This document shows positions 1 through 64,000 of a DNA stretch of 64,000 bases, piece by piece. The notes under the pieces are model-generated. The model worked only from the letters and a program-made list of their open reading frames with translations. It ran no database searches and was not told where the DNA came from. Every line of letters begins with the position of its first letter. Position 1 is the stretch's first letter. Made by a program: the position numbers and the translations under genes. The stretch is from contig PSQN01000016.1 in assembly GCA_002989075.1 (NCBI GenBank), positions 1,965,346-2,029,345 on the forward strand. The letters run 5' to 3'. The stretch comes from Arthonia radiata (Eukaryota; Ascomycota; Arthoniomycetes; Arthoniales; Arthoniaceae).

Positions 1-2005
1 AGGCATATTGGGAGGCCATAACATGTATTTGATCGGCACGAAACATTTCCAGACGACCTGGATTTGCGTCGAGATGGCGCCCACAAACGGGAAAAGAATG
101 ACGCACTCGCCGCCTTTGTCCTGTTGTGCCAGCGACCGATGCCGCAAGAGAAGACAGGCAGAGGCGCATAAGATATGGATTGCATTGTATGCAATGCTTG
201 GATGCAGAAGACGCCATGGAAGACGCGCTCGTCGCGAGGGTGAGCGTTCTTCTAGAGAGACCATCGCATTGGTCGGCAGGAGCTCCACTGTGTACAAGCC
301 GAACGGTAAGAGAGAGTAAAAACATCGAGCCGCGTAATCTGCGCGTAGAGTCAATTCAGGGTAATAATCAAGAGAGTCTATCCAACTCACAAGGCGCACA
401 CCAGACATCACAATGCAGTAAATTCTGGATGCCTATGGGTCCGTATATGATGTGATTGTTGAGCTCGTGCGAGACGAGTGCCGCCAAGAACGATACTGTC
501 AGTTGTTTGCTCTCATCGCATGTCAGTACTGCTCCAATGTTGTCGCCGGAGCCAGGCAAAAGACCCAGCGGCAGAGCCAACAATGCCACGATGGTAGCGA
601 GCGGACTGTATTCCCTGAAGACTTGGAGCCATCCGACGATGCGCTGATCGATGGTCATTCCCGAACACTTGCCGCTCCATGGCATGTAGAAGTCGAAATG
701 TCTGTGGACCCAGATCGCACTGTCGATCTTCAACACATCAGTCATGTTCAATCATTCGGATGGTAAGGGAGACTCACCCAATACGCCCTTTGCTTCAAAT
801 GTGCCTGAAGCGACTCGGGAGCAAGTCCCGCCTGCAGCTGCTCTCGAACAAAGGCTATCTTCCAGCCTGCATTGCTGAGACTGGAGGAACACATGAAGTC
901 ATCTCCTGCATCAACTTGTGGAAGACCCCCGATACTTTCCAACGCTTCGCGCCGGGCTAGCCAGCCGGACCCGGTACACATTGCTGCATCGATTCGATCA
1001 TCTAATGGCTCATAGATTTCGAACAGGACATCTAACTCTGCTTGCGAACCAAAAGGATCACCTGGCGGTACGTTGTAATACCGCTTCGATCTGTCAGCAA
1101 ATCCACGACTCTTCAATAGCAGCAGCAAAGGACCAACCTGAGGAGGGCAGGCAAGCGCTGTTGCTGGGTTGAGGACGAGGTGAGGTATCATTCTTCTTAG
1201 CCATGACTTTTCCGGTATCATGTCGGTGTCGAGGGAAGCAAAATACTCCGAACCGTTGCCAAAAGACGCAGTATAGTCAGCTGCGAACTGCAGATTGCCT
1301 GATTTGTAATAGGTCTTCTGGCCCCGTGGCACTCTTCTGGCCAGGTAGTATATCTCCGGCCCGGCCTGCTTTCTAGCTGCAGCAGCGAGCGTCTCCACCT
1401 CCTTCCGTAAGTCCTCGCTGTGGCCATCATCGAGGACGAATGCACGGTATCGCGAGGTAGGATAGTCCAGGTACCGAATCTGAACCTATATCAGCAGCCT
1501 TGACTTCTTTTCTAGTTGCAAGAGCACATACAGCTACCAAAGTATCCATGACAACATCACTTGGCTCTCCGCACGTCGGAAGAAACACATCTATCAGTGG
1601 AGCGGTGTCGTCTTGCAACTCGTATCTCGGACGGTCGCTATGAACTGCGGGCTGAACGCTTGCATAAAAAGTATTCAGAGAAAAGAAGAATTGGGGCAAT
1701 GCAAGAGCCATCTCGGCGAAAGCGATTGCCCACAGTCGCCAGAGGAGTTTTCCATTGCGCTCTTCTGCTCTTCGAATCAACACGATCTCGAAGACAGTAT
1801 ATGCTACCCAAAGAGACCAAGATACGACGAGCGAGGCTCGAAACGTGCGCGGTTGCTGGTCTGGCTTCGAGGGACTCGCTGGCTCTCCCCGAATCTTGTA
1901 TTTTCCCGCGGTTCCGTCAAAGTCCTCGGCTTTGAAAGATGAGTGAAGAGGTTTACCCGGTGGGTCTATGCTAAGATTGTTGTTTGCCATTACTGGATGT
2001 CGCAT
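1..2005 (-). CDS. Cellulose-synthase-like family 2 glycosyltransferase, 3' end outside window
   Basis: Membrane processive beta-glycosyltransferase (GT2) likely making a beta-glucan from UDP-sugar at the plasma membrane. Inferred exons are 2005-1532, 1485-778, 727-391 and 338 to the window edge, giving at least 619 residues. The introns are 46, 50 and 52 nt with GTATGT/GTGAGT donors. Two hydrophobic helices (about residues 50-115) precede the catalytic core. The core shows the D,D,D,Q/RxW plan: FLPTCGE, VLDDG, the DxD-type DTDMIP, GDD in place of TED, and QRAYW in place of QxxRW. YKSGNLQ matches the substrate loop of cellulose synthases. Exon 3 carries further membrane helices, and WCAPYYAARCF spans the last splice. 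The start is the first ATG; MANNN five codons later is an alternative. Closest described fungal relatives are mixed-linkage glucan synthases (Tft1 type), but substrate cannot be read from sequence. It runs divergently from the sulfotransferase gene. Confidence 0.85.
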
Positions 2006-2628
2006 TGTGTGGGCGATGCTCAGTCCGTGATGTTTGTTCCGTCAGCGGCCTTGGAAGTCAACCTTCGTCGAGAAATGACGTCGCAACCTTAGCGCAAAGC
2101 CTCGTAGCTTGATCTCTGACTCTGCACATCGTAGCTAAGCTCCATGTTTGCGCGATCATGCAATGCGACATGCGTCTACATCAGATCTCTGAGACATGCA
2201 TCTAAGCTGTGCGATGTTGAAACCCACACCCTTCGGACACTCCTTGCCCTGCAGCCTTCCTTTGCGCTGTCATCCTTCAGTTACTTCCGTTACCGGGTAC
2301 ACACCTCATGCATTGCAGGATCTGCATCAAATAGTGCGATCCGTACTCTAGCTCCACAACTTCGTCAACAGCCAATCTGGGAACACGGTGCCGTTGCTCT
2401 CGCGTCTTGCACGTGTTCAGATGAGGGAGGTTATTCGCGATGTATTGCTCCTCTGTACGCACGCCGGGTACATATACACAGCGTCTCACGTGCATGTCTT
2501 AAGCTGTCAGTTGCCCATGATGCTGCACAAGATCGATACCTCGTCAAAGCACAAGCTACTACACATAAAGCCTCATTGACGTGAGGAAGGTGAGACGAAA
2601 CAGGCCTCAGCCCACTATCTCAACGCTC
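2006..2628. other. Divergent intergenic spacer, 623 bp
   Basis: This spacer lies between the starts of the GT2 and sulfotransferase genes and probably holds both promoters. A 146-codon open frame inside it has no family features and I do not call it a gene. I see no repeat or RNA gene. Confidence 0.5.
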
Positions 2629-3624
2629 ATGAAGGTGATCGCGCTCGGGTTGCCCAGAACAGGCACATCCTGTCAGCAGACATGATCCCAATACATGACA
2701 ACGCACAGCTCACACTACATTAGCCCTTGCCGTGGCGCTCGAGCAGCTAGGCTACCGACCGTACCACTGTTGGCAGATGCGCGAAAATGGACACGAAGCC
2801 CTCTGGACCGAAGCCCTGCAGGCGCGTTTTCATGGGCGTGGTACAGCATGGAATCGAGAGCGCTTCGACCACGTCACGAAAGGCTACGACGTATGCTGGA
2901 CCCACCATGTTGATCTCCAACGTCTCACCAAGACGCCACCCGCCGTGGCACCTCCGATCAGACGCATGCTGACACCTCCACACAGTGCATCCTCGACTTC
3001 CCCATGACCCTCCTCCACGAAGATCTCGTAGCCACTTACCCGGACGCCCGCATAATCCTCGTCACACGACCGCTGGACGCGTGGTACCGCTCCGTGGCCT
3101 CCACCATCTTCACGGTGCACACATGGCGCGCGTGGAGAATCCTCGCCTGGCTCGACCCGCCGACGCGCATCTGGCTCGCGTACGTGCAGACGACCTGGGA
3201 CGTCTTCTGCGACGGTGAGCTCTTCGCCGATGACGACGCGCGGGTCAAAGCAGCTGGCGCGGCGTACAACATGCGTGTGCGCCAGATTGTGCCAGAGGGG
3301 AATCTGCTCGAGTGGAGCGTGCAGGGCGGGTGGGCGCCGATTTGCCAGTTTTTGCAGCTGGAGGTGCCGGATGGGCCGTTTCCGAGGGTGAATGATGGAG
3401 CGCGGTTTGTGATGCGTGCGAGGCTTGAGTTTGCGTATCATGCGAGTGGTGCTTTGGCGAGGTGGGCTGGGATGGCGAGTGTTGTGTTCGGCTTGGTAGT
3501 TGGCATGCTGCATTGGCTTGGTGGCACTGGTCTGTTGCCGAAAGTGGCGAGTGCATTTGCGAAGGGCCTTGCAGCGATTACTCTGAGCTCTGCTCTGGCA
3601 TGGGTGGGTTTGCGTTGGACGTGA
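2629..3624 (+). CDS. Sulfotransferase-family (Sulfotransfer_4 type) P-loop protein with C-terminal membrane helix
   Basis: Inferred exons are 2629-2671, 2724-2890 and 2986-3624 (282 aa), with introns of 52 and 95 nt. Exon 1 holds the 5'-phosphosulfate-binding loop, which reads GLPRTGTSSL across the first intron (donor GTCAGC). Exon 2 has the following LGYxPYHCWQM stretch. Exon 3 gives YPDARIILVTRP and WYRSVAS, corresponding to the strand and 3'-phosphate-binding region. A hydrophobic segment near residues 235-280 suggests C-terminal membrane anchoring, as often seen in fungal members. The family is usually annotated as sulfotransferase or P-loop protein; no substrate has been assigned to most fungal members, so PAPS-dependent transfer is inference. 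It converges on the transaldolase gene, whose stop lies 82 nt downstream. Confidence 0.85.
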
Positions 3625-3705
3625 AGGTGAGAGTGGGGATTCAACAAGTGTCTATGGCAGGGCATAGCAGAAGGTCAACAACGCAGTAATGCATTCATTC
3701 TGATC

Positions 3706-5015
3706 TCAAGCACCAAGCCGAACTTTAGCTAAAAGCTCCTCCGCTTTGTGTTGATACTCGCTGAAGATCTCAATGGCCTCCTTAGTCTTCCTCTCACCTG
3801 CTCCATTTTCCTCCGTTGCGAAGGCGTTCTCCCACTTGGTGCGATCATTGAGGTAGCTGATTTTCTCCAACTTCGATCTGCGCATTGAAGTCGCTTGCTC
3901 GTTGAACAAGCTTGCTTCGAGCTCTGCCGCTGAGACTTCCGCCTTGAGTGCTTCCTCTACGAGCGGAGGGGGCATGGTTATGTAGTCTACCCCGATCAGT
4001 TGCTTTATCTCAGCTGTGTTGTTACAGCCTGCTGCTTTGACGTATGTCGTATAGTTGTGCCTCTTGTAGTAGTCTTGCGCTAAAGCGCAGAGCGGTGCGA
4101 TAGGAGGATCGGGATCCCGATAGGTTTCATCGAATAGAGACCGTAGGGAGTGGATGAACGGGGCAATGTACATGCATCCTATTGCGGAGGAGGGTTTATT
4201 AGCACCGCTCAAAAGGCTCGCCTATAATAAAGCAGCGCGAGCTTGGAAAACGAGCATATGAAAAGTAAGAGAGTTGAACCAATCTTACCTGCCTCGCCCG
4301 CCAGCACGCACTGCGCCATTGAAAACACGGTGGTGGCAAGGGTCTGAACGCCCAAGTTCTTGAGCTTACGGCATGCTTGAAGCCCTTCCCAGGTCGCAGG
4401 TATCTTGATCACCAGTCGCGACGAGGGAAAGTCGGGTGCAAGACGTGCACAAAGTGAGGAGATGCCTGTGAGATTGTGAGCCTGCGAGAAACAGTACAGA
4501 TCCATGAAGCATGCGATCATTCCGCCTTGCAGGATTGTAAATGCCAGAAGACTCACGTTGCGCATCCTCAATCAGTCTGCCTGTTGACCACGAGTGCACC
4601 GGGTTTGCCATTACGTGGATCACTCCTGAAACAAGCGGCGCCACGGTCAAGGAGATGCTGGTCATTGCGATCTCTACTGCCAGCTCGTTCACTGATACGC
4701 CGTGAAAGTCGTTCACCCATTCTTGTGCACGGCGCGAGGACTGCTTAATAAGCTCAGCGCGACTAGGCTCTAGCATCTCATTGTAAGCATCGGCCTAGTC
4801 AATCTGTCAACTAGGAAGGCAGAGCACATGTTCAGGCACTTGACAGACTTGATTAGAAGTGCAATCGACGAAAGGGCCGTTTTCAGATGCAACTGACGGA
4901 TGTCAGCTAGGTAGTTGAGGGAGCATTGCGACGTCCTAGAACTGTACTGACATTGCACGGACTGACTGTCAATATCCACCTTGCTCTGGGCACGTAGCTG
5001 CTCGAGTAGATTCAT
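3706..5015 (-). CDS. Transaldolase (five exons)
   Basis: Transfers a dihydroxyacetone unit between sugar phosphates (non-oxidative pentose phosphate branch, cytosol). Inferred exons are 5015-4952, 4892-4849, 4794-4557, 4465-4289 and 4178-3706, giving 331 aa, the usual family length. The second exon is only 44 nt and encodes GPFVDCTSNQ, the N-terminal substrate-loop signature. Exon 4 has IKIPATWEGL, whose first lysine after VI is the Schiff-base residue. CMYIAPFI joins across the last splice. Donors include weak forms (GTCAGT, GTCTGT), but frame and motif spacing agree at each join. It starts 520 bp from the divergent NRPS-like gene, so a shared promoter is possible. Several residues differ from the housekeeping enzyme as I remember it, so this may be a second, specialised copy. 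Confidence 0.87.
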
Positions 5016-5535
5016 TGCTCGTCTCAACTTTTGCGCTGAAGTTGAGGAAGAACAATCTCGCGAGACGGGTGGCCAAGTCGTAGCTCAGACAGCATCACAG
5101 CTTTGCCTGCGCTGATGTGGAGTAACCCAAACGGATCTTGTAAAGCGTGGTAGCTAAAGCGGGGTGTTCCACAGAGTGTGATCGTCTTAAGGTTCAAAGC
5201 CAGAGATGCATGGGAAGTGCAGAGTGCACGGCTAGTTGCGTGTAGTAGATTTGGCGTACATGTCTCAGCAACCCCACAGCCGGAGTAGGATCGAAGCCAT
5301 CGCTGCATGGCACGAAACTACGTCGTGTTCCCCATGGCTGGGAAGTAAGCCGGCTCTTGCGTTCTTGACTGGTTCCTCGGTCTTAGGGCAAAGCTCGAAC
5401 GAGCTTAGATGACGACGTCTGAGCTTCCGATAACCACGTCTGAGTTCACGTGCGTCTATGCGATATCTTGATCTAAGTGTTTCGATTCGAATGCCTATAC
5501 ACCTTGCGACCAGATGAGCGTAGTGCTGCTTCAAC
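5016..5535. promoter_or_regulatory. Bidirectional promoter region, transaldolase / NRPS-like
   Basis: A 520 bp spacer between two divergent start codons. I see no coding frame of quality and no obvious palindromic regulator site. The minus-strand open frame here has no recognisable family. Confidence 0.45.
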
Positions 5536-8500
5536 ATGCAATATCATGGCACCTTATTTCCGCTCAGCAAATCTACAAGTCAAGCAGCTCCGAGCTTGGA
5601 GAGCCTGCACATACTAACAAGCAAGAGGGAAACCCTTAGCTATCGAACGGATGCCGCATCGCGGCATGCAATATTCACATCGTGGGCTCTCATACTCCAC
5701 TTCTATACGCTGCAGAGTGAGGTATCTTTTTTCGTCGATCGATCTACTTTTGGCATACCTGATGGCGAGTGTTGCGAAGATGATGTTGACTTCAGCGCCG
5801 TCGCTGGCCCAGACATGCTCTCCTTCAACATGGAGCAATCAAACAGTGTTTCAGATATGTCCTGGGACGTCGTCCAACTGGAGAAGAACTTTGACAAGCG
5901 CCTGGACGTTAACACCGCGGTGGTGATATCCAATGAGCTTGGAGATGACTCAATGAGAGCCAAAAGAATGCGTAGTATCGACGACCGTGACAATGCGCTC
6001 TATGGCATTCAAGGCGTATGTGTAACAACTTCAACGTCTTTCCAGGTGATCATTGTTGACAAATTACTGGCAAGGTCGAACTTGTAATAGGCGTATACGC
6101 AACTCCGCAGAACCTGGACATGACGATGACATTTCAGAGGTCGAGGCTCTCCGGAAAGTATGCCGAATCAATTGCCAGTTTGTTCAAAGCGACTTTGAAG
6201 TCTGTCATTGCTTTCGGAGAGCGTGATGTCAAGGCCCTACAGGAGACAGTTCTGAATGCCGACATGCTGGGTCACTGGAACAATAGGATACCACAGCATC
6301 ATCCGAGCTGTGTCCACTACCTCATTGCGCACACGGCGGGCTTGATTCCCAACAAGGAAGCAGTGCACGCATGGGACGGCTCATTGTCGTACCGAGAGTT
6401 GGAAAATGCGTCTTCATGTGTGGCAGCCATTCTGGTAAGGGCTGGTGTCAGACATGGCTCGTTCGTTCCATTTGCTTTCGAAAAAGGTGTACATGCGACT
6501 GTGGCGGGGCTCGGAATACTCAAGGCAGGGGCTGCGTTGATTCCTCTCGAAGGGACTTGGCCTCGCTCGAGGATCGAAGAAGTCGTGAGTCAAGCGCAGG
6601 TGAAAATTTGCCTGATCTCGGACGGTTATAAATCTGTGTTCGATGGTCTCGTAGACAAAGTCATCGTAGTTGCCAAAGACAGCCTGCGCGAATCTGCTCG
6701 AATCAACACCGGAGCTGTGTGTAACCCAGAGCCCACAACAAAGCCATCAGACGCCGTGTTTGTCTTGTTCACATCCGGGTCAACAGGAAAGCCCAAGGGC
6801 ATAGTCCAAGAGCATGGAGCCACCTGCGCTCATGCAATATCGCATGGGGAAGCTATGAAGTTTCGTGGGAGACGGGTCCTTCAGTTCGCCGCTCATACGT
6901 TTGATGTCGCTCTCATGGACATCTTTACGACCCTGATATTTGGTGGTACTGTGTGCGTTCCATCACAAGAGGACCGTATGAGCAATATCGTGGGAGCCAT
7001 CAATGACATGAACGTGCACTTGGCAATCTTGACGCCTTTGGTGGCAAAGATTATTGATCCTGGCGATGTGCCATGTCTGCAAGTACTAGTTGTCGGCGGA
7101 GAACCCTGGCTGCAACAGACGGTTGATAAGTGGGCATCTCGAGTCCTGCTCCTCCAGATATACGGTCCAGCCGAAGTCGGTATATGCAACATCATAGAGA
7201 TGAAGGCTGGAAAGACAAGGCCAGAGACCGTAGGCTACCCAGCATCCAATTCGATTTGTCGTCTCGTACACCCAAACGATCCTAATACCCTTGTGCCACC
7301 GGGAGCAGTCGGAGAGCTGGTGGTTTCTGGACCAAGCATTACGCGAGGCTATCTCAACGATGTCATTAAAACGGAGCAGTCCTTCTTGCGCGACCCACCC
7401 TGGGCTGCTGGCTTGTTTGGGGGGTCCACGGTGTTCTTCAAGACGAGTGACTTGCTTAGGTACAACGTAGATCGTTTTGACGGGTCAATGGACTTTGTTG
7501 GACGTAAGGATTCTCAGATCAAACTTCGAGGGCAACGACTCGAGCTTAGCGAGATTGAACACCACGTCTCTCATTGTGCGGGGGTCTCCAGATGCGTCGT
7601 TGACCGACCGGATGACGGATGCTACAGTCAGCAGCTGGTCGCAGTGATAGAATTGCAGGCGGATCGATCGTTAGAGCTGAGCGGGGAGCCGCTAAAGCTT
7701 ACGAGCAACCCATCACTGGATAGTGAAGGTTTGGAGAAAAGGCTGTCCGCAGCCCTACCGAGCTATATGGTGCCAACAGCATACCTACAAGTTGACAGAA
7801 TCCCAACCACCCCGTCATATAAGATTGATCGGAAGCAAGTCAGATGCTGGCTTGGAACCTGTGCAACGAAGCAGACTGATGGAGCCGTGCACTCCGAAAG
7901 CTATGACGTTGCGGTTCCGAGAGCACAAGAAGTCGCCCTTGTATTGAGCCAAAGAATCAAAGAGCTCGTGTCTGATTGCAACTTAAAAATGGCTGAGCCT
8001 AAGGCGCGAGGTATGAGTGATAACTTAAGAGATCTGGGTGTCGACTCGGTAGTTATGATGAGCCTGTCGATGCTCATACAGCGCCATTTCCAAGTAAAAT
8101 TACCAATGTCTCTTCTGCTTGATCCATCACTGACCACAAGCCGATTGGCGCGACTCGTCGATGAAGACGCGTCCAGCCAGCCAGCAGCAAATGTAATTAT
8201 CGACGTTCAGTTAGAGGCTAGGAGACTGACAAAGATGCTGTGCACGGACGACGGCCGCTCTCCATGTGGTGTGCCGAACAGCGAGCCCCAGAGCATGCGT
8301 TCGCATCCCGTGGGCAATGTGCTGTTGACCGGCGCTACTGGCTACCTCGGCCTTGAGATTACGAGACAGCTATTGACGAGACCGGATCTGCACGTTTTTG
8401 CGGCAGTGCGCTGTCCATCGGATGAAGTGGGTCGAAAGAGAATACGCGCCGTAGCAGAAAGCCAAGGATGGTGGAGGGACGAGTATGATGCACGGCTAAC

Positions 8501-9401
8501 CGTGTGGAAAGGTGATCTTGCTGAGCCCAACCTTGGGCTGGCAGAGATAACACTACGCCAAATCCGCGGGATGGAATGTGGGGGTATTGGTTGCATTCAT
8601 GCAATCATCCACTGTGGAGCTGTGGTGCATTACTACCGAGACTACTCGCAACTGAAGGGTCCAAACGTCCAGTCCACGGTCGAGTTACTGCGTCTAACCT
8701 CGAGGTCCAGCTCCGTGAACCGGTTTGTCTTCGTATCTGGCGGCCAAAATCCCGACGAACCCGCAGGCGACTTAGGCCAAGCTTCAGGATATGCGCAGAC
8801 AAAGCGCGTTTCTGAAGAACTTGTCAAGAGTTGTGCATCACACGAAGCTTTCCGGGATCGAAGTATCAGCGTCGTCAAGCCAGGCTACATCGTTGGTTCG
8901 ACAGGAAACGTGCCACCAAATCCAAACGACTTTTTGTGGAGGATCATAGCAAGCTCTGTTCGCGCAGAAGCCTTCAACAGCAGCGAGACAAGTCACTGGG
9001 TATTCATAGCACCCGTGGATCGTGTAGCATCCGCAATTGTAGCAGAGATGGTACAGGCCCACGGGAAAACTGCCTCGGTCATTCCCATTCTAGAAGGGCT
9101 CGCTTTCCAAGAGCTTTGGAGCTGCTTGCAGCAAGGTTTAGGATATAAGCTGCAAGGCTTGCCTGCTGATCAATGGATCAAGCGCATTGCAGAGCACAAC
9201 CGTCATTCATCAGATCCTTTGTTTTCCCTTCTAGAGTATTTCGTGAAGGGCGACAACTACTCTTTGGGAACTCCAGACCGTCCGCCAGGTGCGAGACACG
9301 TCGGGCTTGACGTGATCAGAGCAAACGTGACGCGCCTTTTTGGAACTGGATCCGTGCCACAAGCGGAGTCACCGACCCGAGAGGCGGGCAATGAACAATG
9401 A
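5536..9401 (+). CDS. NRPS-like synthetase: partial C - adenylation - thiolation - thioester reductase
   Basis: Two exons, 5536-6015 and 6111-9401 (about 1256 aa). The splice GTATGT...CGCAG restores one frame, though a nearby acceptor is possible. Residues about 45-195 resemble the C-terminal half of a condensation domain (WALILHFYTLQ, LDMTMTFQRSRLS), and no HHxxxDG motif is present. The adenylation domain (about 200-690) has LFTSGSTGKPKG, IYGPAE, DFVGRKDSQIKLRG and the PxxPSYKIDR lysine motif. The FDVALMDIF segment keeps the aspartate that binds an amino acid's alpha-amino group; a hand alignment to GrsA gives an approximate pocket code D-V-M-I-V-G-I-I. The carrier serine is in LGVDS (about 800). 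The reductase has LLTGATGYLG (about 897) and YAQTK (about 1053), so the product is likely released as an aldehyde or alcohol. No other tailoring gene lies nearby except perhaps the divergent transaldolase. Confidence 0.9.
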
Positions 9402-10358
9402 GAATTCATCCTTGATGGTTTCGAGACGCTTGGAACTTCGGACGGTTGGGTTGATCGAGGTGTCGAAAAGGGCTGGACGGCACGCAGGATGGAAGATCTT
9501 TAATCCAGTCGGGAGAACGCTAAGCTCGTTAGCGTGTTTGGTCCTTTCCGGAGGGCGCCAAACCCATCTGGTTCTAGTTAGGGGCGGTGGATTCCCAGTA
9601 GCAGACGCGTCACCAGCCGAACCTCGCGGCCCTCATGCCGCGACGCTCTCCTCGACATTTGTGCACGTTACGTTTCCACTGTCTGCATCTTCGAACATGC
9701 CGCGAAGTCAAGTGACGAGAGCGAGAAGCGAGCATCTTGGGTGTGTCTAGAAAGCATGCGCTTCCGGCAAATGAGGCCACGGTGTTAAAGCTGATGAAAC
9801 TCTGCTGCCTGTAACAGCCGCCTATCCAAGCAAGACTCTTTGCTAGCCGTCGATTTTCATATTACCAGTCTAACCGCACTCACCTCTACGTCAAGACAGT
9901 GTTCCAAGCCGCAAGTGCAGGCTTTGGCGGTGTACGTATGTGTTCTCACGCCATTTTTATCACGCTATAAATACGAAGCCATGCATCATGCAGCATGAAA
10001 CGGAACTACATCTAGCAAGTTCATCGCGCTGAGACTCACTGCGACATCTCTTTGGCTGTCGGCTCGCTATTGCACTTCCTTTCCTGGTAGACCTGGTGTT
10101 GCATGGCATACCGCCACTCGACGGGCAAATACTATCTAAAGGTCCAAATGCGCCGCGCTCCCATTTTGCGGGCTCCATGGATTCTGGATGCATACCGACA
10201 CGCCTCTTCCAGGACTGCAAGTAGACTTGAGAAAGGCTACCGAAAAGCACGGTCGCGTTTCCCTGGACTGCCACCTCTTGAGCCAAACAAAGAGTTGCCA
10301 TATGGTCCCATTTTCCAGCAAGTTCCCGTCAATCAATCACCAACTTCACCATGGGTGC
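9402..10358. other. Intergenic, about 0.96 kb
   Basis: I see nothing recognisable here. The open frames are short, lack family motifs and do not join by plausible splicing. Confidence 0.4.
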
Positions 10359-10670
10359 CTACCGAGTATCGGCTCCTTGAGGACCCGCTTTCACTCCCTT
10401 TCGTTTGTTTTCCTTGGCTTCCTTCTCTTGTCGCTTATCGCGCTCACCGGTGGGCATAAACTTTCCCGCATTAGCAAGCGGATTGCCGTGGACGTCGTGC
10501 GTTGGTCTTTTCGACAACATGCCTCCCTGTGCGTTGCTGGAGACAGCTAGGAGGCAAACGTTAGTCTGACCGAAAACATAAAGACGCGGAGAGAAGGTCC
10601 GCAGACGCATACGTGATTGGGTACGATGATTTCCGGCGAACAATTTGAGCCATTTTTTGCCCTCTGACAT
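10359..10670 (-). CDS. Small basic hypothetical protein, PTHD-GNPLA family, copy 1
   Basis: Two exons, 10670-10613 and 10546-10359 (81 aa), with a 66 nt intron (GTATGC donor, CCTAG acceptor). The C-terminal half is highly charged (Lys/Glu/Arg rich), and there is no signal peptide or membrane segment. The core reads PTHDVHGNPLANAGKF. A second gene at 11799-12094 has the same exon layout, the same intron position and phase (after a TCA-C split codon, giving Ser-Pro), and the motif PTHDKYGNPLAGGGMF. Conservation of both protein motif and intron makes both genes credible despite their size. A TATA-like run lies about 80 bp upstream of the ATG. Function is unknown to me. Confidence 0.7.
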   Translation of the reverse strand: MSEGKKWLKLFAGNHRTQSRMRLRTFSPRLYVFGQTNVCLLAVSSNAQGGMLSKRPTHDVHGNPLANAGKFMPTGERDKRQEKEAKENKRKGVKAGPQGADTR

Positions 10671-10743
10671 CTTTGGAGGATAATACAGATAAAGGAGTAA
10701 TGTGAAATACTGATACTATATGGAGTGATAGCAGGACCCGTTC

Positions 10744-10758
10744 TTGATATATATATAA
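10744..10758 (-). promoter_or_regulatory. TATA-like element upstream of small PTHD gene copy 1
   Basis: An alternating TATATATATA run about 75-90 bp upstream of the ATG at 10670 on the minus strand. Position suits a core promoter; assignment is inference. Confidence 0.35.
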
Positions 10759-11798
10759 GCAACGGCGTTTGAAACTGCCAGCGTGTCGTAATGCTCGCGT
10801 CATCCCCAGTGGACAATTGTTCAATTTACTCAATCCCTGGTGGATTATCCTGAGCAGACGCCGTCTCCCGAGATCTGAGACATCTTTCACGTCATGCCTG
10901 CCACTCATGGCCGCATCCGGTACCCAGGTCGACCTGGTCCCAGTCCGGAGTCAATAATATCAGCGCCTGTGCGACAGTGGAACAATCAGCCGTTCCTTGG
11001 CCGTGACGGTCAACTGATCTGCCATCACGCGTCCTATGCCTTCGCCTCTTGTTGGGACTCGGCGACTCGCTCACCACGGATCCATCGAAATTTTACCTTC
11101 AACAAATCTTATAGTGAACCATGGACGTCCGAAAAGCAGCGGTGCACCAGCTATCCGCAACTCGCAAAGATTCTAGCGCCTCAAGCACATGACACTCAGT
11201 AGGCCTGTACAGATCAGCTTCTCCAGTCAGGCCACAGCATTCCCTCAAAGCGTGCGACAACATGTTCCAGACACCCTCTCAATACAGAGAACCCCTCGGT
11301 AGAGGCGCTCGGAGAATATCCTCATATGGAGGCCGCATGCCAAGTGGATAGCAAACGCCGGCAGGCTTACCACGGTACTCTGTTCGTCAAGCTACCAGCC
11401 AGAATTGCACGCATCCGTTGCGTGGCATGCTGCCCGGGATCATAGGAAGCGCGCTACAAAACAGGAAGACACCTACGTTCGAATCGCTCCGGAGAGTATG
11501 AAAGCTTACCGTATGGGTGACAACTCAAGTCAAGAAGCATTGGAACGTCAAGCATTAAGAGCAAAGCCGCATTGCGCGTGGGCTTTGACTGAGCGGTTAC
11601 CCTCTGCTGATCCACCATGAGGTTCGTGTCCTCGGAGCAAGCGCCATGAGACCTACAGAAGGCTGAAAGACTGTCGTGGGGACGATACGCTCGCAGAAAT
11701 CTTACGTCGTCAGACCGGGCGAGCGATCATGGTTTGGAGAGGGTAGTCACGAAGAGAAAGCTCGCCCATGAGCGTTGGTCAGGCTGCATCCCTTCAAT
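10759..11798. other. Intergenic between the two PTHD-family genes, about 1.0 kb
   Basis: I see no credible gene here. Short open frames occur on both strands, and none shares the PTHD-GNPLA motif or joins by splicing. Confidence 0.4.
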
Positions 11799-12094
11799 CT
11801 ACCAAGATGACCGTGCGTACGGGTCTGTGGACTCTGTCCTCCGGTCCCTTTCTTTCTGTTCTCGATCGCTGCGTTGTTTGGTGGTCTCAAACATTCCCCC
11901 GCCAGCAAGCGGATTTCCGTATTTGTCGTGCGTTGGTGTAGTCGATAATATGCTTCCGCGTTTGCTAGAGCTCTTCGAAGCTGAGAGGCAAGCGTGAGTT
12001 TAAATAGATTGTGAAGACGTGGGGAAAGAGGCTGGAGATACATACGTGAGTTGGACTTTTTGCTGAAGAAGCCGAAGCCGTCACTCAGTGGCAT
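11799..12094 (-). CDS. Small hypothetical protein, PTHD-GNPLA family, copy 2
   Basis: Two exons, 12094-12046 and 11980-11799 (76 aa), with a 65 nt intron (GTATGT donor, CTCAG acceptor). The N-terminus is short and glycine/phenylalanine-containing (GFGFFSKK). After the splice the protein is serine rich, then carries PTHDKYGNPLAGGGMF and an Arg/Glu-rich tail ending in Ser-Ser-Trp. It is a diverged duplicate of the gene at 10359-10670 in the same orientation 1.1 kb away, with identical intron position and phase. No signal peptide or membrane helix is visible. Function is unknown; likely cytosolic or nuclear. Confidence 0.7.
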
Positions 12095-12751
12095 CTTTGA
12101 AGGCTAACTCAAGAGAGTGAGTAGTGTATGTTGACGGCTGTATTGACTTACGGCATGATTTTTCGAGAAGTACAGGCATGGGCATCTGGAAATGCCAGCT
12201 CTTTATGAGACCCATTCTGTCCATAGTGAACAGGTGGAGATCTATCTCGCTTCAGTGACTGACTATCCCGAATAGGCGCGATTTCCAGTGGTCTTTGAGA
12301 CATGTTTCAGGTCAAGCTTCGCCTTGATTGCTTCATTCGGTAAGCATGTCAGCATACTCCAAATGCGGTCAATGGGCAGAGCACCTATAGACTTATTCAC
12401 CAAACCCGGGAAAGAGGCTCACGAAGGTGCGAAATGCTTTTGATCACCTAGAAAGACCGTGTGAGCAATCTTCCGATCAAGCGTTTATGAGTGTTGTTAC
12501 GCACAAGCTAGAGACGCCCTCAAGAAGAACGCCGCTGAACAACAAACGCTCATCAACGTGAAGACATAATATTACAATATCATCGCTCAGAGAGCTACAT
12601 AAAACAGCAGGCGCCACGAATCGCCATCATGCACAGCTTTTTATGAACATGCATCACTCCAAGCAACGGCTGCGTCTCTGCGCCAGTAGACCGACTGTGA
12701 CGCTCACAGCCGAGCTCCACCGTCACGGTACTCGTCGTCGAACCAGATCCC
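12095..12751. other. Intergenic, about 0.66 kb
   Basis: I see nothing recognisable; it probably contains the promoter of the PTHD-family copy 2 gene and the 3' end of the cysteine-rich gene transcript. Confidence 0.4.
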
Positions 12752-12925
12752 TCATTTCTTCGGAGACGCAGGCGGCGAGGCTTTCTTCTTCGCCTCCTCG
12801 CACTTCGAGCATTCAACGGTGGTCATATTGATATCCTCGCACTTGCCCTCAGCATATGTTGGACAATTCTTCGTAAATGTGATGTCGTGGCATCCCGGGT
12901 TCGGGCAGTATGTTGCTTCGCACAT
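12752..12925 (-). CDS. 57-residue cysteine-rich hypothetical protein
   Basis: A single short frame of 57 aa with seven cysteines in the first 42 residues (C2, C7, C12, C21, C29, C39, C42) followed by a Lys/Ala/Pro tail. The start is the first ATG in frame. There is no signal peptide, so the cysteines are more likely metal ligands than disulfides. The pattern CPNPGCH then NCP, KCE and CSKCE suggests a small zinc or metal-binding fold, but I do not recognise a named family. A TATA-like box sits about 200 bp upstream on the same strand at 13131-13140, leaving room for a long or intron-containing leader (a possible GGTCAG donor lies near 13010). Confidence 0.6.
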   Translation of the reverse strand: MCEATYCPNPGCHDITFTKNCPTYAEGKCEDINMTTVECSKCEEAKKKASPPASPKK

Positions 12926-13393
12926 TGCAGGGGTTTGCTGGATCGTCTTTGGATGATTAGAAGAGGAGTGGTATTGTGATAGGATATGTTGCTGACCTTT
13001 GTGTTAGACTCCGGTCAGTTGTTGAGCGGATTGTGCAGTGTGACGCTTTTGGAAAGTTCTTGGGAAGCTAAGGACTTTGTTGGTGGAGGAACAATGTAGT
13101 AACGTGTAAGAGTCAAGGGGCAGAGGGGAACTTATATAGGCAGCGATCGTGTTTGCAGGTGTCGTTTGGTGGTAAGTGGCCGCTTGGTGCTGGAAAATTC
13201 TACGAGGCAAAAATAAGACGCGTTTGCAATAGGTGGCGGATTCGATACGGTCATCTACTGGCTTGGAATGGAGATAGAAGAAGACGCGACTAAACGTAGG
13301 GCTCGGCGGATGGACTAGCAATGTCTAATGTACAAAATTTGTATGGATACATGCCTCGTTTCGAGCGAAGCAGTTCGACTCGAAACGTCACCA
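12926..13393. other. Intergenic; leader and promoter of the cysteine-rich gene
   Basis: About 470 bp with a TATATAAG core at 13131-13140 (minus-strand reading) and a pyrimidine-rich stretch typical of fungal 5' leaders. No gene is seen. Confidence 0.4.
13131..13140 (-). promoter_or_regulatory. TATA box candidate for the cysteine-rich gene
   Basis: TATATAAG on the minus strand followed by C-rich leader sequence, about 205 bp upstream of the ATG at 12925. Confidence 0.4.
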
Positions 13394-13894
13394 TCAATCA
13401 CCACCCATAGCGCCCCTCACACCCTCCTCACGCACCCGCGTCGCAATCCACGTCATCGCCGCCGCTTTTTCTCGCACATGTATGATCTCAGCGAGCGCCT
13501 CGACATGCACCCCAAGCCAGATACATCCACTACAGGACTCTCGAAGCTCCTTCGCCATCTCCTTACACATCTTCTTCACGCTCACGGTGAGGTCCGCCTT
13601 CCTACTGATTGTATCATCCACAGTCGTATGCCCATACTTGTAGCACCCTTCATGTTGGTCGGCGATCCAACCTGGCAGCCCTGGCGTGGGTTCGAGCCCG
13701 TTGAGGATGGCTAGAGTCTCTCTGCGCGCTTGGCGGATAATGCCTTCGGTGTAGTTGATGAGCGGGCGGCGTTCGCATCCATCGTTCTCGTCGAGCGTTG
13801 TAAGGAGAGCATTGAAATAGGTAGTGATTTCGAGGAACAGCTTGGCTTTGGTAGGGTCGGCGACGAGTTTGGGAGTCGGTGTAGATGGCTCCAT
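13394..13894 (-). CDS. Hypothetical helical protein
   Basis: Single-exon frame of 166 aa. The first ATG in frame is at 13894; the open frame extends six codons further but starts with GTG. Composition suggests an alpha-helical soluble protein with a central stretch rich in Thr/Asp and a C-terminal amphipathic region. No signal peptide, membrane helix or known motif is seen. It shares layout and faint similarity with its neighbour at 14204-14650: FLEITTYF against YIEISDYL near the N-terminus, and KKMCKEMAKEL against EKMVAMMANEL near the C-terminus. The two are probably old tandem duplicates. I cannot name a family. Confidence 0.5.
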   Translation of the reverse strand: MEPSTPTPKLVADPTKAKLFLEITTYFNALLTTLDENDGCERRPLINYTEGIIRQARRETLAILNGLEPTPGLPGWIADQHEGCYKYGHTTVDDTISRKADLTVSVKKMCKEMAKELRESCSGCIWLGVHVEALAEIIHVREKAAAMTWIATRVREEGVRGAMGGD

Positions 13895-14203
13895 GGTTTG
13901 GGTGTGATTCACTAGATAAGTAAAGTTTGGGAATTAACTCGTTTTGGAGAAGCTGCGATTGAGATGCGAGATGAGCCAGTAGGGAGCATGTGATCACCTT
14001 TGTAATCTAGGGTTGGATATGTAGAGGTGAATCATCAGGCAAGTTTCAAGGGGTAGGGCCAAATTAGGCAACAAACCTGAGGTGCGAGGCAAGGTTGAAG
14101 CCAGTACGATGTCTGCGCTCCGATACAAAGTCAACTTTAAAGCCATTTGTCTCGGTGGTCTCGCGTCTTCACAGTAGTTGTCCTGAACGATGGACAATTT
14201 ATT

Positions 14204-14650
14204 TCAAGCCCGTCTTCTATGATCCGTATTCCACAGCGCCAGCTGCGCCAAAAACAGCACCTTAGCCACCCTCTGCATCGCCCGCCCGTATTCCTCCGTC
14301 ATAACGAGCGTCGTGAACTTATCGATCTCCCTCAACATCTCATGACCCAACTCATTCGCCATCATCGCAACCATCTTTTCCTCCTCCGATGTAGTTCGTC
14401 TGTTGACGAACCGTGCCGCTGCGATTTTTAGCTCTTGCTCCGCCCACTGCTGTGCTTCACATGCATCAATGGCATCGATATGCAGAGGCGCCGGGGCACT
14501 CCAATACAGGTACTGACTAATATCGCTGGCGTGGGTTTGCCAAAGTGATGTTTCGAGGGTTGTTCTTTGTGGGCGCATGCAGGCGATGAGGTAGTCGCTG
14601 ATTTCTATGTATAGATTGAGCTGATCCTCTTGGCTCATGGCCTTTTCCAT
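14204..14650 (-). CDS. Hypothetical helical protein, probable paralogue of its neighbour
   Basis: Single-exon frame of 148 aa (ATG at 14650; an internal ATG four codons on is an alternative). It is predicted mostly helical, with Ala/Glu-rich segments, two tryptophan-containing central stretches and no signal peptide or membrane segment. Weak similarity in order and spacing to the protein at 13394-13894 suggests tandem duplication. The 309 bp between the two reading frames leaves just enough for a promoter. Function is unknown. Confidence 0.5.
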   Translation of the reverse strand: MEKAMSQEDQLNLYIEISDYLIACMRPQRTTLETSLWQTHASDISQYLYWSAPAPLHIDAIDACEAQQWAEQELKIAAARFVNRRTTSEEEKMVAMMANELGHEMLREIDKFTTLVMTEEYGRAMQRVAKVLFLAQLALWNTDHRRRA

Positions 14651-15603
14651 GAATGCCGTAACCCTGTATGCTTTTAAGAATGGTGCGTTGCACGAATGAA
14701 TTAGCCGGAGCGAACGATTAGTGGTACGAAGATGGTAGAGTGGCTAGGTCAAACAGCGCCGACGATCTAAGCATGGCGCAAGAAAGGACATTATGCTGAA
14801 CAACGCCAGCAGTGACGACTGCGCGTGTCGGTGGGGAGGCAGGTGCATTTGATGGTCGTCGCCTCGAGATGAAGCATGTACCACATACAGCGCGTGCTTC
14901 ATATCTCGAGAAGTTGCGAAGCAGACGAGAGATGATATCGAACTCCGCGTTCTTCCTTGAAAGCTCAGAATGCCAATGCCAGTGGGAAAGATCCTGCGAT
15001 CCGTCGACATGCAACACAGTGTTGAAGTGATGTTGGTGAAGTCGGCCTCACAAAACTTCGGCAATGTTGGCCTACTTTCTCAGGCACGAAATGGCAATTT
15101 CCCCTGCAAGTCAGACACCAATCCAGATCTCAGAAAGATACAAAGAACTTCATCGGAGAGTGGACTGCGGAGAAGAAATGAAGAGACTGAATCGGAGTAT
15201 GCCTGTAAATGGAGTACAAACGATCATACGGCCTTGAATTCGCATCCCTGGTGTATGGAAATCCATCCGCGTGATCCGCTGGGAGGCTCGAAGACTCTGT
15301 GAGCCTCGCAACGCCGATCCGCTTCATGTTGGGACTTGCAGCAGCAACAGACAGAATAGCACTTCCCCACCAATCAGCGTATGCGCGTTTGTGCAGGCTC
15401 TACTTTCTGCCTCGCTCAGGCTGGTTCTTCCCGAGTATGCAGTACCTGAATCATGGTGCAGGCCACTGCCGCCCTTATTCGATTTTACCCCAACCCTCTG
15501 TTCCTATACACTCATGTCCAAGTAGGTGGCAAGATATATCATTTGCAACGAACACCTTGAGCACCGCGGCTCTCTCCAAGTAGCTTGATCCACGGTTGGC
15601 GAA
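14651..15603. other. Intergenic, about 0.95 kb
   Basis: Divergent spacer between the helical hypothetical gene and the membrane-protein gene. I see nothing else in it. Confidence 0.4.
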
Positions 15604-16612
15604 ATGCCAGCAGCCGTGCAGATCACCCCCGGTCCTGCACGGTTGCTCGGTAGACAGAACGGTGGTGGACTTCTTGGGCCTCTAACAACGACCTTCACTC
15701 GACCTGCAGACTGCACGAAAAATGTCCGCAATCTGATACCGTACGAATGCAGCGACAACGGAAGCCCCGCCTTGATCCTTTCTTGCCTGCCCTCTTTCCG
15801 TCCTGAGGCTCCGCAAGTTCCAGCAGCATACTATTCACCGGGCTTCATATGCCCGCAAGGAATGATCACAGCTTGTCTCGGCGGAGCGGCAGCTAATTCC
15901 TTCCCTGACACTGGCGCAAGTATATCGGGATTCAACGCATCTTACTCGTTTCCCTTCGCCGTTGGCTCTGAGCAATCGATCGCTGGCTGTTGTCCTTCGT
16001 AGGTTTCTATGTACGATACTGCGAGATCGCCAGCTGTTTGGCTAACAGGGATTCTCGTCAAGGGGCTTCACTTGCAATAACAACGACGCGAACTGCGCTA
16101 GCTCGGTCTCTCGTTCTCAAACACTGACCGTCGGAACTTGCTCTGGGTCGTCTAGGTCTGAGATCATCTCGACAGTCTCTGCCGGAGCATCGGGCAGCGT
16201 CCATGCGAACAGGATCCACCTTGTGTGGCAGGCCCGTGATTTATCTCCCACATCGAATGAGACGACGTCGACATTAAGCTCCTCCGATCCAACATCAACT
16301 CACGCCGACAGCGGTACGCCTGCTGGACCAATCGCTGGCGGGGTCGTAGGTGGTGTCTTTGCGCTACTGCTCCTCGTGCTACTTCCTTACTTTTTACTCC
16401 GAGCCCGGCGAAAGAAGAAAGTAGGCGTTTCTGGCCCCGAACTACCTGAACTACCTCACGACGAAAAGCCGAGATACGAAAAGGACGACCAAGGCGAGCG
16501 GTTTGAACTACCCACGAACGATCCAACGCCCGAAATGCACGGGGATGAGCCTCTTGAGCAGGCGGCAGCGGAGCAAGCAGAACCTGGTCACAGAGACTCG
16601 GCGAGATCTTGA
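15604..16612 (+). CDS. Single-pass membrane protein with cysteine-containing ectodomain and acidic tail
   Basis: Two exons, 15604-15998 and 16063-16612 (314 aa), with a 64 nt intron whose CTAAC branch site is close to the acceptor. The splice rebuilds CCPSGFTC, a motif common in fungal surface proteins of this layout. The order is a Gly/Pro N-terminus without an obvious signal peptide, a cysteine-containing ectodomain (about 35-190) with several Asn-x-Ser/Thr sites, and a Ser/Thr-rich stalk. Then come a glycine-initiated membrane helix (GGVVGGVFALLLLVLLPYFL), an Arg/Lys stop-transfer cluster and a long Glu/Pro-rich cytoplasmic tail. The architecture resembles fungal wall-sensor-like proteins, but function is unproven. 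Two minus-strand genes at 44.4 and 45.8 kb share the stalk-helix-acidic-tail layout. Confidence 0.75.
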
Positions 16613-18039
16613 GCCACCCAGCACCTCCCCGTGAGACCGACAACCATGTATCAAGACATTGCAACCTCCCTGTGTAGTCTAATCTCAAAGCTCGTCGGAC
16701 GCATTGGCCTACTTCAACGTCGTCTTGATGGCTTCGACGTCCTGGACAAGCATTGGCCGATTTATCATTAACGTGTCAATGCGGCTGCAGTCAACCTCCT
16801 TGGACAATTATGCAACGCCAACTCAACTCGTCTAACTCTAATGAAACGACCACGCATACACTCAGCCAACCAGACTTCTCATATTCACGATCAGAGACTT
16901 GACAGAGCTCTACGTTGAGCAACCTTCCAACGTCGAATTTTTGGGGCCATATCTAGCACTCTAAGCACCCTAAGCACTTCAACGTCAACCGCAAAGAGGC
17001 ACGTGACACCCATTTTACCACCGTCAAGGCGAATGAGGGTGACAAGAATGGCGAACCTCGCAATTCCACTTCTCGGAACGCACCAAGGGCCGCTCAAAGG
17101 TCTCGAGGGTCTGGTGACCGAGTCTGATTCTCGAGGAGCAATTAAAAGACGGGCCAAATGCCGCTGTCAGACTGGTCAGGAGTACAAATCGGACTGCGAC
17201 TGTTGTCTCGAGCATAGGTAGCAAGGATAGCAAAGAGCTCGGAACTGAAGGGAGACCAACGGTCAACGATCAAGCCTGAACCAGCTCGTTGGGAGGCAAG
17301 GAGATAAATAAAACACGAACGGTTCACGGACAAATGCAGGAGGCTCAAGTTGGAGTGAGAACGTCGTGCTCTGCTGAAGGAGGCTGTACACAGTGTTTAG
17401 CCTTGAGCGTCCAGTTCCGGTCGTTACCGTACATACTCGCGGAACAGGGTGAACGTCACGGTTCACAACCCTTCTCCGCCCGAACCAGCTTGACAAGGTT
17501 TGCATAGTGTGCCTGCACGTATATTCTTCAGCGCTGACGGTATGCTCCTGATATTGATGGCGTATCGCTATGAAAACTCGCCCCTCAATGCACCATGCAG
17601 CTCCCACTACGAGATCACAAGGAGTCGCCGTTTCTCGTTGACTGCTGGCTATTGGCTATTGGCTGCTGCTGCTTGCTGCAGCTGCACCTGGTTTGCAGCC
17701 ACTCGCCAATAAGATTACGAGCTTCGCATGCAGCATTTTGTCTTTGCTCGCTTATCTCAGCCCTCTGTCGGTGAATGAGACGCGGCCACGGCCTATCGCC
17801 TCCCTACTACTACCTCATCAGTCCTGGTGCCGTTCTATCCACTCTTTACTATGGATTTATGTCCTTCCTGTCCGCTCTTTACTACGAGTGTATCTCCATC
17901 ATATCGCTCTTGCGCCGGCCGCCCGATTGCAGCTCACAAACAGGCCATGGCTTCTCAAGGTGGGGTGTAAGGCAAGGCTGTACTACCAAGCATTCATCAA
18001 CGCTTATCCACTATTTCACATCTCCAGTCGCCAGCCTGA
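16613..18039. other. Intergenic, about 1.4 kb
   Basis: No credible gene. Two ATTGG (CCAAT-box complement) copies lie close together near 17650-17665, about 380 bp upstream of the NLR start, in a GCT/GCA-rich stretch. Confidence 0.4.
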
Positions 18040-21000
18040 ATGCCTTCGCCATTCAGAAGGCTGTTTAGTTCGGCGTCACGGCGATCGTCCGCGTCTGCAC
18101 ATATCGAACCGATAATTCCACCGGATAGCCGGGACCGCGGCCCGAGTAGCGCAGACGCCGCGTCCTCGACAAACCTTGGGTCGCAGATCAACGAAAGAGA
18201 TGGGAACTATGGCATTAAGATACTGCACGATGCGGGAGCCAAGGCGGCAGTGGATATCGTGTTCGTGCACGGCTTGACGGGTGACGCCTACAATACCTGG
18301 CTTGACGAGAGGAGTGGAGTTCATTGGCCCAGCCAGCTTCTGAAAGAGGACATCGCCGACTCACGCATCTTGAGCTTTGAATACGACGCCGACGTTGTCA
18401 AGTTCTGGAACCCAGCATCTAGCAGCCGGCTAAGCAATCATGCCGAAAGCCTTGTTGGAGATCTCGTGCGCAGGCGCGAGCGGACACGCACCGAGGATAG
18501 GAAGATCGTCTTCGTTGCTCATAGCCTGGGAGGTCTTGTAACGGAGCAGGCTCTGGTCTACTCCAGGAACAATCTCGAAAAGCACCTTCTCCAGGTCGAG
18601 CGGAATACTTTGGGGATAGTCTTCCTCGGGACGCCCCATTGCGGGTCCGACTTAGCGGCATGGGGTGTTCTGGGAACGCGCATGGCGCAAATATTGGCGC
18701 GGCCGAATAAAGAGATCGTGGCGGTTCTCGATCGCGGATCGGAGATGCTGCGCGTGGTGCAAAATGGTTTCCACACTGTGCTCGGTCTAAGGAAGAAGGA
18801 AGGCCGTGACATTGCGATAACATGTTTCTTCGAAGAGCTCCCTGTAAAGAGGGTCGGGGAGGTACGCTCCACAATGACTGAACCTGCTCGCCTGGTCTTG
18901 CTAATCGACCTAGATCGTGCCATTTCACTCAGCAGAACTGAAGGGATACAGTTGCTATGGCATCCATGCAAATCACATGGTCCGCCAACCCTAAAGAGCT
19001 TATGCCAGCGTTGTACTGACACAAGTAGGCCATGACGAAGTTTGGTGACCGTAACGATCGTGGATACGATAAGATCCTGGGAGAACTGTTGCGTTGGGTA
19101 GAGGCGATGCAAAGCATACCTTTAGAACAGCCTCGAACCGAGGAGACGGCTTCGGCAGCAATTTTCCACGGTCCCATCAACGGGGGAAGCGTAGTTGGCG
19201 CCGTCCATGGTGGCTACACTTACAACCACAATGAGAGCTCAACCGGTAAGGCACGGCAGCCGAGCTCGTGATGCGTTGTCAGTAGATGTATAACTGTTAG
19301 ATGTCTAGGCACGGCGCCCTTGAAGCCGTCTACGATACCCCGTGAGCCTGGTAGTCTGTACATAGGGCGCGAAAAGATAGGCGAAGTACTCTCGCAAGCC
19401 TTCAAGCAAGGGCCGGCGTCTCAGCAAACGCAACAGAAGGTCTTTGTGTTGGATGGAATCGGTGGCACTGGTAAGAGTGAAGTGTGTCTCAAGTTTGCCG
19501 CAGACCACGCCGACGAGTAAGACAGAGCCCACTTTCCTGTAAGGCCGAGAGACTGACATACCAGGTTTTGGGGCAGGTTCTGGATCGATTGTAGCAGCCG
19601 AGGCGTCGCAGAAGACGCATTTCGACGTATAGGTACTCTATGCAATACTGGGCTTTCAAACCCCAAGGATGTGAAGCATTGGCTGTCGTCTAGAAGCGAG
19701 CGATGGCTCCTTGTTATCGACAACGCCGATGACCCCAAGATCGATTATCAAGACTACATGCCAGCGGGCAAGCAAGGGAACGTCATTATAACTACGCGAA
19801 ACCCCGGTTTTTGCGCCCAATTTCAGACCGTCGGCTGTGAGACGCTCGACCAGCTCGAGGAAGAGCTTGCGGTGCAGCTCCTGTTGCGTACAGCACTCGT
19901 GCCGGCTGACCAGCATGGAAGCAAGAAGGAAGCTGCGAGCGCGATTATTAGCACACTGGGGCGGCACACTCTGGCCATCGTCCAAGCCGGCGCGTACATT
20001 GCAAAGAAGTGTCCCTTTGATAACTTTCTGCCGCTGTACTTGCAGCAGCGCAGTAGTCTGCTGAATTTCCCGAAATATCAAGGCGGATCGCCTTACGAGA
20101 GCGTACACGCGACGTTCGAGGTCTCTGTCACTTGGCTGGAGTCGCAGGATTCCGTCGAAGCCAGGGACGCACTTCACCTTTTGCGAATGCTAGCCTTTAC
20201 CCACAACAGTGGCGACTTCGAGCTGATCTTCGCGAGAGCAGCGGAGTATGCACTTGATTGTCCAATGGGCCGCAATAATGAAGGATCTCCACTCATTTAC
20301 AGCCTGTCTGCTTTTCACGTCGAAAAGCTTCCAGAGTTTGCGCCCCGGGACGGTGCTGTTGGTCGTGTCCGTTGGCGAGATGCTGTGGATCAGCTGAAGT
20401 CATTCTCTCTAGTGAAAGCAGAGATGAGAGATGATGCCAATTTATTGAGTATGCATCCGTTGGTCCATGCGTGGGCCAAGGAGAGGCTGCAGACCGCTAC
20501 TCAAAGCGAGGCGTGGCTCAGTGTGGCATCGTTATTAGCAATGTCATGCTGCGATAACTTTCCGTTCGTGCCTTTCTTTAATATACTAGGAAGCCATGTT
20601 CGAGCGTGTCTCGGCCATCAGATAAGGACATACGTTAGTGGAGTGCCCGGGATGGAAGCCGCACAGATGCTGTTACAGCTGACGTCGGTGCAGTATTGGC
20701 TGTACGAATACGATCAAGCCGGGGCTTTAGATGTGATAGACGAGAAACTGGGTGAGAATGATAACGATAGTAAGCTGGAAGTTCATTATCTACAGGGACT
20801 TCAATTGGTGCGGAAGGGAGATATCGGAGCAGCAGTAACTAAATTACAGCATGTCGTTGCAGCAAGAGAGATCCTAGCAGAACACCACCCCATACGGCTT
20901 GCGTTGCAGCAAGAGCTCGCTAGAGCGTATCGGGCAGACGGGCGGATCGGCCAGGCAGTTGAGCTACTCGAGCATGTCGTCGCTATACGACAAAGAACAC

Positions 21001-21470
21001 TCAAAGAACACCTCGGGGATCGACTATTATCGCAGCAATCGCTCGCTATAGCGTATTGGGAAGACCGACAGGTCAGGAAGGCAGTAGGGCTACTCGAGTT
21101 TGTCGTCGCTATACAAAAAAAGACACTCGCAGAACACCACCCGGATCGACTAGCATCGCAGCATTCGCTCGCTATAGCGTATCAGGTAGATGGGCAGGTC
21201 AAAGAAGCAGTAGCGCTACTCGAGTATGTCGTCGCAGTACGAGAAAAGACACTCGCAGAAGACCACCCTAATCGACTAGCATCCCAGCACGCGCTCGCTC
21301 TAGCATATCTCGCAGACGGACAGGTCGGCAAGGCAGTACAGCTACTCGAGCATGTCGTCACTATACAAAAAAATACCCTCGCAGAACACCACCCGGATCG
21401 AATAGCATCGCAGCACGCGCTCGCTATGGTGCGTTCGGAAAGCTACCTTCAAGAAGCTCCAAAACATTGA
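18040..21470 (+). CDS. Fungal NLR/STAND protein: SesB-type lipase - NB-ARC - TPR
   Basis: Five exons, 18040-18861, 18914-18979, 19029-19245, 19309-19516 and 19565-21470 (1072 aa); introns are 48-63 nt. Residues about 70-340 are an alpha/beta-hydrolase of the SesB/DUF676 kind: VFVHGLTG, the nucleophile elbow AHSLGG, and a late histidine in GIHANHM rebuilt by exon 2. A Gly/Asn-rich junction follows. The NB-ARC domain has the P-loop GIGGTGKSE (about 418), LLVIDNADD (Walker B), VIITTRN (sensor) and SMHPLVHAWA (MHD-like, about 733). The C-terminus has at least five 42-residue TPR units. Family knowledge links such proteins to heterokaryon incompatibility and innate-immunity-like surveillance, with the lipase as effector and TPRs as ligand sensor. 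The gene appears intact, with no internal stop after splicing. Confidence 0.92.
20838..21440 (+). repeat. In-frame 126-nt tandem repeats encoding TPR units
   Basis: Units begin near 20838, 20964, 21090, 21216 and 21342, exactly 126 nt apart, each containing CTACTCGAG or a close variant. The later units are almost identical at DNA level, while the first is diverged. They encode 42-residue TPRs of the NLR sensor region. Confidence 0.9.
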
Positions 21471-22886
21471 GACCTGTAGAAAGTTTCGCAGGTCACTACC
21501 GTCTCCCTGAAAGACGCTGCACCACTCGTGCGCACTACGACTGCCCCATCCCAGTCTTTCGGTATGAGACTCCCATTCGCCATGGTCATAGTCCCGGAGA
21601 CTGCAGCATCTCACGAGAGTGTCTTTGGTTGTGGTCGTTTTGGGCGGAGGGAGGAGTTCCATAGTTTCAATCACCATGCGAATATGTATCGATGCAACGA
21701 AAGCTCCGAAAGAGAGTTCAGTTCAGTTCAGCAGTACGGGCAAAGCTAGACAAGATTGAGATGGGAACTGAGGAGCAAACCTGGGTTTGTGGTTCTGGAC
21801 GGGAATGATGCGCACTGATGGGAAGCTGCAGAACGTCGTCCGCAAGGGACACCGGCATGGGTCATGGCAACCAATTTTTTCTGCAGCACGAAGCGGTTCG
21901 TTCGCTGGCCTTGGTGAGTCAAGCCGTCTCAGTACGGTCATGTGTTCGATTGTGCGTCAAGCCAAGATTCATCGAAACGAGGACTTCGTATCTGTATAAT
22001 CGTGAAAGCTGGCAGCCAAGCCAATTCGACACCCATTATATTCATCAGATGCCTTAGCAAGCGGTAAAAGGTCTATACAGTTGGGCGAGACATGCCTGGC
22101 GTTATTTCTTAGCATGTAATCTTGCTTCGATTTATTTGCTTGCAATTGGAAGATAATTTTGTTCGCGTTTGCTACTTGCAAAGAACATGCTGATACTCAT
22201 GGCACCCAATCCATTTGCTTACATGATCGGCTGATCTCCAAATTCCAGACGTAGCGGATCGCAAGAAATGTGGTCTGCCTGGCTCGCGCGTCCTGAGGCC
22301 AGTCACCTCAAAAAGAGCTACAAGACAGCCGAGTGAAGATCGGAAGGTGGAGACTTTGTTTGTGATTGTATTCCTGCGCCCCCGCGCTGTCCCTTGCTAT
22401 TCCAGTGCGAAGACTGCTTATACCCAGTAATGTTCCGCCTGACGTGTCTTTCCGCGATAGACATTTGCTTCCAATCGCGTCATCTTTGGGAGGCAGAGGA
22501 AACATGAGAGCCATCGACAATGGGAGGGTCTCCAGACTCTGAGTATTTAGCCCCTCCCCGTGATCTTTTGCAAGGTCGTCGAGAACGCATAACCTACCAT
22601 GCAGGCATCAAAGCTTATGCTGAAGCAAGGCGTGTTATGATATGTTCACGCTCGCACCCGCGTCCCAATCAGGCAAATCCTGAGATGCCACTTTCATCGC
22701 ATCTCAACAGGGCGCCCTCGCGTTTGCGTGTGATATCAGCCAAGCCCTCAGGAACCCAGGCAGCCACGTCACGTGAGGGCTGCCGCCTTGGTTGTCAGAG
22801 CAACGTCACCGTGCACGGACCACCTGCGAAGATATATTACAGCGCGATTCTTCCTCCTCCTCTTCTTCTTTCTTTTTTCTCTCCAT
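21471..22886. other. Intergenic, about 1.4 kb, ending in U6 upstream sequence
   Basis: No protein gene is recognised. GATATATTA at 22831-22839 and a long pyrimidine run at 22850-22884 precede the U6 gene. Confidence 0.4.
22831..22839 (+). promoter_or_regulatory. TATA-like element upstream of U6
   Basis: GATATATTA about 50 bp before the likely U6 start. Pol III U6 TATA boxes are usually nearer (about 30 bp), so the assignment is tentative. Confidence 0.35.
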
Positions 22887-22948
22887 GTTGCTCCGGCTTC
22901 ATTTGGTCAATTTGAAACGATACAGAGAAGATTAGCATGGCCCCTGCA

Positions 22949-23004
22949 GTATGTTCCTCATTCCCTCCCCATCACGCTTCAAACTCTTACTGACCTTCTC
23001 TCAG
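22949..23004 (+). other. Spliceosomal intron inside U6 snRNA
   Basis: 56 nt with donor GTATGT, branch CTGAC at 22990-22994 and acceptor CTCAG. GCTTCAAACTC at 22976-22986 resembles the Pol III B box. Confidence 0.9.
22976..22986 (+). promoter_or_regulatory. Possible intronic B box of the U6 gene
   Basis: GCTTCAAACTC against the consensus GGTTCRANNCC: a good match at the core positions TTC, A and C. Schizosaccharomyces U6 introns are known to carry B-box-like sequence. Confidence 0.55.
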
Positions 23005-23040
23005 CTAAGGATGACACGCTATACAAAGAGATGCCAAACG

Positions 23041-23049
23041 TTTTTTTTT
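23041..23049 (+). terminator. Pol III oligo-T terminator of U6
   Basis: Nine T residues immediately after the U6 3' end on the sense strand. Confidence 0.85.
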
Positions 23050-23392
23050 CTTTGCGATGCTGGCTTCGAGCTGGCTTGTGAGGAAGAACTCAACCATGAT
23101 CTCTTCCTTGCCGTTGTGCGACTCGACGCGAGCTCATGGTGTGCTGCTGATGTGCTTTGACGCGTTACGAGGGTAGCCAGCAAGCTTCATCTGTGTAGCT
23201 GCTCGGCGATGATAGTCGATGGCAAGAGCGTGATGGAATCCCAACAAATTCGTCATTGGGAAGATCTGTGACGCGACTGCGCCAAGTCGACAAAGTCTGA
23301 CCCATGAACGTAGATCTCAAGCTGCTAGTCCGCTGTTCAATTATCCATAATGGCGACAATGCCCTTGCTGGCGCAATCATCTCCGCCTTGCC
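23050..23392. other. Intergenic, 343 bp
   Basis: Spacer between the U6 terminator and the stop of the ENT gene on the other strand. Nothing else is recognised. Confidence 0.4.
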
Positions 23393-24808
23393 TTATCCAT
23401 TCCCAACGAAAAAGCTGCAGAAGCTTCCCACCGCCAAGCCCGCGACCAGTAGTAGTCCCATGAACGCACCAGCGGCCTCGCGCTCGTCTTCCTTGACCAG
23501 GTCGCCAGCACCCATCATGCAACAAGAGCCAAGGTATCCATTACTCAGCCCGAAGGGCAGCTGCACCACCAGAAAGTAGAATGCATCTGGCATCGCTTTC
23601 GCCGCCCTTTCGGCGACTGACATCAATGCGCCTGACGACCCCTCCGCTGGAACGATATTGCAGAGCAGGTACAATGGAATGGAGATGACTCGTGCAATCG
23701 ATATGAAGAACAGGATCTTTGGCCGATCAGCGAGTGACAGTCTGGAAGCCAGTGGCACCAGTCGCCCGGCGAGGTCACCGATGTTCCAGACCAGAAGGCC
23801 AAGGGGGATGAAGCTGGCATCTTGAAGAAGCGGCGGCGGACTGGGATTGGTGGTGAAGATCTCTTGGGTGAAGACGGGGAACACCATGGTGATAGCGAAG
23901 GTTAAGAACACAGCCGCTCCGGAGAAGAACAAGCGTTTCGCTAGATACGTCAGAGGCACTGAGTCCTTGCCAGAGCCTTCCTCGTCCCCAGCAGATGGTT
24001 GCAATGGCTCCTCCTCAGACTGACCATCGTCGGCCGAGTCCCATTGCATGACTGGCTTTGACGCTGACGGTCGACGGGTCGTCTTCAAGTACAAGAACGC
24101 TAGCAAGGTGGTTGCTGATACACCGGTAGCTGTAAGAAAGTACGCAAAAGCGGAGGTCGATGCGCCCTGTCCAGATTGCTGATCGGCTTCGGACGTCGAC
24201 AGTACGGAAGCGATCTGGACGAGTGGGGGAAGCACCCCAGCAACGGCCTGCCCGAACATAATAGCCTGCATATACTCCGCACGCTCATACCCAGCCACGA
24301 ATGCAAATGCGCCATTCTGCATGAACCCAGTGGCGAGACTGGTTGCAAAAACGGTCATGATCAAGAAGCCAAGATACACACCCGCTGACACTCCCAGGGC
24401 GACACGTGTCGAGATGGCCACCAAGGTAAAGGTCACAGTATTGATTAAAAGCGATACAATGATGCGCCTAGGATATGACGCTCCAGCCTGTAGCTTCGCA
24501 AGAACCCATACTGAGCCAAGATTGGCGACCGTGGACACGGACAGCTCGGCGGCCTGGAAGTTGTTCAGGACGCTCTTGCTGGAGTGGAAACGGAGCTGGA
24601 AGTATGGCGCTGCGGACATGAATGAGTTCCATGGCCATAGCATGGCTACGCCTATGAGTAGGAAGACACCATAGATCACTGGGGAAAACGGCGGCTCGCG
24701 TCGTGGCTGGTCAGGGGACAAATCTCCGTCTGCGAGTGCTTCGGTGGAATCGTTGGCGATAGGCTCATATGACGGCGCACGCCTGAGCAGCCCTTTCGCT
24801 TTGTCCAT
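23393..24808 (-). CDS. Equilibrative nucleoside transporter (ENT/SLC29 family)
   Basis: Intronless frame of 471 aa, normal for the family. A cytosolic N-terminus of about 40 residues is followed by the first helix with MLWPWNSF, a hallmark of ENT proteins. About eleven hydrophobic segments follow, with a long acidic loop near residues 250-285 between helices 6 and 7. FMQNGAFAFVAGY in helix 4 and the C-terminal LSNGYLGSCCM are typical ENT signatures. It is expected to move nucleosides across the vacuolar or plasma membrane; the yeast relative is FUN26. The ATG opens directly before the charged N-terminus and is followed by no rival start in the first helix. Confidence 0.93.
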   Translation of the reverse strand: MDKAKGLLRRAPSYEPIANDSTEALADGDLSPDQPRREPPFSPVIYGVFLLIGVAMLWPWNSFMSAAPYFQLRFHSSKSVLNNFQAAELSVSTVANLGSVWVLAKLQAGASYPRRIIVSLLINTVTFTLVAISTRVALGVSAGVYLGFLIMTVFATSLATGFMQNGAFAFVAGYERAEYMQAIMFGQAVAGVLPPLVQIASVLSTSEADQQSGQGASTSAFAYFLTATGVSATTLLAFLYLKTTRRPSASKPVMQWDSADDGQSEEEPLQPSAGDEEGSGKDSVPLTYLAKRLFFSGAAVFLTFAITMVFPVFTQEIFTTNPSPPPLLQDASFIPLGLLVWNIGDLAGRLVPLASRLSLADRPKILFFISIARVISIPLYLLCNIVPAEGSSGALMSVAERAAKAMPDAFYFLVVQLPFGLSNGYLGSCCMMGAGDLVKEDEREAAGAFMGLLLVAGLAVGSFCSFFVGNG

Positions 24809-25089
24809 GATGATGATGGAATGGAGGGAAGTGAAATGGGATGAGGAAGCGCGAAGTCATACAGAACGTGCTGCAGCTGACTTGGACACGAGATTGATAA
24901 TTAATCCTCAATGGAGAAGCTGGTGACTGCTGTCGATATCAGCGAGTCATGAACACCTTTCTCCTTGCTCTGATAATGTACTGAGCGAGTACCCTTGACA
25001 ATATCTACGATGGGACTGACCCCTCTGCTATCGGATCGAGAATGCAAGGAAGTGTCGCTGTTGCAAATCTATGGGCGTTCGTGTCCCTT

Positions 25090-25686
25090 CTACTTGTTCA
25101 GATTTCTCATAAACTTCGTCCACGTACTCATCACCAAGCCCATCCTCCCCTCAACATCTTTCACGAGAAACCCGGTCCTCAACTGCAGCTCATCATGCTT
25201 CCTCCGTTCCTCTTCCGTGAAACCAGGTCTCAGACCCGCCTTCTCCATCGATTCCGCGCCACATACCCTCTGCACCTCGTCTGCGCTCGATACCTTGAAA
25301 ATGATATCCCTCAAGCCGATCAGATGTCGCAAGACACACTTATCCCGTTCGCGTTCCAGTTCAACGCCTGACTCTAAGTACAGGTATCGCTCGGTCACTT
25401 CAAGTTGCTCCGCCATCCATCGTTGAAAGGCGCGCGTATGCTTTTCGTTCGTGGGTATTTCGGAGAAACCGATGGTTCTGACGGCCTCAGCGAGATCATC
25501 GGCGTGGGCGAGTTGGTTCTTGAGTTCTGTGAATGTCGGTGGTGGGTCATAGCGAGGATCGTAGCGGAGTGTGCGTGTCGTGTAGATATGTCGTTGGCGG
25601 GAGCGACAAGGGACAACCACGCGTCGACAGCTTGCTGAATGGAGGGATCTAACTGCACATCTCCGTAACGCTGTCGCTGAAGCCAT
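25090..25686 (-). CDS. Hypothetical mitochondrial protein
   Basis: Single-exon frame of 198 aa. The first 40 residues are rich in Arg, Ser and Ala with no acidic residues, ending in RHIYTTRTLRYDPR, a convincing mitochondrial targeting sequence. The remainder is soluble and charged, with helical Glu/Arg-rich segments, and no membrane helix or cofactor motif. I do not recognise the family. It runs in the same direction as the ENT and rhodopsin-type genes with independent spacing. A role in mitochondrial assembly or translation would be a guess only. Confidence 0.65.
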   Translation of the reverse strand: MASATALRRCAVRSLHSASCRRVVVPCRSRQRHIYTTRTLRYDPRYDPPPTFTELKNQLAHADDLAEAVRTIGFSEIPTNEKHTRAFQRWMAEQLEVTERYLYLESGVELERERDKCVLRHLIGLRDIIFKVSSADEVQRVCGAESMEKAGLRPGFTEEERRKHDELQLRTGFLVKDVEGRMGLVMSTWTKFMRNLNK

Positions 25687-26015
25687 CAGGTCTCATGAAT
25701 ATCACGTTGACCTCCTGCCAGGAATGGGCATTGTCGGCTTGTGCTACCCGTGCTTTTCACTCGGAACGTCTTACATGGTCGTAGATTGCTTATGCGATGC
25801 CGGCGGCCGCTTCATGCGCTGGCGCGCGATTCACGGGTGCAGTCTCGGAAGTTCAGCGTCCGTGATACAACAATACTTTCTTCAAGCTGATAAGCCCATT
25901 CATGTCGGTGGTGTTTTTGAACACATGACGTCACAAGACCAGATCATGTGACTTCAGGTTGTGCGCACACGTGACTTTTACCCGTGTGGGCGCAAAACTC
26001 GCGTTCACATTTGCT
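25687..26015. other. Intergenic, 329 bp
   Basis: Promoter-sized gap; it contains two CACGTGA/TGACGTCA-like words near 25927-25975 that could bind bZIP or bHLH factors. No gene. Confidence 0.35.
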
Positions 26016-27171
26016 TCAGCTTGATGGCATCTTGCCATAGACATGAATTGTCGGCGCCAGCCACGATCTGTTACTGGCGCTACTACTGAGTCGAGTCAGT
26101 GGCACATCTTCGAGGGGATGTTGACCATTCGAGCCCATTGCACGAGCGCGCGCAGAGGGACTGGGAGGAAATCTGGCGTCTGAACCAGCCCTTGTGGTAT
26201 TTCTCGTGCTTTTCCTACTCCACCATTTCTCTCGGTAATTGATTGGCGTCACGACCGGCAAGCATGCGGCAATGATGCCCAAGTATAACTCAAGCATCGT
26301 GACAAATAGGATAGAGACTATATCGTCTGTTTGCGTTAGTGTCCCCTGTGTACTGGAGGAATATGAGTGGATGTCAACTCACGAGAGTAGTCTGCAACCT
26401 GCAGACTACCGTACCAGAGATTGCGCAGCCCATTGCAGAGCGTCGCGGCCAACCCGAGGCTCATCAAGCCGCACACCGCGATCTTCTTCTTCGTCTTGAT
26501 CTGCACCTTCCAGATGACGAACATTGGTGAGAAAGTACAGAACAGGTCTGTCACGACTGAGATTCCCGACTGAATGTAGCCGATGATGAACACAGCGTGG
26601 TCTGGGGCACAAGTCCCGCTGATTTTGGGGTCCCAAAGCTTCTGGATAGGGATGCATTGGCAAGCATAAAACAGCGTCGTGGCGAGATTGACGACTGTCA
26701 TGATCACCATGACGACCCAGACGATGTATCGAATCATCCTGTGATTCTGCAGCCGCAGAATCAAGGTCAAAATGGACAACTTGACTGTGTTGAGGCCTGG
26801 AATATAGACGATCACATAGGCCGTATTCCATTTGACGACTGCAGCCGCATTGTCTGCTCCGATGTATACCGCATGTCTACCCAAGCCGTTCCTAGTAGCG
26901 AGGAAGATGAATGCCGCGGCGAGGATAGCTTGTACCTGTCGGGGTAGCAAGAAAGTCAGCAAGTGATGCAACGGGACTTTATAACAAGACGTATGCTGAC
27001 CATTGCGACAATGATGAGACCATCATCCCACCCAAAGCTATGCAGCACTCTGAGCCTTAGATACGTCCGAAGACTCACGAGTAGAATACAGAGAAACAGG
27101 AGGGTACTCAAGACGGCATACACAGCTGGCCCTGCGTTGGTGTCAGGTGGCAGTTCGTCGGGAGTGGCCAT
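26016..27171 (-). CDS. Seven-helix fungal rhodopsin-domain (PTH11/SAT4-like) membrane protein
   Basis: Three exons, 27171-27001, 26935-26383 and 26326-26016 (344 aa), with introns of 65 and 56 nt. The protein has an extracellular N-terminus and seven predicted helices. It carries the family signatures LRTYLRLRV...GWDD after helix 1 and the paired cysteines of the extracellular loop (YACQC...LWDP...GTC). The last splice (SH-D) leads into the final helix IVSILFVTMLELYLG and a basic, Ser-rich cytoplasmic tail. Such proteins are GPCR-like; a few act in surface sensing and pathogenicity (PTH11), most are uncharacterised. It lacks a CFEM domain. Ligand and coupling are unknown. Confidence 0.88.
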
Positions 27172-28553
27172 GCCGAACGTTGGTCGCTGTGGATAGGTCG
27201 TACGTGCAGTGCTCTAGTAGCTGCAAGTTTCGAATTGTGAATCGAAAAAATCAATCGCCTGGAAAATGCATTATCATTGTACAGATGGATTGAGGTTCGG
27301 CATCTTTACAGTATATAAGCTTGATTCCGGACGGGAATGGGAGTGGACTTCTCGTTTACGATGGCTTGAACAAGCTTCCCTTTCCCGCACGAATATGCGC
27401 CAATACATAGGCCACGAATGAGCCACGCGCAAGCATGCAGTCTCATGCGCATTCGGCATGCCCTGCTCAATGACCCTTGTCAGCTCGGCACGACGAAACA
27501 GCAGCGTATGATGAGCAGTGACGTTAGCAGCACACTATCCTCAAGCGAGTAGTAACTGCGATATAGTTTTATACTAGAATACGCTACGACCCCGTGATCC
27601 GGCTCTGGCAGTACAGCGCTATTGCAGAATGGGCTGATAGCGTGTTCTGCCGTCTTTTTCGACAGGGGACAAATCATGCCAATAGCAAGGTTGCTCACGC
27701 CGTCTCAGGAACTTTGATCTGTGGCAAGTCTGTGTACAGCCATTATATTATAAGACGGACTCACGATATCCGCGCGCTGTCGTTGCGATGTCCTCAGTTA
27801 GGAGTACAGCGTTTGCGTTTGTTGAAGACCCCTGCAAACACGCCATCAACCCGTGCGGCTTCGCTACTGTAGATAGCAAAACATGATGTAAAGATATGTA
27901 GCAGCTGAGAGGGGCCGGTGCGACGAGGTCTGCCGCTGCGGAGTAGCGTTTGGAGATCGTGGGCCTAGCAGCGCTGTTGTATAATTACTTTCCGCCCATG
28001 TCTATCGATAGTGTCAATGACCGACCGGAACGATAACATACATGAACCGCTTGAAGCATTCAATCATCATATGCCCAGATGCAAACGGTCCACGAACACC
28101 ACCCGTGATGAGCGCCCACGATCTTAATCACATTATTGGCAAGCCTTTGAAGACTGCTCACCGAGCCCGATCAACGAAGAGACAAGGGCAGGCCGTCGAA
28201 GCTCGACTCTGTCACAAGTTCGTCCCAATTGATAGTTACAGCAGGTTTAGCCACGTTCTGAGTGTCTACGGAGCACGTGCGTACGCTTTCTGCGAGTCAT
28301 GCCTTGCACTCGGGTGCTTGGCGCTCGCGTCGCACTTCGCTTTGCAGTCCGTCGATGACCTCCATACCTAACCCAATATCCCAACAGCCTCCGCGTAAAG
28401 GAAGGTCGATCGCAAGTAAAGACGAGAAAGGCGTAAGCTCACATAGTCTTCAAAGTCGAAGTCGATTCCTCGAGGACTGAAAAGAGGTGACAAGGGTGAC
28501 ACTCGTGAACACGCAGAAGTCGCTGAGGCCGTCGTGTCCGCAAGGCCCATTCA
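27172..28553. other. Intergenic, about 1.4 kb
   Basis: Divergent spacer between the rhodopsin-type gene and SPS19. I found no spliceable coding region, repeat or RNA gene. Confidence 0.4.
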
Positions 28554-29564
28554 ATGGCAGATTCAAGCAAGAAGACATCGTACATGAGCGACGTGTGGAA
28601 GGATGGTATCTTCAGTACGTGCGACGCATGCCACTATCAGCCAGGCCCATTCCATGCCGTCACCTAACAGAACACAGAGAATAAGGTCGTCTTCTGCACA
28701 GGCGGCGCCGGCTCCATTTGCTCAGCTCAGGTTCGCGCTCTTGTACATCTCGGGGCTAACGCGTGCATCATTGGACGCAACGTCGAGAAGACCGAAGACG
28801 GCGCCAAGTCGATCGCATCCGTGCGGTCAGGCGCCAAAGTCATTGGTATCGGTGCTGTAGATGTGCGAAAGGCGGCTGATCTAGAGAAAGCGGCCGAGCG
28901 TTGTGTCAACGAGCTTGGAAGCATTGACTTTGTGATTGCAGGCGCTGCAGGCAACTTCCTCGCTCCTCTAACGCAGATCTCAGCCAATGCTTTCAAGTCC
29001 GTCATAGACATTGATGTGCTCGGCTCATTCAACACGTGGAAAGCGACAGCGCCTTATCTGGTGGAGTCTGCCCGCAGAAACAAGACTGATGGGAATGACC
29101 CCTCACCGAGCACTGGCGGTCGCATCATCTTCGTCTCGGCAACGCTGCACTATACTGGCACTCCTCTGCAGACGCACGTGTCAGCTGCTAAGGCTGCAGT
29201 AGATGCTCTGTCCAACAACATCGCCATCGAATATGGGCCCCGAGGTCTGACTTCCAACATCATTGCACCAGGTCCCATCGATGGTACCGAAGGAATGGCA
29301 CGGCTCGGCAGGCCAGAGGAGAAGGAGCGGTCATCCAAGGGCATCCCATCTGGCCGTATGGGTACAGTCCGTGAGATAGCAGATGCCACCATTTACCTCT
29401 TCAGTGGTTCTGGCAATTATGTCAACGCTCATGGTCTTGTGGTGGACGGCGGCGCATGGCGGACTGGCAGTCTCGGGTCGTCAGGCGCCTTCCAATATCC
29501 AGACTTTTTGCTGAGTGGTGATGAGGTGACGGGTGTTGGTGGGGGTAGGAAGTCCAAAATGTAA
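28554..29564 (+). CDS. SPS19: Peroxisomal 2,4-dienoyl-CoA reductase
   Basis: NADPH-dependent short-chain dehydrogenase that reduces 2,4-dienoyl-CoA during beta-oxidation of unsaturated fatty acids. Exons are 28554-28614 and 28678-29564 (315 aa); the intron (donor GTACGT, acceptor CACAG) rebuilds GIFKNKVVFCTGGAG. The dinucleotide-binding loop is TGGAGSIC. DFVIAGAAGNF and GRIIFVSA follow, and THVSAAKAAVDAL carries the conserved Lys with no preceding Tyr in the usual SDR place, as is typical of DECR proteins. The protein ends in SKM, a peroxisomal targeting signal type 1 variant. The start at 28554 adds ten residues to a second in-frame ATG at 28584; both are plausible. It converges on SDS22 with 61 nt between stops. 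Confidence 0.93.
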
Positions 29565-29625
29565 TGTACTGCCTGCCTCATGTTATGTATCATATGCGGC
29601 GACATTGCCGGACTTTGAAAAGTGT

Positions 29626-30723
29626 TCATCCTTCTCTGACAAATGTGGCGTCGATTTGCTTGACTCGCGGCAAGGCTAGCTTGACCTTGTTTCGATACAA
29701 AGCCCGCTGCTGTCTTTGCACAGGATTACCCTCGAAGTAGACAGTCGTGAGCTGCTCCTTATTCTCGAGTTCCTCCTGGATTTCCTTGAAGCTATAGATC
29801 TGGCAGTCGCTCGCCCAGAGCTCCTCCAGTTCCCTAAGCGGCTTGAGACCTTTGATGGAAGACACGGGGTTAGATGAGATGTCAATCGTAGTGAGTTTAG
29901 TACACCCAGAAAGCGCTTCGATACTGTCGATTGCATTATGTGAGACATAGAACTCCGTCAGATTGGGCAGCGTTGCTAAATGACCCAGCGATGCGGACGT
30001 CAGGCGATTTGATTGTATTGATAAAGTCCGCAAGTTAGTCAGAGGCGTCAGGTTTTTCAACTCCGTGATCTTATTCTTTCCGAGCCAAAGTTCCTCTAGA
30101 GCACTCAAAGGTTCGAGGTTTTCGATCTCTCGAATGCGATTAGCCGCAAGCTCTAAGTTCCTCAGCTTGTCCAGGCCTTCCAGCTCCTCGATCTTCGTGA
30201 TCTTGTTCTGGACGAAGTACAAGTCAGTCAGATCTTTGAGATGGCTCACTCGTTTGATATGTTTAATCTTGTTGAAGCTCAAATCTAGGCTGGTAAGCTT
30301 GAGCAGATGGTCAAATCCTTTGACGTGTGAGATGGCGTTATCGTATAAATCCAGCTCTACAAGATGTTCACCCCATCCTTCAGGGAACTCGGGGTGAGAC
30401 ACTTGGTTTTGCCGTAGACATAAGCGCTCAAGCTTGGAAAATCGTTCCAGGTGCAAAGCAGGAACAGAGATTATTCGGCAGTGGTTGAGGTCAATGTCGG
30501 TCTCGTCGAGCGGGACGTCATCAAGCAGGTCTTCGTCGGCATTGATCTGCTCTCCATTCACGGTCTCTTCCGGCGGTTCTTCGTTATCCGAGGGCGGTGG
30601 CGATTCCATGTGCATGCCGTTGAGTCCGGCTTTGTCTACTCGTAGCTTACCATCCCAGCCATTGATGCTCTTCGCAGGTGAAGGCTTCTCCTGACCTTCA
30701 CTGTTTGCGTCTTGTTCAGCCAT
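29626..30723 (-). CDS. SDS22: Protein phosphatase 1 regulatory subunit SDS22
   Basis: Intronless, 365 aa. An acidic disordered N-terminus (about 1-85) is followed by about eleven 22-residue SDS22-type leucine-rich repeats (for example LTSLDLSFNKIKHI and LRNLELAANRIREI) and a C-terminal LRR cap ending near FEGNPVQRQ...LPRVKQIDATF. The protein binds and chaperones PP1 catalytic subunit, acting in mitotic exit and chromosome segregation in the nucleus. Length and repeat number match fungal orthologues. It is divergent from HEM15 across a 464 bp spacer. Confidence 0.96.
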   Translation of the reverse strand: MAEQDANSEGQEKPSPAKSINGWDGKLRVDKAGLNGMHMESPPPSDNEEPPEETVNGEQINADEDLLDDVPLDETDIDLNHCRIISVPALHLERFSKLERLCLRQNQVSHPEFPEGWGEHLVELDLYDNAISHVKGFDHLLKLTSLDLSFNKIKHIKRVSHLKDLTDLYFVQNKITKIEELEGLDKLRNLELAANRIREIENLEPLSALEELWLGKNKITELKNLTPLTNLRTLSIQSNRLTSASLGHLATLPNLTEFYVSHNAIDSIEALSGCTKLTTIDISSNPVSSIKGLKPLRELEELWASDCQIYSFKEIQEELENKEQLTTVYFEGNPVQRQQRALYRNKVKLALPRVKQIDATFVREG

Positions 30724-31187
30724 AGTTGAAAGCGTCTACACGTAGCTTCTCGAAGATCGAAGGTCGAGGTGGACGCGAAACCGCAAGGCACGTGGAGTTG
30801 CCTACAACCTGATCAAGAAGCAAAAACTGCTAGCGTTCAACGCTTCATAAGAAGTCTCGTCCTCATTAGTCTCCTTAACATGCCAAGGTCAAATGCTTTT
30901 TTTAAAAGGGCGAGAGTTCTGTCAAGCTCCGCACACTTTTGAGAAGCGGGCAGTTCAACGCGTCTCAGACAATGATTTTGATGGCTTGGCATGTCTCACA
31001 GCTGTCTGCAAGGGAGATCGCTCGAAATAATCTCTTTCATGTGATTGGTCGACACAGACCGCGGCGCACTGTCCACAACCTTATTCTCGATGACGCCGTC
31101 TCATCCTTCGAGACTGGGGTGCAGCTTGAAAACTCTCTGGACGATTCAACTGACGATTGGTCGCCATCTTTCACAGGCAAACCCACC
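30724..31187. promoter_or_regulatory. Divergent promoter region SDS22 / HEM15
   Basis: 464 bp with ATTGG (CCAAT complement) at 31044-31048 and 31156-31160. CCAAT-binding complex with HapX is known to control haem genes in filamentous fungi; binding here is inference. A CACAG just upstream of the HEM15 ATG could be the acceptor of a leader intron. Confidence 0.45.
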
Positions 31188-32496
<1,309 letters not shown>

Positions 32497-32684
32497 GGTT
32501 TGTATGATATAGCATGGCGTTGATGCGTTTACTAGATGTATTATTGATTGTACATACTGCCGTTCTCCTTCACCATGATCTTGCACTATTGCTTACTGCC
32601 GTATGACCTTGTCCGCAGCGAAAAGCCCAGGCCTTGTCTTCGAGGACTGTTGACTGGCGACGAAGCCGCACTCATCCGTCCTAG

Positions 32685-33452
32685 TCAATCGCCAATGCCT
32701 CCAAATCGCTCCATCAGTCTCCTCTTCTTTCTCTCCAACAACTCCTGCTCCACTTCATCCGGCGTAGGAACCTCCCACGTCCGCCCATCACCCACATCGC
32801 CGGGCAACTCCTCAAACCCATCTTCACTCGGCTCCGTCTCCGCCCTCTTCAACAGCTCTTCCCTCGCCAGCTTCTCCCTCTTCGCCTCATAAGCCAACAA
32901 AGTCCCATCATCCTCGTCCCGATTCCACCCATAATATCCCGCATCCACAATCTTCCCCCTCATCTCATTCCCCTTTCCCCCTCCCTCCCTCGCGTCCCTC
33001 TCCTCCTTCGCCCGCTCCGCCGCCTGCTCAAACATCTCCTTCACACCCGGCAGCTCCCTCGCCCGCCCAAAATACCTATACCCCTTCCCACCACCAGGCA
33101 CCTCGCGTCCCTGATCATCATACACGCTCCCACCCCCTCTCATATAGTTCGGCCCGCCCAAATCCCGTATCCGCTTCTCCCAGAGCCACTTCTCCCGCAT
33201 GAGCTTGTTGATCTCGTCGTTCAGCTCGCGGATCTGGTAGTCCGAGAGGGATTCGTCTTGAATCTTGGTGACCTTGCGGGAGACCTCCTTGAGGACTTGG
33301 CCGCGCCACTTCTCGGCCGCGGGAATCGAGTCGACGGTGCTGACGGCTTTTGGGCGGCGCTGCTGCGTGATGGAGAGGTAGCCGCCGGAGGCTGCTTGGG
33401 AGGCGTGGAAGCGGAAGAGCATTGATTGCGCTTTTTCGGCGTTGCGTGCCAT
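32685..33452 (-). CDS. ISY1: Pre-mRNA-splicing factor ISY1
   Basis: Intronless, 255 aa. Opens with MARNAEKAQSMLFRFHASQA, the signature N-terminus of ISY1, followed by KWRGQVLKEVSRKVTKIQD and the conserved ELNDEINKLMREKWLWEKRI helix. The middle has GPNY...YRYFGRARELPGVKE. The C-terminus is acidic and ends in a basic helix (LLERKKRRLMERFG). ISY1 is part of the NineTeen complex of the activated spliceosome and contacts the catalytic RNA core. It converges on HEM15, 188 nt between stops. Confidence 0.96.
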   Translation of the reverse strand: MARNAEKAQSMLFRFHASQAASGGYLSITQQRRPKAVSTVDSIPAAEKWRGQVLKEVSRKVTKIQDESLSDYQIRELNDEINKLMREKWLWEKRIRDLGGPNYMRGGGSVYDDQGREVPGGGKGYRYFGRARELPGVKEMFEQAAERAKEERDAREGGGKGNEMRGKIVDAGYYGWNRDEDDGTLLAYEAKREKLAREELLKRAETEPSEDGFEELPGDVGDGRTWEVPTPDEVEQELLERKKRRLMERFGGIGD

Positions 33453-34175
33453 GGTGAGGGTGGTGCGAGGGGTAAGCTGCTTGATGGGCTGTTGACGTGG
33501 TGGGCGCGTTGGAAGTTGCTGTGCCTGGGGTTGGAAGCGCTGAGGTCACAAGAGTGGATACGATTGTGGCAGCAGCCTTTGGATGATAATGGAGTGGCAG
33601 GTCTTGATTGAATGTACTGCAAGCGTAGCAGCAAGGAGTGTTCAAGTACCCATTAAGTTAACCTCGAAAACAATCGTCAAGAAGGTCAATGCGGTATTAC
33701 TTAATGTGGCATCTCATGATATCCATGCTGTCCTTTCGCTTTGCCCTTTTTACTGTGCTTCTTGACGTCCCTGTCCTGCTCCATTTGCACAGTTCTCTGC
33801 AACTGGAGCACCAAAGACATGTCCACCCTCGCATTCCTCGCAACATTTGACCGTGGCTTGCGAGCAGCAGAGCCTCCCTTGGCACACTATGCTCACCTTG
33901 GTGTTTTTGCCGCAGGCTCGCGGAGATGAGCCACACAAAGACGCGGAAAATATGTAAATAAGACTTTTCAGTTGCTGGAACCGACGCCGCCACCTCAAGC
34001 TAGTCGTATAGCCTCTTCTGTATCAATGTTGAGCCCTAGAGCCTCGAGCTCTGGATTAGGTTTATAAGTTGCCTTGTGTCAATATCAAGTACATGCGAAA
34101 AGATACTGCTCACACTCGAGCAGTTGTATAGTTATCTTACTCCTCAACGCAGGTCGCTCTTCCTTGAAGCTGCAC
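33453..34175. other. Divergent intergenic spacer, 723 bp
   Basis: Between ISY1 and the 2EXR gene. A minus-strand cysteine-rich open frame (33750-33998) lacks an ATG and I do not call it. Nothing else seen. Confidence 0.4.
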
Positions 34176-35486
34176 ATGACCGAGGATGCCAGTAATACAG
34201 TGATACAGACTGGCCTAGGCAGCTTCGCCCGTCTTCCTTTAGAACTTCGCGAGCAACTCTGGGATCTAGTATACACCAGCGCCGTTTCGCGAGCCAGCTG
34301 GACGCTGCGGCGTGAGATTTTGTCTCGGTTGGATCTGACCTTCGAGATCGCTGGCACACCGTACTCGGTATCAGGAGAAGGGAAATTGGCGCCTGCAGCG
34401 TGGCCGACCGAGATACGGGTCCACCATCAGGGAGCAGAATTCACTCCACTACATCCGGCCTTCTTCGACGTCCGCTCCGTCAACCAGGACCGACTAGACT
34501 GCTTTGTGGCGCAACCGCTTTATCTCTATCGAAGCCTTACTGTCAAAATCAAAGCGCGCAGACGTCGCGATAACTTTCACGAAGACCTACGAGCCTGCAA
34601 TTGCATACTCTTCCTGTCGAACATTTTCAACACCATCGGCAAGCGGCACAAGCTACCGCCAACAGCGATTAAATTCATACATGCAATCGACGCTGGGGTG
34701 TGGATTAATTACCGCTGGAAGGATCTCACTTTTGGCGCACCAGTCCAACCTCCTTTCGATCGCTCGCATCCAATCAACGATACATACTGGCAAGAACTGT
34801 CCTGGTTCTGGATATGCTTGCGCGCATTGGCGACACTGCGCCACTTCAGCATTCTAACCGTCACATGTCCTGCAGAAATGGAAGAGGTCAAGGAGTGGCC
34901 GGTTATAGCCGCTGAAATGCATCACATCGAAATAACGGGCATGTCCAACGTTCCCTTCGGCAGACTGAAAGGCGACCGCATGATCCAGAGCGAGCTGGAT
35001 ATGCGCATTGTATGCTTCGAGATGTGGCTCGATAGAACGTACGCAAGCGAGCTGCTTCGCAAGGAGCGCTATGCCTTTTGGAGTGACAGCTATCAGGAAG
35101 CAGCGCAGCGCCGGCTCCGCAACGCGTTGTTCGCCGATGGGAGAAGGCCGCGCTTAGTCCACGGCGCTGGGCGTAAGCTCGAACAGCAACGCCTCCTTAC
35201 GAAGATATACAACCCGCTCGGACAACCCTCCCGCGCTGTATATGCAGCCAGGATGGCAAACTGTATTGATGAAGGGCAAAAAGCTCTGAGGAAATCAGTC
35301 GGTGTTGATGCAGAGACGCACTGGTCTCCTGCGGCTTGGTTCAGGATGGAAGAGTGCAAGGCTTTCGATCCTGTCGTACCACAGTATGGAACAGCACGCT
35401 TCAAACACCAGCTAGCTCGGTGTCAGGATAGCTTGAAGGAAGAAAAGACTGAGTGCGTTCCCTGGCGGGCCCAGAACCCTACATGA
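34176..35486 (+). CDS. 2EXR-domain hypothetical protein
   Basis: Intronless, 436 aa from the first in-frame ATG. Residues about 16-30 (FARLPLELREQLWDLVY) match the start of the fungal 2EXR domain, an F-box-like helix found in large fungal families of unknown role. The family's usual continuation follows (SVNQDRLDCFVAQPLYLYRS). The rest is mixed alpha/beta with many Arg/Trp residues and no membrane segment. Such genes are typically expanded and poorly characterised; some resemble heterokaryon-incompatibility associated proteins by genome context only. No regulatory feature is evident. Confidence 0.8.
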   Translation: MTEDASNTVIQTGLGSFARLPLELREQLWDLVYTSAVSRASWTLRREILSRLDLTFEIAGTPYSVSGEGKLAPAAWPTEIRVHHQGAEFTPLHPAFFDVRSVNQDRLDCFVAQPLYLYRSLTVKIKARRRRDNFHEDLRACNCILFLSNIFNTIGKRHKLPPTAIKFIHAIDAGVWINYRWKDLTFGAPVQPPFDRSHPINDTYWQELSWFWICLRALATLRHFSILTVTCPAEMEEVKEWPVIAAEMHHIEITGMSNVPFGRLKGDRMIQSELDMRIVCFEMWLDRTYASELLRKERYAFWSDSYQEAAQRRLRNALFADGRRPRLVHGAGRKLEQQRLLTKIYNPLGQPSRAVYAARMANCIDEGQKALRKSVGVDAETHWSPAAWFRMEECKAFDPVVPQYGTARFKHQLARCQDSLKEEKTECVPWRAQNPT

Positions 35487-35997
35487 ACACAATATAATCG
35501 CAAATAGAAAGGAAGTATATGCACAAAACAAAAAGTTTAATTAGTAGTGTCACGTCAGGCAAGACACGACTGCGACAACTTTTGCTGCTCACCACATCTG
35601 CGCACATATTGCGAATTCTATTCACTGAAGTATCGCATACTAGCAGCTGAGGCTCCTCGTCGTCAAGCAGCACGTGATCAACCCGATCATGAACCTATTC
35701 CTGACATAGCGTCTTCTTGGCACGTCGCCGCGTGGTTCATTGGGCGAAAGACATTGGCTGAAGAATCGAAGCCTAAAAAACTCTTGTCGAACTTGAAAAA
35801 TGGCTTCGCCTATTTATGAGCTATCATGTTGAATGTGCAGCAGGGCCCGAGGGACGCATAATACACGTCAGCTCTAAGAAGACAAGATCGATATGGTGGA
35901 GAAGACGACCAGCACACGACAGCCATGCCTTCTCCTCCGCAACGACGCCCACTCCCAGCGCAGCAATAATCCGTTCAACCTCATCATCTAACACACA
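35487..35997. other. Intergenic, 511 bp
   Basis: Tandem spacer upstream of the BOR1-like gene. The last 120 bp are C-rich leader-like sequence. No gene seen. Confidence 0.4.
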
Positions 35998-37719
35998 ATG
36001 CCACGCGCTCTGACCATCCGCCCTGTCCTCCGCGCATTCACCCCTAACCACGCCCTCGCGCCCCTCCGCCTCCTCCGCACCGACCTCAAATCCTTCACCA
36101 CCCGCTACACCTCCGACTGGACGCTCTTCAACCAACAAATCTTCGCCTCAGCCGTCTACGTCTTCTTCACCAACCTCCTCCCCGGCATAACCTTCGCCTC
36201 CGACCTCTACGTCCTCACCGGCCAACAATGGGGCACAATCGAAGTTGTCCTCTCCACCGGGCTCTGCGGTCTCGCCTTCGCGCTGCTCTCCTGCCAACCG
36301 CTCACCATCGCTGGCGTGACCGGGCCGTTCTCAATCCTAGCTGAGAACATCTACAGCCTCTGTGTCGACAGCTTCGGTATCGACTTCCTCCCCTTTATGG
36401 CCTGGTCGCTCATTCACGCTGCGTGGATGCACATCCTCCTGGCGGTGTTCAACGCGCATGACTGGACGATGCGGTACGTGACGACGTTTAGCACGGAGAT
36501 TTTCTCGCTGCTGAATAGCGTGATCTACTTCCATAAGGCGGTGCAGGAGCTGCAGCGGGCCCATGCGAAGCTGTCGTTTGCGGGCTTCTTGTACTCGATC
36601 ATCGGGGCGGTCGGGACACTGTTGGTGGCGGTGTTCCTGTCGAGTGCAGAGAGGTGGGCGCCCTTGTTGCATCGATATGTGAGATTGGGGTTGAGTGAGT
36701 ATGCGGCCGCGATTAGCATTGTGATTTTTATCGGGGTGCCATATGCGGGTGAACTGGCGATGTTGGATAAGGATCGATTGCCGGTCAGTGCGACATTTCA
36801 TCCTACGGACCCGGAGAGAGAGACGTTCTTTGTAAGATTTTGGGAGTTACCGGTGGGATGGGTGTTTGCTGCGGTTGTGCCGGGTTTGATCATTACGATC
36901 TTGTTCTTCTTTGATCATGAAGTGTCGAGTATCATCTGCACGATTGACAGATATGTGACCAAGAAGCCTGGTGGGTTCGCGTGGGACGTCGTTTTACTGG
37001 GCTGCACGACTGCGATGTGTGGTATTCTGGGTATTCCGCCCGCGAATGGACTGCTCCCTCAAGCGCCGCTGCATTCGGAGAGCTTGATGCACGATGAAAT
37101 TGACATGGTTCAAGTGAACGAAGATGGTGTCGAGAAGGTCGTCGAAAGAAAGACTCCGCGAGTCTATGAGCAGCGATGGAGCCACTTTCTTCATGCTGGT
37201 GCCATTCTAGCGTTTGTCAGTCCTCCATTCATGCATGTCCTAGGTCTGTCCCCAACGAGCGTTCTTGCTGGACTATTCCTGTTCATGGGCGAGCAGAGTC
37301 TGTCTGTCAACCCAATATTATACCGCTTCTTCCACATTCTGACACCACCTTCGGAGCTACCAAAGCTCCCTACAAAAGTGCCTGGTTATCTGCAGGTGCA
37401 CCTTTTCACTTTGACGCAGATCGTTGTGACAGGTATCATATTCTATGTCACACTGACCGTGGCAGGTCCTGCCTTTCCGGTTATTATCATAGCATTAATG
37501 CCGATCCGTCTAAAGGTGATGAATCAAGTATGGAACCGAGAGGTGCTGCGATATGTTGATGCGTGGGCTTGTCGGGCTGGTTGTCCTGAAGATACTGAGG
37601 ATCGTAAAGATGACCAAGCGGCGGCCGACGTTGGGCGTCTTGACGATGAGGAGGCTGCCTCATTCCCGGGAGAAGGGCATGATTCGATAGATGAAAAACG
37701 GTTTGATAGACCGCCATAG
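35998..37719 (+). CDS. BOR1: Anion exchanger family transporter (BOR1-like)
   Basis: Intronless, 573 aa. SLC4/HCO3-transporter fold: N-terminal DWTLFNQQIFASAVYVFFTN, TGPFSILAEN, and a C-terminal ARFLAG-like region including LPGLSPTS-type loop (MHVLGLSPTSVLAGLFLFMG). There are about twelve hydrophobic segments, an internal loop with KKPGGFAWDVVLLG and a 60-residue acidic cytoplasmic tail. Fungal members export borate at the plasma membrane or act in vacuolar trafficking. The 5' third is strongly C-biased at third positions while the 3' part is not. The stop is only 21 nt from the PRP38 stop on the other strand. Confidence 0.93.
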   Translation: MPRALTIRPVLRAFTPNHALAPLRLLRTDLKSFTTRYTSDWTLFNQQIFASAVYVFFTNLLPGITFASDLYVLTGQQWGTIEVVLSTGLCGLAFALLSCQPLTIAGVTGPFSILAENIYSLCVDSFGIDFLPFMAWSLIHAAWMHILLAVFNAHDWTMRYVTTFSTEIFSLLNSVIYFHKAVQELQRAHAKLSFAGFLYSIIGAVGTLLVAVFLSSAERWAPLLHRYVRLGLSEYAAAISIVIFIGVPYAGELAMLDKDRLPVSATFHPTDPERETFFVRFWELPVGWVFAAVVPGLIITILFFFDHEVSSIICTIDRYVTKKPGGFAWDVVLLGCTTAMCGILGIPPANGLLPQAPLHSESLMHDEIDMVQVNEDGVEKVVERKTPRVYEQRWSHFLHAGAILAFVSPPFMHVLGLSPTSVLAGLFLFMGEQSLSVNPILYRFFHILTPPSELPKLPTKVPGYLQVHLFTLTQIVVTGIIFYVTLTVAGPAFPVIIIALMPIRLKVMNQVWNREVLRYVDAWACRAGCPEDTEDRKDDQAAADVGRLDDEEAASFPGEGHDSIDEKRFDRPP

Positions 37720-37740
37720 ACTTGCTTGCCCTCTACCTCC

Positions 37741-38490
37741 TCACCCACTCTCATCGCTGTGCGCATAGCCGTTCCGCATCTCCACACTTGAGCTTCGCCG
37801 TCTCTTGATGCGTGGACGTGAGCTGCCTCGCGACTCCACGCTCCCACTCCTCGACCCATCACTGCTCCCTTCACGGCTGTTTTGCTCTTCGTCGAGGAGG
37901 TATTGGCACGGGCTGACGCGCTCCTCCAGCTTGTCTTGTTCCTCCAAAACGTTTCTCGCGGTCAATTGCCAAAATGTAGTACTGCACACTCTTGGTTCAG
38001 TCAACAACTTCCAAACAAACTCATCCACGAACGACAATCGCCAACCTCCAGATGATGACCTGACCTTAATCTTCCTCTTATCCATCAGCAGCGGCTCCAG
38101 CTTCCTGTAGACAGCCGCATGATCTTCACTCGTGAGTCTCACATAGAATGCGATGACGGCCCTTGCATACTTGAAATGCTCTCCAGTTGCATTGAGGTAG
38201 AAATCCATAATCTCATCCTCGATCCCAAGCTGTAGCATCTTCAAGATGATGCAGATAAAAGGGCTGGCACGCTCGTTCACGACACCAGATACGGCGCGTA
38301 GATTGACCATTCTGTCCAAGATTGTTGCGGCATTGACTCCAAACATTTGCTCTTTGAAGTAGTACGAAGAAACTATTCTGTTACGAACACCCTCTTCCAG
38401 CAGTAAGTGAGGGGGTGCACCTCGAATCAAATGGCCAACGTAGCCTCGGTCATCAAGCATGCGGTCAGCGGTGGCGCGATGAGTCGCCAT
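37741..38490 (-). CDS. PRP38: Pre-mRNA-splicing factor 38
   Basis: Intronless, 249 aa from the ATG opening MATHRATADRMLDDRGY, which aligns with the usual fungal N-terminus; an upstream in-frame extension to 38631 is not expected in orthologues. PRP38 family signatures: VRNRIVSSYYFKEQMFG, SPFICIILKMLQLG, EHFKYARAVIAFYVRLT, LEPLLMDKRKIK and DEFVWKLLT. The tail is an Arg/Ser-rich stretch ending in Asp/Glu. PRP38 enters with the tri-snRNP and is needed for spliceosome activation, including U4/U6 unwinding. The helix FGVNAATILDRMVNL is more diverged than usual. Confidence 0.93.
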   Translation of the reverse strand: MATHRATADRMLDDRGYVGHLIRGAPPHLLLEEGVRNRIVSSYYFKEQMFGVNAATILDRMVNLRAVSGVVNERASPFICIILKMLQLGIEDEIMDFYLNATGEHFKYARAVIAFYVRLTSEDHAAVYRKLEPLLMDKRKIKVRSSSGGWRLSFVDEFVWKLLTEPRVCSTTFWQLTARNVLEEQDKLEERVSPCQYLLDEEQNSREGSSDGSRSGSVESRGSSRPRIKRRRSSSVEMRNGYAHSDESG

Positions 38491-39647
38491 GTCGTCGGTC
38501 GGTTGTACTTGTCGACGGTGGTGAGGTGTAGGTAGCAGGAGCTTGTGTCCTGTGTGTTGTGAGACTAGTACTGCTTCTACGTCGTCGAGGTGTGTGATGA
38601 GCGAGTGTATGTCGGGTTTGTCGTCGTTCAACGGTTGTGTTTCAGTGAAGGAGATTTGATTAGGAAATTATTATAAATAGGCAGTAGACAGTTGACGGAG
38701 CACGTGACTATGGCGTTAGTCCCGGACTTCGGATCGTAGGGCTAGTAGCTCTGAAATCGCCCCCTCCCTAAAACATGGCACTTAGGGGCGTTCCAGCAGA
38801 CTCGTTAGATAGATACTTAAATACATTAGGTTGATCCCTGAGGCGCCTTCTAAAACACATTGGACGACCTTGACCTCACGCAGCTGATGACAGTCATTAA
38901 AGCTGGCATCGTACTCGTCACCACCGACTTGCTCGCTAAGTGTGGCTAAGCAATGCCCTAAGTCAGAGCAAATGCTCAAGCATGAAGGAGCCAATATGAA
39001 CGCCAGAGGTGTCGATCGAGCAACGCGACTGAAGAGGAATAGCTCTGCTTGCATTTGGCAAGGACAGCAAGAGTTGCAGAATACGCTTGATGCTGGAGCA
39101 AATGCCAGTAACAGAAACAAACACAAACGGACGTGATATCGTGCGAGAAGAGCGAGTCAAGGGTGCTTCAGAGGAGTACAACTATCCGCAACGTCGATGA
39201 TGCAGGTATGATACCCATGTTCTGTGCAATGAAATATTAAGGCGGGTTTTTGACTATAGAGGTATTATCATTACTGGCAGCAACCCTAACCAACGTGATA
39301 CGAAGGGATGATCAGTACTTTCTTGTGTCAACGCACGCAACGACGAGGAGAGAAATGAATCCCCCATGAGGAAAGACGCGAAGACTTCCAAAGACGGCGA
39401 GGGGGCTCGGAATTAGTACACGCATCTTGCAGAGCACCCGAATTTATCACGCCCATTCTCCGTCACAGGCATGAGACAGCAACTTCACCGAGATCAGTCT
39501 TGACTAGGTCATGACTGCTACTAGATGACCTAATCACTAAATGCGAGAGCTGCAGACAAGATTTCTGAGCTTTGTGCCGTCAACATAAGGTATCTTTCGC
39601 TCCTATGTCGGCCGGCTTCTTCGAACGCTGATGACAACGAGCGCCAT
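38491..39647. other. Intergenic, about 1.16 kb
   Basis: Promoter of PRP38 at the left. An open frame at 38782-39126 (minus) with a signal-like start lacks an ATG. No gene called. Confidence 0.4.
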
Positions 39648-40010
39648 CTATGACGGCTTATAAGTCGAGTCCTCTTCCCCGGCGTTCGCGCCCCCATCAG
39701 CGACCGTATCCGCGGTGCTCACGCCGCCGTCCTTGGCAGTGCCGCCAACTATTGCGATCGTGTCAGCATCTCATTCGTATCCATCGTCCTGACGTGACGC
39801 CAGCAGCTGGCCAACATACCTCCATAGATCTCATTGTCAGCCTTGGCCTTCTTGTCCTTGGCCTCAGTGACGCCGTAGTTCTTGCCGTCGTCGGATGGAA
39901 GGTCCTTAGTGGCTGAGCGGGTGCCCTTGCTTGGTGCGTCTGGTCCTTGTTAGCTGCCACATTACTCCAGGCGTGTCCGCTGTTTCTCAGGAAGGAATCG
40001 TACCTGACAT
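39648..40010 (-). CDS. 75-residue acidic hypothetical protein with a 7-nt first coding exon
   Basis: Three coding exons, 40010-40004, 39939-39820 and 39748-39648 (75 aa). The first holds only ATGTCAG. Donor GTACGA, acceptor ACCAG (a CTAAC branch site lies just upstream), donor GTATGT and acceptor AATAG keep a single frame. An alternative acceptor six nt earlier would add Gly-Pro. The product is hydrophilic, rich in Asp, Lys, Gly, Ala and Thr, with DLPSDDGKNYGVTEAKDKKAK centrally, and ends DSTYKPS. No signal, membrane helix or cysteine. I do not recognise it; such small hydrophilins are often stress-induced, which is inference. Confidence 0.6.
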
Positions 40011-41108
40011 GATTGTGCGTGCTGCTTTGATCTTTGGTCCGGTTGATTGCCTGGATGTCTGAGTAAAGCGTTGCGAAAGCTGCTGGATGATGTTATGTAG
40101 AGCTTTCAAAGACGTGGGCGGAGATGCATCTCCTCCAGCTACCAGGAGCAGCTTTACAAAAGTTGGATAGAGTTTCCCCACTGACGTACCGGACCCTTGT
40201 TCTATGGCAACTTGCAAGCTATGTGCGGGGACGCAGTACGTATTTCTGTGAACTCACTTTGGCCCTAGAACGCTGCTACAAGCTTTGGGCTGTAGTGCTA
40301 GAGAGCTCGATGAGCTGCATCGTCATTGTTGCTCGTGCTGTACCTGAAGCGCGTCCAGATCGCTTTGGTTCTTACATGTGGATACGTCGTGATGATGAGA
40401 CGTGCAAATTTACAAGTTACTGCTGCACCATAGTAAGATTTCTTTGCTACCGCCAGAGCAATGTGTAAGGCGCCGCGTCCTCGAGGGCGACGCGGTTCTG
40501 AGTCCACGAGTTCACGCTATCGGCGGGAGCTAGCGCTAGCGCTCTTTTGGAGGCTCTCCACCAAAACTCAGATCTCGCGAACAACAGCAGCAATTAATTA
40601 ATGCCTACAACACTGGCCTGCGCACCAACCCAAATTTCGCTGAAAATCACGAAAATATCATTTTCAGAACGCTAGCGTGGGTGTGAGAGCAGCTACAGGC
40701 AATCTGTCTTTCGAGATGGTCAAAACTCAGCTAGCGCGCGTCTAGCGCTTAGGCGCCTCGAGCGCACGGACATTGTCGTCCGGTCAACGCGGTAAACAAT
40801 CTTTGCGCTCGATGCCTCCATTCACACTGTGAGCGGCGAAAGAGTTCCTCGAACGACTCACAAAATGCACCTGTAGTGACAAATCATATGTGGAAAAGCG
40901 TTGAAACACTGCTCCTGCTACCACGCCACATCTCACGCCAGGACCACAACCCTCCGCGCCCTTTCCAACCGTCGTGCAGCGCTCCCACGCTCATCAAGAA
41001 CCGCCACGCAGCGATGAGTCCCTAAACTTACAACTCAAACGCCCCCGACCAGGCCGCCTTCCAGCGTCGCTGTCGCCTGTCAACCCTCAAGCCATCCAGC
41101 ACGACGAA
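40011..41108. other. Intergenic, about 1.1 kb, with CTAGCG word cluster
   Basis: Divergent spacer. Five copies of CTAGCG lie at 40530, 40536, 40672, 40731 and 40742; the first two form AGCTAGCGCTAGCGCT, which contains 12-bp perfect palindromes. No gene seen. Confidence 0.45.
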
Positions 41109-41690
41109 ATGCTACTCACCCAACCCCAAATCGCCACCGCGCTCTCCTCCTTCATAATCCTCCTCTTCACCTCCCTCCTCTTCCTCTCCGGCTACATCCT
41201 ACAACAGCGCACCGTTGAATCCCTTCAAACCGCCATTCGACCTCGGATCCAAGCCCTAAAAGCCCTCCCACAAGCGCAATATCCACAAGCGCAAGTACCG
41301 ACAGTAGCGGTGGCATTCGGAGACGCGGGCGCAGCAGTCCGACTAAGCGCGCAAGAGACGAGAGGGGATGTGCTTGATGACGACGCGGAGGAGGATGTGT
41401 ATGAGTATTTGGAGCGGCCGGCCGTGGATTGGGCTGTGGGTGAGGGTGATGAGTTGGGGGGGTGGAGGGGAAGGGACAGTGAGGAGGATGACGGGGGGTT
41501 GAGGGGTGTGGAGGTCGATGCTGCGGGAAAGCGGACGAGAGAAGAGACAGGTGGAATTGAGGGGAGTGGGACCGGGAGCAGAAGAGGGAAACTGAGGAGT
41601 CTGGACGATTGGGCGTATTCGGATGAGAGTGAGGGGCAGAAGCGGATGAGAGAGGGCGTGGGCGTTTTGGATAGGTGGACGCAGTCTTGA
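41109..41690 (+). CDS. Single-pass membrane protein of unknown function
   Basis: Single-exon frame of 193 aa from the first in-frame ATG. The start MLLTQPQIATALSSFIILLF leads straight into one N-terminal membrane helix (about 8-30) followed by GYILQQRTVESLQTAIRP. This looks conserved in character, unlike the downstream region. The remaining 140 residues are disordered, strongly acidic (Asp/Glu/Gly rich) with a WAYSDE segment. Probably a signal-anchor protein with a short luminal end. The 5' part is C-rich, the 3' part purine-rich on this strand. Function unknown. Confidence 0.7.
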   Translation: MLLTQPQIATALSSFIILLFTSLLFLSGYILQQRTVESLQTAIRPRIQALKALPQAQYPQAQVPTVAVAFGDAGAAVRLSAQETRGDVLDDDAEEDVYEYLERPAVDWAVGEGDELGGWRGRDSEEDDGGLRGVEVDAAGKRTREETGGIEGSGTGSRRGKLRSLDDWAYSDESEGQKRMREGVGVLDRWTQS

Positions 41691-42009
41691 GGAGCTTGGC
41701 TCCGCGCCTGCGACGAAGGACAAACAGGGATGGCCGTGTTCACGCTTTATGACCCAGATGCGCAAAAGAAAGCAACACAGAGCAAGAGAGCATCAAGCGA
41801 GCCCAATGTCCAGGTGACAAGGGTCGTTACGAAGGTATCTGCCGTAGATGGTACGCTTTTGTGGTGGTCCAATACATGCCGGACACTAAGCGTCGCCCAA
41901 TAACGCTGATGCAATTTTCAATCAGTCCGGATCGCCAACGCAGGTCCCATGCAAATGCTCGTCATAACAGCGTCAATGTTCGTACTTTTGCCTCGTCTCA
42001 CCGGTGCGC
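41691..42009. other. Convergent intergenic spacer, 319 bp
   Basis: Between the stops of the membrane protein and MFS genes. Nothing recognised. Confidence 0.4.
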
Positions 42010-43897
42010 CTAGTGATCGTTTCGCGCGACCTCCGGAGCACCATCCTGCTCACTGCTCCTTGCGTCCGCTGCATCGACTTCGTCCAAAAAGACGCCCTTG
42101 CGCAGCGCAAAACTCAACAACAACGCCACGCCGAAAGCCGACGCCAGACAAGCAAACACCGTCTGCCTGAACTTGTCGTTCGTGGCCGCAAAGATGCCGT
42201 TAAAGATAAGTGGTGAGATGATTCTACCGATCGCGTGGAGCAACCCCGTGGCACCCAGTAACTGCCCAGTCCGGTCGTGGGGTACGTGCTTCGTCAATGC
42301 TGACTGCAGCGTCGGCGATGCAATTCCACCCAGCGACGCGACAACGCCAGATAGCGTAAATATCTCCGGTCTGCGCGCCAAAGTGTAACCCAGATATCCG
42401 AGCGTGTCCAGGGCGACGGCAGCACGGATGAGATTGAGATCAAGGCTGTCGCAACCTTTGGAATTGGTGTTCTTTTCTTTGCTGTGCTTACCGCGGAAAA
42501 TCCTTGTCAGGAGAGGGAGAGCGACAACAAGCATGAGTACTCTGCATGTGTTCACAATTGATATGAAATCGCCCTGTTGCGCTGCGTCCCAGTGGAATTG
42601 CTTGCGTACGTAGATGGTTACGACGCTCATGGCGCCCATGGCGACCCCGAACACGATGAAGTCGACGGCGGCTAGGATTATCAGGTTCATTCGAACAGCC
42701 ATGGAGGAGCCTGGTCCTGACGGATAGAGCGTCTTGAGTGGTCTGAACACGGCCTTGAGCGCAGTGAGTGGGTACCAGACTTGTTTTGTAGAGTTATCAT
42801 TTTGCGCAGCACGTTCCGCTGACTGCTGTTTGGAGCGCCTCTCCCGAGCTGCAAGCTGCCTGCGCTTGGAAAGAGACTCCGGGATGACAACTGCCAGGAA
42901 GAAAATGAAGACCAGGTGGCAAACCAGTGCGAATATGAACACAGTCGCCAGGGTGTGAGTGAGTCTGATCAACTCAGATGCCAGAAGCGGTCCGAGTGCA
43001 ATGCCACTAAACAGGCAGCCGTGGAAATATCCAAAAGCAACGTTTCGTCTGGACGGCGCAGTCGTATCAGCAGCGTAGGCGTTGCTAAGCGCCATACCAG
43101 CAATGAAGGAGCCTCCGAGCCCTTCGAAGAACCAGCCGATCCACAGCAGGTATACGTTGAATGTTTGCGGGTATAGTGCTGCATATACTGTCAAGACCTC
43201 CATGACGAGTGACCCGCTGATGACTGCAATCATAATGGTCTTGCGGCCATAGTAGTCTGATAGCTCCCCGATCTTTGGACTTGTAATCGCGGACAGCACG
43301 CCAGAAATAAGGCTGCCGCTGGCTAGAAAGCTTGCGGCTCTTCGCTCGATGACTGGCTCAGTGCATCTGCTATCGTCCTGGCCGAACATAATTGGCGCAA
43401 ATGGGATGTTTGGGTTCTTGTAAGCGAGGTCTGTGTAGTAGTCCCGACACAGTAGGTCTTGTATCAGATTGATCTTGGGTACGAGCGTACCGCCGAAAGC
43501 GATTGTGTAGAAGAGGAATGGCGCGAGTATCCACCAGATCTGTCGCCTTGTCAGCCGCTTCTGAGCTTGATATGTCCACATGTATGTGACTTACAGACGG
43601 CCGCTTGTACCAAGGAAGGCCCTCAAAGTCCTTGTAGCCAGTCCATTCCTCGTCCTTCTGCTCGGCGGGTGACTGCTCACCGACGCCTGCCTCAGCCGCA
43701 GCACCGTCCTTCCGCTTTGCAAGTAGCGGTGTCTGTTCGTCCTCTTCGACGTGATGACCGTGGATTCCACCTCTTGCAATGAGCGCAGCATGCTCGGCGC
43801 GATGGACGTCACCTGCATGGCTTGAAGTCGAGCTTGTTTGGTGCAAACGCTGCTCTACATCGGCTTCTGCGTCGATAATGCCTTCATTAGGATCCAT
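42010..43897 (-). CDS. Major facilitator superfamily transporter (TetA/HIAT1-like)
   Basis: Two exons, 43897-43595 and 43539-42010 (610 aa). The 55 nt intron (GTAAGT, branch CTGAC, acceptor GACAG) joins RPS to IWWILAPFLFY, entering the first helix. A 100-residue acidic, Gln-rich cytosolic N-terminus precedes twelve predicted helices. The motif-A loop after helix 2 reads GELSDYYGRK. GGSFIAGMALSNAYAADTT in helices 4-5 and a charged central loop (about 300-350) rich in Arg/Gln follow. Relatives are annotated as tetracycline-resistance-like or hippocampus-abundant-transcript transporters; substrate unknown. The gene runs towards the acidic membrane-protein gene. Confidence 0.9.
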
Positions 43898-44423
43898 TAT
43901 AGCTGTCGGATAATCTCGATAATCGAGTGTGGCGTCAGAATGACCTCGTTGAAGCTAGAATGCGCCGTCGAACTTTGAATGCACTGACAGGACGACGGGT
44001 GTTACGAGGACAACGAGCACATGGTTGAAGTATTGCTATCAGACAGCACGACTGATAAATGGTAAATGAGCGACATGCGTGGCGTAAGCGAGATAGGAGA
44101 AGTACTAGAAACAGCGTGGTTGGTAATCGATGCGGGATGAGATGAAGGTTGACCAAATCAGACGAAAGTTTGTCCGGTTCGTGGACGTCACCGATCCCGG
44201 AATCTGGGTCCCTAATACCGACGCCGTCTCAGGTACTGGGGCCAAACCTTGGGGCCTCCTTGTGCCGAGGCTGTGGGTGTGGCAGGGCGTTCATGAGCCT
44301 CCCCCGAATCCCAATCTTCGACGACGTGGACGACCTCCCTGACGTGTTTGCTTACATATCAGCGCTACGATTTCGAGATTTGCGAAAGTGTTGTCGACCA
44401 TCGATGCAGGCCCAATACAGCTT
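43898..44423. other. Intergenic, 526 bp
   Basis: Tandem minus-strand spacer upstream of the MFS gene. Nothing recognised. Confidence 0.4.
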
Positions 44424-45066
44424 TCATCGCGCTTGCAACACCTTCGGCTCAACCACGCCTTCCGGCTCGATGCGCTCTTGTGGATGCTCTCCCGGAAGCT
44501 CCGCTCTCTCGCTCGCTATTTGCGCACTCCGTCTTGATTGCTGATAGATGCGCCTGCGCATCCTCACAACGCAGTACAACAGTGCAACAGCCGAGGCGAT
44601 GCCCACCGCTGCACCGGTTGCAATTCCAGCGATGGAAACCGCCACTGAGGCCTTTTCCTTGCGGCGCTTGTGGCACAGAAGTCGGCGTCTAAGTGCAAAT
44701 CATTAGCTTGGGGCTTCCTGCGCAAGTGTAATAGACTTAGTGAGTTTGAAGAAACTCCTGCAGAGGCGAGCACAAGGCAGCACGTCCTTGTTTACCGCTT
44801 ATTGTAGGGTACGCGCGGCATGAACTAACAGTCGTGACGCCCGTCCCTGAATCTGTTGACAGCATGGTCGAGGTCGTGTTGGCGATGAAAGGATAAGGGG
44901 ACGTGACCACGTAAATAACGCCGTTTGTTCCTGACGAGTATGTCTTGCGGAGGATTGAAGTTGGCCCAACGCCGGTCGGGAGCACTAACGTTGCAACGGC
45001 GCTCACAGGCTGGTAAGTAACCCGGGTGCTATGAGGTGGTAGTAGTGTACCAGAAGCCGCTCTCAT
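44424..45066 (-). CDS. Single-pass membrane protein, tandem paralogue 1; possible frameshift
   Basis: Exon 1 (45066-44830, 79 codons) encodes a Val/Thr-rich ectodomain with LPTGVGPTS. A 141 nt intron (GTTAGT donor, CTAAT branch, CTTAG acceptor) leads to exon 2 at 44688 with TPTSVPQAPQGKGLSGG. In the paralogue at 45756-46694 GLSGG runs directly into the membrane helix. Here the helix (VSIAGIATGAAVGIASAVAL), basic stop-transfer cluster and acidic tail lie in a frame one nucleotide away, ending at 44424. So either a small extra splice event, a real frameshift or a sequence error is present. An alternative donor (GTAAAC near 44790) spliced to the CCTCAG at 44648 also reaches the helix frame but loses the stalk. 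Confidence 0.5.
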
Positions 45067-45755
45067 TCTGTGTTATATATAGCATGGCAGGACCGGCAGC
45101 TGACAAGGACTGGCTGGTGACTATCGTCGTCACCAGAAGCGATGGCGACGAAGACATGCTTGAGTCGTCAAGATATCAATGGGCAGTGCGAAAGGAAAGA
45201 AAGACTGCTTTCGCGACGAAGGCATGAGCTTTGGTAATTGTCGGGTTGTGACTGGGGGTGGAGTCGGAAAAGGCATGGATGAGGCGAGGGACAGACACAC
45301 CTTTCTCGTTGAGCAACCCCCATACATGGGAGAGACACTAGATCTAAATGTCATTGGATGCTGAACGATTCAATATGCATCATCCCGCCGGCAGGCAACG
45401 AGGAGATTCAGGGGCGAGGCACGGGACAATGCTGTATCTACTGATTGGCTAGACCGATTTCCTCGCGCGGGTCGAGCGAATGCATTAGTACGCAACGGAA
45501 TCTGTTTACGTTCACTACGCCACATACACGTGTTGAGAAGGATGAGTAGGCATTGCTACCAAAATCTCGAACTTGACAGAATACTGAGGCCTTCATAGGA
45601 CCATAGGACCGCCTGCCAGCATCAAATGGAAGTCTACCAACAAGACCACGAACAGAAGATATCTGAGCTCGTACACGACTCATCTATTATGAACTCTTGC
45701 TTGCTTCTCGGCGGGTTTCCCCTCATGATCAGCCGTAACATGAAAATGTCCATCC
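45067..45755. other. Intergenic, 689 bp
   Basis: Spacer between the tandem membrane-protein genes; TATATATAGC at 45072-45081 is close to the start codon of the left gene. No other feature seen. Confidence 0.4.
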
Positions 45756-46694
45756 TCACGGCGCCCCCTCAGGACCCTTCACAATTGTTACATCCCTCAC
45801 CTCCAGCTCTTTCGGCTCGACTAACGTTCCCTCCAGTTCCGCTCTCATCCCAGTCTCATCTGCCGCTGGCATCTCAGCTACCTCACCATCACCACCTGTC
45901 TTTCCTCTCCCCAGTAATCGCTCCCACCACGTCGGCTCACTCGACGGCAACTCAGCCTTCTCGAACGCCGTACTATCAGGCTGCGTGCTCAATCGCGACA
46001 GCTCGCGGATACGCTTGCGCGTGCGCGTGAAATAGAGGATTAGCAGGATGGCTATGATGAGAGCTACGATGCAGCCGACTACAATGCCAGCGATTGCACC
46101 TCCGCTTAGTCCGTTGTGAGGTGGAGGTTGAGATGCAGGAGGCGCTGACTCTGGAGTTGAAGCTGATGGTGACGCGGCAGCTGCGGATGGTGATGTGTTT
46201 GTTGAGCTAGATGCAGAGCTCGACGCCGTCGTCGTCGCGCTATTACTGCTCGAAGACTCGGTGAGGAAATCTGCAGGATACGTTGACGTGTAAAAGACTG
46301 GCGGACCGGTCGCGCTGATGCGTGAGATGGTCTGGCTGACGACGCGAGTTGGTTCGGTGCCTGATTACGCGATGTCAGCGTAGAGCCCTCGGAACGATGA
46401 AGCAGCTGCGAAAGGTTGCTCGCAAGTCAGCGCAGCCGGTCTGTAGACTACAACGCTCTGGGAGTCGAATCTCACGGCACTACTGAACTTACCAGTAGGA
46501 AGTAGAAGCGTCAAGGTGTTAGTAAGAGCAGAGACATCCACCAGTGTTTGCGTGCCTGTAACAGACTCATACGTCGAATACAGCCCCGATTCGCCTGTGA
46601 TGTTTTCCTCGACGGTAACAGGGTCGAGCCGGCGGCTTGTGGATACGGAGAACACCGCGGTTGTAGAAAGCCTTGGATCTGTGTACGCGACCAT
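45756..46694 (-). CDS. Single-pass membrane protein, tandem paralogue 2
   Basis: Two exons, 46694-46493 and 46360-45756 (267 aa), with a 132 nt intron (GTAAGT donor, ATCAG acceptor). The splice gives LLPTGTEPTRVVS, matching LPTGVGPTS in the neighbour. Order: Val/Thr-rich ectodomain (1-105), Ser/Thr/Ala stalk with many consecutive serines, LSGGAIAGIVVGCIVALIIA membrane helix, RTRKR stop-transfer cluster and a 75-residue acidic cytoplasmic tail. No clear signal peptide after the first ATG; upstream frame continues to 46859 but without ATG, so the N-terminus could lie in another exon. Function unknown; the layout resembles fungal surface sensors. Confidence 0.72.
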
Positions 46695-47438
46695 GGTCGA
46701 CTTCACGGAAAGCGCGACAGTCGGTAGGAGGAGAGAAGAGAAGAGACTTAGACGGACACTGGAGGTCAACACTGATGAAACTCGGACATTGTATTGCCGA
46801 AAGTCCAGAAGTGAAGGCTGATGCAGTGGTCGACGGGGTGTGGCATGTGATGCGGTCAAGCAAGCGCATCAAGGCTGCCTCCTAAGAGCCATTGGAGATG
46901 AAATGATGCGAGCTTGGGACATTAGCTTCTTTAGTCTTGATTGGATACCGAACGGGCTTTGCGAACACTTCTCCACCTTTGCTGGAAGCAAGTGTGAGGC
47001 ACAGCACAGCCAGCGCTTAGTCATGGCAACGATATAAAGAATGACCACCTAGCGCGGCGCTAAGACCAATACAGCAACTTGATACTTATGTGCTGCAGAA
47101 CTCGTGAAGACGATCTAAGACGCGCTGGTCAAACAAGCGGTCAATAAGAGTGGGTATTGCACCTAATATGATGTTATCAAAATGACCTCCATGTGTTGAA
47201 TGTTGGATGCCGCTCCAAATGTTGTGACGTTATCGACAGCTTGTCGAACGCCAGACGCTATGCAAGCAAGTCCACTAGTTACCAGACTGCGGTCCCATGT
47301 GCTCCTGATCTAATACTCAAGGGGTATCTGTTGAATGTTTGAAACCTCGTCAACATGTCTCATGTCAAGTCATTAATGTTGAAAATAACTTTTTCGCACT
47401 TCGTTCCTCCCATCTGTGGGATGCTAAACATCACGGGC
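46695..47438. other. Intergenic, 744 bp
   Basis: Upstream of the tandem membrane-protein gene and 3' of MET13. Nothing recognised. Confidence 0.4.
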
Positions 47439-49330
47439 TTAATTCTTGAGCACTCCATTTACCTGTATTGAATCACGGTTCACTTCTCCATTGACGTGGG
47501 GCTTTCGCTTCTGGTCAGCATTTTGCAAGGCCAGGCCGTCGAACAGCGGGAAGATCCCCTCAGAGTTCTGGAAATCGTTGTGCACTGGGTGTGCATGTCA
47601 GCCAATGTCTTCAAATGAAGACGGAGACACTCACCGATATTCACGAGATGCCAGTCCTCCATCATGGAAGTGATGAGATGGCGGGAAGGACTCGACGCCT
47701 CGTAGCAGTGTGCCCAGTCCATGCCAAGCCTGTAAAACTCGTCTTTCCAAGCAAGGAAGCTGACCGTTTCTACAATGGTAGGTTGAACAATCTCCTTGCC
47801 AGGGAACACGCCCCAGGTCACTGCGTTGGGTCCGTCTCCGGGAGCGTTGGTCTTAAGATCTCCATGCATGTTGACAGCGTAGTAGGTCAGCTCTGCATCT
47901 CGCTCGATACGTGTAAGAATCTCAGCGATCAGCTCCGGCGAGACGAGTATCTCCAAATAAGCCTTCTGGTACACATAGCCGTTCTTGGGACCCCAACCGT
48001 AGACCTTGTCTGATGACTTAACACCATTGACCGGCGGCTGAGAGTTGACAGTGAGAATGCAACGCATATTTAGATCTACCAAACGCTCCTGGATGATATC
48101 CGCTTCGGTGGAAATGGGCGCCTCTGACCAGGGCAACGACTCAGCTTTGCCCTGCATGTACTTTACGAATAGATCTGAGACCTCCCGAATGGAGGAAGGC
48201 TCGCCCCACGTCTTACGGTTAGTCTCGTTGGTGCCTTTGAGGCCGATGTTGTAGGTATCGAGCTCGCCGAAAGCAGGAGATCGCGAGTCACCCCACCGAC
48301 CGTTTGGAAACTCATCCCAATCTTGGGTTCGTGCGATGTATGAGCGATTGCGATTCCGCCAGAAGATGGGTCTGACATTTTCGTCGCGCCGATTGAGACC
48401 CAAAGACTGTCTCCATGGCAATGGCTTCTCGACTCCCTCAACATCCGGCAGCACCTCTAAACGCTCAAGGACCATCCGTGTGGCCTGTGCGAGATTCATC
48501 GTATAGAAATGCAGGTTTGACACGCCAGCGTCAAGTAGTCTGCGACAAAACTCTGCGACGAGGTCAGCACCAATTTCTCGGACCGCTGCATCATCGTTCT
48601 TGACTGGCTCCAAGGCTTCGTGCCAGTGTGGCGGCACATTGCATTGTGACCAGTTCGCTCTTCGCAGGAATGAGGCATGTGTGTGAATGGGCATGATGCC
48701 GGGAATCAAGGGCACGTTGATGCCAGCTTCTTGACATCTCTTCATCCAATTGATGTATATGTCAGCATCGTAACACATCTGCGTGACGACAAAGGTGCCC
48801 CCAGCGTCGATCTTCTCTTTCAAGTGCCGCGTAAGGATTTCTTGATCCTTCTCGTCATCACAGCCCTCTGGATAACCCGCAACCCCAATATCGAAGTGAT
48901 CGCCATACTGCTCGCGGATATACTTGACAAGATCCTTTGCGTATCGGAAGCCTCCCTCTTTCGCCACCCATTTCTCGGACTCGCGCGGTGGATCTCCTCT
49001 GAGCGCAAGGATATTGCTGCAGCCGGCCTTGTATGCATCGCTCAGAGCGGCGTCCACTTTGAATCGCTCCATGTCCGTGCAAGTCAAGTGCATGCATGTT
49101 TCCAAGCCAATGGCAGCCTGAGCAACGTTGACCATGTCCATCGTCAGATGTGACATTCTGCCACCGGCACCCCAGGTCACATCAATGAAAGCGGGACCGA
49201 AGGCGTGCATGCGATCCATGCGATCGTATAGGTTCTGGACGCCTTGAGCAGTCTTGGGTGGAAAGAACTCGAAGGAGAAGGTGGGCTTGCCCGCCTCTTG
49301 GGCCTGGGCCAACTTCTCGGAGATATGCAT
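47439..49330 (-). CDS. MET13: Methylenetetrahydrofolate reductase
   Basis: Reduces 5,10-methylene- to 5-methyl-tetrahydrofolate for methionine synthesis (cytosol, FAD enzyme). Exons are 49330-47635 and 47584-47439 (613 aa), with a 50 nt intron near the 3' end (GTGAGT, CCCAG) that gives LVNIVHNDFQN. The N-terminal TIM barrel (about 1-300) has FSFEFFPPKT with the catalytic Glu, DVTWGAGG, LRGDPPR and TQMCYDAD. The C-terminal regulatory domain has RPIFWRNRNRSYIART, SQPPVNG and GWGPKNGYVYQK. Sequence is closer to yeast MET13 than to MET12 as I recall them. It is divergent from URA5. Confidence 0.96.
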
Positions 49331-49809
49331 GGCGGGCTAGTAGGAGGAATGGGAGGTAGCGGTGGTGTGTTTGTAGAGCTGAGGTATTGAGACCCAAACG
49401 CCAATAGTCATCCGAACCAGAAGATGCGTGCGAACCGGAGATGTTCTTCCCTCTGCATGGACGGCGGAGAGTAGGAGGTTTAGCTATGATGAGAGAGACA
49501 TTTTGTACAGCTTGAACCTGGCTTTACTTGCCGATCAGACCGAGAACTAATGGACGAGGGTAGTATAGGATGGTAGAACGGATGTGAGGACAGACGAAAG
49601 AAGGGTGAGTAGATTGGGTATGTCCTCTGGTCCAGCAAACAAAATTGAGGGTTTGCTAGTCGACATCACCATCCGCGGATGCATCTCCGAAATGCCCCAC
49701 CGTGGCTGCCTTAGACTTTAGGCGACCATATTTTCAAGCTCGGAGTATCTTCGAAGAAAAATACTTTCAGTCCCGGGAAATTGATACCGAATGCTCACAG
49801 CAAGCAAAC
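49331..49809. promoter_or_regulatory. Divergent promoter region MET13 / URA5
   Basis: 479 bp between two ATGs. No specific regulator site is recognised. Confidence 0.4.
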
Positions 49810-50576
49810 ATGACCGCTCTACCGCCTTGGAAAGTAGACCTGCTGGCGGCCTGCACGAAAGCGCAGTGTCTCTCCTTCGGCACTTTCACTCTGAAGTCAG
49901 GCCGCCAATCCCCCTACTTCTTCAACGCTGGGTCAGTTGTCCTAGCCACGTCTTCGAGGCCGGCAGCGCATGATTGACATGATGCCACGGCCATAGCCTT
50001 TTCTACAATCATGCCTACTTGGTACGATCGTTGTCGACCGCCTTTGCGAAAGCGATAGCAGAGTTTCACGAACCGCAGCTGGAGTTTGACGTGTTGTTTG
50101 GGCCTGCTTACAAGGGCATTCCTCTGGCTGCGGTGACCTTCGACAAATTAGCAGAGGTCGATGTGGCTCGCTTCGGTGATGTTGGTTGTGCATTTAATCG
50201 GAAAGAGGTGAAGAGCTACGGTGATGGTGGGAGTATCGTCGGTGCGAGCCTCAAAGGCAAGAGAGTGCTCATCATCGACGATGTGATCACTGCGGGCACG
50301 GCTATCAGAGAATCTGTCGAGATCATTGAGCGTGAGGGTGGCAAGGTGGCAGGAGTTGTCGTCGCTTTGGACCGCATGGAGAAAATGCCCACGGCGAGCG
50401 ATGACGATGGGGTGCCTGGTCCAAGTGCGATGGGCGAAGTCAAGAAAAAGTATAAAGTTCCGGTGCTTTCGGTGCTCACGCTGAACGATATCATCGACGG
50501 TCTTAGGTCCATCGGCACCGCAGACGATATCAAGCGGATGGAAGAATATCGGAAGAGGTATCGGGCAAGCGACTGA
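49810..50576 (+). CDS. URA5: Orotate phosphoribosyltransferase
   Basis: Converts orotate and PRPP to OMP in pyrimidine synthesis. Exons are 49810-49931 and 49997-50576 (233 aa, normal length); the 65 nt intron (GTCAGT, ATAG) joins FFNAG to LFYNHAYL. Signatures: [12 protein letters not shown] near the N-terminus, [24 protein letters not shown] (mobile loop), and the PRPP-binding [13 protein letters not shown]. The open frame upstream of 49810 has no ATG, so this start is firm. Confidence 0.96.
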
Positions 50577-50912
50577 CTGATGATTGATGGCTTGTCGTTG
50601 CTCAACGTCCACTAGAAATTGACCCGAGTTCATGCGCAAACCAAAATGTTACACAATCGAGCAGCGAGACAAAGAATGCGCTGTTCCATAAGTCATTTGC
50701 TGTGCAGCGATTATTCGCATGATCATATGGTACTGCAACAGAGTGAAAGAACGCGTGTTGGCGCGTGTCGGATGCTCGGGGTCCAGAGCCATGGAACGCT
50801 TGACCCGCTTGGGCGGCAGGCTGCATCTCACCCAAGATCTCAACCTCCCGTGACACTTTTCGATCCCATCTTATCTATTCCATCGCCTATGCGCACCTCT
50901 CACGCTCCGATC
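50577..50912. promoter_or_regulatory. Upstream region of the siderophore transporter
   Basis: 336 bp. TTATCT at 50871-50876 is an HGATAR-type GATA-factor site (AGATAA on the minus strand), about 40 bp before the start. Iron-responsive GATA repressors of the SreA type bind such sites; a single copy is weak evidence. Confidence 0.35.
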
Positions 50913-52848
50913 ATGTCTCACATCGACTACGGCAGCTCCGAAGGTATTAGAAACTATGGCACACTGGCTGAGGCGCCGCGAGGCTGCCTTACGAAGGATG
51001 TTGACCCTGGTCTAGATGACAGCGTGACTTCAGAGAGCTCCGAGGATGACGAGGAGCAGGCTGGTGTCAGGGCCATTGAGGCCATTGCGAAGACGTGGTC
51101 GCCCTGGTCACTGGCGATCGCGTATTTTGGGTATGAGCCTGCCACCCTCAGGTGGAACGAGTGGTCTTGAGTTCTGACAACGACTATGCAGCATCAGTAT
51201 GATCGCAATATGCACGTCTCTTGAGCAGAACACCACCCTAAACCTCACGGTCATCGCAACGAGCTCGTTCGGACGTCAAGCTTTGATATCATCTGTCACG
51301 CTCATTCAGAGCGTCATTCTGGGTGCGGCCTGTCCACGTCCGTCCTTCCACTCAGGTTGCTGATCCATGCTAGCCGTCGTGAAGCCTCCCATGGCCAAGA
51401 TCTCCGATGTGTTTGGACGACTCGAAGCCTTCTCAATAGCCGTCTTCCTGTATGTGATAGGGTACATACAGCAGGCGGCTGCGAACAATGTCGAGACTTT
51501 TGCCTCGGCCGGCATCTTCTATGCCGCCGGTGAGACCGGTCTGCAGATCCTGACCCAGATATTCATTGCAGACACAACCAACTTAGTCTGGCGCGCTTTC
51601 TTCTCCGCCTTCGTCGATCTTCCGTTCTTGTTCACGGTGTGGATAGGACCGGCCATTGCCGACGCAATCCGTGCAAAAACCACGTGGCGATGGGGATATG
51701 GCATGTGGGCAATCATATTGCCGCTTGCTTTCCTGCCGCTTGCGATCTCGTTGTTTGTCAACCACAGGAAGGCGAGGCGGGATGGTAGACTCAAGAAGTC
51801 TCCGTATCGAGGTGAGAAGGTGACGACGGTGGCCAAAGGGTTGTGGTATGAGCTCGACTTCTTTGGACTAATGCTACTGTGCGCGGCAGTCAGCTTGATT
51901 TTGCTGCCACTCACACTTGCGCCACAAGCCAAGAACGGCTGGCATAATAGCAGCATGGTCACCATGCTTATTGTTGGAGGCATCTGTCTTGCGATCTTCC
52001 CGTTCTGGGAACGCAGCGAGAAGCGTGCCCCATATGCCTTCTTCCCGAAGCAGCTATTCCAACAGAGGACGGTCACTGCTGGGGTAGCCTGGGCCTTTTT
52101 CTATTTCAGTAGGTTTGGACCCTTTGGTAGGGACCTGCATCTCGGTGTCGTGACTAACCGACTGTCAGTGGCATACTATCTCTCCGTTCAGCCGTACTTT
52201 CAGTCGTACCTGTTGGTAGTACAAGATCAATCACTTACTGCCGCTGGCCATATCACTCAAGTATTCAGCTTTTCATCGTCTATCACGGCCGTTGTCGTTG
52301 GGCTTCTCATCAAATTCACCGGCCATTACAAATCTTTTGTCACGGCTGGCTCTTGCATTTACCTTCTGGGCATTGGCCTAATGATCCGATATCGCACTGA
52401 AAACGCCTCGATAGGTGCATTAGTCGGCACTCAAATCATCGTTGGCATAGGTGGCGGGATGGCCAATGGACCGGCTCTCATCGGAGTCCAAGCATCTGCT
52501 AGCCATCAGCAAGTCGCTGCCGCTACAGCTGTGTACCTGACAATGCTCGAAATTGGCGGTGCAGTAGGTTCGGCCATCTCCGGTGCCGTGTGGTCATCAA
52601 ATATCCTTAGCAAGCTTGAACAATACTTGCCGGAAGAAGCCAAGTCGCAAGCTCCAGCAATATACGGCAGTGTCACGGAAGCCTCTTCGAAATACCCTCC
52701 AGGTACACCCGAAAGAATCGCCATCAATCGAGCCTACCAGGAGACGATGCACGCTCTGCTGGTCATCGCTGTTTGTATTTGTGTCTTGCCGGTCATACTG
52801 AGCCTGTTCATGAAGGACTATAAGCTTAAAGAGGTACTTTCCCATTAG
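50913..52848 (+). CDS. Siderophore-iron transporter (MFS, SIT/Mir type)
   Basis: Proton symporter for ferric siderophores at the plasma membrane. Four exons, 50913-51130, 51192-51322, 51374-52108 and 52169-52848 (587 aa); introns are 61, 51 and 60 nt. About fourteen helices. Signatures: LEQNTTLNLTVIATSSF in loop 1, KPPMAKISDVFGR (motif A), QIFIADTTN, TTWRWGYGMWAI and the C-terminal VQASASHQQVAAATAVYLTMLEIGGAVGSA region. The third intron is a multiple of three without stops, so its retention would keep the frame. ATG at 50913 has a purine at -3; another ATG eight codons upstream is possible. Confidence 0.94.
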
Positions 52849-54604
<1,756 letters not shown>

Positions 54605-55015
54605 AATGTGAGACGAAGATTTAAAGGGCTCGCATAACGTTGGACACAACAGCTAGCGTCTCATACCTGGTTCTTGGCTACCAGATTACCAACTTAGCCC
54701 ACAGATCATGAAATGAATGCATACCCTATTGAGGGGCGCTTTAGCTGCTCACCTTATGGTTCGTAACGTCTAGAATGGCACATAATCTTACGGGTAAGCG
54801 AAGTGACATCTATGGTAGGTGTGAAATATTGAAGTGGGCCTGTTGATACCAAACGCGTTCTCATGGCAACCTGAATCATCGTGTTTCCAGCTCACTTCAA
54901 CATGGGCAAACATTTTGCACTTCATTCTCGGGCCTTCTGCAACCCGCTTGCAATACTCTCACCCACAAACAGGCAGCCACATCTACTACGCATGACCATC
55001 TTCTCTTCCTGAGCC
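54605..55015. other. Intergenic, 411 bp
   Basis: Tandem spacer between CDC42 and the disordered-protein gene. Nothing recognised. Confidence 0.4.
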
Positions 55016-58000
55016 ATGCCATTCCCACTACCGTCCCCACGAATCACACCGGGCCCAAACGCGTTCGCCCAGCGCCTCTCGGTTCAAGGCTCGCAGTTAG
55101 AGTCTCGAGTCGCCCAGGCCTTCGGTGCACAACATCCTACCCGTGAAAGCGCCAGATACATCTACTCTCCGTCGATTTACAGCCCTCTTCCGCCAATTCG
55201 CTCAGACAACAAGTCAAACCCCACGTACGGAGCAGAGCCCACCACAAATTACTGGAGTGGATCGTCAGGAAACCCCTACCGGTCTGGCGGTGGTGGTAAC
55301 AGAGATAAGGAACTGCCGCCTAACCCAGCATCACGCTTCATCGAACATATGAGAGAAACGCCTTCGCCAAATGGAGGGCACTATGCCTATCCTCTTCAGA
55401 CGCCTGATACCGACAAAACCGGAAGCGCTCGCTCAGATCAAAATTGGTTGGAACCTATCCCAGAGACCACGACTACTTGGCGTGCACCCAGTGCTAACCA
55501 GCGAATCAACCCCCCTGCTCGACTTGACATGAAGTTGGCAAAGGTGGAAGAAAATAAGGCGACTTCACATCTCAGAGCTGTCAGCTCAGAGTCGACAATC
55601 AACGCCAGAGCACCTCAGAACAATCCGACCCCAAAGCGAGGGTTCATGGATCGCATTCGAGCATTTCCAGTGAAGCCGACTTATCCACCAAACTACTTCA
55701 ATCAGGATCGCATCGCCAGTCGTGAGCAAGTCGCTGCAGTGCCAACCCCATACCTGCCTGACAAAGCAGCCCGCCTGTTGGGAGCGTCAGCGAGCGAGGT
55801 GGCTCAGAATGCACCGCACTTACTCATTCAGGACCAATCAAAGACTCTTCCGAGATTCGGTGAACTCGACCTGCCCGAACCCACACCACCCTTCGCTACT
55901 GATGAGTTGAGTGTGAGGAAAACACGTGAGGCTCACGCCTCCTCTCCCGGCGAGAGTCACTACAGTCCAAGGATGATGCGGGAAACCTCAGATCATCGCC
56001 TTCTTCTTCTGAATGATCGCTTGGAATCGAATTCTAGCGAGAACCCGTCCGCGACTGATATGAACATTGGCAACCGTGTTGAGCCGCAGCAGGCACCAGC
56101 AATACAAGATGACATGCCTCCAGAGCCACCAAGGAGTCCTTTGAGAAGAATAAAACAACGCATTGGAGTTCCGGACAGACCTCTCTTCGGATCCCAAGCT
56201 CCCGAAGAGTCAGTCCACGACTTCCATGCCGAGCGAGATATGGACGTGCGACTCCGATCAGGCGCAGCGAAGGTGCCAGAGAATTACCAAAGCGACATAC
56301 AGAATACGCTGTCTGTTTGCGGCTCTTTGCATGGGTCCAGCTCCAACGACACCGGCTTTGACCGCAGCATGCATGTGGCGCAGACGAACGATGATGGAAA
56401 GTCTTCTAGGTCGACGACGCCTGACATTCATTGGCCTATTGTCTTCGATAGGCCCCCAGGTCCGTTGCAACTCCCCATGTCGTCGGACGAGTCTCAATCG
56501 ACATTTCATGCAAGCGTACGTGTTTCAGCTGATATATCTTTGCTCGGTGATGCTAATCATCTTCAGCTTGCACCTTCTCCTTTGCACGTTCAGCAGCACT
56601 TTGGCCGCTCACAAACAGGAACTGCCACCTCTCACGATACGTTGCAGCTTCTCGGACACGGTGCTAACGCGTTTGCAACTGCCCATAAAGATGGCGAATA
56701 CAATGCTCAGCTACTCGCCAGCAAGCCGTACCAACCTTCTGAGCGCGCCAGACAGTACTATCCGACCAACAGCCGTGACGAGCAGATCAAACACCGCCGT
56801 CCAACCATCACCAGTGAAGAAGAGCAGGCATCGCCAACTCCAAGGAAGACTGCAAGCCAGCGAAACCGAGGAGCCTCGTTGAGGTCGCACCCGGACGTCC
56901 AACCCTTGCCTCCGGGTGCACCACATAGTCAGCCATCAATGACACCTCGAAGTGCCAGAGTCGCATCAAATGAGCCATGGCTTTCAAAGTCAGCTACGCC
57001 CACTGGCATACCGGATACAGCATTACTGAAAGGCATCGAGTCTAGCCTTGACTTAACGAAGCGAGAGGTCTTCGAGTTGAAGGGTGATATTACGCGAAAC
57101 GACAATGGGCACATGGCTCGCTTTGACCATCTGGAAAAGAAGGTAGATGATGTACACAAAGATGTCAAGGATATAGCTCAACAGCTCATCTTGCTTCGGG
57201 AAATCGTATCCGCCAGGACCCCTAGCATTCCTGTCAACACCCCACCGTTCACCAACAGCAGCAGCACTAGCAGTCAAGCAACCGAGTTCAGAAACAGCCC
57301 TCGCCGTAACAGGCACGACCCACCACCCACAAGCTTTCCTGCGCACCTCAGCACGATCCCTGACGCATCCCCGACGCGCCCGCAATATGAAGACACATCG
57401 GCCCACAAGGCGGATCGTGAGCTTCACCGCCAAGGATCCAACGGCTCTACAGCTCCACCTACGAACATTCCCGCCACCGTCTATGCGTCTCCACGTCGCA
57501 GGCCCAGCAAACATCGGCGGGGCAGGTCCAACACGACAAACTCGATCGACCACACCACTAGCGTCCGCTCCAGCACCAGCAGTGCCGCGATCTTCAACAC
57601 GCCACAGACCGTGCGCACCGCATCCAACGCGTCAACCTCCCGCAACGCCTCCAGCGTCCGCAGCGCTGTTCGTCACCTTGAGCGCAAGACCTCTGATGGA
57701 GGCGCCACCCGCGTCGCGACTGCAGACGAAGTCTTCGCCCGCACGCCGCGTGCTCGTGCGCCCAGCACGGCTCCAGTATCGCGCGTGCATAGTCCATCGA
57801 AACAGTCGCTTGCGTCGAAGGGAATGGCGGCGATGAGGCGCGCTCTGAGTCCTACGCGTACGCCACAGGCCAGCACGACGCCCTCGGGACGTCAGGGTGC
57901 ATACTTCGAGGATCTTTCGAGGAGCGCGCCGCCGGCTGAGCCGTATGGCCTATCCGCCGAGGACCTGGTCGACTTTGGCGTCTCCACTCCGACGCCTCAC

Positions 58001-58099
58001 TTGTATGGACGCAGATTCTACAACAGTGAGGATCAAGGCCGGCGTGCGCATGATCAGAACCGTGGCAGAGAGCAGAGGGGTTTGGGGGGCACGCATTGA
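55016..58099 (+). CDS. Large intrinsically disordered protein with a short coiled coil
   Basis: Open frame of 1027 codons. The stretch 56516-56566 (51 nt, GTACGT donor, GCTAAT branch, TTCAG acceptor) looks like an intron of 3n length, so the mature protein is probably 1010 aa. Composition is Pro/Ser/Thr/Arg rich with no membrane segment. A charged helical segment near residues 680-735 (LEKKVDDVHKDVKDIAQQLI) is a likely coiled coil and the only folded region. After it come Ser/Thr-rich stretches with RRRPSKHRRGRS and many SP/TP sites, suggesting phosphorylation. It starts 411 bp after CDC42. Polarity or cytoskeletal scaffold roles are guesses; I know no named family. Confidence 0.8.
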   Translation: MPFPLPSPRITPGPNAFAQRLSVQGSQLESRVAQAFGAQHPTRESARYIYSPSIYSPLPPIRSDNKSNPTYGAEPTTNYWSGSSGNPYRSGGGGNRDKELPPNPASRFIEHMRETPSPNGGHYAYPLQTPDTDKTGSARSDQNWLEPIPETTTTWRAPSANQRINPPARLDMKLAKVEENKATSHLRAVSSESTINARAPQNNPTPKRGFMDRIRAFPVKPTYPPNYFNQDRIASREQVAAVPTPYLPDKAARLLGASASEVAQNAPHLLIQDQSKTLPRFGELDLPEPTPPFATDELSVRKTREAHASSPGESHYSPRMMRETSDHRLLLLNDRLESNSSENPSATDMNIGNRVEPQQAPAIQDDMPPEPPRSPLRRIKQRIGVPDRPLFGSQAPEESVHDFHAERDMDVRLRSGAAKVPENYQSDIQNTLSVCGSLHGSSSNDTGFDRSMHVAQTNDDGKSSRSTTPDIHWPIVFDRPPGPLQLPMSSDESQSTFHASVRVSADISLLGDANHLQLAPSPLHVQQHFGRSQTGTATSHDTLQLLGHGANAFATAHKDGEYNAQLLASKPYQPSERARQYYPTNSRDEQIKHRRPTITSEEEQASPTPRKTASQRNRGASLRSHPDVQPLPPGAPHSQPSMTPRSARVASNEPWLSKSATPTGIPDTALLKGIESSLDLTKREVFELKGDITRNDNGHMARFDHLEKKVDDVHKDVKDIAQQLILLREIVSARTPSIPVNTPPFTNSSSTSSQATEFRNSPRRNRHDPPPTSFPAHLSTIPDASPTRPQYEDTSAHKADRELHRQGSNGSTAPPTNIPATVYASPRRRPSKHRRGRSNTTNSIDHTTSVRSSTSSAAIFNTPQTVRTASNASTSRNASSVRSAVRHLERKTSDGGATRVATADEVFARTPRARAPSTAPVSRVHSPSKQSLASKGMAAMRRALSPTRTPQASTTPSGRQGAYFEDLSRSAPPAEPYGLSAEDLVDFGVSTPTPHLYGRRFYNSEDQGRRAHDQNRGREQRGLGGTH

Positions 58100-59197
58100 T
58101 GTCGTGGGGCGAGGCGAGCTTGCAGCGTCTAGATCCAGTACAGATGGGGCTAAGGCCTGTTTTCGTAAGTATAACGGTAAGTGTATAAGTTTGGATGAGT
58201 CCAACGTGTTGGAGATAAATTTGACTGGTTGGCGGTCGTTTGTTAGTGTTTCCGGGTAAGTCGCTGAAATAGCGTGTGTATAGTCGAAGATACCCGGTAG
58301 CGGCGGTCATTGAACATTACATCAAATCATCATCATCATCACGTCACAATATTGTTTCCGTCGTTGCCCTGTCATCTGCTCCCGGTACAGATGTGAAGCT
58401 TGCGTAAGGTCTTTTTGCTCGTATACTCAGCGAATACTATTGAAGCATACATGATACGGGCGCACGGTGTCGCCACGAAACCAAGCTTCGGGGATTGGTT
58501 TAAGTCGTCTTCGTTAGAGCTCCACGCACTGAACTCAATCTTCCCACGTGCGTTAGGAAGAGTTGCTTGAGCAGTTGCTTCCTGGCGGGTCCCCGGTCTC
58601 TGGAGGAAGTCGCATGGGATGTGAGTCTTTGAGAAACTGGCAAGTACGCAGTGCTCTCAAGCCCCGACAGCAATCCAGACCCATCATCATCCGAAAAGAC
58701 TGTCATATTGAGAGCAATATTCAGTCAGCTACCAAGCTCTAAATACGGCTTGAGTGCTTCGGCGCCCGTGCCGCCCGGCTGAACTGCTGTGTAGAAATGG
58801 GTGAACATGCTTACGTGCCTGCTCTCTGAGTGTCCAATGCATTCGAGATGACTGCGTTACTGAGAGCAACATCCAGCTAGCTGTCAAGGTCTGGCCACGG
58901 CAAAAGGGCTTCGGCGCCAGTGTCCCCCGGCTGAACCGCTGTGTAAAATTGGGTGGATATGCTTGCTGCTTGCTCTCAGAGTATCCAATATGCCTTCCCA
59001 CCGTCTTCCCAACAGATCAGCCTGGCAGCTTCCTACCGCGTCTCTCTACTGTTCAAAATAACATCGTTCGGCTGCAACACTCCGGCGTCTTCTACTCTCT
59101 GTCCCATTTACAATCCATCCACACCAGTGACCTGCTGTAATCAAGTACTTCTCACGCGTCTTTCCAGTAACATTACAAATTCCATCCAGCCACCAAG
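58100..59197. other. Intergenic, about 1.1 kb, with a tandem duplication
   Basis: Contains two imperfect copies of a 132 bp sequence (see the repeat entry) just upstream of the But2-domain gene. No gene or RNA recognised. Confidence 0.45.
58709..58992 (+). repeat. Imperfect tandem duplication, two 132-bp units 152 bp apart
   Basis: Unit 1 (58709-58840) and unit 2 (58861-58992) both begin TGAGAGCAA and share GCTTCGGCGCC, CCCGGCTGAAC, GCTGTGTA and GTATCCAAT/GTGTCCAAT blocks in order. By eye identity is about three quarters. Confidence 0.8.
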
Positions 59198-60338
59198 ATG
59201 AAGGTCGCCGTTTTTGGTCTGCTTCTCAGCGGAGCTCTTGCTGCTCCCGCTACTACTGCCAACCTGATCAGCCAGATCCCCGATGGTCAAGTGCAAGCGC
59301 CCACTGGCAGTACGGCTTCGCCATCCCCTAGTACGACTCTGAAAACGACGTCCAGCTCGTCCAGCTCGTCCAGCTCGACCGCCTCCTCCACTAAACCCTC
59401 AACCACCGTGACTCCTCCTCCTAGCACCTACACTACCTCTTCAAAGGTCCAGACGACTTCTTCCAAGGCAACGCCCGGCACTATCACCAAGGAGACCACG
59501 GAGGTGAAGACTACCACCAGCTGCCCGACCAGCTCTACTACTTCTCAGAAGCCCACTACCTCCGTCAGCACGCCGTCTGCGTCGGTTGGCACGCCTTCCT
59601 CCACGTCTTCGGCGTCGGTATCGGTTGGCACGCCTTCTTACACACCCACGGCCTCGGTGTCAGTTAGCACGCCTTCCTCCGCGCCCACGACCCCGGTGTC
59701 CGTTAGCACGCCTTCCTCAACGCCCACGCCCTCGGTGTCGGTTGGCACTCCATCATACACACCGGTGTCTACTTCGTCTACAGTTCCACCATCGTCATCT
59801 CCCAAACCTTCCACTTCCTCAGCTCCCCCACCAGCATCTACTGGAAAGTGCCCATACGACCTACCTAGCCAATACCAAGCTCCATATCTCATCTCGGTCA
59901 ATGGCAAGAGCTCGTACAACGTCACGGTTGACAAATCTACTTCTACCAAGGTCACGTTCGGTGAGTGAGAGCCAGCCTTTTTACTGTGTCCAACTTTGGG
60001 CTGCTCCGTCTTCTTAGACGCCGCTCTACCGGTGTTGCTGACCTCATACAGGCATCCCAGACAGCTATAATGGCAAGACTTGCTCCACAGTATTCCTTCT
60101 GCCAAGCCATGGCACGATGGATACCTCAGAATACAGTCTGAGTGGGTCTGGCACAGTGACTGTCAACGGGGGTTTTAGCTTCACGCCGGTGGAATACTCC
60201 GAGACTGTGATTGAACAAGGACCCTGCAAAGCTGGCCAAACGCTCGAATATACGCTTGGGGCCACAGGGACTTTGAGCCTCAATCTCTTCGAAGACTACA
60301 ATCCCTGCCCAGTTGGGATATATGTGGTGGTGAATTGA
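59198..60338 (+). CDS. Secreted Ser/Thr-rich protein with But2-type C-terminal domain
   Basis: Two exons, 59198-59960 and 60052-60338 (349 aa), with a 91 nt intron (GTGAGT, TACAG). Residues 1-16 are a clean signal peptide ending in ALAA. A long Ser/Thr/Pro stalk (about 20-220) includes near-repeats of the type SVSVGTPSYTP, surely heavily O-mannosylated. The C-terminal domain (about 220-349) has CPYDLPSQYQAPYLI and YNGKTCSTVFLLP, matching the But2 C-terminal (ubiquitin 3 binding protein) family of fungal surface proteins. No GPI-attachment tail is seen. Likely a cell-wall or secreted protein; molecular role unknown. Confidence 0.85.
59560..59770 (+). repeat. In-frame Ser/Thr/Pro tandem repeats
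   Basis: Several copies of a roughly 42-nt unit coding for SVSVxTPSxxPT in the stalk of the But2-domain protein. Confidence 0.7.
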
Positions 60339-62399
60339 GGAGCATCTACGGTGGGAGCGGTGGCTTTGGAGAGCTTCACTCTGGAGCGACACCGGCGGAG
60401 GGGGTGTTCCCAGCAAGTTCTCCGAATATATACCTACACTTGACTGTGCTCTCATACCTGTACTAAAAATTGAGTTCCTATCTTTGCCTGGCCAATGTGT
60501 TTCACCCAAGCTTTGCAAGTGTTATAACAGCCCACCCAACCATGCAGATGCGCCAGATCTTATCTTTGTTGCGACATTTAGCTGCGCAAGACTCAGCCAA
60601 ACCACCAAGAATGGCAAGATGAGGGTGACTGGTTGAAAAGGACCGTAAGCTAGTGCAACATTTGACGAACAGACAGCACAAAACCACAATACCGCGCTGT
60701 GCATAGTCCAACTAGTTTTACCCTAGATGCCTAATTGACGTTGTGCAAGGTAAGAAGAAAGTTGACCAGGTTAGATGCTCCTATTTGTCGCTTGACATGG
60801 AGTGACCGGCTGGCGCCGCAGGATGTCGGATTCGTCACACACAACGGCAACAGAGAACTATTAGTTCTGCAAACTGCGACGCTCTTCTTAATGAGGGATC
60901 AGCGCTAGGATGATCATGGTGTCTCCTATATTACCGACTTGCTGTCGTGCGGATCCATCGACTGCCCTGAATGTGATGCCATAGCACATCCACGTCACAT
61001 CTGGCTATTCTGGCTACAAGCCTGACTCCTCGCGGTGGGCGTTGCACACTTTTCGATCGGTGCAGCCCTCTGGACACCATGAAAACGCCGAAGAATGGTG
61101 GCGTCCGGGCATTCGACACAGTCTTCGACACCGCTAGCTTGCTTGAGCAGACACGTGTTCTGTGTCGCTCGAGATCTTCATATATCTATGCTCAAATGCG
61201 CGCCGGGGGGAAGCGAGAGAGGCTGGCACGGCTGGTTCGTAGATTTGACCTTGTTGATGTCAACGGACGGAACACCTCGGCACTATCGGCTCGCGAGTCA
61301 TTGTTGGTGAAACATGGCGCGTTTCATGCATTCGGGGCACGATCTCTGGGCGCTCGTCGCAATCTCTCAATGCCTCCATCATTCTGTGTGTCTCGGCAAA
61401 ACGTTGCCATCTTCCTCTTATTCTTAACGCTCCACCTCACTCCCATCTCCTTTCCTGCACACATATCCAATACTGCTCTTTCGTCAGCTCAGCTTGCTCA
61501 GCTGCGCAGGCTCTTCGAATTCTTCGAAGAGCCAACACGCCCCACATCTCGTCCGTAGCCCTCTTCGTTTCAAGGACTAATCCTTCCGCCCTGACGGCAC
61601 GATCGCGTCCTCGAGATCTCGGATCTTCGCCCTCTTGCGCCATGGCTCGCGCTCTGGGTGACATGATCCTCGCCCTTTTCGTACCCATCTCTCGAGCCTC
61701 CATCCACACCATCCGGGCTCAGGTGACCGTCCTCCTATGAGATCTGATAGCGATCGCTGCGCTTTTCCTTGAGCAACTAGCACATGCTCCGCGGGACGGC
61801 CCTTTTCAGCTTGGCCCAGCGCCGGCACTGCTATGGACGTGATCCATGATCGGAATACAGCGGAGCCTCAAACGACGTACCATAATTGCCTGCGTCGCTT
61901 TCTCGCGCCCTTGCATCATACTTTGGAATTGTGGAATGGCCACATCGCCGGCAGTCATTTGATGCCAGTAGAGTGCAGTATGCGTACACGCATCGCTAGC
62001 CACACAAATGATCTCGAATGCTGCTCAAGGTCCGATTCGAAACAGGCCCTACCCCTTTGGGTTCATCCCGCGTTCTTGTAGTAGGTCCGGAGGTATGTTG
62101 GCGCTCCTGGTTCGATTGACGAGCCACGGAGATGTCAAAACATCGAAAGGGCGACGTGTCTCCCAACAAAATGATCCTTCCAGTCTTCTGCTTCATTCGG
62201 TCGCAGTCATTCATTATCATCCTGCACGAACACGTTCTTTTCCTCTTCTTCCACCCTCTCATTCTTTCGTGTCAGCTGGGCTGCGTGGTCTGTGGACCTC
62301 ACACATTCGTTATACATCTGTGTTCGACCTTAAGTCGACGAGTATTCCTTCGTTTCGAATCGCGACGTTCTAGAAGAATCGTCTAACCTTCATTTCATC
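60339..62399. other. Intergenic, about 2.1 kb
   Basis: The largest gene-free gap. Short open frames on both strands show no motif or signal; no tRNA-like fold was found. The last 200 bp are pyrimidine rich and probably the chitinase leader. Confidence 0.4.
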
Positions 62400-64000
62400 A
62401 TGCACTTTCGTACTCTTTTATTCGCCATCAGCGCAGCAACTTTGGCAGCAGCATTGCCACAATATGGGCAATACCAGCATCAGCATGGTCCGCCTACTGG
62501 CGCCCCGCCATGGGCTAACACTTGGGGACCACCGACCAACAATCCTTATGTTCCTAACACTGAAGCGAACACTGCGCTACCAACGCAATATACAGCCCCA
62601 ACGCAGCCTATAATTCCGCCTATAATTCCCACGCAGCCTACGGTTCCGACGCAGCCTACAGTCCCAGTGACTTTACCTACCGTTCCAACCACCTATCCCA
62701 CTGTTCCAGCCACTTACCCGACTTACTCGCCGACTTATTCGCCCACTAATTCGCCCGCTAATTCGCCGTCACCCTCACCGCCAACTTACACTGCTCCGAA
62801 CCCGACTGGCACCGGCAATCCGACGGGCACTGGCTACACCACAGGTACCGGCAACCCCACAGGCACTGGTGATCCGACGGGCACCGGCAAACCGACAGGT
62901 ACTGGCAAACCGACGGGCACGGCCAATCCCACTGGCGGGCCTACCGGCGCGCCTGCTCCCTCAGGAGGCGCGCAAGCAGTCCTCTACTGGGGTCAGAACG
63001 GGGCGGAGAAGCCGCTCGCGTCGTATTGTACGGCTGACGGGCCGGACATCCTCGTGCTTGCCTTCGTCTACCAGTATGGTAACGGCGCTGCACCTTACGG
63101 TACATTCGGGCAGCAGTGCACCACGTCCGCGCAATGCCCGGACATGATCGCGGATATCAAGACTTGTCAAGATGCCGGCAAGAAGATCATTGTATCGCTG
63201 GGCGGTGCTGTGGGGTCATACTCGTTGGCAAGTAATGATGACGCTGAGAAGCTTGCGCAGAGTTTATGGGATATGTTTGGCGCCTCAGCGGGCAGCTACT
63301 CTGGAGCCAGGCCATTCGGTCAGACCAAGGTTGACGGGTTCGATATGGATATCGAGGTACGTTCCGCTCTTCGGGCGCCATGCTGCTGTAGTGCCATTCT
63401 GCTGTGGCGCCATTAGCCGCCTGGCCCTGAGGTGTGCTACTACTCTGGCCGCATGGACTTGCACTGACAGACCGCTCACGCAGCAACACGCCGGCACCGA
63501 ATATTACCCTGCTCTCATCGCAAAACTACACGAGCTCTTCGACTCCGACAGCAGTAAGCAATACTACATCACCGGCGCGCCGCAGTGCCCGATTCCGGAA
63601 CCATATATGGGTGACATGGTCGCTCAAGCGAAGTTCGATATGCTTTTCATCCAATTCTACAACAACCCCGGATGCGCTGTGAACAACTACCCGTAAGTAT
63701 CCGGCCTTATCTTGCCGCCACCAAAAGAGCCTAGTTCTTTCATTTTCAAGTAGCATGACACTGACAATATCAACAGCAATGGCGCAAGCGGCGGCTCGTT
63801 TAACTTCGACGCCTGGAAAACGTCCACAGACTCCGGCAAGTCGGCCGGCGCAAGCCTGTTCATCGGCTTACCCGGCAGTCCCATGGGCGCGACAGGCACG
63901 GAAAGCGGAGCGCAATACTACCTCGAGCCGGCGAAAATGGCAAACTTGGTGAACGAGTACAAGAGCCACCCTGGCTTCGGTGGTGTCATGCTGTGGGATG
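62400..64000 (+). CDS. Class III chitinase (GH18) with N-terminal repeat linker, 3' end outside window
   Basis: Hydrolyses chitin outside the cell or in the wall. Exons are 62400-63356, 63484-63692 and 63777 to the window edge (at least 463 aa); introns are 127 and 84 nt. A signal peptide (1-19, ending ALAAA) is followed by about 175 residues of Pro/Thr/Gln-rich linker, including PTQPTVP copies, then 18-nt repeats coding PTGTGN/K/D. The GH18 barrel starts at AVLYWGQNGAE. IIVSLGG and DGFDMDIE (catalytic Glu, cut exactly by intron 1) are intact, followed by LFIQFYNNPGC and VMLWD. Most fungal relatives have the catalytic domain first and the Ser/Thr region after it; here a long linker precedes it with no chitin-binding module visible. 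Confidence 0.93.
62801..62954 (+). repeat. 18-nt in-frame repeats coding PTGTGx
   Basis: About seven copies of CCGACGGGCACTGGC-like units in the chitinase linker, with changes mostly at third positions and in the last codon. Confidence 0.85.

Follow-up and report, generated by a model that had tools for sequence, protein, structure and literature searches.

Analysis of a stretch of 64,000 nucleotides (hereafter the window) revealed, at positions 22887–23049 of the plus strand, a locus whose sequence supports its assignment as a U6 snRNA gene with an intron of the spliceosomal type in the internal stem-loop. The features of the locus and its flanks, in window coordinates, are as follows.

22817–22825, plus strand: GGACCACCT box upstream of the TATA-like stretch; putative function
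22831–22840, plus strand: TATA-like stretch GATATATTAC, recognized by sequence; putative function
22887–22948, plus strand: U6 exon 1, with the 5′ region, ACAGAGA box, AGC triad and 5′ strand of the internal stem-loop; placed by Rfam RF00026 and alignment of five spliced copies, 5′ end approximate
22949–23004, plus strand: 56-nt GT-AG intron with 5′ splice site GTATGT and 3′ splice site CAG
22986–22994, plus strand: branch site CTTACTGAC; likely branch A at 22993, the 12th base from the intron 3′ end
23005–23049, plus strand: U6 exon 2, with the 3′ strand of the internal stem-loop, the 3′ tail and T9 at 23041–23049
23059–23075, plus strand: inverted repeat GCTGGCT-TCG-AGCTGGC, part of a 3′ element shared by snRNA genes
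23080–23086, plus strand: GAGGAAG box, part of the same shared 3′ element

Exon 1 ends in CCCCTGCA at 22948 and exon 2 opens with CTAAGGATGACACGC at 23005; across both boundaries the gene reads CCCCTGCA / 56 nt (GTATGT...CTTACTGAC...CTCAG) / CTAAGGATGAC, and the branch site contains TACTGAC. A preliminary description of this DNA had proposed that a 56-nt GTATGT...CTGAC...CTCAG insertion splits the U6 core, and this was borne out by the sequence and by the match to the Rfam U6 model. In the genomic, unspliced form, positions 22887–22988 scored 54.5 bits with RF00026, above the gathering score of 44, and the alignment was pushed into the intron past the consensus CCCCUGC, where the exon stops. 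Splicing in silico gave 98 nt plus T9, alignable with the other four spliced copies found in the genome, in agreement with the further proposal that removal of the insertion restores a U6 of normal length. The spliced form contains the ACAGAGA box, the AGC triad, the internal stem-loop (as a predicted fold) and the 3′ oligo-T. The intron had also been described as interrupting the internal stem-loop. This holds for the stem-loop as a whole; in the predicted fold, however, the interruption is in the loop, flanked by CCU and AGG once the exons are joined, and not in a strand of the stem.

The intron has GT-AG ends and a branch motif at the distance from the acceptor known in fungi. When the letters of the 56-mer were shuffled 2,000,000 times, GTRNGT...CTRAC...YAG with a spacing that we had set ourselves never arose, and GT..AG arose in 866 cases. 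Over the whole window, the count of stretches with intron grammar was 9, compared with a mean of 3.0 (range 0–7) in 20 Markov controls, which lends weak support. A group I or group II self-splicing intron was considered and rejected: such introns are hundreds of nucleotides long with a catalytic core, whereas this one has 56 nt with GT-AG ends and a branch site.

U6 copies in the assembly

The window is part of an assembly of 33.5 Mb in 16 contigs, which by the impression its sequence gives would be that of a filamentous ascomycete. The Rfam search identified three U6 loci, on contigs C2 (the window copy), C12 and C14, and a pattern derived from exon 2 added two more, on C11 and C13. All five contain introns. 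The C2, C12 and C14 copies have one each, at a common site, and the C11 copy has three, one of them at that site. The C13 copy (L008; 1780419–1780680, minus strand) has two introns elsewhere, at GAGAA^GGTCAGC and CTAAG^GATGAC, and is uninterrupted at the window site, where it reads CCCCTGCACTAAG; exact removal of the window intron gives an uninterrupted site like the one in this paralogue. The intron sites of the C11 and C13 copies are in turn uninterrupted in other U6 copies. Such uninterrupted paralogues, like the gene anatomy and the splice signals, are read directly from the DNA. The C13 copy has changes at certain core bases that are otherwise constant, and it shows no evident 5′ stem; judged from these changes, it may be a variant or a decaying copy.

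The core exons of the C2, C12, C14 and C11 copies are identical in 70 of 70 bases, whereas the interiors of their introns at the common site have diverged: the introns share 37–41 identities over 56–61 aligned columns, with GT, TTACTGAC and AG kept in all four. Conservation of exons and splice signals combined with drift of intron interiors is the pattern expected of a spliced gene.

A search for a second, intronless U6 had been named beforehand as a check. None was found: the five loci all bear introns, and a 29-base pattern spanning the spliced junction, with up to three mismatches allowed, had no matches in the 33.5-Mb assembly. Other U6 core and exon patterns returned from the assembly the same intron-bearing copies, one relic (C13:295488) and unrelated matches. 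Near matches to the U6 core at C2:2211880, C5:715779, C15:111875 and C2:2280679 proved on reading to be no further U6; seven matches of one repeated sequence, TTAAAAAGATACAGAGAAG, were left outside this reading. A 27-base U6 core pattern found no stretches in wider collections of genome contigs and viral contigs.

The relic (L039, minus strand of C13) has a U6-like GGTCAAATTGAAACGATACAGAGA followed by an unrelated inverted repeat at the place of the internal stem-loop. Further on it has AAAGAGA...AAACGTTTTT at about U6 spacing, without the AGC triad after it. By its sequence it would be either the remnant of a U6 gene or a U6 copy that has been rewritten.

The U6 stretch that bears the window intron is presumably also the one that forms U4/U6 stem II, and the partner strand of this stem bears an intron in two of three U4 copies. 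Predicted U4/U6 duplexes gave no discrimination between the two forms, unspliced U6 being no weaker than spliced U6.

Introns in other snRNA genes and the shared 3′ element

Genome searches of the Rfam type gave three matches for U4, seven for U2, one for U5 and three for U1, the last all below the U1 gathering score; a second U1 copy adjoins one of them (L043). In all, 24 snRNA loci were recognized: five U6, three U5, seven U2, three U4 and six U1. At least one GT-AG intron is present in 5/5 U6, 3/3 U5, 3/7 U2, 2/3 U4 and 3/6 U1 loci.

Both intron-bearing U4 copies (L030, L031) are interrupted at GTGCAAG^GGCATT. In U2, L035 and L036 have an intron within the branch-point recognition stretch, at GTGTA^GTATC. 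U2 L037 has one intron at TCTC^TTTGCC, another at GATCAA^GTGTAG and possibly a third close to the 3′ end. In U5, L042 is interrupted at GGAAC^TCACC, and L065 and L066, which were found through the pattern of the 3′ element described below, have an intron within loop 1, at GCCT^TTTACC. Among U1 copies, L044 has an intron at ATACTTACCTTG^TGGAAG, and L058 has one in the end that pairs with the 5′ splice site (ATACTT^ACCTTG) and a second near the 3′ end; L071 shares the latter, and its first insertion begins with GA. The insertion in L045 begins with CT and the 5′ end of this copy is changed; from its sequence it seems decayed. Uninterrupted paralogues were found for U4 (L029), U2 (L032, L033, L034) and U1 (both L043 copies). 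A U5 pattern across loop 1, used on the assembly with up to three mismatches, matched only L042, in which the intron lies elsewhere, and the patterns used found neither an intronless U5 nor an intronless U6 in the assembly.

Three further observations concern individual loci. U2 L034 (C1:4375233) has GTAGTGTC in the branch-point recognition stretch in place of the GTAGTATC of other U2 copies. U2 L038 (C10:1128657) has an intact 3′ half and no recognizable branch-point recognition stretch. U1 L045 (C11:975284, minus strand) stands back to back with U5 L066 (C11:976113, plus strand), less than 1 kb apart.

We catalogued 23 snRNA insertions, leaving the possible third intron of L037 out of the count. 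GT-AG ends are present in 21 of them, and 19 of these 21 have CTRAY with the A 11–17 nt from the 3′ end. CTRAY is lacking from two GT-AG introns, both in U6 beside the ACAGAGA box; the two insertions with other ends are the U1 ones that begin with GA (L071) and CT (L045). When the interiors were compared pairwise (253 pairs), only the U4 pair L030/L031, with a score of 31, exceeded the best score (28) among 253 shuffled comparisons.

Downstream of 23 of the 24 loci we found a common 3′ element, made up of a T-rich stretch that includes CTTTG, then a short hairpin, then a GAGGAAG-like box (23041–23086 of the window; L001, L002, L005, L008, L029–L038, L042, L043 twice, L044, L058, L065, L066 and L071). 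The remaining locus is U1 L045, which seems decayed and in which GAGGAAG is absent within the 150 bases examined. For 22 of the 24 loci the element was aligned with hand-set patterns; one U1 copy of L043 was added later and has the element. GAGGAAG is exact in 17 of these 22 and one base off in the other five, and CTTTG is exact in 17 of 22. The pattern of the element had 30 matches in the genome and none when reversed. On reading, 14 of the 30 were U1, U2, U5 or U6 loci, including U5 L065 and L066 and U1 L058 and L071, which were uncovered in this way; nine were RNA-like stretches without an Rfam match and seven looked like chance matches.

The hairpin arms vary between genes and yet remain complementary: in 18 hairpins all 90 of the 90 inner pairs are standard, whereas 10,000 re-dealings gave 53 on average and 74 at most. 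This excess is partly built in, since two of 20 distinct hairpins, with stems of fewer than five pairs, were dropped and the stems were picked from predicted folds. Against letter shuffles z was below −1 in 17 of 21 hairpins and the other four were near chance. In U6 the hairpin lies beyond the T-run, the expected stop signal of Pol III, and a search for a B box in or after the gene gave nothing above chance.

The nine Rfam-negative loci with the 3′ element (L046, L053, L055, L056, L057, L059, L061, L062 and L070) had no Rfam match at E 0.5 and may be undescribed small RNAs. L057, L059 and L061 also have a AATTTTTGGA stretch, which we take to resemble the Sm site of snRNAs.

On the upstream side, boxes similar to GGACCACCT are found before the C12, C14 and C11 U6 genes too, and less exactly before others. 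A GCACRGRCCACC-like box stands shortly before a TATA-like stretch in four of the five U6 genes (22817–22840 of the window, L001, L002 and L005) and before two of the three U5 genes (L042 and L065, one base off in the latter); in sequence it appears to be like a proximal snRNA promoter element.

Probable removal and possible origin of the introns

We consider it very probable that the window gene is a real U6 gene from which existing spliceosomes remove the loop intron, and that the spliceosome is inherited in working form. In the primary U6 transcript the loop of the internal stem-loop would be interrupted by a short intron of U2 type, which spliceosomes already in the cell would remove, and the contiguous stem-loop would exist only in the joined RNA. 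The spliceosome would then be passed on as a working machine. Since introns are present in all U6 and all U5 loci found, both RNAs are most likely made by splicing, and the spliceosome seems to need itself to be rebuilt. Transcription, splicing and expression of these genes, and inheritance of the spliceosome, are what we infer from the sequences. If such self-dependence is strict, the spliceosome would be a molecular machine handed down in working order, which is rare.

One alternative, which we regard as unlikely although worth weighing, is that the window copy is a weakly expressed or decaying paralogue and that most U6 comes from the intron-bearing copies on C12 and C14. Its predicted fold has a weaker 5′ stem and lacks the 5′ hairpin formed by the C12 copy, and its 5′ and 3′ ends (the latter AGATGCCAAACG) are unlike those common to C12 and C14. 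Against this, its 70-nt core is the same as that of C12, C14 and C11, and it retains an intact T-run and 3′ element as well as intact splice signals. Splicing of U6 would not be obligatory if an intronless gene were missing from the assembly, which may be incomplete and has stretches given as N, or were too diverged for our patterns. This we consider improbable, as neither the junction pattern nor the core and exon patterns disclosed such a copy.

The insertions might also belong to a single family of mobile introns, similar to introner-like elements, with snRNA genes hit by chance. The large number of insertions and the variety of their sites within one genome would fit this account; the interiors of the 23 snRNA insertions, compared among themselves, are not alike except for the U4 pair L030/L031, and we think the account quite improbable. 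Least credible of all would be that the intron is kept for a part of the promoter, such as the B box that fission yeast U6 introns carry. That precedent is what speaks for a B box here. Across the five U6 loci the closest matches to a B box reach 7–9 of 11 letters, which is the level of shuffles, with none standing out in the introns, and intron interiors at the window site are not conserved. An intron of the fission yeast type with an internal B box was accordingly rejected, no match to the consensus rising above shuffles in or after the gene.

The reading preferred here, a U6 gene spliced by existing spliceosomes, can be extended to the origin of the introns. It is possible, and we propose it tentatively, that spliceosomal introns invaded every snRNA class with a preference for contacts with the substrate or partner RNAs, leaving a machine made only by itself. 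That last part is based on the searches for U5 and U6, which turned up no intronless copy of either. The preferred contacts would be the 5′ end of U1, the branch-point recognition stretch of U2, loop 1 of U5, the ACAGAGA region and internal stem-loop of U6, and U4/U6 stem II. Such a preference is what would be expected if excised introns reverse-splice into the surrounding snRNAs of an active spliceosome and the products are then copied back into genes; the idea that reverse splicing into the catalytic centre gives rise to snRNA introns is an old proposal.

As contact stretches we took the first 11 nt of U1, the first 45 of U2, 23 paired nt of U4, loop 1 of U5, and U6 from the ACAGAGA box to the end of the internal stem-loop. 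Of 14 distinct sites, nine are inside these stretches compared with 3.3 expected (P about 0.0006 by simulation), a figure to be read with the stretches and their lengths having been chosen after the sites were known and with the sites depending on what selection lets survive. The 14 include the possible third intron of U2 L037 and count as a single site a pair of U6 sites separated by one base; five are outside the contact stretches. The bias is a lead for the reverse-splicing proposal and not a proof of it. Paralogues that differ in their intron sites provide natural pairs of occupied and uninterrupted sites, which makes the proposal testable by position.

A practical consequence is that searches blind to introns miss such snRNA genes: of three U5 loci only one came up to the U5 gathering score, of six U1 copies not one came up to that of U1, and the U6 model left two of five U6 loci unlisted.

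Comparison with known systems

The U6 intron of Schizosaccharomyces, for which Tani and Ohshima (1989) and Potashkin and Frendewey (1989) are cited, is reportedly of the mRNA type and removed by the spliceosome. The genes described here are similar in having an mRNA-type intron within U6; they differ in that each of the five loci has between one and three introns, spread over several sites, and in that no B box was found within the intron. For fungal U6 more widely, Canzler, Stadler and Hertel (2016) are said to have described short canonical introns at several positions, gained more than once, and the likeness is in such short canonical introns at several positions.

In the basidiomycete Rhodotorula hasegawae, introns are reportedly present in U1, U2, U5 and U6, in conserved stretches. 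We know of no U4 intron in that species. The likeness is in several intron-bearing snRNA types within one fungus and in the conserved stretches affected, whereas the difference, apart from its being a basidiomycete, is in the U4 introns present here.

In the parts of the literature available to us, fungal U6 introns are treated as known, with Canzler 2016 cited (PMC9518982, PMC5832005). A U6 copy of Colletotrichum has extra regions whose nature is not explained in the passages concerned (PMC6908651), and the passages of PMC5209885, PMC10512326 and PMC6108506 that we consulted make no mention of U6 introns. Introns in ascomycete U1, U2, U4 or U5 did not appear among the titles and opening parts of abstracts listed, a set mostly outside the subscription literature. 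According to the part of the source consulted, frequent interruption by an intron is known in no small structured RNA except U3 and U6, and fungal U3 snoRNA introns have GT-AG ends, an RCTRAC branch motif and a short distance from branch to acceptor, with U3 paralogues with and without introns in fungi (PMC5832005). These published U3 introns (PMC5832005) share their grammar with the snRNA introns described here; U3 itself is not part of the spliceosome. Introns in fungal U6 are already known, and the unexpected part is the presence of intron-bearing U1, U2, U4 and U5 copies in the same genome.
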